Of a stretch of 44,570 nucleotides of DNA, positions 1 through 44,570 are shown in pieces; within the stretch, counting starts at the first letter, position 1; the number at the start of each line of letters is the position of its first letter. The stretch comes from Desulfobulbaceae bacterium (lineage in GTDB: Bacteria; Desulfobacterota; Desulfobulbia; Desulfobulbales; Desulfobulbaceae), in assembly GCA_015484845.1 (NCBI GenBank), contig WFUT01000126.1, positions 1 through 44,570 on the forward strand. The letters are read 5' to 3'. A model generated the notes under the pieces. It was not told where the DNA came from, did no database searches, and saw only the letters and a program-made list of their open reading frames with translations. The position numbers were made by a program, and so were the translations under genes.

Positions 1-346
1 AACCGTGGCTGTACTCTGCGGCCGCTGCCTGCGCGTCCTCGTCGCCACCCGAGGGCTGCACGTGAAGGTGGGGTCGCGTCGCGGGGTCTGCCGCGGCCAT
101 GGCCGCGATCAGCCGGTCCCAGGCCGGGAAGGAGGGCTTGCCGCCATGGAGGCAGATGATGACCACGTCAGCGGCCATGGCCCGGCGGACAAAGGCCTCC
201 TGTTGCCGGGAATCCGCAAGCTGTTCCCTGGTCCTGGCCCGGACCGTGATCCGGCCGCCCTGGTCACGGAAGGCCAGCACGCCCCGGCTCAGGCTGGGCA
301 GCTCCATGCCGCCGGAGGAGAAGTAGCAGAGTGTGTAGGGTTTCAT
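1..346 (-). CDS. CobN-like chelatase large subunit, N-terminal part (runs off left edge)
   Basis: The first 115 codons of a minus-strand gene that continues beyond the window; the protein begins MKPYTLCYFSSGGMELPSL. The start is placed at 346 because this ATG forms an ATGA overlap with the stop of the preceding ABC ATPase gene; an in-frame ATG at 355 is the alternative. The beginning resembles CobN/BchH-type cobaltochelatase large subunits, which insert Co or Mg into tetrapyrroles. CobN-like genes next to B12-regulated TonB receptors and ABC transporters are known in Desulfobacterota, and this one lies downstream of a B12-riboswitch receptor. No catalytic part is visible, so the family call leans on context. 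Confidence 0.55.
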   Translation of the reverse strand, partial: MKPYTLCYFSSGGMELPSLSRGVLAFRDQGGRITVRARTREQLADSRQQEAFVRRAMAADVVIICLHGGKPSFPAWDRLIAAMAAADPATRPHLHVQPSGGDEDAQAAAAEYSHG

Positions 347-1662
347 GGTCTGCATGGTTGTTGTCCCTGTTCCGTGGGGCATGCCCGCTCACCTGGCGCA
401 CCCCCTTGCGCTTTCCCGTGCCTGCCGCCCCGGTCGTCCAGGAGGCCGCAATCTTCCATGGCTGTCAGCAACTGGCCCGCGCCGGTGCAGGGGATGATGG
501 TCCCGCCCGCGCAGGAGAGGGGAAGCACGTCCCGCCGCAGGGTGAAGATCCGCAGGCCCCTGGCCGCCGCATGGGTCAGCAGGCGCAGGTTGTCCCGGTA
601 GGGCCCCCGCAGGCCGAAACCGGCGTCAATGACCAGCGGGCACTCCTCCAGCAGTGCCATGGCCTCGGCCAGGCGCGCCTCGCTGAGGCTGCCGGCCAGC
701 GGCTGGCACACGCACTTCGCGCCCAGGCCGGCGGCCACGAACCGGTCCAGGTCATTGTCCATGAGCACGCCGGTGGCTATGCCGTGGCCACGGCGGGCCA
801 GCATGCGGTAGAGCGGTGCGCCGCTGCCCCCGCCGCCCACCACGAAGAACCGGTCGCCGCCGGCCGGGGCGCGCAACTCGATGGCCCCCAGGCGGTGGCT
901 GAAACAGGCCTCGTCAAAATCATAGAGCCGGGCGACGCTGTCACCGGTGAGCACGTCCTCGGGGCTGCCCGAGGCGGTGATGGCCCTGTCGCGGACCAGG
1001 ACCACCGTGTCCGAGACCCTGGCGGCGATATCCACGTCGTGCAGGGAGGCCAGGACCGTGATCCCCCGGCTGCGGCACAGGTCGCGCAGGATGGCCATCA
1101 CCTCGAGCCGGTGCTTGAGGTCCAGGTGGGCCGTGGGCTCGTCCAGGAGCAGGATGCGGGGTTCCTGGGCCAGGGCGCGGGCCACCAGCACCTTCTGCCG
1201 CTCGCCGTCGCTGAGGCTGGCAAAGTCCCGCTCGCGGAGATCGTCGGCATGGACCGCGGCCAGGGCCCGGCGCACCACCAGCCGGTCCTGCTCGCCCAGG
1301 CGGCCGAGGAAACCGGTATGGGGATAGCGGCCCAGGGCGGCGAACTGGAAGGCGGAAAAGAGCGGCGGCGTCACCCGGTCGGTGAGGACCACGGCCATGA
1401 TCCGGGCCAGCTCCTTCTGGGCCATCTCGGCCAGGGGCCGCCCCGAGACCAGGATGGTGCCCGCCACCGGCTCCAGGTGACGCGACAGGGTGCGCAGGAG
1501 GGTGGTCTTGCCGGCACCGTTGGGACCAAGCAGGGAGATGAACTGCCCGGCCCCGAAATCCAGGTCAATACCCTCCAGCACGGTGCGGCCGTTGTAGCCC
1601 ACGCTCAGGCCCCGGCACGCCAGGAGCACGTCAGGATTGTTTTTGCTGTTGATTACGGTCAT
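343..1662 (-). CDS. FecE/BtuD-like ABC transporter ATPase with C-terminal extension
   Basis: ATPase of a siderophore/cobalamin-type ABC importer, 439 aa. Residues 46-53 are the Walker A (GPNGAGKT), 150-154 the signature LSDGE, about 170-176 the Walker B ending DEP, and H208 the switch histidine. These motifs fill the first ~255 residues, the usual length. Residues ~255-439 are an extra domain with a glycine-rich GGGGSG motif near 276-281, resembling a nucleotide- or cofactor-binding loop; I do not recognise the domain. The gene is coupled by ATGA to the CobN-like gene, and the B12-riboswitch receptor lies upstream on the same strand. No permease or binding-protein gene is adjacent. Cobalamin or corrinoid is the likely substrate (inference). 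Confidence 0.85.
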   Translation of the reverse strand: MTVINSKNNPDVLLACRGLSVGYNGRTVLEGIDLDFGAGQFISLLGPNGAGKTTLLRTLSRHLEPVAGTILVSGRPLAEMAQKELARIMAVVLTDRVTPPLFSAFQFAALGRYPHTGFLGRLGEQDRLVVRRALAAVHADDLRERDFASLSDGERQKVLVARALAQEPRILLLDEPTAHLDLKHRLEVMAILRDLCRSRGITVLASLHDVDIAARVSDTVVLVRDRAITASGSPEDVLTGDSVARLYDFDEACFSHRLGAIELRAPAGGDRFFVVGGGGSGAPLYRMLARRGHGIATGVLMDNDLDRFVAAGLGAKCVCQPLAGSLSEARLAEAMALLEECPLVIDAGFGLRGPYRDNLRLLTHAAARGLRIFTLRRDVLPLSCAGGTIIPCTGAGQLLTAMEDCGLLDDRGGRHGKAQGGAPGERACPTEQGQQPCRP

Positions 1663-1686
1663 GCATCACCCACGGACCCGTCGTGC

Positions 1687-1748
1687 GACCATTCCACGAC
1701 GAATCGTGGAAAAGTCACGACCATTCCGCGATTCATCGTGGAATGGTC
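1687..1748. repeat. Nested palindromes between divergent ABC ATPase and AAA ATPase genes
   Basis: GACCATTCCACGA (1687-1699) is repeated directly at 1719-1731 with one change and inverted exactly at 1736-1748. A further inverted pair, TTCCACGA/TCGTGGAA, lies at 1692-1699 and 1704-1711. The block fills the short gap between two divergent genes. It could be an operator, or the end of the DNA segment carrying the AAA ATPase gene. The CCACGA/TCGTGG core recurs in a hairpin just after that gene (3001-3027). Confidence 0.8.
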
Positions 1749-1783
1749 TTGCGAGGAAAGCACGGAAATGCTATCATATCACT

Positions 1784-2983
1784 ATGAACTTATTGCCAAG
1801 ACTGTACAGCCAGGCCCTCAGGGACCATTTCCTGGATGGGCCGGAGATGGCCTTTCTCGCCGGCCCCAGGCAGGTTGGAAAGACCACGATCGCCCGCCAC
1901 TTTCAGCCGGATCCCGTCTACCTGAACTGGGACAATGAAAGCCACAGGCGCCTCATCCTGCAAGGTCCTGACCAGGTGGCCAGCCACATCGGCCTGCGGG
2001 AACACCCTGTTGTCATCTTTGATGAACTCCATAAATTTTCGCACTGGAAAACCTTTCTCAAAGGATTCTTCGACACCCACGCCGCCGATGGCGCCATGCG
2101 GGTAATTGTCACGGGCAGCGCCCGGCTCGACATCTACCGCAAGGGCGGGGACAGTCTTATGGGCAGGTATTTTCTCTACCGGATGCATCCCCTCACGGTT
2201 GCTGAACTCCTCATGCCAAGGCCCCCGGAACCACTGCTCCATCCGCCGGCCGAACTGCCCGGGGACCAATGGCAGCGCCTGCTCGGCTATGGCGGTTTTC
2301 CGCAACCCTTTCTCCGGGGAAACAAGCGGTTTTACAACCGCTGGAAAAGGACCCGTATCTCGCAGCTCTTTCGCGAAGATATCCACGATATCTCCCGGGT
2401 CCGGGAGATACGGCAGGTTGAACTGCTGGCAGAGCATATCATCCTGCAGGCCGGACAACTCACGAGCTATGCCTCCCTCGCCCGCAGGATCAGGACGTCC
2501 GAGGACTCGATACGGCGCTGGACAGACATACTGGCGGACCTCTATTTCTGTTTTCCGGTGCGGCCCTGGCATGCCAATATTTCCAGGTCCCTGCGCAAGG
2601 AGCCCAAGTACTACCTGTGGGACTGGGCCCTGCTGGCCGATGCCGGCGTACGGCACGAGAACTTCGTGGCGTCGCACCTGCTGAAAGCCGTCCATTTCTG
2701 GACCGACGCCGGTCTCGGGGAGTTTGGCCTCTTTTTTCTCCGGACCAAGGAAAAAAGAGAGGTCGATTTCCTGGTCACCCGTGACGGTTCGCCCTGGTTC
2801 CTGGTCGAGGTCAAAACCTCGAATGCGCCCCTCAGTCCCCACCTGGGGTATTTCCAGAAGGCGACAGGCGCCGCCCACGCCTTCCAGGTCCAGATCGACG
2901 CCCCTTTCACCAGGGCCGACTGCTTTTCCGTCACCTATCCGGTCAAGGTTCCGGCCAGGACCCTGCTTTCGCAACTGGTATAA
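1784..2983 (+). CDS. AAA ATPase with C-terminal DUF4143 (AAA_14/DUF4143 family)
   Basis: A 399-aa protein of the common but poorly understood AAA_14/DUF4143 family. Walker A is GPRQVGKT at residues 27-34, the Walker B-like segment reads VVIFDELHKF, and GSARLD follows as the sensor region. The C-terminal third carries EVDFLV and, about ten residues on, FLVEVK, a pattern like a PD-(D/E)XK nuclease fold. The start at 1784 was chosen because Walker A then sits at the usual distance; the longer upstream reading frame runs through the palindromes. It lies opposite to the B12 genes on both sides and breaks up what looks like one transport operon. Such genes are frequent, patchily distributed accessory genes. 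Function unknown. Confidence 0.85.
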   Translation: MNLLPRLYSQALRDHFLDGPEMAFLAGPRQVGKTTIARHFQPDPVYLNWDNESHRRLILQGPDQVASHIGLREHPVVIFDELHKFSHWKTFLKGFFDTHAADGAMRVIVTGSARLDIYRKGGDSLMGRYFLYRMHPLTVAELLMPRPPEPLLHPPAELPGDQWQRLLGYGGFPQPFLRGNKRFYNRWKRTRISQLFREDIHDISRVREIRQVELLAEHIILQAGQLTSYASLARRIRTSEDSIRRWTDILADLYFCFPVRPWHANISRSLRKEPKYYLWDWALLADAGVRHENFVASHLLKAVHFWTDAGLGEFGLFFLRTKEKREVDFLVTRDGSPWFLVEVKTSNAPLSPHLGYFQKATGAAHAFQVQIDAPFTRADCFSVTYPVKVPARTLLSQLV

Positions 2984-3027
2984 AGTGACCGATAAAGTGA
3001 CCGGCCACGAACAGAATTCGTGGCCGG
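2981..3027. repeat. Direct repeat and hairpin after the AAA ATPase gene
   Basis: TAAAGTGACC occurs at 2981-2990 and 2993-3002. A perfect 11-bp stem follows: CCGGCCACGAA (3001-3011), loop CAGAA, TTCGTGGCCGG (3017-3027). There is no T-tract, so it is not a standard terminator. Its CCACGA/TCGTGG core matches the palindromes upstream of the gene. Confidence 0.75.
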
Positions 3028-3057
3028 ACAGGGAGCGTCCCGTTCATGGCCGGATGC

Positions 3058-5091
3058 TCAGAACCGGTAGGTGTACCCGGCATAGATGGCCACGCCCGGC
3101 TTGGGGAAGCCCTTTTTCTCGTAATAGTACTCGTCAAAGAGGTTATCCACCTTGAGCGTCAGCCGGTGGTGCTTCAGGAAATTGACCCCCACCACCAGGT
3201 CGGCCACGGTGAAGCTCGGGTACTCGGTCTCGGGATAGCCGGCAGCGTTCCAGTCCGTGTCCTTCATCTTGCCCTGGGTACGGAAATGGAGACGGGCATC
3301 GACCGTGCCGTCATCGTACTGGATGCCGTAATTGAGGGTATAGTTGGCCACGTTGTAGATATCGCGCCATGTGCCGTCCGGCTGCTCCTCCTCGGCGCGG
3401 AACATGTGGGTGGAGTTGAGATAGAGGGTCAGGGACCGGTCCCAGCCCAGCGGCGCGCCGATGTCGAAGGAGAACATGGTCTCCAGGCCGCGCATCTCGG
3501 CGCTGAGGCTGTTCTCGTAGGTGGTGGTGTTGCCCACGGTCACCCGGCTGATCTTGTCGTCCACGTTGGTATGGAAGTAGGTGAGATCAAGCGACAGGCC
3601 CCACTGCGGCCGGTCAAGGCCGGCCCCGGCGTCCCAGGTGACCGAGTTTTCGGGATCAAGGTCCGGGTTGCCCCTGGTGACCATGGTCACACCGTCGATC
3701 ACGGTCTCGGAATAGCCGGCGAGCTGCGCGGCCGTGGGCGGCACGAATCCCCTGCCCACGGTGGTGTGCAGGCGCACACCCTGGTCAAAGAGATAGTTGA
3801 GGCCACCCTTGGGGCTGAAGGTGGAAAAGGTCTCGGAATTGGGCGTGAAATCCGTCTTGTAGGGAGTCGCCTTGGTCTTGACGTCAAAGGAATCGTAGCG
3901 GCCGCCCAGGGTGGCGGTGAGATGGCGGTCCATGAACCGCCAGACCGTCTCCAGGTAGCCGGCCCAGTTGATGCGCCCCTCGTCGGGCGAATAGGGGGCC
4001 TTCCTGGTGCCGTCCTGGTTGTAGCTGCGGCTCTCCTTGTCGATGTCCTGGTAGTCGATGCCGGTGATAAAGCTGTGCGGCCCCCAGGTGTACTCGTCCT
4101 TGAGCTGCATGCCGAACCAGTCGATCTCCGAGTCGTAGCTCCGGTAGGGAGGAACCTGCTCGATCACGGACCAGCCGGTGTAATGCTTGTAATACTTTGA
4201 CTTCTCGTTGGTCTTGTAGGTCGTGATCGACAGCTTGTTGTTCGTGCCCAGGGGGCCGCCCAGGCGCAGGTCGACGCCGTAGCGGTCGATGTCCTTGTTG
4301 CCGGAACGTTCGTTGCCGTAATAGATGTCGCCTGGTGTCTCGATGTCACGGCCCTGGTAGAGGTCGCCGCTGACATCGGCGCGCCAGGAACCGAGGTTGC
4401 CCCCCAGGCGCAGGGAACCGTTCTGGGTCCGGTAGCTGGTATGGGCCCGGGTCTCGCCGTTGCCCATCTTGTAGTCGTTTACCTGGTCGTGGCGGCCGGC
4501 CGAGAGGTCGAAATCAAATCCCCTGCCCAGGCCGCCGCCGACGGCCGCCTTCTGGAAGTTGGTCTTGAAGGAGCCAAAGCCGACCTCGCCGTGGCCGGTG
4601 AGCTTGCCGGTGTGTTTCCTGGTGATGATATTGACCACGCCGCCCATGGCCTCACCGCCGTAGAGCGAAGAGGCAGGGCCCTTCAGGACCTCGATCCGCT
4701 CCACGTTGTCGGTGAGCAGGGTGGCCAGGTTGGTGGCGCCGGCCGGACGGCCGTTGATCAGGGTGAGCGAATGCTTGGTGATGCCGGAGAACTCGGGTCG
4801 GAAACCGCGGATACCGATGCCGGCCAGGACACCGGGATACTCGATCACGCCGATGGAGCTGTTCTTTTTCAGCTTCTCGGTGAGTGTGGACCCGGTGGTC
4901 AGCTCGATGTCCTTGCTGTCAATGACCTCCACCTTGGTGGGGATCGTCCGGGCCTCCGCCTGGCTGCGGGTGGCGGTGACGACCACCTCGTTCATGGTGA
5001 CGGCATTGGCCGACGGGTCATCCTCCTGGCCGGCCAGGGCCGGCATGGCGACAAGGCACAGGGCCAGGGCCGCGTACATCCTTTTTTTCAT
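3058..5091 (-). CDS. TonB-dependent outer-membrane receptor, probable cobalamin (BtuB-like)
   Basis: A 677-aa outer-membrane receptor. The start at 5091 follows a strong GGAGGAG ribosome-binding site and gives a clean signal peptide (MKKRMYAALALC, cleavage after PALA, about residue 20). A TonB box-like NEVVVTATR comes next, then the plug (IRGFRPEF; VERIEVLKGPASSLYGGEAMGGVVNI) and a 22-strand-type barrel ending in the aromatic C-terminus YTYRF. A B12 riboswitch with a terminator sits directly upstream, so corrinoid uptake is the best-supported role. Downstream on the same strand, past the inserted AAA ATPase gene, lie the ABC ATPase and CobN-like genes. Confidence 0.93.
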   Translation of the reverse strand: MKKRMYAALALCLVAMPALAGQEDDPSANAVTMNEVVVTATRSQAEARTIPTKVEVIDSKDIELTTGSTLTEKLKKNSSIGVIEYPGVLAGIGIRGFRPEFSGITKHSLTLINGRPAGATNLATLLTDNVERIEVLKGPASSLYGGEAMGGVVNIITRKHTGKLTGHGEVGFGSFKTNFQKAAVGGGLGRGFDFDLSAGRHDQVNDYKMGNGETRAHTSYRTQNGSLRLGGNLGSWRADVSGDLYQGRDIETPGDIYYGNERSGNKDIDRYGVDLRLGGPLGTNNKLSITTYKTNEKSKYYKHYTGWSVIEQVPPYRSYDSEIDWFGMQLKDEYTWGPHSFITGIDYQDIDKESRSYNQDGTRKAPYSPDEGRINWAGYLETVWRFMDRHLTATLGGRYDSFDVKTKATPYKTDFTPNSETFSTFSPKGGLNYLFDQGVRLHTTVGRGFVPPTAAQLAGYSETVIDGVTMVTRGNPDLDPENSVTWDAGAGLDRPQWGLSLDLTYFHTNVDDKISRVTVGNTTTYENSLSAEMRGLETMFSFDIGAPLGWDRSLTLYLNSTHMFRAEEEQPDGTWRDIYNVANYTLNYGIQYDDGTVDARLHFRTQGKMKDTDWNAAGYPETEYPSFTVADLVVGVNFLKHHRLTLKVDNLFDEYYYEKKGFPKPGVAIYAGYTYRF

Positions 5092-5156
5092 CGTGCATCT
5101 CCTCCTGCAACAGTTCGTTTCGCGGGCCGGAGATGCTGTTTCCGCCGGGCGGAAAC

Positions 5157-5200
5157 AAAAAATCCCCGGACCAATAATCAAAAGGTTATTGGTCCGAGGA
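5157..5200 (-). terminator. Intrinsic terminator: expression platform of the B12 riboswitch
   Basis: On the minus strand a 15-bp stem with one G-U pair (arms 5200-5186 and 5177-5163; core GGACCAATAA/TTATTGGTCC) is followed directly by six T residues (5162-5157). It lies between the riboswitch and the receptor start. An alternative stem, CGAGGA (5212-5217) with TCCTCG (5195-5200), would occupy the base of the terminator's 5' arm and is a candidate antiterminator. This implies transcriptional control by B12. Confidence 0.85.
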
Positions 5201-5279
5201 TCCCTGGTTTTTCCTCGAACAACACAATCGAGCAGACAACAGCCCCTTGTCCGCGAGGGCTGGCTCTTTCTCCTTTTCA

Positions 5280-5416
5280 GACAGGTCTTCTGACTCCCGG
5301 ATCATCCTCCTTTTGCGTCTTCCCAACCCCACGGGGGTCAGTGACATCGGTGCAAAATTCGTCCCCGGTCACAGCGGCGGGCCCGTCCCGGATTTTCACC
5401 GGGTTCCCTATTAAGC
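5280..5416 (-). promoter_or_regulatory. Cobalamin (B12) riboswitch aptamer
   Basis: Read on the minus strand, the leader shows conserved B12-riboswitch blocks in order: AATAGGGAA then CCGGTGAAAATCCGG near 5416-5390, the GCCCGCCGCTGTGACCGGGG core, a TGTCACTG segment, GGGAAG, and the B12 box AGTCAGAAGACCTGTC near 5297-5282. It begins about 25 bases after a good promoter and precedes a terminator hairpin and the TonB receptor. In this family ligand binding normally turns the gene off. Confidence 0.93.
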
Positions 5417-5447
5417 TCGATTAAGAGCATCTGAAAATGTGGAGTCC

Positions 5448-5476
5448 AGGATACCGGAAAAAATTTCGTTCGTCAA
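5448..5476 (-). promoter_or_regulatory. Sigma-70-type promoter of the B12 riboswitch/TonB receptor transcript
   Basis: Minus strand: -35 TTGACG (5476-5471), 17-bp spacer, -10 TATCCT (5453-5448), which puts the transcript start near 5441, just before the aptamer. A palindrome GAATGAA-AA-TTCATTC lies immediately upstream of the -35 box and could bind a regulator. Confidence 0.65.
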
Positions 5477-5667
5477 GACGGCGACTGAATGAAAATTCAT
5501 TCTCCCGCAGGGAAGAATGGCCAGGACCGGGCAGTGGCATCCTGATTCCCCCGGGTTCATCATTTTCTTGCTTCCCGCGACCAGGAGTGGTATCCATTTT
5601 TTTCCATTTCCCTGGCCGAACCGGCTTTCACCACAGCATGCGACCCCACCTGAATTGGAATCTGACC

Positions 5668-7293
5668 ATGACACGATACACCATCGGCATTGATACCGGC
5701 GGCACCTACACCGACGCGGTGTTGATGGAAACAGCAAGCCGGAGGCTGCTCCGCTGGAGCAAGGAAGCAACCACCCACCATGACCTGGGCATCGGCGTTG
5801 ACCGGGCCCTGCGCGGCCTGTTCCGGGAGGGGGTGCGGCCGGAGGAGATCGGCCGCCTCTCGGTCTCGACCACCCTGGCCACCAACGCGGTGGTGGAGGG
5901 CCGCGGCGCCAGAGTGGGCCTCTTCGTGCTGGGCATTGTCCGGCACTTCAAACTGCCGGTGGTGGCCAACGTCTTTCTGAAGGGCGGCCACGACATCACC
6001 GGCCGGGAGGAACAGCCCCTGGACATCGAGGGCCTGGTGGACACGGTGCAGGGCCTGAAGAACGAGGTGGATGCCTACGCGGTCTGCGGCGCCATGGCCA
6101 TCCGCAACCCGACCCATGAACTGGTGGCGGAAAAGGCCATTGCCATGATCGACCCCAAGCCGGTCTTCTGTTCGCACCGGGTCAGCGACCATCCCGGCAT
6201 GAAGGAGCGGGCGGCCACCGCCTGCCTGCACGCGCGCCTGATGCCCATGATGGAGAATTTTCTCGCCTCCATCCGCTCCTCCATGGACCGGCTCGGCCTT
6301 GCCTGCCCGGTGACCCTCATCTGCGGCAACGGCCAGGGGACCGGCCTGGAGGAGGCCGTGCAGCGGGCCGCGGTGACCATGGCCAGCGGACCGGCGGCCA
6401 CGGCCCGCTTCGGCGCATCCACCGGTATCGGATCCGCCCTTGTGGTGGATGTGGGCGGCACCACCACCGATGTCTGCATGCTCAGGGACGGGCAACCGGT
6501 GATGCGCCGGGAGGGCTGCCGGATCGGTCCCTGGCAGACGCACGTGGAGGCCATCGACATGTACACGGCTGCCGGCGGCGGGGACTCCCACGTGGTCTGC
6601 GACAGCCGCGGCAACCTGCGCCTGGAAAAGACCAGGGTCCAGCCCCTGGCCATGACCCGGGACCTGCCGGATCCGGGCCGGTGGCTCGGCAGCGGCCTGC
6701 GCGCCACCCTGGTCCTGCCCACGGCCGACGATACCGGCCAGGACGAATCCGACAACCTGCTCCGCTGGCTGCGGCAACATGGCCCGGCCACGCCCGCCAC
6801 CCTGGCCGAACAGACCGGGGTCAGCGGCATTGTCCTGGAAAAACGCCTGGAGCGTCTTGCCTACCGGCAGGAGATCATCCTGGCCGGTTTCACGCCCACC
6901 GATGCCCTGCATGTCCTGGGCAGGCTCGATATCGGCAGCCGCGAACAGGCAGAGGCCGGGGCCGGGGTTCTGGCCGCCATCCCCGGCATGAGCCCGGAGG
7001 CCTTCTGCCGCCAGGTGCTCGACAGGACCGAGGAGGCCATCGAGGCCATCATCATCGACTACCTGGGCCAGGCGATCTGGGAGGATCTCCAGGCAGTGCC
7101 TTTTCTGAACCGGCGCGACAATGCCCTGTTCAGGATGGAATTCGCCCTCAAGATGCCCTTGATCGGTATCGGCGCCGCATCCCGCTGCTTCCTGCCCGGC
7201 GTGGCCAGGCGGCTGCACACCACGGTCTCCTTTCCCGACCACTACCAGGTGGGCAACGCCATGGGCGCCGCCCTGATCAGCGCCCCCTCCTGA
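5668..7293 (+). CDS. Hydantoinase/oxoprolinase-family protein (HyuA-like)
   Basis: A 541-aa member of the hydantoinase A/oxoprolinase family, ATP-dependent enzymes acting on cyclic amides; the true substrate cannot be told. Two actin-like phosphate loops are visible: DTGGTYTDAV at 9-18 and VVDVGGTTTDV at 259-269. Residues ~362-405 (LLRWLRQHGPATPATLAEQ, then EKRLERL) read like a winged-helix segment before GFTPTDALHVLG. The start at 5668 places the first motif at the usual distance; a start at 5638 is possible but lacks a ribosome-binding site. No HyuB partner lies nearby, as in stand-alone members. A weak promoter (TTGCTT 5568, TATCCA 5591, 17-bp spacer) lies upstream. Confidence 0.85.
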   Translation: MTRYTIGIDTGGTYTDAVLMETASRRLLRWSKEATTHHDLGIGVDRALRGLFREGVRPEEIGRLSVSTTLATNAVVEGRGARVGLFVLGIVRHFKLPVVANVFLKGGHDITGREEQPLDIEGLVDTVQGLKNEVDAYAVCGAMAIRNPTHELVAEKAIAMIDPKPVFCSHRVSDHPGMKERAATACLHARLMPMMENFLASIRSSMDRLGLACPVTLICGNGQGTGLEEAVQRAAVTMASGPAATARFGASTGIGSALVVDVGGTTTDVCMLRDGQPVMRREGCRIGPWQTHVEAIDMYTAAGGGDSHVVCDSRGNLRLEKTRVQPLAMTRDLPDPGRWLGSGLRATLVLPTADDTGQDESDNLLRWLRQHGPATPATLAEQTGVSGIVLEKRLERLAYRQEIILAGFTPTDALHVLGRLDIGSREQAEAGAGVLAAIPGMSPEAFCRQVLDRTEEAIEAIIIDYLGQAIWEDLQAVPFLNRRDNALFRMEFALKMPLIGIGAASRCFLPGVARRLHTTVSFPDHYQVGNAMGAALISAPS

Positions 7294-7435
7294 TCCCCTG
7301 CCGCTGGTGCCGGATTCCTGACACGGACATCCGCCACCGGGAACGCCACCAGGCGTCCTGCCCGAACCACACCCTGATCTCCTCGAAATAGCTCAGCAAA
7401 TCGAAACGTGGGTCGTCATGGTCCGTAAGCTGCAT
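7277..7435 (-). CDS. Possible small protein, convergent with the HyuA-like gene
   Basis: A 52-codon frame beginning MQLTDHDDPRFDLLSYF, then EEIRVWFGQDAWWRSRW. Its composition looks protein-like and it fills most of the 254-base gap between two plus-strand genes, overlapping the HyuA-like 3' end by 17 bases. I see no ribosome-binding site before the ATG and do not recognise a family. It may be a chance frame in GC-rich DNA. Confidence 0.25.
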   Translation of the reverse strand: MQLTDHDDPRFDLLSYFEEIRVWFGQDAWWRSRWRMSVSGIRHQRQGIRRGR

Positions 7436-7547
7436 ATCGAAACAAACGGTCTGCGGCAGCCCTGCAGAAAAAGGAGCCGTCCCGGCGGCCGGCCGCAGAC
7501 GCACAGCAAGGCGGGCACAGCCTCAACCACAACGACAAGGGACGATC

Positions 7548-8255
7548 ATGGAAAAGAGATACCTGGGCATTTTCTGCGGCCTGCTGCTGGCGGGCGCGCA
7601 GCCGGCCCTGGCAGAGGAAGGCAGGGTGGCCATGGGCATCAGGGGCGGCACCCTGGGCGGCGGCATTGAACTGGGTGTCGGCCTGACCGACACCGTGACC
7701 CTGCGGGCGGAAGCCAATTATCTGAAGTTTTCTTTCGACTCCACCATCTCCAACATCGACTACGAGATGGAGCCGGAGTTTGCCAACGGCGCACTGTTGC
7801 TGGACTGGTACCCCTTTGCCGGCGTGTTCAAACTGACCGGCGGTCTCTTCTACAACGGTAACGAGATCAAGCTCACCGGCTCGCCCCGCCGCGACACCTA
7901 CCTGTCAGGCTTTGAGATCCCGGCCCAGTATGCCCACCTGGAGTACCTGGCCGACACGGTCCGGGTCCATGGCACGGTGGAATTCAACACCTTTGCCCCC
8001 TATCTCGGCATCGGCTGGAATTCCAACCGGGAGCGGGCACCGGGCTGGGGTATCGCCCTGGAGCTGGGGGTGCTCTTCCAGGGTGCACCCAACGTCACAT
8101 CCCTGTCCGCGACGGCAGCAGAACCCCTGGGCAGCTACGCCAGCCACCCGGCAGTGCTGCAGGCCCTGGAAGAGGAGAGACTGGCCATCGAGGATGACCT
8201 GGAGAGCTACCAGTACTATCCCGTGGCCTCGCTGACCCTCAACTATACCTTCTGA
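7548..8255 (+). CDS. Small outer-membrane beta-barrel protein, unknown function
   Basis: 235 aa. The N-terminus MEKRYLGIFCGLLLAGAQPALA is a signal peptide with cleavage likely after residue 22. The rest alternates polar and hydrophobic residues in strand-like stretches (MGIRGGTLGGGIELGVGL; LRAEANYLKFSF; LLLDWYPF; FKLTGGLFYNG; PYLGIGWN) and ends VASLTLNYTF, with the C-terminal phenylalanine needed for barrel insertion. This resembles small OmpA/OmpW-like 8-stranded barrels, but no specific family is recognised. It is followed tail-to-tail, with a 13-base overlap, by the rhodanese gene. Confidence 0.8.
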   Translation: MEKRYLGIFCGLLLAGAQPALAEEGRVAMGIRGGTLGGGIELGVGLTDTVTLRAEANYLKFSFDSTISNIDYEMEPEFANGALLLDWYPFAGVFKLTGGLFYNGNEIKLTGSPRRDTYLSGFEIPAQYAHLEYLADTVRVHGTVEFNTFAPYLGIGWNSNRERAPGWGIALELGVLFQGAPNVTSLSATAAEPLGSYASHPAVLQALEEERLAIEDDLESYQYYPVASLTLNYTF

Positions 8256-8812
8256 GGCGCCGCGCCGTCATAGACCGGCTCGTATGCCGCCGGCTGCAGG
8301 GTCCAGCGCGCCCCGTAGACATGGACACGGCGGGTGGGCAGGTTACGGTGGTATACCTGGCCGCCCGCGTGCAGCCAGGCCAGGATACCACCCTCCAGGT
8401 TCTGCAGGCGGTTGAACCGGTCACTGTATCGCTGGACGAACTTGCCGCTCCGGTAGCCCACGGTGCAGTAGGCAACCAGGGGCCGATCGGCAAAACGCTC
8501 CGGGTCGGCCAGCAGTTCCTCGCCGGTGATGGCGCCGGGCAGCATGGAGACCTCCTGTTCGGCCGCATCGCGGATATCGACAAACACCACCAGGCCGCCG
8601 GCGGTGAGCTCCAGGGCCGCGTCGGCCGATATCTCGGCAATACCGGGAAAGGCGCGCCGGTAGCGGGCATACATCCGCATCACCTGCTGCAGCCTGCAGC
8701 GGTCCGATGTGCGCAGGGACAGGAGAAAACCCTCCGCCCCCTCCCGCAAACCGGCACCGCCTGTTTCAGCCGGCCACACCAGCCGCCAGATTCTTTGAAA
8801 AATTGATCGCAT
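8243..8812 (-). CDS. Rhodanese-like domain protein
   Basis: 189 aa. A rhodanese domain occupies about residues 60-155: VVFVDIRDAAEQEVSMLPGA is the standard second-strand region, and the loop CTVGYRS carries the sulfur-accepting Cys116. Rhodaneses move sulfane sulfur; the acceptor here is unknown. The first ~55 residues are basic and amphipathic without a clear signal peptide, so the protein is probably cytoplasmic or membrane-associated. The ATG at 8812 is preceded by GGGAAGG. It is divergent from the DsbD-like gene. Confidence 0.82.
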   Translation of the reverse strand: MRSIFQRIWRLVWPAETGGAGLREGAEGFLLSLRTSDRCRLQQVMRMYARYRRAFPGIAEISADAALELTAGGLVVFVDIRDAAEQEVSMLPGAITGEELLADPERFADRPLVAYCTVGYRSGKFVQRYSDRFNRLQNLEGGILAWLHAGGQVYHRNLPTRRVHVYGARWTLQPAAYEPVYDGAAPQKV

Positions 8813-9000
8813 GCCTTCCCGGAAAACAGCAGCCAGGGGACAGAAGCCGGATCAGCTTCCGCCTGCGGCGGAATTACCGGGGACGGATCCCCCCCTTCCC
8901 TGTTTTCATTGTGTGTTATGCCCGGCGCCGGCAATGACGGCCCCGGCGCAAGGGCGCGGGGCTCCCGGGATCAAACCGCAGGGCGGTGCCCTTTTTTCAC

Positions 9001-9028
9001 TTTACATCCTCCCACCAGGTGGTATATT
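9001..9028 (+). promoter_or_regulatory. Candidate promoter for the DsbD-like/TlpA-like pair
   Basis: TTTACA (9001-9006), 16-bp spacer, TATATT (9023-9028), 35 bases before the start codon. This is the best -35/-10 match in the 250-base gap between the divergent rhodanese and DsbD-like genes; nothing else in that gap is recognised. Confidence 0.4.
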
Positions 9029-9062
9029 AATTTCCGCTGTCGTATTTTGCAACAAGGTAACC

Positions 9063-9761
9063 ATGGAACATTTCATCAGCCAGCTGAGCACCTACCTGCA
9101 GAGTTCCCTGCTGCTTGCCTTCACGGCCGCCTTTCTCGGTGGTCTCCTTGCCAGCATGACACCCTGTGTCTATCCCATGATCCCCATCACCGTGGGCATT
9201 GTCGGCAAGTCCAATATCGGTGGCTCCAAGTTGCGGGCCTTTGTTCTCTCCCTGTCCTATGTCACCGGCATTGCCATAACCTATGCCGCCCTGGGCATCT
9301 TTGCCGCGGCAACTGGCCAGTTCTTTGGTGCCATCAACACCAATCCATGGATCCTGCTCGTCATCGCCAACATCATCCTCCTGCTCGGCCTGGGCATGCT
9401 CGACGTCTTCCACCTCCCCTCGTTTGCGCCGCAGCTCACGACAAGGATCAGCGGAATTCCGGGCATCTTCGTCCTCGGCCTGACCTCCGGCCTCATCGCC
9501 GGGCCCTGCACGGCCCCTGTTCTCGGCGTTCTCCTGACCTATGTCGCCACCACCCGCAACATGATCCTTGGCGGCTCGCTGCTCTTTGTCTTTGCCTTTG
9601 GCATGGGAGCCATCCTGCTGGCCGTCGGGACCTTCACCGGGCTCATGGCCGCCATTCCCCGCTCGGGCGAGTGGATGAACAGGATCAAGAAACTGCTGGC
9701 CTTCTTCATGATCGGCCTGGCCGAATATTTCCTGATCAAGGCCGGCATGATGTTCCTCTAG
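9063..9761 (+). CDS. CcdA/DsbD-like transmembrane thiol-disulfide reductase
   Basis: 232 aa with about six hydrophobic helices. It carries the paired redox cysteines of the DsbD beta/CcdA family: C35 in LASMTPCVYPMIP and C149 in IAGPCTAPVLG. Such proteins pass electrons from cytoplasmic thioredoxin across the inner membrane to periplasmic thiol proteins. The ATG at 9063 follows AAGG and starts just before the first helix. A TlpA-like thioredoxin follows 135 bases later on the same strand and is the likely electron acceptor. No periplasmic DsbD alpha or gamma domains are fused to it. Confidence 0.9.
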   Translation: MEHFISQLSTYLQSSLLLAFTAAFLGGLLASMTPCVYPMIPITVGIVGKSNIGGSKLRAFVLSLSYVTGIAITYAALGIFAAATGQFFGAINTNPWILLVIANIILLLGLGMLDVFHLPSFAPQLTTRISGIPGIFVLGLTSGLIAGPCTAPVLGVLLTYVATTRNMILGGSLLFVFAFGMGAILLAVGTFTGLMAAIPRSGEWMNRIKKLLAFFMIGLAEYFLIKAGMMFL

Positions 9762-9896
9762 CTTTTCATGCCCACTTCAAGGGCACCAACAAACCACGAA
9801 ACGGAAAACGGAGAGACCTGCCCGCCGTTACCGCCGCAAGCAGCGGAAACGGGCCCGGCCTTGCCGGTTCCTGTTTTCAGCCAATGGAGTCAGACA

Positions 9897-10391
9897 ATGT
9901 CCAGAAAACAACTCGTCATCCTCACCCTGCTGCTCTTCCTCCTTCTTCCCTCCCTGGCCCTGGCCCTGGGCCGGGGACAGAAGGTCAGCCTCTTTTCCGG
10001 CCGCGACCTGAACGGCAAGACCATCGACATGAGCCGGCTGATCGGCAAGAAGCCGGTTATGCTCGTCTTCTGGGCCTCCTGGTGTCCCTCCTGCAGGGAG
10101 GAGGTGCCCAAGATCAACCAACTCTACAAAAAGTATCACAAGGAGGGCATGGCGTTCATCGGCATCAACGTGGGCTACAATGATTCCGTGGCCAGGGCGC
10201 AGGCCTTTGTCAAAAAGACCGGCATGGCCTTTCCGGTGATCTTTGACGAGCGGGGCAAGATCACGAGGATGTTCGCTGTCCAGGGAGTGCCCACCGTCTT
10301 TGTCGCCGATCGTAACGGTGTGATCCGGTACAAGAATTACGGCCTGCCCACCATGAGCGACCAGGACTTCCAGAAGCTGCTTGCCAACTGA
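9897..10391 (+). CDS. TlpA/ResA-like periplasmic thioredoxin
   Basis: 164 aa. Residues 1-24 form a signal peptide or anchor (MSRKQLVILTLLLFLLLPSLALA). The thioredoxin fold follows with the redox motif WCPSC at 62-66 (C63, C66) and the cis-proline segment GVPTVFVAD. The start at 9897 has a GGAG site upstream and begins the signal sequence; an upstream in-frame ATG would add an uncharacteristic tail. It probably works with the preceding DsbD-like membrane reductase, for example in cytochrome c maturation or repair of oxidised periplasmic cysteines (inference). Confidence 0.88.
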   Translation: MSRKQLVILTLLLFLLLPSLALALGRGQKVSLFSGRDLNGKTIDMSRLIGKKPVMLVFWASWCPSCREEVPKINQLYKKYHKEGMAFIGINVGYNDSVARAQAFVKKTGMAFPVIFDERGKITRMFAVQGVPTVFVADRNGVIRYKNYGLPTMSDQDFQKLLAN

Positions 10392-10398
10392 CCCCGGC

Positions 10399-12267
10399 TC
10401 ACCGGCGGAGCAGGGTGGTCTCGACCTGCTCCGCCCAGCCGGCAAAGACCTCCACCCGGTTTCGTCCCCTGGCCTTTGCCCGGTAGAGCGCCGCATCCGC
10501 CGCGGCAACGATGTCCACGGCCGTGTCCGCATGGCGGGGAAAACAGGCCAGGCCTATGCTGATGGTCCTGTGGAAGGGCGGAATGCTGCCGATCTCGAAG
10601 CTGTGCTCCGCCACGCTGCGCCGGATGCGCTCGGCGATCCTGACCGCGTCTGCCTGGCTCTCTCCCTTGAGCAGGACCACGAACTCCTCGCCCCCGTAGC
10701 GGCAGGGTATGTCGCCGTGCCGGATATTCTCCCGCACCAGGTCGGCGATACGGACCAGCACCCGGTCCCCCACCGGGTGGCCATGGGTGTCGTTGACCTC
10801 CTTGAAATGATCCAGGTCCAGGATCATGACGCAGAATCCTGTCTCGCCTTCATGGAAGTGGTCAACGTACTCGTCGATCTTGAGATTGAAGTAGCGCTTG
10901 GTGTAGAGCGAGGTGAGGCCGTCGGTCACGGCCATGGAATAGAGCCTGGCATTGGCGAACGAGATGGTGATGTGGTGGGCCAGGACCGGCACGATCTTTC
11001 TCTCGGCCATGGTGAAGACCGCTCCCCCTGCCTTGGTCACGCAGGCCAGCCCCATCTGCATGCCCTTGAGCTGGATGGGCACCAGCAACCGCCCGCCCCG
11101 GCGGGAAAAGACCGGCTGCGTATAGCCGTGGTGCACCAGCTTCTCGATCTCTTCCCTCTTCAAATCACCCTGCGGCTCCCCGCCTGACGCCAGGTCATAG
11201 ATGAAGTGGTAGTGGCGCTGGTCCGACTTCCGGGTATGGACGACCTCGAAGAGCCCTTCCTTGCTTTCCTGCAGCAGGACGAGGGTGACCGTGGCCGCGT
11301 CGAGCACCCTGCAGAGGAGGTCGACGACCACCTCCTTGAGGATCTTCCGTTCAATGGTCTGGCCCAGGGCCTCGGCAATGGTGTAATGGGTCTCCACCTC
11401 TGCCTTCTTTCTGCTCACCTCGACCACGTAGCGGCCAATGGTCCGGCTCATGACATTGAAGCAGGTGGCCATATCCTCGATCTCGCCGCCGCAGCGGACA
11501 TCGACCCAGTGATCGAAACGCCCCTTGGCGATCTGGGTGAAGCCCTCCAGCAGCCTGTCCAGGGGCCTGGTGAGAAACCGGGTGATGATGAGATGGAGCA
11601 GGAAGAAACCGAGCAGGAAGCCGGCAATGCCGGATAGAACAATCCGGCGCGACATGGCGGAGATCAGCCTGTTCAGCTCGGCAAGGGACGAGTCGATGAC
11701 CAGGATGCCGACCATCTTCTCCTCCGCGGCATGGCAGCCGTAGCAGGCCGGCTCATTGGCGATGACCGTTACCGTGCGGAGGAACTCCCCCTCCCGGTTG
11801 TCCGTCACCACCGCTGTCCTGGCCGGGGAGGCGCGGCTATCCCGGTGGCAGACGCGGCAGCTCTCTTCCCTGTCCTTGTCCAGGGTGCGGCCGACCTGGG
11901 CGGGGTCGCTGCTCATGACCACCTCGCCCCGGTTGTTCATGACGTTGATCAGCGAGAAGCCCTTGAGACGCAGCATCTTGCGGATCGTCTCCATGGTGGC
12001 CTCGCGGTCGTTGAGCAGCATGGAGGTCCGCAGTCCGGCCTCGATGAGCAGTCCTGTCTGCAGGGCGTGCCGGCTGGTCTGCTCGACAAGCCTGTCCCGC
12101 TGGTAGGTCCAGCTCACGTAGAGGACCATGCCCATGGAGAACAGGAAAACAATAAAGATGCCCCCGAGGATCCGCAACTTCAGCGAGCTGGTGCCTCTGC
12201 GCATGGCATCGGGGGGCGTGCGGGACAACCGGGTGAAATCCATCGATGAAAGGCCCCAGCGGAGCAT
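10399..12267 (-). CDS. Di-heme c sensor diguanylate cyclase (periplasmic CXXCH pair-HAMP-GGDEF)
   Basis: 622 aa from the ATG at 12267, chosen because GGAAGG precedes it and it lies downstream of the promoter. Order: TM1 ~31-53; periplasmic region with two heme c motifs, CRVCH (137-141) and CYGCH (175-179); TM2 ~208-230; HAMP ~230-283; a GAF-like region ~295-440; GGDEF with the intact active site GGEEF (525-529) and inhibitory-site RHGD (516-519), five residues before it. It should make cyclic di-GMP in response to a periplasmic redox or gas signal sensed by heme (inference). It is convergent with the TlpA-like gene. Confidence 0.9.
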   Translation of the reverse strand: MLRWGLSSMDFTRLSRTPPDAMRRGTSSLKLRILGGIFIVFLFSMGMVLYVSWTYQRDRLVEQTSRHALQTGLLIEAGLRTSMLLNDREATMETIRKMLRLKGFSLINVMNNRGEVVMSSDPAQVGRTLDKDREESCRVCHRDSRASPARTAVVTDNREGEFLRTVTVIANEPACYGCHAAEEKMVGILVIDSSLAELNRLISAMSRRIVLSGIAGFLLGFFLLHLIITRFLTRPLDRLLEGFTQIAKGRFDHWVDVRCGGEIEDMATCFNVMSRTIGRYVVEVSRKKAEVETHYTIAEALGQTIERKILKEVVVDLLCRVLDAATVTLVLLQESKEGLFEVVHTRKSDQRHYHFIYDLASGGEPQGDLKREEIEKLVHHGYTQPVFSRRGGRLLVPIQLKGMQMGLACVTKAGGAVFTMAERKIVPVLAHHITISFANARLYSMAVTDGLTSLYTKRYFNLKIDEYVDHFHEGETGFCVMILDLDHFKEVNDTHGHPVGDRVLVRIADLVRENIRHGDIPCRYGGEEFVVLLKGESQADAVRIAERIRRSVAEHSFEIGSIPPFHRTISIGLACFPRHADTAVDIVAAADAALYRAKARGRNRVEVFAGWAEQVETTLLRR

Positions 12268-12360
12268 GGTGCCTTCCGGCCGGACCGCTCTGTCACCTGG
12301 CCGGAAAACATTGGCCTGCAATACATTCTGGCGAGTGATCCCCAAGATCACCCTATAATA

Positions 12361-12388
12361 ATCATACGTGCCACGAAAGGGGCGTCAA
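12361..12388 (-). promoter_or_regulatory. Sigma-70-type promoter of the di-heme GGDEF gene
   Basis: Minus strand: TTGACG (12388-12383), 16-bp spacer, TATGAT (12366-12361). Transcription would begin near 12353, leaving a leader of about 85 bases. This argues for the start at 12267 over the GTG at 12351. Confidence 0.6.
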
Positions 12389-12409
12389 GGAAAAAGGGGC
12401 GGCAGACAG

Positions 12410-12445
12410 GGCGACCGGCCGGGTGGCGCCACCCGGCCGGTCGCC
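12410..12445. terminator. 16-bp hairpin directly after the TolC-like stop codon
   Basis: A perfect 16-bp stem with a four-base GCGC centre (arms 12410-12425 and 12430-12445) touches the stop codon of the outer-membrane efflux gene. The minus strand has T-rich sequence only about 17 bases later. The plus-strand side has a run of Ts inside the stop region, but no gene points that way. Probably the efflux operon's 3' end, or an mRNA-stabilising hairpin. Confidence 0.55.
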
Positions 12446-13828
12446 TTATTTTTTGCGGAACGGGGCCAGGTTCTGACCCGTGGCCGCCAGCAGCCGCTGG
12501 CGGGCGAGGTGGTAGGAGACCAGGGCCTGGGCCAGGCGGCCGTAGGTGGTGGTCAGGTCGCGCTGGGCCTCGTTGAGACGGACCAGGGAGGTCTCGCCGG
12601 CCTCGTACTCGTTCTTGGCAAGGTCCCTGTTCTCCTCGACCAGGGTCACGCTCTGCCGCTGCAGCACCACCTGCTCCCGGGCCGCGGCCAGATGGGCCAG
12701 GGCCTGGCGGACCTGGGAGGCGACCTGGTTGCGCAGGCTGTCCATGGTGTAGACGGCCTCCCGCCTCTTCTGCTTTGCCTCGAAGAGCCGCGCCCGGTCG
12801 GCGCCGCCGGAAAAGAGGTTCCAGGCCACGTTCAGGGAGATCGTGTCGCCGAAGTCCTCGCCGCTCAGGGTGAAATCGCCCTGCCGGGTGCCGTTGTAGA
12901 CGCCGGCAAGCTGGATCCTCGGGTAGAATGATGCCCGGGCCTCGCCGGTGGCCGCCTCGGCCGCCCTGAGCTGCATCTCGACCCTGCGCACGTCGGGCCG
13001 GGTCTGCAGGGCGAGCTTGATCAGGGCATCGGCGTCCACGTGCGGATCCCTGGCATCGAAGTCCTTGTCCAGGGGCGCCAGTTTCACGTTCGCGGGCAGG
13101 ACCGCGTCCGGAATGCCGAGCAGGCCCGCCAGGCCGTAGCCGGCTGCCTCGAACTCCCTCTTGCCCAGCATCAGGGCCGTCCGGGCCGAGTTGAGCTGGA
13201 CCTTGATATTGAGCACATCGCCCCAGGCCCCGGCCCCGACATCGTAACGGTTCTGCGCATCCTCCAGCTGCCGGAGGTAGAACTTTTCATCGGCCCGGGC
13301 GATATCGACCTTGGTCTGGGCCAGCTGGGCATTGAAAAAGGCCTCGGCCACCGCGGAGACGAGCTGTCGCTGCGCGTCCAGGCGGGCGGCCTCCTGGCTC
13401 TTTTCCCCGAACTCGGCCTGCTGCTGGCTGAAGGAGCGGTAGAAGCCGTCAAACAGGACCCAGGTCGCCTGCAGGCTGGCCGCGCTCTGGTCATAGATGC
13501 GATCCGTCGACTGGCCGGAGATGGAGGGAAAAAACTGGGCCACGGCATAGGCGCTGTCCGAGCGGCGCACCCGGCTGCCGGTGGCGCTCAGGTCGATACT
13601 CGGCCACCAGGCGGCAACGGCCTGGCGCACCCGGGCGCGGGCCTGCTCGATCCTGGCCTGGGCCGCGGCCATGTCCGGGTTGCTCTGCAGGGCCATGCGC
13701 TGGGCGGTCTCCAGGTCCAGTTCCCTGACCGAGGCGAGGTCCGGCGGCGACACCCTGGCCTCGTCCCCGGCCCGGGCAGTGGCAATCGTGCAGCAGATGA
13801 GCAGCAGGACCGTGATGCAGTACTTCAT
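12446..13828 (-). CDS. TolC-family outer-membrane efflux protein
   Basis: 460 aa. The start at 13828 follows GGAGGAG and gives the signal peptide MKYCITVLLLICCTIATARA. Two long alpha-helical repeats of the OEP (TolC) family follow: LDLETAQRMALQSNPDMAAAQARIEQARARV opens the first, and ARDPHVDADALIKLALQTRPDVRRVEMQLRAAEAA opens the second. It is the outer-membrane channel of a tripartite pump and lies 97 bases after the RND pump gene in the marR-adaptor-pump-channel operon. Confidence 0.92.
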   Translation of the reverse strand: MKYCITVLLLICCTIATARAGDEARVSPPDLASVRELDLETAQRMALQSNPDMAAAQARIEQARARVRQAVAAWWPSIDLSATGSRVRRSDSAYAVAQFFPSISGQSTDRIYDQSAASLQATWVLFDGFYRSFSQQQAEFGEKSQEAARLDAQRQLVSAVAEAFFNAQLAQTKVDIARADEKFYLRQLEDAQNRYDVGAGAWGDVLNIKVQLNSARTALMLGKREFEAAGYGLAGLLGIPDAVLPANVKLAPLDKDFDARDPHVDADALIKLALQTRPDVRRVEMQLRAAEAATGEARASFYPRIQLAGVYNGTRQGDFTLSGEDFGDTISLNVAWNLFSGGADRARLFEAKQKRREAVYTMDSLRNQVASQVRQALAHLAAAREQVVLQRQSVTLVEENRDLAKNEYEAGETSLVRLNEAQRDLTTTYGRLAQALVSYHLARQRLLAATGQNLAPFRKK

Positions 13829-13925
13829 GGGACTCCTCCGTAATGCCTCTGGCGTCTGTTTTCGGTTAAACCGCTCTGGCGCCCTGACCGCTACTGTTAC
13901 TACGTTCTGTTGATTTTCCCAACCC

Positions 13926-16900
13926 CTAACCTTGCATCCGGTCCCGGCGCCGGAGCGAGGCCGGCTCCACATCCTCCCTGGCCGGCCAGGCGCCGGTGGC
14001 CAGGCGGGCCAGGGCCCGGCGCAGGTCATTGACGATCACCAGCAGGCTGGGGATGAGCAGCAGGGTGAGCACGGTGGCAAAGGCGACGCCCGCCGCCAGC
14101 GACAGGGCCATGGGAATCAGGAACCGGGCCTGCATGTCGGTCTCCATGATCAGGGGCGCCAGGCCGCCGACAGTGGAGATCGAGGTCAGGAAGATGGCCC
14201 GGAACCGGCGCACGCCCCCCTCCCTGACCGCGGTGAACAGGTCCATGCCCCCGGCCAGGTTCTCGTTGACCCGTTCGATGAGCACGATGGCGTCGTTGAC
14301 CACCACGCCGGTCAGGGCCACCATGCCGAACATGGACATCATGGACAGGCTGTAGCCGAGCAGCAGGTGGCCGATGACCGCGCCGATGATGCCAAAGGGT
14401 ATGGTGACCAGGATCACCAGGGGCTGGACATAGGAGCGGAAGACCGTGGCGATGATCACGAAGATCGCGACCACGGCCAGGGGGAAGCCCGTCTTCAGGC
14501 TGGCTATCGACTCCCGCATGTTCTTCTTCGAGCCCTGCAGGGCGACCAGCAGGCCGGGATAACGCGCCTTGAGATCGGGAAAGAAACGGGACCTCAGCTC
14601 GGCGAAGATCTCGCCCGCATTGGCCTGGCGGGGATCGACCTCGGCGGTCACCGCGATGCGGCGCAGGCCATTGGTTCGGGTGATGGTGGAGTAGCCGGGG
14701 CCAGGGGTGATATCGGCCACTGACAGCAGCGGTACCTCGTGGCCGTCGGGCGTGCGCAGCCGCATCTGCTCAAAGTCGGAGAGACTGGCACGCTCCCCCC
14801 TGGTGAAACGGACCTTGACCCGGATGTTGTCCCGGCCGCGCTGCACCCGGAAGGCCTCGTCGCCGAACAGGGCCGCGTTGACCTGGCGGGCCAGGTCCTC
14901 CACGGTCAGGCCCAGGGTACGGGCCTCCGGCTTGAGGCGCAGCCGCAGCTCGTTCTTGCCCGGGCTGTAGTCCGAGCGCACCTGGAAGACCCCGGCAAAG
15001 GTCCTGAGCCTGTCTTCCAGTTCACGGGAGGCGGCCAGCAGTTCCTCCATCTTCCTGCCCTGCAGCCAGACCTCGATATCCGCGCCGGCGGGACCGGCCG
15101 AGAGGCCCTCGAAGGTGAGCGACCTGGCGCCGGCAATGGGTCCCACCTCCTTTTCCCAGGCAAAGAGCAGGTCATTGGAGTGGACGCCGCGCTCGGCCGA
15201 GTCGAGCAGGATGATCTGCACCGAGCCCAGGTTGGGCCCGGTGCGGCCCATGGTGCCGGAGAGGTTCTGGCCCAGGAGGACGAGCCGGTGCCGGATCATG
15301 GGCCGGCCGCTCCTGGTGGGGGTGCGGGCCGCCACCCGCTCGAAGGCGGCCTCGATGCGGGCCAGGGCCTTCCTAGTCACCGCGGGCGGGGTGCCCTCGG
15401 GAAACTCCACCGTGGAGGTGATCACGTAGCCGTCGATCTTGGGAAAGACCTGGAACTTGACCAGGCCGCCCCGCACCAGGCCCAGGGAGAGCAGGAGCAC
15501 CGCAATGGCCGTGCAGAGGGAGACGTAGCGCCATCGCAGCACCCGGTCCAGGAAACGGGCATAGGGGCCGGCCACGAACCGCTCCATGCCTTGCTGCGTT
15601 GCCCGCTGCAGGCCGGTGACCAGGCGCAGGAGCGGATTGCGGTAGAGCCGCGGCCGGTTCAGGTCCGGCAGGTGGCTGAGGTGGGCCGGCAGCAGGAACA
15701 GGCACTCGAGCAGGGAGATGAGCAGGCAGGAGATGACCACCGTGGGCAGGATGGCGATGAACTTGCCCATGATGCCGCCGACAAAGGCAAGGGGGATGAA
15801 GGCGACCACGGTGGTGATCACCGAGGCGATCACCGGCATGCCCACCTCCCGGACACCGTCCACGGCAGCCATGAGCGGCGGCTTGCCCATGCGCCGGTGC
15901 ACGTAGATGGACTCGCCCACCACGATGGCGTCATCGACCACGATACCCAGCACCATGATGAAGCCGAAGAGCGAGACCATGTTGATGGTGGCCCCCATGG
16001 TCCAGAGCACGAACAGGCCGCCGGCAAAGGCGATGGGTATACCGAGGCCGCCCCAGAAGGAGAGGCGCAGGTCGAGAAAGAGCCAGAGCAGGAAAAAGAC
16101 CAGGATCATGCCCATGGCGCCATTCCTGGTCAGCAGGTCGATGCGGGCGCGCAGGACGCGGGTGGAGTCGTAGAAATCGACCATCTTCAGGCCCGGCGGC
16201 AGGGTCTTCTGCCTGGCCTGGACGTAGCGGTCCACCTCGTTGGAGATCCTGAGGGCATCCTCTTCCGAGGTCCGGAAGACCATGACAAAGACCGAGGGCA
16301 CGCCGTCGATGGTGGCGGCCACCGGGTCCTCGGTGAAGCCGTCGCGGATCGTGGCCAGGCGGCCCAGGCGGACCAGTTCCCCGGATGGCGAGGCCAGGAC
16401 CACCACCTGCGCCAGTTCCTCGCCCGTGTACTTGCGGCCCACGGTTCGAACCCGGATCTCCTCGCCGCTGGTGCGGATGATGCCGCCGTGCAGGTTGAGG
16501 CTGGACCTGCGAATGGCCCGGGCCACCTGGGCAAAACTGATGCCATACTCGCGCAGCCGCTGCTCAGAGACCTCCACCGATATCTCGTAGTCCCTGCAGC
16601 CGAACACCTCCACCTGCGAAATACCGGGCAACTGCCGGATATCGTCCCGGGTGGACTCTGCCCAGGACTTGAGCTGCTTTTCACCGATCCTTCCGGAAAG
16701 GGCCAGCATCTTGACCGCGTGCCGCATCAGCACCTCGGTGATCACCGGCTTTTCCGCGTCCGGCGGAAAGGTGGAGATGGCGTCCACCCTGGCCTTGACA
16801 TCGTCCAGGACATGCCCCACGTCGTAGCCGTTCTGGACCTCGATGGTGGCGGTGGCCACGTTTTCCGCCGACTTGGTGGTGTACTCCTTGATCCCCTGCA

Positions 16901-17123
16901 CGCCCTCCAGGGCGTCCTCGATCTTCAGGGTGATGCCCTCTTCCACCTCCTCGGGGTCTGCGCCGGGGTAGGCCACCGAGATGGAGATCATGTCGGTGGA
17001 GAACTGGGGAAAGCTCTCGCGCAGCATGCTGGTCAGGGCCAGGCCGCCACCCATGAAGATCATGAGCAGCACGATGTTGGCGAACACCGTGTTTCCGGCA
17101 AAGGCGGCAAGGAGCTTTTTCAT
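13926..17123 (-). CDS. RND-family efflux pump, inner-membrane permease (AcrB-like)
   Basis: 1065 aa, full length for the family. TM1 is near residues 12-35 (TVFANIVLLMIFMGGGLAL). A first periplasmic porter region follows (YPGADPEEVEEGITLKIEDALEGVQGI is typical), then the TM block with GIVVDDAIVVGE, the second porter region, and the second block with TGVVVNDAIVLIERVNE. DD/ND residues in TM4 match the proton-relay region. It exports unknown hydrophobic compounds using proton motive force. The start forms an ATGA overlap with the adaptor gene. Confidence 0.95.
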   Translation of the reverse strand: MKKLLAAFAGNTVFANIVLLMIFMGGGLALTSMLRESFPQFSTDMISISVAYPGADPEEVEEGITLKIEDALEGVQGIKEYTTKSAENVATATIEVQNGYDVGHVLDDVKARVDAISTFPPDAEKPVITEVLMRHAVKMLALSGRIGEKQLKSWAESTRDDIRQLPGISQVEVFGCRDYEISVEVSEQRLREYGISFAQVARAIRRSSLNLHGGIIRTSGEEIRVRTVGRKYTGEELAQVVVLASPSGELVRLGRLATIRDGFTEDPVAATIDGVPSVFVMVFRTSEEDALRISNEVDRYVQARQKTLPPGLKMVDFYDSTRVLRARIDLLTRNGAMGMILVFFLLWLFLDLRLSFWGGLGIPIAFAGGLFVLWTMGATINMVSLFGFIMVLGIVVDDAIVVGESIYVHRRMGKPPLMAAVDGVREVGMPVIASVITTVVAFIPLAFVGGIMGKFIAILPTVVISCLLISLLECLFLLPAHLSHLPDLNRPRLYRNPLLRLVTGLQRATQQGMERFVAGPYARFLDRVLRWRYVSLCTAIAVLLLSLGLVRGGLVKFQVFPKIDGYVITSTVEFPEGTPPAVTRKALARIEAAFERVAARTPTRSGRPMIRHRLVLLGQNLSGTMGRTGPNLGSVQIILLDSAERGVHSNDLLFAWEKEVGPIAGARSLTFEGLSAGPAGADIEVWLQGRKMEELLAASRELEDRLRTFAGVFQVRSDYSPGKNELRLRLKPEARTLGLTVEDLARQVNAALFGDEAFRVQRGRDNIRVKVRFTRGERASLSDFEQMRLRTPDGHEVPLLSVADITPGPGYSTITRTNGLRRIAVTAEVDPRQANAGEIFAELRSRFFPDLKARYPGLLVALQGSKKNMRESIASLKTGFPLAVVAIFVIIATVFRSYVQPLVILVTIPFGIIGAVIGHLLLGYSLSMMSMFGMVALTGVVVNDAIVLIERVNENLAGGMDLFTAVREGGVRRFRAIFLTSISTVGGLAPLIMETDMQARFLIPMALSLAAGVAFATVLTLLLIPSLLVIVNDLRRALARLATGAWPAREDVEPASLRRRDRMQG

Positions 17124-18313
17124 TTCCCGTCCCGCTCGGCCCCGATCACCCGGACCAGGGAGTTTTCCAGGGGATTTTCCAACCGGGTGGTGATCACGGT
17201 GTCGCCGGGTGCAAGGCCGGAGGAGATGATGGCCCGCCCCTTTTCCACCCTCGCCACCTGCACCTTCCTGGTGTGGAGGCGGTTGTCCTGTACCAGGTAG
17301 ACCGTGTTCTCGAAGCTCACCGCCTCCCGGGGCAGGACATAGACCCGCTCCAGGGTGCGGCCGGGGATATCGACCTCGCAGAACATCCCGTCCACCAGGG
17401 GAAAGGAACCCCTCCTGTCCGGCTGCAGGCGCACGGCGACAAACACGGTCCTGGTCTCGGGATCAAAACGGATGACGCGATCCAGGGTGCCGGAACCGCT
17501 GATCGTCCTGTCCTCGGTCCAGGTGACCCGGCACTGCACCGGCTCCACGACCTCGAACCAGCCCCGCGCCGCCGTGCCGCCGGCCCGGTAGCGGAGCAGG
17601 TCCACGGCGTCCCGGCTGTCCAGGGAAACCTTCACCTCGAGGTCGGTGTCATCGGTGAGAGTCAGCAGCTTGCGGCCCGGGGTGACATACTCGTCCTTCT
17701 CCACGTCAATGCCGGTCACGCGGCAGGTGAAGGGCGCCCGGATGACGCAGCGCTGCAGCTTGAGCTCGGCCAGCTGCATGGTCTTTTCCAGCTGCCGGAT
17801 GCGGTCGGCAACCGAGTTCAGGGCCGACTCGGCCTTTTCCACGGCCGACAGCGTGCCCACCTTCTTCCCCTGGTAGAGGGACTGGACCCGCCGGAACTCG
17901 TGCTCGGCCAGGGCCCTGTCCTTGCGAAGGATTGCCAGCCTGTCGCGGGCAGAGGCGTACTCGATCCTGTAGTCGCGCTCATCGATGCGCAGCAGGACCT
18001 CGCCCCGGTTCACCACGTCGCCTGCCTCGAGCCGGTCGTGGATAAAGGTGATCCTGCCCGAGACCTCGGCCGAAAGAGGCACCACGGTGCGGGAACGGAC
18101 CTGGCCATAGCCCTGCACCGTCACGGCCACGGAACGCGGCTGCACCCGCACGACCCGCACCGCCAGGGGATGTTCCCGGACCTCGGTGCGGCGGGGCGGC
18201 CTTTTCATCTTCTTCAGCACGACAAAGCCGCCCACGCCGGCGGCCAGGATCACCACGCAGAGCAGCAACCTGAGGGCCACCGTCGGCGTGGCGCGCTTTT
18301 TCCCGTTGTTCAC
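17120..18313 (-). CDS. RND efflux periplasmic adaptor (HlyD/MFP family)
   Basis: 397 aa from a GTG start at 18313 that overlaps the marR stop (GTGA). An N-terminal membrane anchor lies at about residues 11-30 (VALRLLLCVVILAAGVGGFVVL). The lipoyl half VRSRTVVPLSAEVSGRITFIHDRLEAGDVVNRGEVLLRI is typical of the family, followed by a short coiled-coil (DRLAILRKDRALAEHEFRRVQ; VEKAESALNSVADRIRQLEKT), the second lipoyl half and a beta-barrel. It joins the RND pump to the TolC-like channel. Its stop overlaps the pump start. Confidence 0.92.
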   Translation of the reverse strand: MNNGKKRATPTVALRLLLCVVILAAGVGGFVVLKKMKRPPRRTEVREHPLAVRVVRVQPRSVAVTVQGYGQVRSRTVVPLSAEVSGRITFIHDRLEAGDVVNRGEVLLRIDERDYRIEYASARDRLAILRKDRALAEHEFRRVQSLYQGKKVGTLSAVEKAESALNSVADRIRQLEKTMQLAELKLQRCVIRAPFTCRVTGIDVEKDEYVTPGRKLLTLTDDTDLEVKVSLDSRDAVDLLRYRAGGTAARGWFEVVEPVQCRVTWTEDRTISGSGTLDRVIRFDPETRTVFVAVRLQPDRRGSFPLVDGMFCEVDIPGRTLERVYVLPREAVSFENTVYLVQDNRLHTRKVQVARVEKGRAIISSGLAPGDTVITTRLENPLENSLVRVIGAERDGK

Positions 18314-18807
18314 GGCTGCTCCCCCTTTTGCCGGCCCCGTTCCCCCTCCTCGCAGCGGCGCAGTACCTGTTCCACCTGGCGCAGGACCTCGGCCCAGCGG
18401 GCCGCGGTCTCCATGCCCACCTCCTCCACCAGCTCGACAAAGGTGGCCAGAACCTGCTGCTCGATCCGGTCCAGCCGCTCGCTCTCGCCGGGCGAGACAC
18501 GGATCATGACCTTGCGCCGGTCCGTTGTGGACCGTTCCCGGATGAGCAGGCCCCGCTCGACGAGTTTTTCCACCATCACCGAGGCCGAGGGCGGCGAGAC
18601 CCCCAGCAGGGCGGCCAGGCCGCTCAGGGAGACCTCGCCCTGGCCGCGGACCGACATGAGCAGGTCCAGCTGGGCCACCGAAAGATCGTGGATCACGCAA
18701 TCACTGCAGTCCGCGCGCAGGCGCGCCATGCGGGTAAAGACATGCCGCCGCAGCTTCTTGCCCACCCCGAAGATATACCGGGCATACTCCATGGCCTGCT
18801 GATCCAC
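18310..18807 (-). CDS. MarR-family transcriptional regulator of the efflux operon
   Basis: 165 aa, GTG start at 18807 preceded by GAGGGAG. The winged helix-turn-helix spans about residues 40-110 (LSVAQLDLLMSV; LSGLAALLGVSPPSASVMVEKLVERGLLIRERSTTDRRKVMIRVSP), with the conserved D-R-R wing. An unusual CSDC pair near residues 34-37 could sense redox or metal (inference). First gene of the efflux operon. A palindrome over its own promoter suggests autoregulation. Confidence 0.92.
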   Translation of the reverse strand: MDQQAMEYARYIFGVGKKLRRHVFTRMARLRADCSDCVIHDLSVAQLDLLMSVRGQGEVSLSGLAALLGVSPPSASVMVEKLVERGLLIRERSTTDRRKVMIRVSPGESERLDRIEQQVLATFVELVEEVGMETAARWAEVLRQVEQVLRRCEEGERGRQKGEQP

Positions 18808-18837
18808 CGCTCCCTCACTCGTTAGAAATTAAAATAG

Positions 18838-18876
18838 TTAGATACTCTAATAATTAAAAACATGAACAAATGTCAA
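18838..18876 (-). promoter_or_regulatory. Promoter and probable MarR operator of the efflux operon
   Basis: Minus strand: -35 TTGACA (18876-18871), 18-bp spacer, -10 TATTAG (18852-18847). The palindrome TTAGA-TAC-TCTAA (18838-18850) covers the -10 box and start point, as MarR operators often do. This is the AT-rich part of the 286-base gap to the next gene; nothing else is recognised there. Confidence 0.65.
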
Positions 18877-19093
18877 GGAGAAACCGGCATAGCTGGACCG
18901 GATTGCGGTCCACGGCCGCAACCGGTGATGGGATACCGCCGTCCCCCGGCTCCAGTGGGCAGGCGTTTCGAAATAATTGTGCTCTTCAGGAAAGATTCCC
19001 GGAAAAGGTGCCGATAAGAAACACAGGAACCCCATGGAACAGGGGGCGAAATGAAAAAAAAGCTCGGAATCGTTGACCAGGGAGGGAAAAACG

Positions 19094-19252
19094 ATGACAC
19101 TGCAACAGGCGATCCGCATTCTCATGCTCAGTCCCTGCTACTGGCGGCTGCAGCCGCGGGCAAGAATGGCCCTGGTGCGGGAATACTGCGCCAGCTACGA
19201 CGCCATAGCCAGAAAATTCGCCGGCCGGTCCAAAAAAGAACAGCCTTCCTGA
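19094..19252 (+). CDS. Small conserved-looking protein, 52 aa
   Basis: A short frame with a strong GGAGGG ribosome-binding site and ATG at 19094: MTLQQAIRILMLSPCYWRL, then PRARMALVREYCASYDAIARKF. Two amphipathic helices are likely, with two cysteines. It resembles short uncharacterised proteins of Desulfobacterota with a comparable AIRILM-SP-Y pattern (recollection, not searched). No function can be given. It is divergent from marR. Confidence 0.55.
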   Translation: MTLQQAIRILMLSPCYWRLQPRARMALVREYCASYDAIARKFAGRSKKEQPS

Positions 19253-19565
19253 GCCTTCCCGGCCCCTGACCGGCCCGCGCGGCAGTCTCCGGATCCCGCG
19301 CAGAGCAGCATCCCCGGCGGCACCCCCGGCCCGTACCGCGCCGGCCCGTGACGTCAACACGTGGTCAGCGCCCGCGCTCTTCCTGCCGCCACCCGGGCCC
19401 CTCCAGGCGAAAAAACCCGGTTTGCGCTCTCACCGCTTGCCAGCAACCGGCGCAGGGAGTATATCCCCTGCATCCCACGAGTTCCCGCCCGGCAGCGGGC
19501 CGACTCCTCCAGCCCCCACGCCGGGGACAACGGCCTTGAACGGCAACAGCAGCAGGGAGAGCAGA
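19253..19565. other. Intergenic stretch before the NRAMP-like gene
   Basis: 313 GC-rich bases. A short imperfect hairpin lies near 19455-19475 (GCAGGG...CCCTGC). I looked for an Mn (yybP-ykoY) or M-box riboswitch and saw none. No promoter match convinced me. Confidence 0.4.
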
Positions 19566-20837
19566 ATGCGGACATACAGCGCTGTCGGGAGATCCCTGAA
19601 AACCAGGATCCGGGAGGATATCAGGCGAAACCGCGAACGGGTAAAAAAGCTGGGCCCCGGTTTCATCACCGGCGGCGCCGGCGACGACCCGGCCGGGATC
19701 GTCACCTACAGCGTTGTGGGCGCGAGCACCGGATACTCCCAGCTCTGGCTCCTGCTGCTCTCGACGCCCATGATGATCGCCATCCAGAACATGGCGGCGC
19801 GCATCGCCATCATCACGGGCAAAAGCCTTCCCGAGATCACCACGGCCTTCTACTCCAGGAAACTGACGATCCTGATGGTCTCGACCCTGGCCCTGGCCAA
19901 CATCCTCACCATCGGCGCCGATCTCAACGCCATCGCCGCCATACTGGAGATCATCACCGGCTTCGAGGCCGTCTACCTCCTCATCGCCATCACCGCCCTG
20001 ATCGCCTGGCTGATCATCTTTGGCAGGTACCGCACCATCAAGAGGGTGCTGATCGGCCTGACAGCGATCCTGGTGGTCTATATCATCTCGGCCATACTGG
20101 CCAGGCCCTCGCTTCTGCAGGTGCTCAGCAACACCCTCATCCCCAAGCTCCATATCGATAACGCCTGGATAGTCGCCGCCCTCGGGATGCTGGGCACCAC
20201 CATCTCCCCCTACCTGATGTTCTGGCAGGCCTCCGAGGAGCGGGAAGAAAAAAAGAGCGTTGTCCAGGCCGACGAAGTGGGCATCGATACCGTGGTGGGC
20301 ATGATCTGGTCCAACCTGCTCGCCTATGCCATGATCATCACCGGCGCCGCGGTCCTGCATGGCAGCGGCCACGACCTGCAGGACGTGAGCATCCTGGCCA
20401 GGACCCTGCGTCCTGTTGCCGGGGAATACGCCTTTGCCCTCTTTGCCCTGGGAATCATCGTGTCGGGCCTGCTGGCGGTCCCGGTCCTGGCCGGTTCCAC
20501 CGCCTATGCCGTTGCCGACACCTTTGGCTGGCGCGAGGGCATGGATACCAGGGTCAGCGATGCCAAGGGGTTCTACATCGTTTTCGTGGGGGCGATGTTC
20601 GTGGGAGCCGCCACCAACATGGCCCCGGATATCAGCGTGGTGGACGCCCTCTACTATTCCCAGGTACTCGACGGCATGCTGATCCCCGTGCTCATCGCCA
20701 TTGGCCTGCTGATCTCCAACAACCGCGCCGTGATGGGGGACTTTACGGCATCGCGCTTTGAAAATATCTTTGCACTGTTCGCCCTCCTGGTGACCCTGGC
20801 CCTCACCGGCGTGATGTTCTGGACGTGGTTTGCGTAA
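19566..20837 (+). CDS. NRAMP-family (divalent metal) transporter, non-canonical binding site
   Basis: 423 aa with about 11 membrane helices. The start at 19566 follows GGAGAG. The first helix carries GFITGGAGDDPAGIVTYSVVG: the classic DPGN metal-binding motif is replaced by DDPAG (40-44). In helix 6 the usual M-P-H is replaced by ISPYLMFWQ (SPY at 214-216), so the metal-coordinating methionine and following histidine are missing. This places it in a divergent NRAMP branch whose substrate may not be Mn or Fe; the Mg-transporting NRMT group is one alternative. No regulator or riboswitch was recognised upstream. Confidence 0.85.
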   Translation: MRTYSAVGRSLKTRIREDIRRNRERVKKLGPGFITGGAGDDPAGIVTYSVVGASTGYSQLWLLLLSTPMMIAIQNMAARIAIITGKSLPEITTAFYSRKLTILMVSTLALANILTIGADLNAIAAILEIITGFEAVYLLIAITALIAWLIIFGRYRTIKRVLIGLTAILVVYIISAILARPSLLQVLSNTLIPKLHIDNAWIVAALGMLGTTISPYLMFWQASEEREEKKSVVQADEVGIDTVVGMIWSNLLAYAMIITGAAVLHGSGHDLQDVSILARTLRPVAGEYAFALFALGIIVSGLLAVPVLAGSTAYAVADTFGWREGMDTRVSDAKGFYIVFVGAMFVGAATNMAPDISVVDALYYSQVLDGMLIPVLIAIGLLISNNRAVMGDFTASRFENIFALFALLVTLALTGVMFWTWFA

Positions 20838-20871
20838 GCGCGCTTTGCATGCCACCAGTCACCACGCCACC

Positions 20872-21195
20872 TCACCTCCGCCGGGTTTTGCGCTTCCTGC
20901 TCCAGAGGGGATCCTGGCCGAAGCGGTCCATCCACCAGTCCTCGGCGTCGTAGATGTCGCCCTCCTCCGGGACCAGGGGAAAACGGTAGTCGCGGCAATA
21001 GCGCATCAGGAGGTCATAGGCCTCGGTGAGCTGGTACATGCGCTCGCTGTCGCCCTCATTGCCGGCGGCCGTGTCAGGATGGTACTTCTTGCTCAGCCGG
21101 TGGTAGGCCCGCTTCATCTCGCCCAGGGTCGCGTGGTCGCCCAGGCCGAGCAGCCGGCGCGCCCTGTCAAGGGCGTCCCATTCTTTCCGGTTCAC
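20872..21195 (-). CDS. J-domain (DnaJ-like) protein
   Basis: 107 aa from a GTG start at 21195. One J domain occupies residues ~10-70: RRLLGLGDHATLGEMKRAYHRLSKKYHPDTAAG contains the HPD motif needed to stimulate DnaK ATPase. The tail ends in a basic KRKTRRR. There is no Gly/Phe or zinc-finger region, so this is a minimal J protein that probably serves one client. Its start overlaps the plsY stop (GTGA). Confidence 0.88.
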   Translation of the reverse strand: MNRKEWDALDRARRLLGLGDHATLGEMKRAYHRLSKKYHPDTAAGNEGDSERMYQLTEAYDLLMRYCRDYRFPLVPEEGDIYDAEDWWMDRFGQDPLWSRKRKTRRR

Positions 21196-21809
21196 GCGCC
21201 CTCCCGGTTCTTCTTTTTCCAGCTCTTTTCCGTTCCGGCCAGAAGCCGTCGGATGTTCTCATGGTGCTTGATCCAGATCATCAGGACCACGAAAGCGGCC
21301 AGCCACAGGGTCCAGGCGGGCGCGCCCAACAGAAACAGCCAGAGCGGGAAGCTGAAGGACGCCAGCAGCGAACCCAGGGAGACAAAGCCGGACAGGACAA
21401 CCGCGGTCACGAAGACCAGCAGGCTGTAGAGCACGGCCAGGGGCTCGAGAAAGAGAAAGACGCCCAGGCCGGTGGCCACCCCCTTGCCACCCCGGAAGCC
21501 GAGATAGACCGGGAACATGTGGCCGATCACCGTGGCGCCGCCGCAGAGGGCCACCACCAGGTTGTGCTGCGGGCCGGGAGCGATAAAGTGGCCGGCCAGC
21601 CAGATGGGCACAAATCCCTTGAGGACATCGAGAATGAGGGTAAGAATACCGAGTTTCCGGCCCAGGAGCCGGGCCACGTTGGTGGCCCCGATATTGCCGC
21701 TGCCCTGCCTCCGGATATCGACACCACTGCCACGGGAGAGAAGCAGGCCAAAGGGAATGGCGCCCACCAGGTAGGAGAGCAGAATAGATATCACAGCGGT
21801 CATGTTCAT
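21192..21809 (-). CDS. plsY: Glycerol-3-phosphate acyltransferase PlsY
   Basis: 205 aa, five or more membrane helices. It shows the acyl-phosphate transferase motifs GSGNIGATNVAR and FRGGKGVATGLG. PlsY moves the acyl group from acyl-phosphate to glycerol-3-phosphate, the first step of phospholipid synthesis. The start at 21809 gives an ATGA overlap with the upstream YkgJ-family gene; an ATG at 21803 is the alternative. The J-domain gene follows with a four-base overlap. Confidence 0.95.
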   Translation of the reverse strand: MNMTAVISILLSYLVGAIPFGLLLSRGSGVDIRRQGSGNIGATNVARLLGRKLGILTLILDVLKGFVPIWLAGHFIAPGPQHNLVVALCGGATVIGHMFPVYLGFRGGKGVATGLGVFLFLEPLAVLYSLLVFVTAVVLSGFVSLGSLLASFSFPLWLFLLGAPAWTLWLAAFVVLMIWIKHHENIRRLLAGTEKSWKKKNREGA

Positions 21810-22684
21810 GATTTGTTCTGTCTGAAGATCACATCCAGTTCGCAGGCCGCGCCGTAGGCGGCGATCTCGTCCCGCAGGGCCTCCACGTAGGGGCAGTCGA
21901 CAACGGCGAGCAGGGCCCGGCGCAGCCTCTGCCCGGCCTCCCCTTCCGCGCCACCCTCCAGGGGCTCGAGCACATAGGGAAAGATCTGCGGCCGCCGGCA
22001 GACCGCAGGCCGGTCCGCGTAGACCCGGCAGCGGCCGGACTCCTCCAGGTTGGGGCAGCGGGTTGCACGCGGCAGGATCAGGCTCCAGCCGTTCTGCCAG
22101 CGGAACAGGCCGCTCTCCTGCATCGCGTAAAACGGGCGGCCATCCACCCGGGGCGCCTCCTCGTCCATGGCCCTGTGCCGGGCAAGCTCTGCCGACGCGA
22201 ACCGCGGGGCAGCGGGGAAGAGAGCGGTCTCCTGCTCCTGGAGGGGGATCTCGAAAAATTCCTGGACCATGGTGCTGTCCGGGCCGATACAGCACAGGGT
22301 GCAGCCGCAGGGCGCGCAGAGCAGGCTGTTGATCTCCTCCAGCTCCGCGGCCAGGACCTGCTGCAGGACCAGGGCGGTGGCAACGGTCATCCCGTCCAGG
22401 TCCGCGCCCTCCTCGTCCACCACCCGGCAGGATGGCGGGATCCCGCGCTTCACCTCCTCCAGGGGACGCAGCAGCGCCAGGTAGCGGCCGAGCTGCCGCC
22501 GGGGCTGCTCATAGACGGCATAGCCGGTCTCGATGGGCTCGGGCAGCTCGTCGATCACCTCGGCCACGGTGGCAAAGGGGCCGGTGAGGAAGAGAAACTG
22601 GACCATGGAGACCAGGGGCAGCACCGGCTTGGCCAGCAGCTCCCGGCCCTGTTGCAGATCGTCTTTTTTCACATACGCCTCCAT
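21806..22684 (-). CDS. YkgJ-family cysteine-cluster protein, long form
   Basis: 292 aa. Cysteines lie in CAPCGCTLCC, then CPNLEESGRCRVYADRPAVCRRP and DCPY, the pattern of YkgJ/CxxCxxCC proteins thought to bind zinc or an Fe-S cluster. The first ~110 residues are extra relative to short members. The start MEAYVKKDDL at 22684 is preceded by GGAAC and by a promoter. It heads the operon with plsY and the J protein. Function unknown. Confidence 0.82.
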   Translation of the reverse strand: MEAYVKKDDLQQGRELLAKPVLPLVSMVQFLFLTGPFATVAEVIDELPEPIETGYAVYEQPRRQLGRYLALLRPLEEVKRGIPPSCRVVDEEGADLDGMTVATALVLQQVLAAELEEINSLLCAPCGCTLCCIGPDSTMVQEFFEIPLQEQETALFPAAPRFASAELARHRAMDEEAPRVDGRPFYAMQESGLFRWQNGWSLILPRATRCPNLEESGRCRVYADRPAVCRRPQIFPYVLEPLEGGAEGEAGQRLRRALLAVVDCPYVEALRDEIAAYGAACELDVIFRQNKS

Positions 22685-22703
22685 ATTGTTCCGACGGCAG
22701 CGA

Positions 22704-22732
22704 ATCCTACACAAATCCGCAGAGGAAAACAA
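22704..22732 (-). promoter_or_regulatory. Candidate promoter of the ykgJ-like/plsY/J-protein operon
   Basis: Minus strand: TTGTTT (22732-22727), 17-bp spacer, TAGGAT (22709-22704), about 20 bases before the start codon at 22684. Each box matches the consensus at four of six positions. Confidence 0.45.
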
Positions 22733-22865
22733 TGGCGCCATGGCTGCTTTTTTGCTCTCCGCCCCTGCGGCCACGGCGGCGTGAGGGGCCAGGGGCACTG
22801 CGGCTGCGCCCGGAGGACCGTGCAGGGCATGGTGCCCGGAGCGCCGGCCGCGGCCCGCCCTTTTT

Positions 22866-22894
22866 TTGACTGGCGTCCTGCCGCTGTTTACAGT
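22866..22894 (+). promoter_or_regulatory. Candidate promoter of the def operon
   Basis: TTGACT (22866-22871), 17-bp spacer, TACAGT (22889-22894), about 130 bases before def. This and the opposing promoter are all that is recognised in the 338-base divergent gap 22685-23022. A run of seven Ts at the -35 box follows GC-rich sequence but ends no plus-strand gene. Confidence 0.5.
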
Positions 22895-23022
22895 ATGAAG
22901 GGCAATGATTATCTCTACAGGAAAAGAACCTGAATTCTGACATCCAGCCAGCGGGCAGGAGCCCTTCCCCCACCCTGCCGGCGTCCGACGCCTGGCTCTG
23001 TCTTTTCGATGTACACAAGATC

Positions 23023-23532
23023 ATGGCAATCAAGAAAATCATCACCTATCCCCACCCGGTGCTGCGGGAAAAGGCTAAAAAGATAACCACGTTCGACGAC
23101 GAACTGAAAAAACTGGCCAGTGACATGGGCGAGACCATGTACAACGCGCCCGGCGTGGGCCTGGCAGCCAACCAGATCGGCCTGCCCGTGCAGATCGTGG
23201 TGGTGGATGTCTCCAGGGAAAAGGATGAAAAAAAATTCATCCCCCTGGTCAACCCGGTCCTCTCCGAGGGCGAGGGCAGCGAGATCGACGAGGAGGGATG
23301 CCTCAGCGTCATCGAGTACCAGGCCAAGGTCAAGCGGTTCAGGAAGATCAAGGTCACGGCCCAGGACCTGGATGGCAAGGAGATGGAATTTATCGCCGAG
23401 GACCGGTTCGCCCGCATCATCCAGCACGAGGTGGACCACCTGAACGGCACCCTGTTCATCGACCGGATCAGCCGGCTCAAGCTGAGCCTCTACAAGAAGA
23501 AGCTGAAAAAGATCCTGAGGCAGAAAAAATGA
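23023..23532 (+). CDS. def: Peptide deformylase
   Basis: 169 aa, full length. All three family motifs are present: GVGLAANQIG (44-53), EGCLS (91-95, metal ligand C93) and QHEVDHLNG (134-142, metal ligands H135 and H139, catalytic E136). It removes the N-terminal formyl group from new proteins. The stop overlaps the fmt start (ATGA), the usual pairing of enzymes that add and remove the formyl group. Confidence 0.97.
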   Translation: MAIKKIITYPHPVLREKAKKITTFDDELKKLASDMGETMYNAPGVGLAANQIGLPVQIVVVDVSREKDEKKFIPLVNPVLSEGEGSEIDEEGCLSVIEYQAKVKRFRKIKVTAQDLDGKEMEFIAEDRFARIIQHEVDHLNGTLFIDRISRLKLSLYKKKLKKILRQKK

Positions 23533-24473
23533 CCTCCCCCCTGCGGATCCTCTTCATGGGCACGCCCGACTTTGCGGTGCCTTCCCTGCAGGCCCTCATC
23601 GACGGCCCGGACCAGGTGGTGGCCGCGGTCTGCCAGCCGGACCGGCCCAGGGGCCGGGGCAGGAAGCTGACGCCGCCGCCGGTCAGGCGCTGTGCCGAGG
23701 CGGCCGGGATCCCTGTCCTCCAGCCCTCCTCCATCCGCACCGACGAGTTTCACGACACCGTGCGGGAGCTGCGGCCGGACCTGATCGTGGTCGCGGCCTA
23801 CGGCAGGATCCTGCCCGGCTCCCTGCTCAACCTGCCGCCCATGGGCACCATCAACGTGCACGGCTCCCTGCTGCCGAAATACCGGGGCGCGGCACCCATC
23901 CAGTGGGCGGTGATCAACGGCGAGACCGAGACCGGGGTCACCATCATGCAGATGGACGAGGGCATGGACACCGGCGACATCCTGCTGCCGGTGAAGACCC
24001 CCATCGGCGAGGACGACACCGCCGGCACCCTGTTTGCCAGGCTGGCCCGGCTGGGCGGCGAGGCCCTGGTCAAGGCCATTGCCCTGCTCAAGGAGGGTCG
24101 GCTCACCCCCATACCCCAGGATGACACCCTGGCCACCGAGGCCCCCATGCTGACCAAGGAGCAGGGCCGCCTCGACTGGAGCCGCGATGCCTGGTCCCTG
24201 CACTGCCTGATCCGGGGCCTGGATCCCTGGCCGTCTGCCTACACCTTCCTGGAGGGCAGGCGACTGCGCCTCTTCAGCCCGGCCGTGGTCAGGGGCGAGG
24301 TCAGCGAACCGCCGGGCACCATCTGCCGGGCCGACCGCCAGGGCCTGCTCATCGCCACCGGCCGGGACCATCTCCTGGTCCGCGAGATCCAGGTCGAGGG
24401 AAAAAAGCGGATGGATGTCCAGGCCTGTCTCTGCGGCGGCCACATCCATGCCGGCGACCGATTCGACGGATGA
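23529..24473 (+). CDS. fmt: Methionyl-tRNA formyltransferase
   Basis: 314 aa. The N-terminal Rossmann domain begins RILFMGTPDFAVPSL. The formyl-tetrahydrofolate site NVHGSLLPKYRG is at 109-120 with the catalytic Asp at about D150 (MDTGD). The C-terminal OB-fold tRNA-binding domain follows. It formylates initiator Met-tRNA. It is coupled by four-base overlaps to def upstream and larC downstream. Confidence 0.97.
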   Translation: MTSPLRILFMGTPDFAVPSLQALIDGPDQVVAAVCQPDRPRGRGRKLTPPPVRRCAEAAGIPVLQPSSIRTDEFHDTVRELRPDLIVVAAYGRILPGSLLNLPPMGTINVHGSLLPKYRGAAPIQWAVINGETETGVTIMQMDEGMDTGDILLPVKTPIGEDDTAGTLFARLARLGGEALVKAIALLKEGRLTPIPQDDTLATEAPMLTKEQGRLDWSRDAWSLHCLIRGLDPWPSAYTFLEGRRLRLFSPAVVRGEVSEPPGTICRADRQGLLIATGRDHLLVREIQVEGKKRMDVQACLCGGHIHAGDRFDG

Positions 24474-25636
24474 AGATCGGCTACCTGGACTGCTTCTCCG
24501 GCATCTCCGGCGACATGCTCCTCGGCGCCCTGCTGGCCGCCGGCCTGCCCGAGGCGGCGCTGCACCGCTGCCTGGCGGACCTGGGAACAGGCGGCTGCCG
24601 GATCCGTGTTTCACATGAAACAATCAGCGGCCTGGCCGCGGTGCGGGTCACGGTGGAAGCCGACCGGGAGCAGCCGCACCGCCACCTGCGCCAGATCGAG
24701 GAGATCCTGGCGCAGAGCCGGCTGCCCGAACCGGTACGGCGACGGGCCGGGGCCGTCTTCCGCCGCCTGGCCGAGGCCGAGGCCGCGGTGCACGGCACCG
24801 GTGTCGAGGAGGTGCATTTCCACGAGACCGGGGCCATGGATGCCCTGGTGGACGTGGTCGGCGCGGTGACCGGGCTGTGCCATCTCGGCATCGACCATCT
24901 TGCCTGCTCGCCCCTGCCCATGCCGCGGGGCCACGTGCGCTGCGCGCACGGCGAACTGCCCCTGCCGGCGCCGGCGGTCTGTGAGCTGCTCGCGGGTGTG
25001 CCGGTCCAGGGGGACGAACTGGCGCAGGAACTGGTCACCCCCACCGGGGCCGCCATTGTCCGGGAACTGGCCGCGGAGTTCGGCCCCCTGCCCCCCATGG
25101 TCCTGGAACGAACCGGCTACGGGGCGGGCCGGATGCAGCGGTCGGACCTTCGTCCCAACCTGCTGCGCCTCATGATCGGCACCGGCTTTCCGGCCGCCGA
25201 GAGCCAGGAGGTGGAGGTGATGGAGACCCATCTCGATGACTGGAACCCCGAAGTATGGCCGCACGTGGCAGAGCGTCTCATGGCCGCCGGCGCCCTGGAC
25301 GTGAGCCTGGTCCCCATGCAGATGAAGAAAGGGCGGCCCGGCTTCCTGCTGCGGGTGATCTGCGATCCCGCCCACAGCATCGGCCTGCGGGAGATCGTGT
25401 TCACGGAGACCAGCGCCATCGGCCTGCGTTTCCACCGCATGCAGCGCATGACCCTGCCCAGGCGGGAGGTGCGCGTCGAGACGCCCTGGGGATCGGTGCG
25501 GGCCAAGAGGATCGACACCCCGGCCGGGCCGGTCCTGACCCCGGAATACGAGGACTGCCGGCAGCTTGCCCGCCAACACGGCATTCCCCTGGCCAGGATC
25601 TACCGCCAGGTCTGCCGGCAACCGGAAGGATCCTGA
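24470..25636 (+). CDS. larC: LarC-family nickel insertion protein (nickel-pincer cofactor pathway)
   Basis: 388 aa of the LarC/DUF111 family. It begins with the family signature GYLDCFSGISGDMLLGALL and has EVHFHETGAMDALVDVVG and PTGAAIVREL further on. LarC loads Ni into the pyridinium dithiocarboxylate nucleotide made by LarB and LarE, giving the cofactor of lactate racemase-type enzymes. In Lactobacillus it is made by ribosomal frameshifting; here one uninterrupted frame encodes it all. No larA, larB or larE lies in the window. Coupled to fmt by ATGA; pgpA starts four bases after its stop. Confidence 0.9.
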   Translation: MKIGYLDCFSGISGDMLLGALLAAGLPEAALHRCLADLGTGGCRIRVSHETISGLAAVRVTVEADREQPHRHLRQIEEILAQSRLPEPVRRRAGAVFRRLAEAEAAVHGTGVEEVHFHETGAMDALVDVVGAVTGLCHLGIDHLACSPLPMPRGHVRCAHGELPLPAPAVCELLAGVPVQGDELAQELVTPTGAAIVRELAAEFGPLPPMVLERTGYGAGRMQRSDLRPNLLRLMIGTGFPAAESQEVEVMETHLDDWNPEVWPHVAERLMAAGALDVSLVPMQMKKGRPGFLLRVICDPAHSIGLREIVFTETSAIGLRFHRMQRMTLPRREVRVETPWGSVRAKRIDTPAGPVLTPEYEDCRQLARQHGIPLARIYRQVCRQPEGS

Positions 25637-25640
25637 GCGC

Positions 25641-26096
25641 ATGGACCGGTTCTACATGTTCATAGCCACCGGCGGCGGCAGCGGCTACCTGCCCAAGGCG
25701 CCCGGCACCTGGGGTTCCCTGGTCGGGGTCCTGCTCTGGCTGGCCCTGGGCCGGCTCAGGTTAGCCGCCTACCTGGCAGTGGTCCTGGCCCTGCTGGTCA
25801 TGGGCGTCATCGCGGCCGGGGCGGCGGAAAAGATCGTTGACCGCCCAGATCCCGGCCTGGTGGTCATTGACGAGATCGTGGGGCAGCTCATCGTGCTCAC
25901 GGCTGCCCCCCTGCAGCTGCCGGTCGTTGTGGCGGGATTTGCCCTCTTCCGTTTTTTTGACATCCTCAAACCCTTCCCCGTGGGCTGGCTGGACCGGCAC
26001 ATCCACGGCGGCCTGGGCATCATGCTCGACGACGTCATGGCCGGGCTCTACGGACTTCTCGCCCTGCAGGCAGGGCTCTACCTCCTGGGACCATGA
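25641..26096 (+). CDS. pgpA: Phosphatidylglycerophosphatase A
   Basis: 151 aa membrane enzyme. The family pattern is clear: GSGYLPKAPGTWGSLVG near the start, DPGLVVIDEIVGQ in the middle, FRFFDILKPFPVGWLD and LDDVMAGLYG near the end. It dephosphorylates phosphatidylglycerol phosphate to phosphatidylglycerol. It follows larC by four bases and overlaps the amidohydrolase start (ATGA). Confidence 0.94.
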   Translation: MDRFYMFIATGGGSGYLPKAPGTWGSLVGVLLWLALGRLRLAAYLAVVLALLVMGVIAAGAAEKIVDRPDPGLVVIDEIVGQLIVLTAAPLQLPVVVAGFALFRFFDILKPFPVGWLDRHIHGGLGIMLDDVMAGLYGLLALQAGLYLLGP

Positions 26097-26893
26097 ACAC
26101 GACACACGGCTGCATCGACTTCCACACCCACGCCTTTCCCGACCAGGTGGCGGCCAGCGCCATACCGGCCCTGGAGGAGAAGGGCAATGTCAAGGCCTAC
26201 CTGGACGGCACTGTCAGCGACCTGCTCGCCTCCATGGACCGGGCCGGCATCGAGAAAAGCGTCATCTGCTCCATCGCCACCCGGCCGGAACAGTTCCGGC
26301 CCATCCTGGACTGGTCGCGGGCGATCCGTTCGCCGCGCATCATCCCCTTCCCCTCGGTCCATCCCGCCGACCCCGGGTGTACCGAGCATATCCACCGCAT
26401 CGCCGAGCTGGGCTTCAAGGGCATCAAGCTCCATCCCTATTACCAGGACTTCTTTCTTGATGACCCTGACCTGGATCCCCTCTACCGGGCCGTTGCCGAC
26501 CACGGCCTGCTGCTGGTCGTGCACACGGGCCTGGACATCGGCTTTCCCCCCGATGACCGGGCCGCGCCGCAGCGCATCCTCAACCTGGCCAGGCGGCTGC
26601 CGACCCTGCGGCTCGTCACCACCCACCTCGGCGGCTGGAACATGTGGGACGAGGTCCGCCGCACCCTGACCGGGCTCCCCGTCTACATGGAGCTCTCCTT
26701 TTCCCTGGACTTTCTCGACCAGATCCGGCTGCGCGACATGATCGAGTCGCATCCGCCGGGCTATGTCCTGTTCGGCTCCGACTCGCCCTGGGCCGACCAG
26801 GCCACCACCCTGAAGATGCTGGGTCGTCTCGGCCTGGACGAAGAGTTGTACCGGGGAATCGTCAGGGAAAACGCCCTTGGCCTGCTTGGCTGA
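26093..26893 (+). CDS. Amidohydrolase-family TIM-barrel metal hydrolase (ACMSD-like)
   Basis: 266 aa. Metal-site features are DFHTH (H11, H13), the segment GFKGIKLHPYYQ, VVHTG, TTHLGG, and a late GSDSPW aspartate. These order as in amidohydrolase_2 (ACMSD/isomerase-like) enzymes. The substrate cannot be told; these often act on small carboxylates. It ends the def-fmt-larC-pgpA run by a four-base overlap. Confidence 0.85.
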   Translation: MNTTHGCIDFHTHAFPDQVAASAIPALEEKGNVKAYLDGTVSDLLASMDRAGIEKSVICSIATRPEQFRPILDWSRAIRSPRIIPFPSVHPADPGCTEHIHRIAELGFKGIKLHPYYQDFFLDDPDLDPLYRAVADHGLLLVVHTGLDIGFPPDDRAAPQRILNLARRLPTLRLVTTHLGGWNMWDEVRRTLTGLPVYMELSFSLDFLDQIRLRDMIESHPPGYVLFGSDSPWADQATTLKMLGRLGLDEELYRGIVRENALGLLG

Positions 26894-26973
26894 GGCCCGG
26901 CATGTCCCGCACCCCGGATCGCCGGGGTACGGCCGGGAAAAGATCACAGGCACCACCGGGACAGGAGCGGAAG

Positions 26974-28059
26974 ATGCATCCTTCACGGCAGGCGGAGAAG
27001 ATCGCCGGGTTCGTTCTTCTTCGGGCCGGCCATGGCCTGAAGTCGCGGGGGAAATCCCTGTGCCTGGCGATCATCCTGCTCCTGCTCGCTCCGGCCCTGG
27101 CCCTGGCCGTTCCCGGGAACCGGCTGGCGGCCGCCTTTGATTCGACAATCCTGCCCTATTTCACCACCCACTTCACCCAGGGGACCATGCGGGGTGCGCT
27201 CGGTGTTCCCATCCACTATGCGAAACGGGAGATCGCCGGCGAAAAGGCGGCCGTGGTCATTGTTGACGGCCGCACCGAGTACATCCTCAAGTACGCCGAA
27301 CTGTTCTATGACCTCAGGGACATGCCGTGGTCCTTCTACATCTATGACCAGCGCGGCCAGGGACTGTCCGGCCGCATGCTCAAGGACCGGCAGAAGGGCT
27401 ATGCCCGCAGTTTCACCTATTATGTCGCTGACCTGGAAAAATTCATCCGGACCGTGGTCAGGCCAAAACGACACCGGCGTCTTTTCATCCTGTCCCACTC
27501 CATGGGCGGCACGGTGGCCATTCTGTACGCCATGGAAAACCCGGGCATCCTCAACGGCATCATTCTCTGCTCGCCGATGCTGCGAATCAATACCGCGCCG
27601 TACCCCCTGGTGGTCGCCAGGTTCCTCACCGCGGTGATCACAAGGCTGGGCGGCGGTGACCTGTATGTCTTCGGTGGTCATCCCTACAACCCGGCCAGGA
27701 AGTTCGACGGCAATGAGCTGACCCACAGCCGGGCCCGCTTTGAACTCAACAAGAGGATCCTCAGGCAATATCCCGGCGACGAGCTGGGCAGCCCGACCTT
27801 CCAGTGGCTCGAGGACTCTTTCGTCGCAATGAAGGAGGCGCGGCAGGGGGCCGGGCACCTGGAAACGCCGCTCCTGGTCCTGGAGGGGGATGACGATACG
27901 GTGGTGGGGCGGAAGGCGGAGGAGGAGTTCTGCCGCCGGGCGCCGGACTGCACCCTGGTCCACTTTCCCGGGGGATGGCATGAGCTGCTGATGGAAAAAG
28001 ATTCCATCCGCAACGCGGTCCTGGAGCAGATAAAAAAATTTATCGCGGCGCACCAGTGA
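26974..28059 (+). CDS. Alpha/beta hydrolase, lysophospholipase-like, exported or membrane-anchored
   Basis: 361 aa. The start at 26974 has ACAGGAG upstream. A hydrophobic segment at about residues 29-46 (LCLAIILLLLAPALALA) is a signal or anchor. The fold shows YDQRGQGLSG, the nucleophile elbow SHSMGG (S176), a late acid in LEGDDDTVV and the histidine in PGGWHELL, like PldB-type lysophospholipases/monoacylglycerol lipases. It probably hydrolyses lipid esters in or near the envelope (inference). It lies 80 bases after the amidohydrolase gene and may belong to the same transcript. Confidence 0.88.
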   Translation: MHPSRQAEKIAGFVLLRAGHGLKSRGKSLCLAIILLLLAPALALAVPGNRLAAAFDSTILPYFTTHFTQGTMRGALGVPIHYAKREIAGEKAAVVIVDGRTEYILKYAELFYDLRDMPWSFYIYDQRGQGLSGRMLKDRQKGYARSFTYYVADLEKFIRTVVRPKRHRRLFILSHSMGGTVAILYAMENPGILNGIILCSPMLRINTAPYPLVVARFLTAVITRLGGGDLYVFGGHPYNPARKFDGNELTHSRARFELNKRILRQYPGDELGSPTFQWLEDSFVAMKEARQGAGHLETPLLVLEGDDDTVVGRKAEEEFCRRAPDCTLVHFPGGWHELLMEKDSIRNAVLEQIKKFIAAHQ

Positions 28060-28123
28060 GATGCACCTGTTTCCTGCACCTTGAAAGTGGCAACCGCAGG
28101 TTCCGGGTGCCGCGCCGGAACAG

Positions 28124-28155
28124 CAACGCCCGGTCACTCTCGTGGCCGGGCGTTG
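28124..28155. terminator. Hairpin between two convergent genes
   Basis: A 10-bp stem, CAACGCCCGG (28124-28133) with CCGGGCGTTG (28146-28155); the loop can add a CAC/GTG pairing. Neither strand has a clear T-tract. Its place between the convergent hydrolase and small membrane protein genes suggests a shared, possibly Rho-aided, 3' end. Confidence 0.4.
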
Positions 28156-28221
28156 TCGTCTGAGGAGGGGGCAGAGGGAAACTGCCCTTGGAGGATAATG
28201 AGTGGCGTTGTTGTGAACTGC

Positions 28222-28440
28222 TTACATGCCGGTTACGGCGCTGAACCAGGCCTTGGCCAGGGCAATGGGTCCGCCGGCGGCGATCATGCCGGCAACCAGG
28301 CTGGCAAGGGCCCACAGTCCGACAATGGCGCCGGTAACGCCCAGGGTGACCAGGGTGCCCCTGGAGACTTCGGCCTGGACAGCTACGTTGGTCTTTTCAC
28401 TGGTTTTGGTCTTGGCGATGGTGTTGGTCTTGGCGGTCAT
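28222..28440 (-). CDS. Small membrane protein, 72 aa, unknown
   Basis: A polar, Thr/Lys-rich N-terminus (MTAKTNTIAKTKTSEKTNVAV) is followed by a hydrophobic stretch (residues ~29-56, LVTLGVTGAIVGLWALASLVAGMIAAGG) and a short tail ending AKAWFSAVTGM. The ribosome-binding site GGAGGT is strong. A sigma-54-like promoter and a leader hairpin precede it. I do not recognise the family; the strong translation signals and conserved-looking tail argue for a real gene. It may be a small subunit of a membrane complex (inference). Confidence 0.7.
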   Translation of the reverse strand: MTAKTNTIAKTKTSEKTNVAVQAEVSRGTLVTLGVTGAIVGLWALASLVAGMIAAGGPIALAKAWFSAVTGM

Positions 28441-28477
28441 GATGGTACCTCCTGCATATATGGGCTCAAGTTCTGTC

Positions 28478-28496
28478 TCGCATGATCAGCATGCGA
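28478..28496 (-). promoter_or_regulatory. Perfect inverted repeat in the leader of the small membrane protein gene
   Basis: TCGCATG-ATCAG-CATGCGA: 7-bp arms and a 5-base centre. It lies between the sigma-54-like promoter and the start codon, so it would appear in the mRNA as a hairpin; as DNA it could be an operator. Confidence 0.55.
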
Positions 28497-28520
28497 TGCA
28501 TTCGCTTTTGCCTTTTATGT

Positions 28521-28536
28521 TGCACGGATCGTGCCA
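28521..28536 (-). promoter_or_regulatory. Sigma-54-type (-24/-12) promoter
   Basis: Minus strand TGGCACGATCCGTGCA. GG and GC are separated by exactly ten bases, as sigma-54 requires, and the sequence differs from TGGCACG-N4-TTGCA at one base. It would start a leader of roughly 70 bases for the small membrane protein. The sequence is also partly palindromic (GCACG-GAT-CGTGC), so a protein-binding site is an alternative. Confidence 0.55.
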
Positions 28537-28652
28537 ATTAAAAATATGCAGTAAAATCAAGAAAACCGCCCGTTGATGCCCCCTGGTCCATGCCAAAATG
28601 ACACGCCGCCTTGCCAGGGTGGCAAAAGAGACGTGCCGATATGGCCGACGCT

Positions 28653-29876
28653 TCAGGCCAGGGCCTCGCGGATGCGCTCCATGGCCCTGGCCACGTTGTC
28701 ATACGAGTTGAAGGCCGAGAGCCGGATGTAGCCCTGGCCGCACCTGCCGAAGCCGGCGCCGGGCGTGCAGACCACGCCGGCCCGGTCCAGGAGCAGGTCA
28801 AAGAACTCCCAGGAGTCGCGATCGCCCCATATCCAGATGTAGGGTGAGTTGTCGCCCCCGACCAGCTCGTAGCCGAGATCCCTCATGGCACCGGCGATAT
28901 GGGCGGCGTTGCGCAGGTAGGCGTCGGTCAGTTCGCGGACCTGGGCCTGGCCTTCCTCGGAATAGACCGCCTCGGCGGCCCGCTGCACCGGGTAGGAGAC
29001 ACCATTGAACTTGGTGCAGTGGCGCCGGTTCCAGAGGGGATGCAGGGGCTGGCGGTTGCCGGCCGAGTCCCAGGCCGCGCATTCCCTGGGCACCACGGTA
29101 TAGGCGCAGCGGGTGCCGGTGAAGCCGGCGTTCTTGGAAAAGCTGCGGAACTCGATGGCCACCTCGCGGGCGCCCTCGATCTCGAAGATGGAGTGCGGCA
29201 GGGAGTCGTCGCGGATAAAGGCCTCGTAGGCGGCGTCAAAGAGGATGACCGCCTTCTGGTCGCGGGCAAAGTCGACCCAGGTCCTGAGCTGCTCACGGCT
29301 GATGGTGGAGCCGGTGGGATTGTTGGGAAAACAGAGGTAGATCAGGTCCACCGGCTCGTCGGGCAGGGCCGGGACATAGTTGTTCTCCCGGGTGGAATCC
29401 AGGTAGACGATGCCCTGGTAGCGGCCGTCGACAAAGGGGCCCGTGCGGCCGGCCATGACGTTGGTGTCCAGGTAGACCGGGTAGACCGGGTCCGGGATGG
29501 CGACCCGGGCGTCAATGGAAAACAGCTCCTGGATATTGCCGGTGTCGCACTTGGCGCCGTCAGAGACAAAGATCTCGTCCGCCGAGATATCGGCGCCCCT
29601 GGCCTGGAAATCGTGCTCGGCAATGGCCTGGCGCAGGAACTCGTAGCCCTGCTCGGGACCATAACCGCGAAAGGTGGCATCATCGGCCATCTCGTCCACG
29701 GCCCGGTGAAAGGCCTGCACGCAGGCCCGGGGCAGGGCCCTGGTCACATCGCCGATGCCGAGCTTGATCACCTCCCGGTCCGGGTTCTTTTCCTGGAAAT
29801 CGGCAACCCGGCGGGCAATATCGGAAAAAAGGTAAGAGGCCTGCAGTTTCAGGTAGTTTTCATTTATCTTCAGCAT
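28653..29876 (-). CDS. dapL: LL-diaminopimelate aminotransferase
   Basis: 407 aa, fold-type I PLP aminotransferase. It begins [20 protein letters not shown], the DapL hallmark, with [19 protein letters not shown] and the PLP-binding lysine K248 in [12 protein letters not shown]. DapL converts tetrahydrodipicolinate directly to LL-diaminopimelate for lysine and peptidoglycan, bypassing the succinylase steps; it is common in Desulfobacterota. It lies 118 bases after lptC on the same strand. Confidence 0.96.
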
Positions 29877-29994
29877 ATCGTTTTTCTCGTTCAGGGAAAA
29901 CCAGCATGGCTGGACCAGGTTTCCGGGTCACAGCCCCAACAAACCATGAAAAGAGACACTCACGTCCGCAGGATACCGCCGGGCGCACAGGTGC

Positions 29995-30564
29995 TCAGAT
30001 ATCCACGATCACGCCGTCACTGAAGTCATAGGCGTCCGTGGAGAGGTCATAGTCCATCCGCCCGGCCCGGATGGTGAACCCCTTGCCCACGATCTTCACG
30101 TCCACCGGGCTGACCACCATCTTGGTCTGGTCGTAGTAGTGAAGGAGATCGGTATAGAGCACCTCGTGGGTGGCAGGCTTCCTGACCACCACGGAGTCGA
30201 TCAGGATCAGGTGCCGTTCATCGAGATAGTAGGTGCCGCGGTTGCTGGATATGCGGACGGGTTTGCCGGGGTCCCTGCCGATGTAGAGGGCATCGACGCC
30301 GATCATGCCCAGCTCCCGGTCGGTCCTGCCCGTAAATGCCCGCTTGGCCTTGATGATCCACTCCTTGCGGCCGTTGCTGTTCAGGGTGATGGTGATGGCG
30401 TCCATGATGAAGTTCTGGCCCTGTCCCTCGCCGCTGCCGGACAGGCTGGCGCCAAAGTCACCCCGTGGCGTCAGGAAGGCAACCAGGGCCGGCTTCCAGA
30501 GCGGGCTGGAAACAAAGAGAAGAAGCGGGATCAGCCAGAGCAGGTTGCGCGGATTCTTCATCAT
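29995..30564 (-). CDS. lptC: LPS export protein LptC
   Basis: 189 aa. One N-terminal membrane helix (LLWLIPLLLFVSSPLW) is followed by a beta-rich periplasmic domain of the LptC/YrbK type (WIIKAKRAFTGR; ISSNRGTYYLDERHLILID; GKGFTIRAGRMDYDLSTDAYDF). LptC receives LPS from LptBFG and passes it to LptA. The start overlaps the kdsC stop (ATGA). lptA and lptB, which often follow, are not next to it; dapL is. Confidence 0.9.
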   Translation of the reverse strand: MMKNPRNLLWLIPLLLFVSSPLWKPALVAFLTPRGDFGASLSGSGEGQGQNFIMDAITITLNSNGRKEWIIKAKRAFTGRTDRELGMIGVDALYIGRDPGKPVRISSNRGTYYLDERHLILIDSVVVRKPATHEVLYTDLLHYYDQTKMVVSPVDVKIVGKGFTIRAGRMDYDLSTDAYDFSDGVIVDI

Positions 30565-31217
30565 CGGTCATAGCGGGCCAGGGCGGACGCCAGGGCACCG
30601 CGCGCCTCGAGCAGCAGGTCGCAGACCTCGCGCACCGCGCCGCGGCCGCCACCCTGTTCGGTGACGTAGTGGACCCGGCCCCGCACCTCGGCCACCGCGT
30701 CCGCCGGCGCAAGCGACAGCCCGACCCGGCCGAGCAGGGGCAGGTCCAGCCAGTCATCCCCCATGTAGGCGGTCTGCGGCGGCCGCAGGCCGCTTGCCGA
30801 CAGGATCTCCTCGTAGACCGCGAGCTTGTCCCTGCACCCCTGGTAGACATGGGCCAGCCCCAGGTCGGCGGCGCGGCGCTGCACCGCCTCTGATTCCCGG
30901 GCCGTGATCAGCCCCGCCTCCACGCCGTTGTCCTGGAGGAGACGGAGGCCAAAGCCGTCCCTGGTGTTGAACCCCTTGGATTCGCCGCCATCGGTGGTAT
31001 AGACGATGGTCCCGTCCGTGAGCACGCCGTCCACGTCGAGCAGGAGCAGCCGCACCTGCCTGGCCCGGGGCAGGACCCGCTGCCAGGCCTCGCTCCGCTC
31101 CAGGGGCCTGTTCCGCTGCCGGGCCCGCTCCCTGAGGGCCGCTGTCAGCTCGCAGTCCGAGGGATAGCCCTGGCCATTGCCGGCTCCGGACGGGCCGGAG
31201 ATGCCGCAGCTACTCAT
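30561..31217 (-). CDS. kdsC: Kdo-8-phosphate phosphatase KdsC (HAD family)
   Basis: 218 aa. The HAD motif DVDGVLTDG has the nucleophile D61 and D63; later come [18 protein letters not shown] and [12 protein letters not shown]. It removes phosphate from Kdo-8-phosphate. About 50 N-terminal residues precede the usual start of the ~170-aa family; no good internal start is seen, so the extension may be real. Its first codons overlap the kdsA end by eight bases. Confidence 0.92.
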
Positions 31218-32058
31218 CGTCCCCTTCCCCGCTCACAGCGGACCGGATGGCCAGAAGCTGCCTGAGCAGGGGCTCCACCTGGTCCAGGGGCCAGGAGTTG
31301 GGCCCGTCACAGAGGGCGTGATCCGGATCGGGATGCACCTCCATGAACAGGCCGTCGATTCCCGCGGCCATGGCCGCCCGGGCCAGTGGCGGGATGAACT
31401 CGCGCTGGCCGCCGGAGCAGCCGTCGCCGCCGCCGGGCAGCTGCACGGAATGGGTGGCGTCGTAGACCACGGGACAGCCCAGGGAGCGCATCACCGGCAG
31501 GGAGCGCATGTCCACCACCAGGTTGTTGTACCCAAAACTGGCGCCCCGCTCGGTGAGCAGGATGCGGTCGCAGCCGGCGGCCCGCAGCTTGTTCACCGCG
31601 TGCCGCATGTCCCAGGGCGAGACGAACTGCCCCTTTTTCAGGTTCACCGGCCGGCCCGACTTGGCCACCGCCACCAGCAGGTCGGTCTGGCGGCAGAGAA
31701 AGGCCGGGATCTGGATGATGTCGAGCACGTCGGCGGCCATTGCCACCTGGCCCACCTCGTGGATGTCCGAGACCACCGGCACCCCCACCTCGCTGCGCAC
31801 CCGCGCCAGCTGGCGCAGTCCCTTTTCCAGGCCCGGCCCGCGAAACGAGTCCAGGGAGGTGCGGTTGGCCTTGTCAAAGGAGGCCTTGAAGACGTAGGAG
31901 ATCCCCAGGCGGCCGGCGATGGCCTTCATCTCGCGGGCGATCTCCCAGGCCAGTTCGCCTGACTCGAGCACACAGGGACCGGCCAGGAGCAGGAGCGGCC
32001 GGCCCGGCCCCACCTCGATGGGCGCGGACCGGTTGTTGATGACAACGGTCTGCATCAT
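31210..32058 (-). CDS. kdsA: 3-deoxy-8-phosphooctulonate (Kdo-8-P) synthase
   Basis: 282 aa. Family signatures are [57 protein letters not shown] and [20 protein letters not shown]. It condenses arabinose-5-phosphate with phosphoenolpyruvate for the LPS inner core. The start at 32058 (ATGATG) overlaps the pyrG stop. Confidence 0.97.
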
Positions 32059-33722
32059 GCCCCGCCCTTCCCGGCCTGGCGGGCCTCCAGGGCGGCGCGG
32101 ATAAAGTCGCGAAACAGGGGATGCGGCTTCATGGGCTTGGACTTGAACTCGGGATGGAACTGGCAGCCGAGAAACCAGGGATGGTCGCCCAGCTCCACGA
32201 TCTCGACCAGGGTCTTGTCGGGCGATGTGCCGGAGACCACCAGGCCGGCCTCCTCGAGCCGTTCGCGGAACTCGTTGTTGAACTCGTAGCGGTGCCGGTG
32301 CCGCTCGCTGATCTCCTCCTGGCCATAGGCCCGGGCCGCCAGGGTGTCCGGGACCAGGCGGCAGGGATAGGCGCCCAGGCGCAGGGTACCGCCCATGTCC
32401 GAGTTCTCGTCCCTGACCTCGGTCTTGCCGGTGCGGAAATCGAACCACTCCTTCATCAGGTAGATGACCGGGAAGGGGGTCGCCGGATCGAGCTCGGTGG
32501 AGTGCGCACCTTCCATTTTAGCGATATTACGCGCAAACTCGACAACAGCAAGCTGCATGCCCAGGCAGATGCCGAAGAACGGCACCCTGTTCTCCCGCGC
32601 ATGGGTGATGGCCCGGATCTTGCCCTCGGTGCCCCGGCTGCCGAAGCCGCCCGGCACCAGGATGCCGTCACACTCCTCGAGCTGCTCGATCCCACCGCCG
32701 CTCTCCAGCTCGTCGGCGCTGATGTACTTCAGCTCCACCCGGGCCTCGTTGGCAATGCCGCCGTGCACCAGGGCCTCGTGCAGGCTCTTGTAGGACTCCT
32801 TGAGGTCCACGTACTTGCCGGTAATACCGATGGTCACCGTGTGTTTCGGGTTCTTTATCCTGTGCACCAGTTCCTGCCAGGGCCGGATATGGGGCGCCCC
32901 GGTCCAGATGCCCAGTTTCTCCAGGATCCGGTCGTCCACGCCCTCCTCGTGCAGCCGCAGGGGCACCTCGTAGATGGAATCCACGTCAATGGCCGTGATC
33001 ACCGACTCCGGCTCCACGTTGCAGAACAGGGCGATCTTCTTCTTCAGGTCCGCGTTCAGGGGTACCTCGGTGCGGCACATCAGGATGTCGGGCTGGATGC
33101 CCGAGGCGAGCAGTTCCTTGACCGAGTGCTGGGTGGGCTTGGTCTTGACCTCGCCCGCGGTCTTGATGTAGGGCACGAGCGTCAGGTGGATGAACAGGGT
33201 GTACTCGCGGCCCAGGTCGCCGCGCAACTGGCGGATGGCCTCGACAAAGGGCAGTCCCTCGATGTCGCCGATGGTGCCGCCGATCTCGATGATGGCCACG
33301 TCCACGGTGCCGTCGAGCTGGAGCACGGCCCGCTTGATCTCGTCGGTGATGTGCGGAATGACCTGGACCGTGCCGCCCAGGTACTCGCCGCGCCGCTCCT
33401 TCATGATCACCGAGTAGTAGATGCGGCCCGAGGTGTAGTTGTTGATCTGGGCCATGACCGCGTTGGTGTAGCGCTCGTAGTGACCCATATCCAGGTCGGT
33501 CTCGGCCCCGTCGTCGGTGACATAGACCTCGCCGTGCTGAAAGGGATTCATGGTGCCGGGATCGACATTGATATAGGGATCGAGCTTCTGAAAGGTCACG
33601 GTCATGCCCCGGCTCTCGAGCAGGGAACCGATGGCGGCAGCGGCAAGGCCCTTGCCAAGCGAGGAGAGCACACCGCCGGTGATAAAAATAAACTTTGTCT
33701 TCTTGGTCGGTTGTATCTTCAT
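32055..33722 (-). CDS. pyrG: CTP synthase
   Basis: 555 aa. The synthase domain begins [20 protein letters not shown]. The glutaminase domain has GFGSRG, the nucleophile cysteine in FFGICLGMQ, and the H/E pair in [10 protein letters not shown]. It makes CTP from UTP, also needed for CMP-Kdo. It heads pyrG-kdsA-kdsC-lptC, an arrangement that links CTP supply to Kdo synthesis. A hairpin with a T-tract in its leader suggests attenuation. Confidence 0.97.
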
Positions 33723-33741
33723 GCCACCATCCTCTCGCCAG

Positions 33742-33772
33742 GAAAAAAGAAAAGGGCAGCCTGGGGCTGCCT
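33742..33772 (-). terminator. Terminator-like hairpin in the pyrG leader (candidate attenuator)
   Basis: Minus strand: GGCAGCC-CCA-GGCTGCC (33771-33755) followed at once by CTTTTCTTTTTT (33754-33743). It lies downstream of the predicted promoter and about 20 bases before the pyrG start. It could end the upstream phosphatase transcript, attenuate pyrG, or both. Confidence 0.7.
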
Positions 33773-33787
33773 GTATTTTAACCGAAA

Positions 33788-33816
33788 AACATACACTATC
33801 CGGCCCCCCTTGACAA
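33788..33816 (-). promoter_or_regulatory. Promoter of the pyrG-kdsA-kdsC-lptC operon
   Basis: Minus strand: TTGTCA (33816-33811), 17-bp spacer, TATGTT (33793-33788). The predicted start near 33781 puts the terminator-like hairpin within the first ~30 nucleotides of the RNA. Confidence 0.55.
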
Positions 33817-33916
33817 CCGTGCCCTCCCCGGATTTTTCCCTGTCCGCCCGCCGGGCCGCCGCCGGGGATACGCGGTGCGCAACAACCTGGAAAATCGTCG
33901 AAAGAACACGTTTACC

Positions 33917-34642
33917 TCACTCCACGGCAACCAGGACCACGGTGATGTTGTCCCCGCCGCCGGCCCGGCGGGCCGCATCGATGCAGCGCGCCGCTTTTTC
34001 CGCAAGCGGCGCCGGCCGGACCAGCAGTTCCAGGATCCGGGCGTCATCCACCATGTCGGAAAAACCGTCGCTGCAGAGCAGAAACAGGTCAGCGGCCATG
34101 CACTGTCCCCGGATAATGTCCTCGTTCGCGGGACCGTTGGCGGTCACGGCGCGGAGCAGCACGTTGCGCATCAGGTGATGCCGCGCCTCTGCCGGGCTGA
34201 CGACCCCCTGGTCCACCTCCTGCTGGACCAGTGTGTGGTCCCTGGTAAGCAGCCGCAGCCTGCCGCCGCGGAGCAGGTAGGTCCGGCTGTCGCCGACATG
34301 GCCGAGGACAAAGCCGCTCCTGTGCAGGAGCAGCAGTTCGGCGGTGCAGCCCATGGCGGCATGGGCCGGGTGCTGCGCAACGTGGCGGAGGATCGCCTGG
34401 CGGGCCTCGGTAAAGACCCGTCGCAGACAGGCCACGGCCAGCGCCTCGGAACGATGGGGACCGGAGACGACCACCCTGGCCGCGGTCCGGACAAAGAGAC
34501 CACTGGCCACCTCGCCGGCCGCGGCGCCCCCCATGCCATCGGCCACCAGGAAAAGGCCGCTCTCCGTGTCAGCCAGCCACGCATCCTCGTTGTTGCTGCG
34601 CCGCAGGCCGATATCGCTCCTGCCACAGGCAGAGATCCGCAT
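33917..34642 (-). CDS. PP2C-family serine/threonine phosphatase
   Basis: 241 aa from the ATG at 34642, preceded by GGAGGAG; an ATG at 34654 is possible. PP2C metal and catalytic motifs are in order: SDIGLRRSNNEDAW, LVADGMGGAAAGE, GHVGDSRTYLLR, SDGFSDMVDD and GGGDNITVVLV. Acts on phosphoserine/threonine proteins in the cytoplasm; no partner kinase is next to it. It sits upstream of pyrG on the same strand. Confidence 0.92.
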   Translation of the reverse strand: MRISACGRSDIGLRRSNNEDAWLADTESGLFLVADGMGGAAAGEVASGLFVRTAARVVVSGPHRSEALAVACLRRVFTEARQAILRHVAQHPAHAAMGCTAELLLLHRSGFVLGHVGDSRTYLLRGGRLRLLTRDHTLVQQEVDQGVVSPAEARHHLMRNVLLRAVTANGPANEDIIRGQCMAADLFLLCSDGFSDMVDDARILELLVRPAPLAEKAARCIDAARRAGGGDNITVVLVAVE

Positions 34643-34964
34643 GCGCTCCTCCATGCCGCCACCCTGGCCGCCACCGCAAGCCGGTGACACGCCGACACCG
34701 TGTCACCTGCGGCCGGCCGCCCTTTTTCACGAACAGGATACCCCCTTGCCCGGCGATGGGCAAGCAGGACACGGCCCGGCCGGCGGACACTCCCTGCTTG
34801 CGGTTTCATGCCAAAGGTAGTACGAGTTGAAATCACAAGGAGTTGCAGTGGCTCACCTGTCTCGGCCACCTGCCGGAACAGGGGACTCGAATCCGCACCC
34901 CGGCGCAGGCCCTGAGCTCCAGGCCGGCGGTTGCGGCCCATTCACCCATGCACGGGAGGACAGC
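34643..34964. other. Divergent intergenic region
   Basis: 322 bases between the PP2C phosphatase and flavodoxin-like genes. I see no convincing promoter, riboswitch or conserved frame. Confidence 0.4.
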
Positions 34965-35561
34965 ATGATGACAAGGATCGTCACAGTCTATCACAGCGGA
35001 TACGGTCACACCAGGCTGCAGGCCGAGGCCGTGCATCGCGGCGCCGCCGGGGTGGACGGTGTCACCGCCGTGCTGCTGACCACGGCCGAGGCCACCGAGC
35101 GGCTCGACGAGCTGGATGCGGCCGACGGCATCATCTTCGGCTGTCCGACCTACATGGGCAACATCTCGGCCGAGATGAAGAAGTTCCAGGAGGCCGCGGT
35201 GGTCAAGTGGTTCTCCCAGGCATGGAAGGACAAGATCGCCGGCGCCTTCACCAATTCGAGCTCTTTTTCCGGCGACAAGCTCAATACCCTGCTCGGGCTG
35301 GTGGTCATCGCCATGCAGCAGGGGATGATCTACGTCGGCACGGCGATGTTTCCGGCCGCCAACGAGCCGGAGTCCATGAACACCACGGAGGGACCGGGCC
35401 CCGGGGCACTGAACCGGGCAGGCTCCTTTGTCGGTCCCATGGCGGCCAGCTTCCAGGTCGATCCGCCGGCAGCGCCACCGGCGGGCGATATAGCGACGGC
35501 AGAGGCCTATGGCAGGCGGGTGGCCGAGATAACCCGGCAGTTTGTCAACGGCCGCGGTTGA
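34965..35561 (+). CDS. Flavodoxin-fold NAD(P)H reductase-like protein (WrbA-like)
   Basis: 198 aa; the start at 34965 follows GGGAGGA. A flavodoxin fold begins IVTVYHSGYGHTRLQAEAV (FMN phosphate loop), with IIFGCPTYMGNISAEMKKF and AFTNSSSFSGDKLNTLLGL as in WrbA/NQO-related flavoproteins. Probably an FMN-dependent quinone or other small-molecule reductase; the substrate is unknown. Monocistronic by position. Confidence 0.85.
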   Translation: MMTRIVTVYHSGYGHTRLQAEAVHRGAAGVDGVTAVLLTTAEATERLDELDAADGIIFGCPTYMGNISAEMKKFQEAAVVKWFSQAWKDKIAGAFTNSSSFSGDKLNTLLGLVVIAMQQGMIYVGTAMFPAANEPESMNTTEGPGPGALNRAGSFVGPMAASFQVDPPAAPPAGDIATAEAYGRRVAEITRQFVNGRG

Positions 35562-35659
35562 CGGCCGGGGGCGCAGGGCGCCGGCATAGCGACGAAAAGG
35601 CGGGACAGGGGATCGGTGGCAGGCGTGGAGAGCTGCCGCCGGGAAACCGGTGACAGCAA

Positions 35660-35749
35660 TGGCGGAGGAGCAGGGATTCGAACCCTGGGTGGAGTTCCCC
35701 CCACAACGGTTTTCGAGACCGTCCCGTTCAGCCGCTCCGGCACTCCTCC
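35660..35749 (-). tRNA. tRNA-Ser (anticodon CGA)
   Basis: Minus strand, 90 nt including an encoded CCA. Acceptor GGAGGAG pairs with CTCCTCC. The anticodon arm is ACGGT-CTCGAAA-ACCGT with anticodon CGA. A long variable arm (TGTGGGGGGAACTCCAC) marks it as class II, and the T arm contains GGTTCGAATCC. It reads UCG serine codons. Confidence 0.96.
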
Positions 35750-35761
35750 GCAGTCGCTGTA

Positions 35762-35790
35762 TTGATACCCGGTAATGGCCGAGTCGTCAA
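35762..35790 (-). promoter_or_regulatory. Promoter of tRNA-Ser
   Basis: Minus strand: TTGACG (35790-35785), 17-bp spacer, TATCAA (35767-35762). The start would lie about six bases before the mature tRNA 5' end. Confidence 0.55.
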
Positions 35791-35807
35791 GGCGGGGAGT
35801 TGCGCCG

Positions 35808-35836
35808 TTGACAGATGGGCCCTGCCTGTTTACAAT
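35808..35836 (+). promoter_or_regulatory. Promoter of the LEA14-like lipoprotein gene
   Basis: TTGACA (35808-35813), 17-bp spacer, TACAAT (35831-35836): the closest match to the sigma-70 consensus in the window, 34 bases before the start codon and back to back with the tRNA promoter. Confidence 0.7.
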
Positions 35837-35870
35837 CGGCCAACAGCTTGAAAATACGTGGAGACACTGT

Positions 35871-36383
35871 ATGTCCCGTCAGCAACGCCTGTCCCTGCCC
35901 CTGTTTTTTCTCCTTATTTTCCTGCCCGCGCTCCTTGGCGGCTGTGCCGGCATGCGGCACCACATCGAGCGGCCCAGGGTCTCGCTGGCCGATATCCAGG
36001 TCCGAGGGATCAAGGCCCTGGAGACCGTCTTCCTGGTGCAGGTGCGGATCATGAACCCCAACGACGAGGCCCTTGACATCCGGGGGATCAGCTGTGATCT
36101 CAAGATCGACGGCCGTCCCTTTGCCACGGGCCTGAGCGGCGAACACCACCGCATCCCGGCCTATGGCAGCGCACTGGTCACGGTGCCGCTCTATGCCTCG
36201 ATGGTCGGCATGGTCTCCACGGTCCTGCAGGCCATCCAGGGCGGCGGCAACCAGGGGCCGGGGAACATTCGCTATTCCCTGACAGGCAAGGTCCGCCTGG
36301 GCGGCAGCGTGTTCGAGCAGACCGTGCCCTTTGAGACCAGCGGCACCCTGCCGTCCCTGGAACCCGGCGCCGGGCCGGGCTGA
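35871..36383 (+). CDS. LEA14-like (LEA type 2) lipoprotein
   Basis: 170 aa; the start at 35871 has GGAGA upstream. The signal peptide ends in the lipobox LLGGC (Cys25), so it is lipid-anchored. The rest matches the LEA_2/WHy domain: ALETVFLVQVRIMNPNDEALDIRG, CDLKIDGRPFATG, and later KVRLGGSVFEQTVPFETSGTL. Bacterial members are envelope proteins of unclear role, sometimes linked to desiccation or lipid handling. Confidence 0.85.
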   Translation: MSRQQRLSLPLFFLLIFLPALLGGCAGMRHHIERPRVSLADIQVRGIKALETVFLVQVRIMNPNDEALDIRGISCDLKIDGRPFATGLSGEHHRIPAYGSALVTVPLYASMVGMVSTVLQAIQGGGNQGPGNIRYSLTGKVRLGGSVFEQTVPFETSGTLPSLEPGAGPG

Positions 36384-36501
36384 AGAGGTCTTTCATGGCG
36401 TCCATCCTTCTCTTTCCACCGTTGCCGGAACACCGGACAATGAATAAGTTATAGCTGAGGATTTCCATTGCTGGTAAGATCCCTGCCGGCAACTACCCTG
36501 T

Positions 36502-36530
36502 GGTTGCCTGCCGCCCATGCGCAGGCAGCC
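36502..36530 (+). repeat. Hairpin before the AMMECR1 gene
   Basis: A 10-bp stem with one G-U pair: GGTTGCCTGC (36502-36511), GCAGGCAGCC (36521-36530). No T-tract follows. It lies just before the ribosome-binding site and may affect translation or be incidental. Confidence 0.4.
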
Positions 36531-36555
36531 GCTCCCGGAAGGAGGTGAACAGGAG

Positions 36556-37137
36556 ATGCTGACACAGGAACAGGGCCAGGTCCTGGTACGGCTGGCCAGG
36601 CAGACCATCGAGGAACAGGTGGGTCTTGCGCCCACGGACCCGGTTCGACCGGAAGAGCTTGCCGATCCGGCGCTGCAACAGCGGCGCGGGGTCTTTGTCA
36701 CCCTCAACAAGCGGGGCATGCTGCGGGGGTGTATCGGCTCCCTTGTCGGGGTCGAGCCCCTGGTGGAAGGGGTGCGCAGGAACGCCATCAACGCGGCCTT
36801 CCATGACCACCGTTTCCCCATGGTCTCGGCCGACGAGGTGCCGGAGCTGGAGATCGAGGTCTCGGTACTGACCCCGCCGCAGCCTCTCTCCTATGGGGAC
36901 GGCGACGATCTCGTCCGCCGGCTGCGGCCGCGCGTCGACGGCGTGATCATCAGGGCGGCCAACGGCGCCAGCGCCACCTTCCTGCCGCAGGTCTGGGAGC
37001 AGTTGCCGGTCCCCGAGGTCTTCCTGTCCCATCTCTGCCGCAAGGCCGGTCTGCCCGACGACTTCTGGCGCACCGGCGAGCTGGCCGTGGAGACCTACCA
37101 GGTCCAGTACTTCAAGGAAGAGCACCATAACCGGTAA
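36556..37137 (+). CDS. amrA: AMMECR1-domain protein (AmmeMemoRadiSam system protein A)
   Basis: 193 aa; the start at 36556 has GGAGGT about ten bases upstream. The diagnostic LRGCIGS motif is at residues 56-62, with INAAFHDHRFP and ELEIEVSVLTPP following. AMMECR1 proteins often occur with a MEMO1-type protein and a radical-SAM enzyme; neither is seen here. The function is not settled. A YkgJ-family gene follows by eight bases. Confidence 0.88.
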   Translation: MLTQEQGQVLVRLARQTIEEQVGLAPTDPVRPEELADPALQQRRGVFVTLNKRGMLRGCIGSLVGVEPLVEGVRRNAINAAFHDHRFPMVSADEVPELEIEVSVLTPPQPLSYGDGDDLVRRLRPRVDGVIIRAANGASATFLPQVWEQLPVPEVFLSHLCRKAGLPDDFWRTGELAVETYQVQYFKEEHHNR

Positions 37138-37145
37138 TTCGACTG

Positions 37146-37802
37146 ATGAAAGAGATCTTCTTGCCCCCGGAGCTTTCCCGGGAAATCTCCGAGATATACC
37201 AGGCCCTGCAGGAGGACTATGTCCAGGTGGCCGACCAGATCGGCCTCACCTGCGGCAAGTGCACCGACAACTGCTGCGACTCCTACTTTCTTCACTACAC
37301 CTACTGCGAGTGGGCCTACCTGTGGGAAGGCATCCGCATGCTGGACGACGCCCTGCTCGACCGGATTATGACCCGGGCCAAGGAGTACGTGGCCCGGAGC
37401 CGGGAACTGCTGGAGCGCGAGGAACGGCCGGTCCTGATGTGCCCCCTCAACGAGGATGGCCTCTGTGTCCTCTACTCGCACCGGATGCTGATCTGCCGCA
37501 TGCACGGCATCCCGGCCACCCTGACCAGGCCGGACGGCCAGCTCCTTCGTTTTCCCGGCTGTTTCCGCTGCCAGGAGATCGTCACCGAGAAATACGAGAC
37601 CGAGGTCGATGCGCCGGCCATGGACCGGACCCTGCTCTTCCGCCGCCTGGCCGGCCTGGAATCGCGGCTGCTGGGAGAGCGGCGCCACCTGTTTCCCAAG
37701 GTCCGCAAGACCATTGCCGAGATGATTGTCGAGGGCCCGCCCCGGGTGGCAACACCGCGCTGCGAACAACCGGCCGAGCAGCGCAGCTCCCTGGCCCGCT
37801 GA
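37146..37802 (+). CDS. YkgJ-family cysteine-cluster protein
   Basis: 218 aa. Cysteines cluster as CGKCTDNCCDSYF, MCPLNEDGLCVLYSHRMLICRMHG and CFRCQ, the pattern of YkgJ-type proteins that probably bind a metal or Fe-S cluster. It is close to AMMECR1 and probably co-transcribed. It is the second such protein in the window; the other (21806-22684) has a long N-terminal extension. Role unknown. Confidence 0.85.
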   Translation: MKEIFLPPELSREISEIYQALQEDYVQVADQIGLTCGKCTDNCCDSYFLHYTYCEWAYLWEGIRMLDDALLDRIMTRAKEYVARSRELLEREERPVLMCPLNEDGLCVLYSHRMLICRMHGIPATLTRPDGQLLRFPGCFRCQEIVTEKYETEVDAPAMDRTLLFRRLAGLESRLLGERRHLFPKVRKTIAEMIVEGPPRVATPRCEQPAEQRSSLAR

Positions 37803-37804
37803 GC

Positions 37805-37835
37805 GTGCCGTCGCCCCTGGCGGCACACTGTTTTT
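37805..37835 (+). terminator. Possible terminator after the YkgJ gene
   Basis: GTGCCG (37805-37810) pairs with CGGCAC (37821-37826), and five Ts follow at 37831-37835. The short stem makes it weak. bioB starts 25 bases later. Confidence 0.35.
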
Positions 37836-37859
37836 CCCCTCCAACCTCCCGGTGACAGC

Positions 37860-38846
37860 ATGCCATCCCTGATCAGCACATCCCTGGACAAGGTCCTGGC
37901 CGGCCAGCGCCTGGATCGCGACACGGCCCTTGCCCTGGCCGCCTGGCCCGAGCCCGAGGAACTCTGGCGCGCCGCCGACACCATCCGCGTCCATTTCCAG
38001 GGCAGGGACTTCCATCTCTGCTCCATCATCAACGCCCGCAGCGGCAACTGTCCCGAGAACTGCCGCTTCTGCGCCCAGTCGGCCCGCTACCGCACCGGCA
38101 GCCCGGTCTATGACCTGGTGGACACCGACGAGGCCATGACCATTGCCCTGGACAACGACCGGCACGGCGTGCACCGGCTGTCCCTGGTCACCAGCGGCCA
38201 CTCGGTGGACGACCCGACCCTGGACCGGTTGCAGGAGCTGTACCGCCGTATCAGGGCCCGCACCGCCATGCGCAGCTGCGCCTCCATGGGGTTTCTCACC
38301 CCGGACAAGGCCCATCGGCTCCGCAACATGGGGGTCAGCCGCTACCACTGCAACCTGGAGACCAGCCGCAGCTTCTTCCCCCGCATCTGCACCACCCACA
38401 CCTGGGAGGAGAAGGTGGAGACCCTGCGCCATGCCCGCGCCGCCGGCATGTCGCTCTGCTCCGGCGGCATCATCGGCATGGGCGAGTCCATGGCCGACCG
38501 CGTCGACCTGGCCTTGGAGCTGCGCGAGCTCGGCGTGGACTCGATCCCCATCAACATCCTGACCCCCATCCCGGGCACGCCCCTGGCCGACCTGCCGCTG
38601 CTCTCCCTGGCCGAGGTCCTGACCACCATCGCCCTGTTCCGCTTCCTCAACCCGGAGATCGTCATCCGCATCGCCGGCGGCCGGCAGCAGCTCGGGGCCG
38701 ACCAGTACCGCTGCTTCACCGCGGGTGCCAACGGCGCCATTGTCGGCAACTACCTGACCACGACCGGCGCCTCCATTGACGAGGACCTGGAGGCCCTGGC
38801 CGCCCTCGGCTACCGTTTCCAGGCCAGCGAGCCGGCGATCCCCTGA
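37860..38846 (+). CDS. bioB: Biotin synthase
   Basis: 328 aa radical-SAM enzyme. The Fe-S motif CPENCRFC (C64, C68, C71) is followed by AQSARY; SCASMG and YHCNLETS carry further conserved cysteines, and later RIAGGR matches BioB. It inserts sulfur into dethiobiotin. bioA lies 1.57 kb downstream, separated by hairpin arrays and a toxin-antitoxin pair. bioD and bioF are not in the window. Confidence 0.96.
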   Translation: MPSLISTSLDKVLAGQRLDRDTALALAAWPEPEELWRAADTIRVHFQGRDFHLCSIINARSGNCPENCRFCAQSARYRTGSPVYDLVDTDEAMTIALDNDRHGVHRLSLVTSGHSVDDPTLDRLQELYRRIRARTAMRSCASMGFLTPDKAHRLRNMGVSRYHCNLETSRSFFPRICTTHTWEEKVETLRHARAAGMSLCSGGIIGMGESMADRVDLALELRELGVDSIPINILTPIPGTPLADLPLLSLAEVLTTIALFRFLNPEIVIRIAGGRQQLGADQYRCFTAGANGAIVGNYLTTTGASIDEDLEALAALGYRFQASEPAIP

Positions 38847-38856
38847 GGATTATACA

Positions 38857-39046
38857 AAATGGCGCAGAGCGCCTGGTGAGGTGTTGCACCGCAGAGCGGT
38901 GCAACAAGAGCACCCCCCAGGTTCTCCCCTGAACTCCGGGCGCCACCTCAACCTCGTAACCCCGCTGGTCCTCCACCTCGTGACACCGCTCTGCGGTGTC
39001 ACGTAATGGTTCTTGCCCATTTTTGATTGTGCCCGCCCTGCGGACA
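38857..39046. repeat. Four-hairpin repeat array, copy A
   Basis: Four palindromes in a row: GGCGC-AGA-GCGCC (38861-38873); GTTGCACCGC-AGA-GCGGTGCAAC (38883-38905); GTGACACCGC-TCT-GCGGTGTCAC (38980-39002); and a decayed TGCCCGC-CCT-GCGGACA (39030-39046). Between the second and third lies CAGGTTCTCCCCTGAACTCC, shared exactly with copy B. All stems differ, but the loop is AGA in the first pair and TCT (or its decayed form) in the second. The rest of the 417-base gap to the antitoxin is AT-rich with no gene. Confidence 0.9.
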
Positions 39047-39215
39047 GTTGTGGCCTGTCCAGAAGCGCATAATGCTCCCACTGCACGCCTGCACAAATTC
39101 GGGGCACCTGAGACGGAGCACACTTATTTTTCCGTAAAAATAATCAGTTATCAATCCAATGATGTGTTACCGTTGATCGCATCAAATACTACTCGCAAAG
39201 CGCTTCATGAAAATG

Positions 39216-39233
39216 TATAATATGGCATCATAT
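39216..39233 (+). promoter_or_regulatory. Promoter -10 and likely operator of the first toxin-antitoxin pair
   Basis: TATAAT (39216-39221) overlaps the palindrome ATATG-GCAT-CATAT (39220-39233), as expected for autoregulated antitoxin promoters. No good -35 box is seen. Confidence 0.5.
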
Positions 39234-39263
39234 AAAATCTATCACTTGGTATGAGGAGAAAAG

Positions 39264-39542
39264 ATGCCGATTAGCATCACCGAAGACATCAAATCAATAA
39301 CTGATCTGAAACGAAACACGAATTCCGTTCTGGATCAAATTCACAAAACAAAGCGTCCTGTTATTTTAACGGTTAATGGAAAGGCCGAGGCCGTATTGAT
39401 TGACGCCGAAGAATATGAAAAAATATCACATGCATTTAACCTGTTAAAGCTACTCGCAGCCGCAGAAGAAGATGTCAGGGAAGGGAGGTTTTCCGAAGCT
39501 AAAGAATTTTTCCAGGAGTTCAAACGTGGCAAAGAAATATAA
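39264..39542 (+). CDS. Phd/YefM-family antitoxin
   Basis: 92 aa. The start has GAGGAG upstream. It matches the Phd/YefM DNA-binding fold: ITDLKRNTNSVLDQIHKTKRPVILTVNGKAEAVLIDAEEYEKI, followed by an acidic, helical toxin-binding tail. It should neutralise the overlapping RelE/ParE-type toxin and repress the operon. AT-rich codon use contrasts sharply with bioB and bioA, a sign of recent transfer. Confidence 0.9.
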   Translation: MPISITEDIKSITDLKRNTNSVLDQIHKTKRPVILTVNGKAEAVLIDAEEYEKISHAFNLLKLLAAAEEDVREGRFSEAKEFFQEFKRGKEI

Positions 39543-39825
39543 AGTCAATATTACATTCAATGCCACGACAGACCTTGAGCACATCTTTTTCTATATTGCC
39601 GAAGACAGCATTAATAATGCAAAAAAATTTATTCATGAATTAGAAGAAAAAATCTACAGTCTTGACACCATGCCGGAAAGATTTGCCCTGATCCCGGAAA
39701 ACATCTTTTTTGGCACAAATTATCGGCAAATTACCCACAAGAAATATCGCGTTATATACAAGATAAGCTGCAATTCCGTTTTCATCATGAGGGTTATTCA
39801 TGGTGCGAAGCTGCTAGATCTATAG
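39526..39825 (+). CDS. RelE/ParE-superfamily toxin
   Basis: 99 aa from a GTG at 39526 with AGGAG seven bases upstream; overlaps the antitoxin by 17 bases. The family pattern is clear: VNITFNATTDLEHIFFYIAEDSINNAKKFIHELEEKIYSLDTMPERFA, then YRQITHKKYRVIYKISCNSVFIMRVIHGAK. ParE-like toxins attack gyrase and RelE-like ones cut ribosome-bound mRNA; the sequence alone does not decide. AT-rich like its partner. Confidence 0.88.
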   Translation: MAKKYKVNITFNATTDLEHIFFYIAEDSINNAKKFIHELEEKIYSLDTMPERFALIPENIFFGTNYRQITHKKYRVIYKISCNSVFIMRVIHGAKLLDL

Positions 39826-40079
39826 AGGAAATAAGCGCTAACGAATATGGTTGGATTGTGTGGGCAAAGCGGGCCACAATCTGCACCGCTTGTTGGACAA
39901 ACCCGGTGATTCCCCCGGTAACGGTCCTGTCAGACCTCGTTAACCAGGCAGGACAAACTATTTGTAACGTGCAGATATATCAAGATATTACATGGTAACT
40001 GGACACAAGACGGTCTGAGTTTTCAGGTATCGAGTTGGCAGTTTGCAATTACTGACCACTGACAACGGGAGCATTACGC
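39826..40079. other. Stretch between the toxin and hairpin array B
   Basis: 254 bases without a recognisable gene. One weak inverted pair (ATTGTG...CACAAT, near 39855-39880) is seen. It probably belongs to the inserted segment. The 182 bases between array B and bioA (40232-40413) also hold no recognised feature except GAGGG before bioA. Confidence 0.4.
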
Positions 40080-40231
40080 AAATGGCGCAGAGCGCCTGGT
40101 GAAGTGTTGCACCGCAGAGCGGTGCAACAAGAGCCACCACCCTCCAGGTTCTCCCCTGAACTCCGGGCGCCACCACAACCAACGTGACACCGCTCTGCGG
40201 TGTCACGTTGGTTGTGCCCGCTCTGCGGGCA
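40080..40231. repeat. Four-hairpin repeat array, copy B
   Basis: Direct copy of array A in the same orientation: GGCGC-AGA-GCGCC (40084-40096); GTTGCACCGC-AGA-GCGGTGCAAC (40106-40128); a third palindrome extended to a perfect 20-bp stem around TCT (40174-40216); and an intact TGCCCGC-TCT-GCGGGCA (40215-40231). It lacks about 25 bases present in copy A before the third hairpin. AGA loops followed by TCT loops make the array resemble a pair of inverted REP units. Confidence 0.9.
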
Positions 40232-40413
40232 TGGATGATTATGTGCTGAACATAACGAATAATGAGAAGCAGATTGTCCAAAAATACAACCATATTTCAC
40301 TGGCGCCGTCCGCTTATTCAGGTCGTTGGCTCTTCCTGGACAGACACCAGCTATGCAGGAAAAGGCAAAGCGGCTTTCCAGAAACTCATAATGTTCCCCA
40401 TCCCTGAGGGCCC

Positions 40414-41706
40414 ATGCAAACGCAGCGCCAGGACAGCCTGATCGGTTTTGACCGGAATCATCTCTGGCATCCCTACACCTCCATGCGCGATCCCCTGCCG
40501 GTCTTTCCGGTGGCGTCGGCAGCCGGGGTGCGCATCCGCCTTGCCGACGGCCGCGAGCTCATCGACGGCATGTCCTCCTGGTGGGCCGCCATCCACGGCT
40601 ACTCTCATCCCGTGCTGGTGAAGGCCATGCAGGAACAGGCCGCAACCATGGCCCATGTCATGTTCGGCGGCCTGACCCACGAGCCGGCCGTGGAGCTGGG
40701 CCGGCTGCTGCTGGCCATCACCCCGGAGCCGCTGACAAGAATCTTCTTCAGTGACTCCGGCTCGGTCAGCGTCGAGGTGGCCCTCAAGATGGCCCTCCAG
40801 TACCAGCATGCCCTGGGCAGGCCGGAAAGACACCGGCTGCTCACGGTGCGCGGCGGCTACCACGGCGACACCTTTCATGCCATGTCGGTCTGCGACCCGG
40901 TGACCGGCATGCACACCCTCTTTGCCGGCAGCCTGCCGAAGCAGCTCTTTGCACCGCGGCCGGGCTGCCGCTTCGGCGGGCCCTGGCGGGAGGAGGATAT
41001 CACGCCCATGGCCGAGCTGCTCGAGCGGCACGCGGACGAGGTGGCGGCGGTGATCCTGGAGCCGGTGGTCCAGGGCGCGGGCGGCATGTGGTTCTACCAC
41101 CCGCAGTACCTGCGCGAGCTGCACCGTCTCTGCCACCGCCACCAGGTGCTGCTGATCTTTGACGAGATCGCCACCGGTTTCGGCCGCACCGGTACGCTGT
41201 TTGCCTGCGAGCACGCCGGCGTGACTCCGGACATCCTCTGCCTGGGCAAGGCCCTGACCGGCGGCTGCCTGACGCTCGCCGCCACCCTGGCAACGGACGA
41301 GGTGGCCGAGACCATCTCGGCGGCCACGCCGGGGCTCTTCATGCACGGCCCCACCTTCATGGCCAATCCCCTTGCCTGCCGCGTGGCCCTGGCCTCGGTC
41401 CGGCTCCTGCTGGAATCCCCCTGGCAGGAAAGGATCCGGGCCATGGAAGAACAGATGCGCTCGGAACTGGCACCGGCCGCAGGCCTGCCCGCGGTCCGCG
41501 ATGTCCGGGTCCTGGGCGGGATCGGCGTGATCGAGACCCGGGAGCCGGTGGACATGGCCCGGCTGCAGGAATTCTTTGTCAGCCGCGGCGTCTGGATCCG
41601 GCCCTTTGGCCACCTGCTCTACCTGATGCCGCCCTATATCATCGAAGCCGACGAACTGCGCAGCCTGACCGCGGCCCTGGTGGCGGCGGCCCGTGAAGGA
41701 GGATAA
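40414..41706 (+). CDS. bioA: Adenosylmethionine-8-amino-7-oxononanoate aminotransferase
   Basis: 430 aa class-III PLP aminotransferase. BioA features are HLWHPYTSM at the start, [45 protein letters not shown] and the PLP lysine K279 in LGKALTGG. It makes 7,8-diaminopelargonate for biotin. The start has GAGGG upstream. Separated from bioB by the repeat-flanked toxin-antitoxin segment, so it may now have its own promoter; none was recognised. Confidence 0.96.
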
Positions 41707-41711
41707 CAAGA

Positions 41712-42848
41712 ATGGCGGTACGACGCGAGGCGGTCAACAAGATCACCCTGCTCATCATGGTGGTCGCGATCTCGGCCCTGTTCCTGACCATGATCCGGCA
41801 GTTCCTAATGCCGATCTTCATGGCCGGCCTGTTCACCGCCCTGGTCACGCCCATGTACCGGTGGCTCAAGGTACGGCTGGGCGGCAGGGAGAACCTTGCC
41901 TCGATCCTGACCATCATCGGCATCATCTGCCTGGTCCTGGTGCCGCTGGCCCTCCTCACCGGAATCGTGGTCAACCAGGCCCTCCACGTGGGCCAGTCGG
42001 TGACGCCGTGGGTACAGGGATTCATCAGCGAGCCCTCCTCCATGTCGGTCTACCTGGAGAAGATCCCCTTCTACGACCAGATCCTGCCCTACCGCGATGT
42101 CATCATCCGCAAGGCCGGCGAGCTGGTGGGCAGCCTTTCCACCTTTCTCATCGACTCCCTCTCCTCGGTCACCCGGCTGACAGTCAATGCCGTGTTCTCC
42201 AGCGTCATCATGCTCTACGTGATGTTCTATTTCCTGACCATGGGCAGGGTCCTGCTGGAGAAGATCCTCTACTTCCTGCCCCTGGAGGACAGGGAGGAGG
42301 CGCAGCTGCTGCACCGGTTCACCTCGGTGGCCGGCGCCACCATCAAGTCGACACTGATCATCGGCATGATCCAGGGGTTGATCTGCGGTATCGGCTTTGC
42401 CCTGGCCGGCATCCAGGGCCCGGTCTTCTGGGGCACGGTCATGGCGGTGATGTCCATCATCCCGGCATTCGGCACCGCCATCATCTGGGGGCCGGCCCTG
42501 GCCATCCTGGCCCTTACCGGCGACTTCAGGGGCGTGATCATCCTGGCCGTGGTCTGCGGTGCCATTGCCGGCAACCTGGACAACCTGCTCCGGCCGCGCC
42601 TGGTGGGCAAGGATACCGAGATGCACGACCTGTTCGTCCTCTTCGGCACCCTGGGCGGCATCGCCATGTTCGGCCTGCTGGGCATCATCATCGGCCCCAT
42701 TGTCTCGGCCCTGTTCATCACCATCTGGGAGATATACGGCGACTCCTTCCGCGACTACCTGCCGGCGGTCAAGCTCTTCCAGGCAGCAGAACAGCAGGAA
42801 ACCCTGGCCAGGGGAGCGGATCCGGACGGCGAAGACCGGTCCGGCTGA
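41712..42848 (+). CDS. AI-2E/PerM-family permease
   Basis: 378 aa with about eight membrane helices. Family features are LMPIFMAGLFTALVTPMYRWL near the start, VMSIIPAFGTAIIWGPALA, and GNLDNLLRPRLVGKDTEMHDLFVLFGTLGG. Members include proposed autoinducer-2 exporters and Na+/H+ antiporters; the substrate is unknown. It starts five bases after the bioA stop, so they are co-transcribed. Confidence 0.92.
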   Translation: MAVRREAVNKITLLIMVVAISALFLTMIRQFLMPIFMAGLFTALVTPMYRWLKVRLGGRENLASILTIIGIICLVLVPLALLTGIVVNQALHVGQSVTPWVQGFISEPSSMSVYLEKIPFYDQILPYRDVIIRKAGELVGSLSTFLIDSLSSVTRLTVNAVFSSVIMLYVMFYFLTMGRVLLEKILYFLPLEDREEAQLLHRFTSVAGATIKSTLIIGMIQGLICGIGFALAGIQGPVFWGTVMAVMSIIPAFGTAIIWGPALAILALTGDFRGVIILAVVCGAIAGNLDNLLRPRLVGKDTEMHDLFVLFGTLGGIAMFGLLGIIIGPIVSALFITIWEIYGDSFRDYLPAVKLFQAAEQQETLARGADPDGEDRSG

Positions 42849-42872
42849 TCCGCCGCAGGGAGGACGGACAGT

Positions 42873-43123
42873 CCGGCAAAAAAAGGGCCGGAAGCGCGAG
42901 TGCTTCCGGCCCCCATGCCGTGGCTCACCTGGTCGTGGCCGGCGGTCCTGCCGTGCTTTTTCCGGACCCGCCGGCGGCCTCGGCTGCTGCCGCTGCCGGC
43001 TTGCCGCCGCCCTGCTCCTTCTTCAGGTCCTCTTTCTTCTTCTCAACCAGCAGCTCGCGCTTTGTATCGAGCAGGGGCGTGAGCTGCCAGCCCGGAACCT
43101 TGAAGTAGAGATCCGAATCCGAG
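42873..43123. repeat. Left copy of a ~250-bp direct repeat (3' end and terminator of a gene)
   Basis: Nearly identical to 44319-44570: apart from the terminator loop and one extra stem base I count three substitutions. It consists, on the minus strand, of the last ~65 codons of a protein plus its terminator. In coding sense the left copy stays protein-like to about 43170, and the right copy runs off the window, so the true repeat is probably ~300 bp. Confidence 0.92.
42878..42912 (-). terminator. Terminator of the left repeat copy
   Basis: Minus strand: 11-bp stem GGGCCGGAAGC (arms 42912-42902 and 42895-42885), then seven Ts (42884-42878). On the plus strand the loop reads GCGAGT, the exact reverse complement of the right copy's ACTCGC. 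It also sits just after the PerM-family gene on the other strand. Confidence 0.88.
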
Positions 43124-43170
43124 GTCTTGAGGACGTACTACTCTTCCTTTTCCTCCCCGGGCGAGCTCGT
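42925..43170 (-). pseudogene. 3' fragment of the duplicated gene, interrupted by TAG
   Basis: Frame: TSSPGEEKEE, a TAG stop (43140-43138), then YVLKTSDSDLYFKVPGWQL and the lysine-rich/alanine-rich tail ending GPPATTR. It has no start codon and matches the C-terminus of the partial gene at the right edge. Upstream of ~43170 the sequence becomes AT-rich, which marks the likely junction with the toxin-antitoxin insert. Confidence 0.75.
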
Positions 43171-43367
43171 AAAAAGTTATTTCTATAACAACATGTTACA
43201 GAAGATATCTTTTTTACCATCCTTCAACAAGTTTACGATTTCATCGTTATGATCCTTATGTTCATGACATACCTTGCCAGGGCCAGGTCAATGTTACACT
43301 TCTATTGAACTTTGCAGGACATCCATTGATGATCTCGTGCGCTCGCCCTGGCGACATGCCCGAGAGA
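43171..43367. other. AT-rich junction before the second toxin-antitoxin pair
   Basis: 197 bases lying between the gene fragment and the XRE antitoxin stop. It contains a palindrome AAGATATCTT near 43203-43212. No gene is seen. Its base composition matches the insert rather than the host genes. Confidence 0.45.
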
Positions 43368-43718
43368 TCATTCGAGCAACAGCAGGCTTGGATCGATTCC
43401 CATGGCATCGGCCACGCGGGCCAGTGTGGCGCGGCGGGGCCTGGCGTTCGGCCGTTCGATGCGGGCGATGGCGGACTGCTTCATCCCGGCGCGGTCGGCG
43501 AGCTCCTTCTGGGTAAGTCCGAGGTGCTCGCGCCAGGCCGCCACCAGTGGGACACCGGCCAGGACGTGCCGCTCCACCACCTCGTGCGGGATCCCTTCCG
43601 CCCGCTTTTTCTCTGCTCTCCAGGCGGCCTCCATCTCCTGGAAGCGCTTCCAGGGGACCACGGCGAACGCCGGCTTGCCGCCGTATTCGATGATCTGGCA
43701 CTCAGTATGTTCGCTCAT
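43368..43718 (-). CDS. XRE-family antitoxin
   Basis: 116 aa. The helix-turn-helix is at about residues 66-110: LGLTQKELADRAGMKQSAIARIERPNARPRRATLARVADAMGI. The N-terminal part IIEYGGKPAFAVVPWKRFQEME resembles the strand-rich segment of Phd-like antitoxins. It is second in the operon and overlaps the toxin by 17 bases. It should bind the toxin and the operon promoter. Confidence 0.9.
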   Translation of the reverse strand: MSEHTECQIIEYGGKPAFAVVPWKRFQEMEAAWRAEKKRAEGIPHEVVERHVLAGVPLVAAWREHLGLTQKELADRAGMKQSAIARIERPNARPRRATLARVADAMGIDPSLLLLE

Positions 43719-43956
43719 CCCGTTTTTTCACCTCCTCGATGCTGATGATCCTTGCTTGATCGAAGACATCGAACAAGATCCGGTAATCGCCGACCCGCAG
43801 CCGGTACGCGCGGCGGTGATTGGTCAGCGCCTTCACCCCAGGGGTATCCGGGAAATCAGCCAAGGCGCGAACCGCCACGACGATGCGCTTCTGTGCCGCC
43901 TTGTTTTTCAGCTTAGACAGTTGTTTGAGCGCCTTGGGGGTCCAGATGATTTCCAT
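43702..43956 (-). CDS. RelE/HigB-like toxin
   Basis: 84 aa of the RelE superfamily: MEIIWTPKALKQLSKLKNKAAQKRIVVAVRALADFP, then ALTNHRRAYRLRVGDYRILFDVFDQARIISIEEVKKRDERTY. The R-x-R-x-G-D-YRI segment and the terminal KRDERTY are typical of RelE-type mRNA nucleases. The toxin comes first and the antitoxin second, as in higBA-type systems. An AT-rich promoter (TTGTCT, 17-bp spacer, TATAAA) lies immediately upstream and would give almost no leader. Confidence 0.9.
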   Translation of the reverse strand: MEIIWTPKALKQLSKLKNKAAQKRIVVAVRALADFPDTPGVKALTNHRRAYRLRVGDYRILFDVFDQARIISIEEVKKRDERTY

Positions 43957-44318
43957 GGTTCTTTTATAACAAAATATAACGATATAGACAATGAAAAACG
44001 AGATATTTCAGAAAGTGGCGATGGCTGCCGGCCGCCGTTGCCCGCGCTGCGGCTGGTGTTCCGGGTGAGGCGGGTGAACGCGCGGCCTGGAGGTCTGACG
44101 GAATGGGAGACAACAAGCAACCGCCGTGGAGCCTGCAACAAAAGAAAATTCGCCAACGAGTAGCGAGTCAGGAAATTCCGGGTAGAGTAGAGCATTGATT
44201 CAGCCGGTTCCCCGGCCCTTTCTATATTCGAAACGCCTCGCCGCCCGCGGCTACTGCGTGTTCCAAGGCCCTACTTCCTCTACTCTTTTCCCAAAACAGT
44301 AATGTGTCCCCATAATCC
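43957..44318. other. Stretch between the toxin promoter and the right repeat copy
   Basis: 362 bases with no gene I can support. The first ~45 bases hold TATAAC repeats (TATAAC-AAAA-TATAAC), possible operator half-sites. Near 44300-44310 AGTAATGTGTCCCC resembles a sequence I recall near REP-associated (Y1) transposase genes; no transposase is present. A 15-codon cysteine-rich frame near 44020-44067 is probably chance. Confidence 0.4.
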
Positions 44319-44323
44319 CCGGC

Positions 44324-44360
44324 AAAAAAAGGGGCCGGAAGCACTCGCGCTTCCGGCCCC
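44324..44360 (-). terminator. Terminator of the gene at the right edge
   Basis: Minus strand: perfect 12-bp stem GGGGCCGGAAGC (arms 44360-44349 and 44342-44331), then seven Ts (44330-44324). The loop is inverted relative to the left copy. Confidence 0.92.
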
Positions 44361-44371
44361 GATGCCGTGGC

Positions 44372-44570
44372 TCACCTGGTCGTGGCCGGCGGGCCTGCCG
44401 TGCTTTTTCCGGACCCGCTGGCGGCCCCGGCTGCTGCCGCTGCCGGCTTGCCGCCGCCCTGCTCCTTCTTCAGGTCCTCTTTCTTCTTCTCAACCAGCAG
44501 CTCGCGCTTTGTATCGAGCAGGGGCGTGAGCTGCCAGCCCGGAACCTTGAAGTAGAGATCCGAATCCGAG
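44372..44570 (-). CDS. C-terminal end of an unidentified protein (runs off right edge)
   Basis: The last 65 codons: SDSDLYFKVPGWQLTPLLD, then a lysine/glutamate-rich helix (KRELLVEKKKEDLKKEQ) and a low-complexity Gly/Ala/Ser tail ending GPPATTR. The left copy suggests that the sequence before it reads YVLKT. I do not recognise the family; the SDSDLYFKVPGWQ segment could be the last strand of a folded domain. A strong terminator follows the stop. Confidence 0.75.
   Translation of the reverse strand, partial: SDSDLYFKVPGWQLTPLLDTKRELLVEKKKEDLKKEQGGGKPAAAAAGAASGSGKSTAGPPATTR

Follow-up and report, generated by a model that had tools for sequence, protein, structure and literature searches.

A conserved hairpin in the pyrG leader of Desulfobulbaceae, possibly a leaky promoter-proximal terminator

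The window, that is, the whole stretch of 44,570 nucleotides analysed here, is a single contig from a 3.38-Mb draft genome of a Desulfobulbaceae bacterium. Its minus strand carries pyrG, kdsA, kdsC and lptC (Table 1), a gene order proposed in an earlier sequence-only reading and supported by profile matches that all lie on the same strand. The start of kdsA is located well inside its reading frame because of the part of the frame that the KdsA match covers. Some of the pyrG matches from the genomes compared have one internal stop (TGA in G030, G032, G008, G049, G050 and G172; TAG in G132 and G200; TAA in G190), which may be no more than the ordinary stop close to the C terminus. Ahead of pyrG, the minus strand reads, in order, TTGTCA-17-TATGTT, TTTCGGTTAAAATACA, GGCAGCC CCA GGCTGCC, CTTTTCTTTTTT, CCTGGCGAGAGGATGGTGGC and the pyrG ATG at 33722.

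Table 1. Genes and leader features at the pyrG locus of the window
Feature	Position	Strand	Basis and remarks
pyrG, CTP synthase, 555 aa	32055..33722	-	NF003792/TIGR00337
Reading frame holding kdsA	31210..32448	-	NF003543/TIGR01362; KdsA match = residues 143-405
kdsC	30561..31217	-	TIGR01670, above cut-off
lptC	29995..30564	-	TIGR04409
PP2C-type phosphatase gene, upstream	33917..34690	-	NF033484, 203.1 bits, under its 230 cut-off
-35 element TTGTCA, pyrG promoter	33811..33816	-	Promoter scan; TTGTCA/TTGTAA-like, 17 bp from -10, in most family leaders
-10 element TATGTT	33788..33793	-	Preceded by GATAGTG; family consensus near GATnGnG
Expected transcription start region, G6 T7 T8 A9 after -10	33779..33782	-	Inferred from promoter spacing
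Hairpin GGCAGCC-CCA-GGCTGCC	33755..33771	-	7 bp, loop CCA, -12.2 kcal/mol; compensatory changes in relatives
T-rich tract CTTTTCTTTTTT adjoining hairpin	33743..33754	-	Sequence
Likely Shine-Dalgarno GAGAGG	33731..33736	-	Sequence; inferred

The pyrG promoter has nine of 12 consensus bases and a spacing of 17, and the 4 kb scanned contained two promoter-like sites against 0.5 expected. T, T and A occupy positions 7-9 after the -10 (33781-33779), in the sequence GGTTAA that fills positions 5-10, and a start there would lie 8-10 bases before the stem; the ATG follows 20 bases past the T-rich tract and 32 past the stem. The earlier claims of a promoter with 17-bp spacing, of an RNA start about ten bases before the hairpin (predicted from that spacing), and of a GGCAGCC/GGCTGCC hairpin followed by a T-rich tract, with pyrG some 20 bases further on, therefore hold. 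Between the hairpin and the pyrG ATG, no -10-like or other promoter-like hexamer was found in the window sequence. A three-codon frame, ATG GTG GCA TGA (33719-33730, minus strand), ends over the pyrG start codon in an ATGA overlap, and its letters are identical in both same-genus relatives. In 61 of the 66 family pyrG leaders we could identify a -35 and a -10 element 17 bp apart, one of these assignments (L025) being doubtful. Across 73 family genomes the ATCGTGTATANTTT version of the -10 region has 19 matches; 16 matches are at pyrG, and the three others seemed unrelated, one lying upstream of a gene that we take to be aprB.

Folding of the whole 63-nt leader is no stronger than that of its shuffles (z -0.23) and is thus uninformative, so that the evidence consists of the hairpin and T-tract combined. 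On the terminator score d, computed by the scheme of d'Aubenton-Carafa, the window leader reaches 22.4 and is one of seven sites with d of at least 22 on both strands of the 44.6-kb window, against 0, 0, 1, 1, 1 and 0 such sites in six shuffled windows. Other strong combinations of hairpin and T-tract occur in the window at 5164-5199 (minus strand) and 12410-12445 (plus strand), and the minus strand has two strong terminators that are nearly identical, each with a T7 tract and a long GC stem, about 1.4 kb from each other (44331-44360 and 42885-42912). The sequence-only reading had proposed conservation of the hairpin in related pyrG leaders as a check, and this was borne out: a hairpin of -5 kcal/mol or lower, ending 25-45 nt before the ATG, is present in 47/66 family pyrG leaders vs 48/274 other genes sampled from four family genomes, and a hairpin with at least eight T in the next 12 bases in 22/66 vs 0/274, the related genomes in these counts not being independent of each other. 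The 66 leaders come from 69 family genomes with a pyrG match, three of which lack the 5′ end; by the -5 kcal/mol test the hairpin is missing in 19 of them. When d of at least 15 is used as the test, such an upstream hairpin is found in only one of the 307 genes that have room for it upstream, taken from four family and three f12 genomes. An Rfam search with 601 bases gave no family at gathering score, the best hit having 18.4 bits vs 42.

Conservation among the genera of the family was followed in an alignment (A1) of the 42 leaders with an alignable hairpin, leaving out genera g4, g9 and g14 and 12 named single leaders. The six stem pairs form in 91.5% of its cells, in leaders that were chosen for having the hairpin, compared with at most 65.1% for slid registers of the same stem. 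Cells changed on both sides number 10, against a mean of 2.8 when the 3′ letters are shuffled (0 of 500 shuffles as high) and at most five in the slid registers; a single pair (columns 44-61) accounts for eight of these 10, and RNAalifold on a MAFFT alignment returned only three consensus pairs. The tract nTTTTCTTTTT is common to g1 (the window's genus), g5, g8, g10, g11 and g13, and g3 and g12 have similar forms of it. A T-tract is present in 0/7 g2 and 4/22 g7 leaders, where a mixed or poor C/U stretch mostly takes its place, and g9 and g14 have stems of different sequence and no tract. By d, the window leader, most g3 leaders, g5, three g8 leaders and some others are terminator-like; most g7 leaders are not, nor is any scored leader of g2, g9 or g14. 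Judged from these comparisons, the hairpin is genuine and conserved in the family, as part of a pyrG 5′ leader predicted to start at the promoter just upstream.

In the window's genus this element would most likely be a leaky promoter-proximal intrinsic terminator, a reading that we favor tentatively, at somewhat less than even confidence, and in which termination itself is predicted from the sequence. Some RNA polymerases would end transcription at the U-tract, after about 35-40 nt, and this partial stopping would set the output of pyrG-kdsA-kdsC-lptC. The terminator-like hairpin and T-tract, their enrichment over other genes, the retention of stem pairs and the independence from the PP2C gene all speak for it. 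Against it count that the hairpin outlasts the U-tract in several genera, that the conserved C in nTTTTCTTTTT is unneeded for a generic terminator, that RNAalifold finds so few pairs, that 19 leaders fail the -5 kcal/mol test, and that no antiterminator emerged. Since the hairpin is kept without the U-tract in g2, most g7, g9 and g14, part of its function may be other than termination. In a search for an antiterminator in 44 leaders, the pairing of 5′ segments with the hairpin arms or the tract did not surpass that of shuffled segments (median ranks 0.53-0.65), with the exception of the 3′ arm in g2 (rank 0.01-0.06). In three g2 leaders (L022, L125 and L129), GGCUG of the 3′ arm can pair with CCAGCC at the predicted 5′ end, which would then compete with the 5′ arm (-8.6 kcal/mol, rank 0.01-0.03 vs shuffles). 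For Pseudomonas aeruginosa, the available parts of PMC8297930 present potential regulation of pyrG, in a pyrG-kdsA operon, by 3′-end formation in the leader, and early termination at a Gram-negative pyrG has thus been suggested before. That system resembles the present one as a Gram-negative pyrG-kdsA operon with suspected early termination, and in those same parts its mechanism is not worked out.

The main rival to the leaky terminator is that hairpin and pyrimidine tract act on the mature mRNA, with no termination involved, the stem protecting the 5′ end or exposing, ahead of the Shine-Dalgarno sequence, a U/C-rich site for ribosome stand-by or for S1. We consider this unlikely, if worth keeping in mind. 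It would explain why g7 and g2 retain the stem although their U-run has degenerated into a mixed C/U tract, and the position of the hairpin end in the 47 leaders that passed the -5 kcal/mol test would fit a hairpin-tract-Shine-Dalgarno module. However, a similar spacing would be expected from short leaders alone, and the near-identical U-run beside the stem in g1, g3, g5, g8 and g10-g13 suits a terminator better.

A further possibility is that the window leader is governed by CTP-sensing start-site switching of the pyrC type, the hairpin only shaping the RNA. In Escherichia coli pyrC, transcription at high CTP starts at C7 and gives an RNA whose hairpin blocks translation, and at low CTP it starts at G9; such switching in pyrC and pyrD of E. 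coli and Salmonella was reportedly described by Wilson (1992), Sorensen (1993) and Liu and Turnbough (1994). The E. coli pyrC promoter has the layout TATCCT-TTGTGT-C7C8G9; CCGGC lies at the 5′ end, and GCCGG overlaps the Shine-Dalgarno sequence. An array at the identical distance from the -10 is found in most of the related pyrG promoters: 37 of the 61 readable family promoters have C7C8, all 37 with a purine at position 9, compared with none of 24 other family TTGWCA-17-TATAMT promoters (recovered from 30 loci); in g2, g7, g8, g9, g12 and g13 most leaders have the array. Pairing of the 5′ end with the Shine-Dalgarno region is also possible in g8/g13, whose RNAs would begin with CCAUC; in L015 and L118 it amounts to -7.5 kcal/mol, better than with every Shine-Dalgarno sequence of other genera, and would be nearly all lost if transcription started at position 9. 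In g2, g7 and g9, however, this duplex is mostly no better than with the Shine-Dalgarno sequences of other genera. Unlike enteric pyrC, the gene concerned is pyrG, and the window and its genus have no C7C8R9, the bases being T7T8A9 (L002 and L003) or G7G8T9 (L004), so that start switching leaves the window unexplained. The window's 5′ end is also not complementary to its own Shine-Dalgarno sequence, no complement to GAGAGGATGG being present in TTAAAATACA (judged by eye, the duplex test having covered C7C8 leaders only). For the window we therefore regard this mechanism as improbable.

Two other features of the promoter region may be recorded here. A poly-A interpretation of the window's A9-A12 run was given up because the same-genus relatives are without the run. 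An inverted repeat flanks the -10, for example CTGATGAGG-TATGGTGTATT-CCCATCAGG, in L015, L118, L112, L009, L126, L121, L122 and L144, and in g8, g13 and some g7 leaders (L015, L118, L112 and L126) the -10 lies inside a dyad, GATnGnG-N-CnCnATC, whose mean score is 3.41 vs a maximum of 3.20 among 200 shuffled right arms. The idea that this dyad is an operator was rejected, as most genera lack it (g9, the window's g1 and nearly all g2), and no regulon was found for it, the g8/g13 version at 0-1 mismatch occurring almost only at pyrG.

The sequence-only reading had likened the layout to the CTP-sensing attenuator of Gram-positive pyrG. In that attenuator, a pyrimidine-rich upstream arm pairs with poly-G; attenuation of Bacillus subtilis and streptococcal pyrG is said to have been treated by Meng et al. 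in 2004. According to the available parts of PMC4448216, PMC4403831 and PMC6431027, it operates in both through CTP-sensitive reiterative G addition at the start. Part of the likeness stands, since the gene is the same and a conserved, terminator-like hairpin with T-tract follows directly after the start, where termination is predicted. The CTP mechanism does not: in a Gram-negative host, the window has only G5G6 near the start and no G-run, its 5′ arm GGCAGCC is not C/U-rich, no antiterminator is seen in its genus, no Rfam family reaches gathering score, and several family genera keep the hairpin after losing the U-run. That reiterative G addition builds an antiterminator here is accordingly very improbable, and if this leader is regulated, it is not via a poly-G antiterminator of the Gram-positive kind. 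Least credible of all is that the hairpin merely ends the PP2C transcript, the outcome that would have undone the earlier reading: the PP2C gene, which lies on the strand of pyrG, does end some 195 bases before the pyrG start codon, but it precedes pyrG in only one of 78 upstream stretches (up to 1.5 kb each, some shorter), that of the window genome, and both same-genus relatives are without it while keeping the promoter upstream of the hairpin, the hairpin and the tract. The PP2C gene is outside the conserved unit, and the hairpin belongs to pyrG.

The comparison was also carried to pyrG in other families of the order. From 133 non-family genomes with a match, 53 upstream regions (L148-L160 and L186-L225) were chosen for spread before viewing, and in 40 of them, from 10 of 11 other families, TATANT ends 5-8 nt before the pyrG ATG, so that the message is predicted to be leaderless. 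The 13 others are not leaderless-like and include three f12 genera with a longer leader; a third type of pyrG leader, GTTGCC...TATAAA with 35-45 nt to the ATG, was noted in L186, L187, L189, L191 and L194 (f12 genera g45, g60 and g61). In all 31 regions with an ATG starting at position 8 or 9, base 7 is C. Among the 40 leaderless-looking regions C immediately precedes the ATG in 36 and T in three, and a plain pyrimidine preference before the start base would have allowed T. At TGCTATART-N7-ATG sites, C occupies this place in 13/13 pyrG cases vs 7/42 others (56 matches, with one unassigned left out), and of 300 genes from three f12 genomes 96 have C before the ATG and one is leaderless-like.

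It is thus possible, if still doubtful, that a CTP-sensing pyrG start array (C7, often C7C8, then a purine) extends across the order and acts as a leaderless CTP gate outside the window's family. In most other families the purine of the array would be the A of the start codon. When CTP is plentiful the polymerase would start at C and make 5′-C(C)AUG, which would be poorly translated as a leaderless message, and with falling CTP it would start at A and make a well-translated 5′-AUG, so that CTP synthase would be switched on through a change of one or two bases at the 5′ end. The window's family would later have gained a leader with Shine-Dalgarno sequence and hairpin, several of its genera keeping C7C8R9 and the window's genus losing it. 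Unlike in enteric pyrC, where a Shine-Dalgarno hairpin is involved, the switch in the leaderless-looking families would alter the bases that precede the start codon at the 5′ end. Nucleotide sensing at the start without a repressor is also described for pyrBI, carAB, codBA and upp in the available parts of PMC6245113 and PMC4448216, with U-runs and UTP in place of the C and CTP of the proposed pyrG array. A literature search covering few subscription papers found no published description of a leaderless pyrG with a CTP-dependent start, a weak sign of novelty. If the proposal is true, the CTP level would shift the start of the pyrG mRNA by one or two bases, which alone would gate translation in the leaderless relatives.

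To our knowledge, CTP control of pyrG has hardly been described in Gram-negative bacteria. CTP synthase supplies the CTP for lipid A/Kdo activation, phospholipids and RNA, and a conserved leader hairpin in pyrG-kdsA operons suggests that the CTP supply of Gram-negative bacteria may be under early control.
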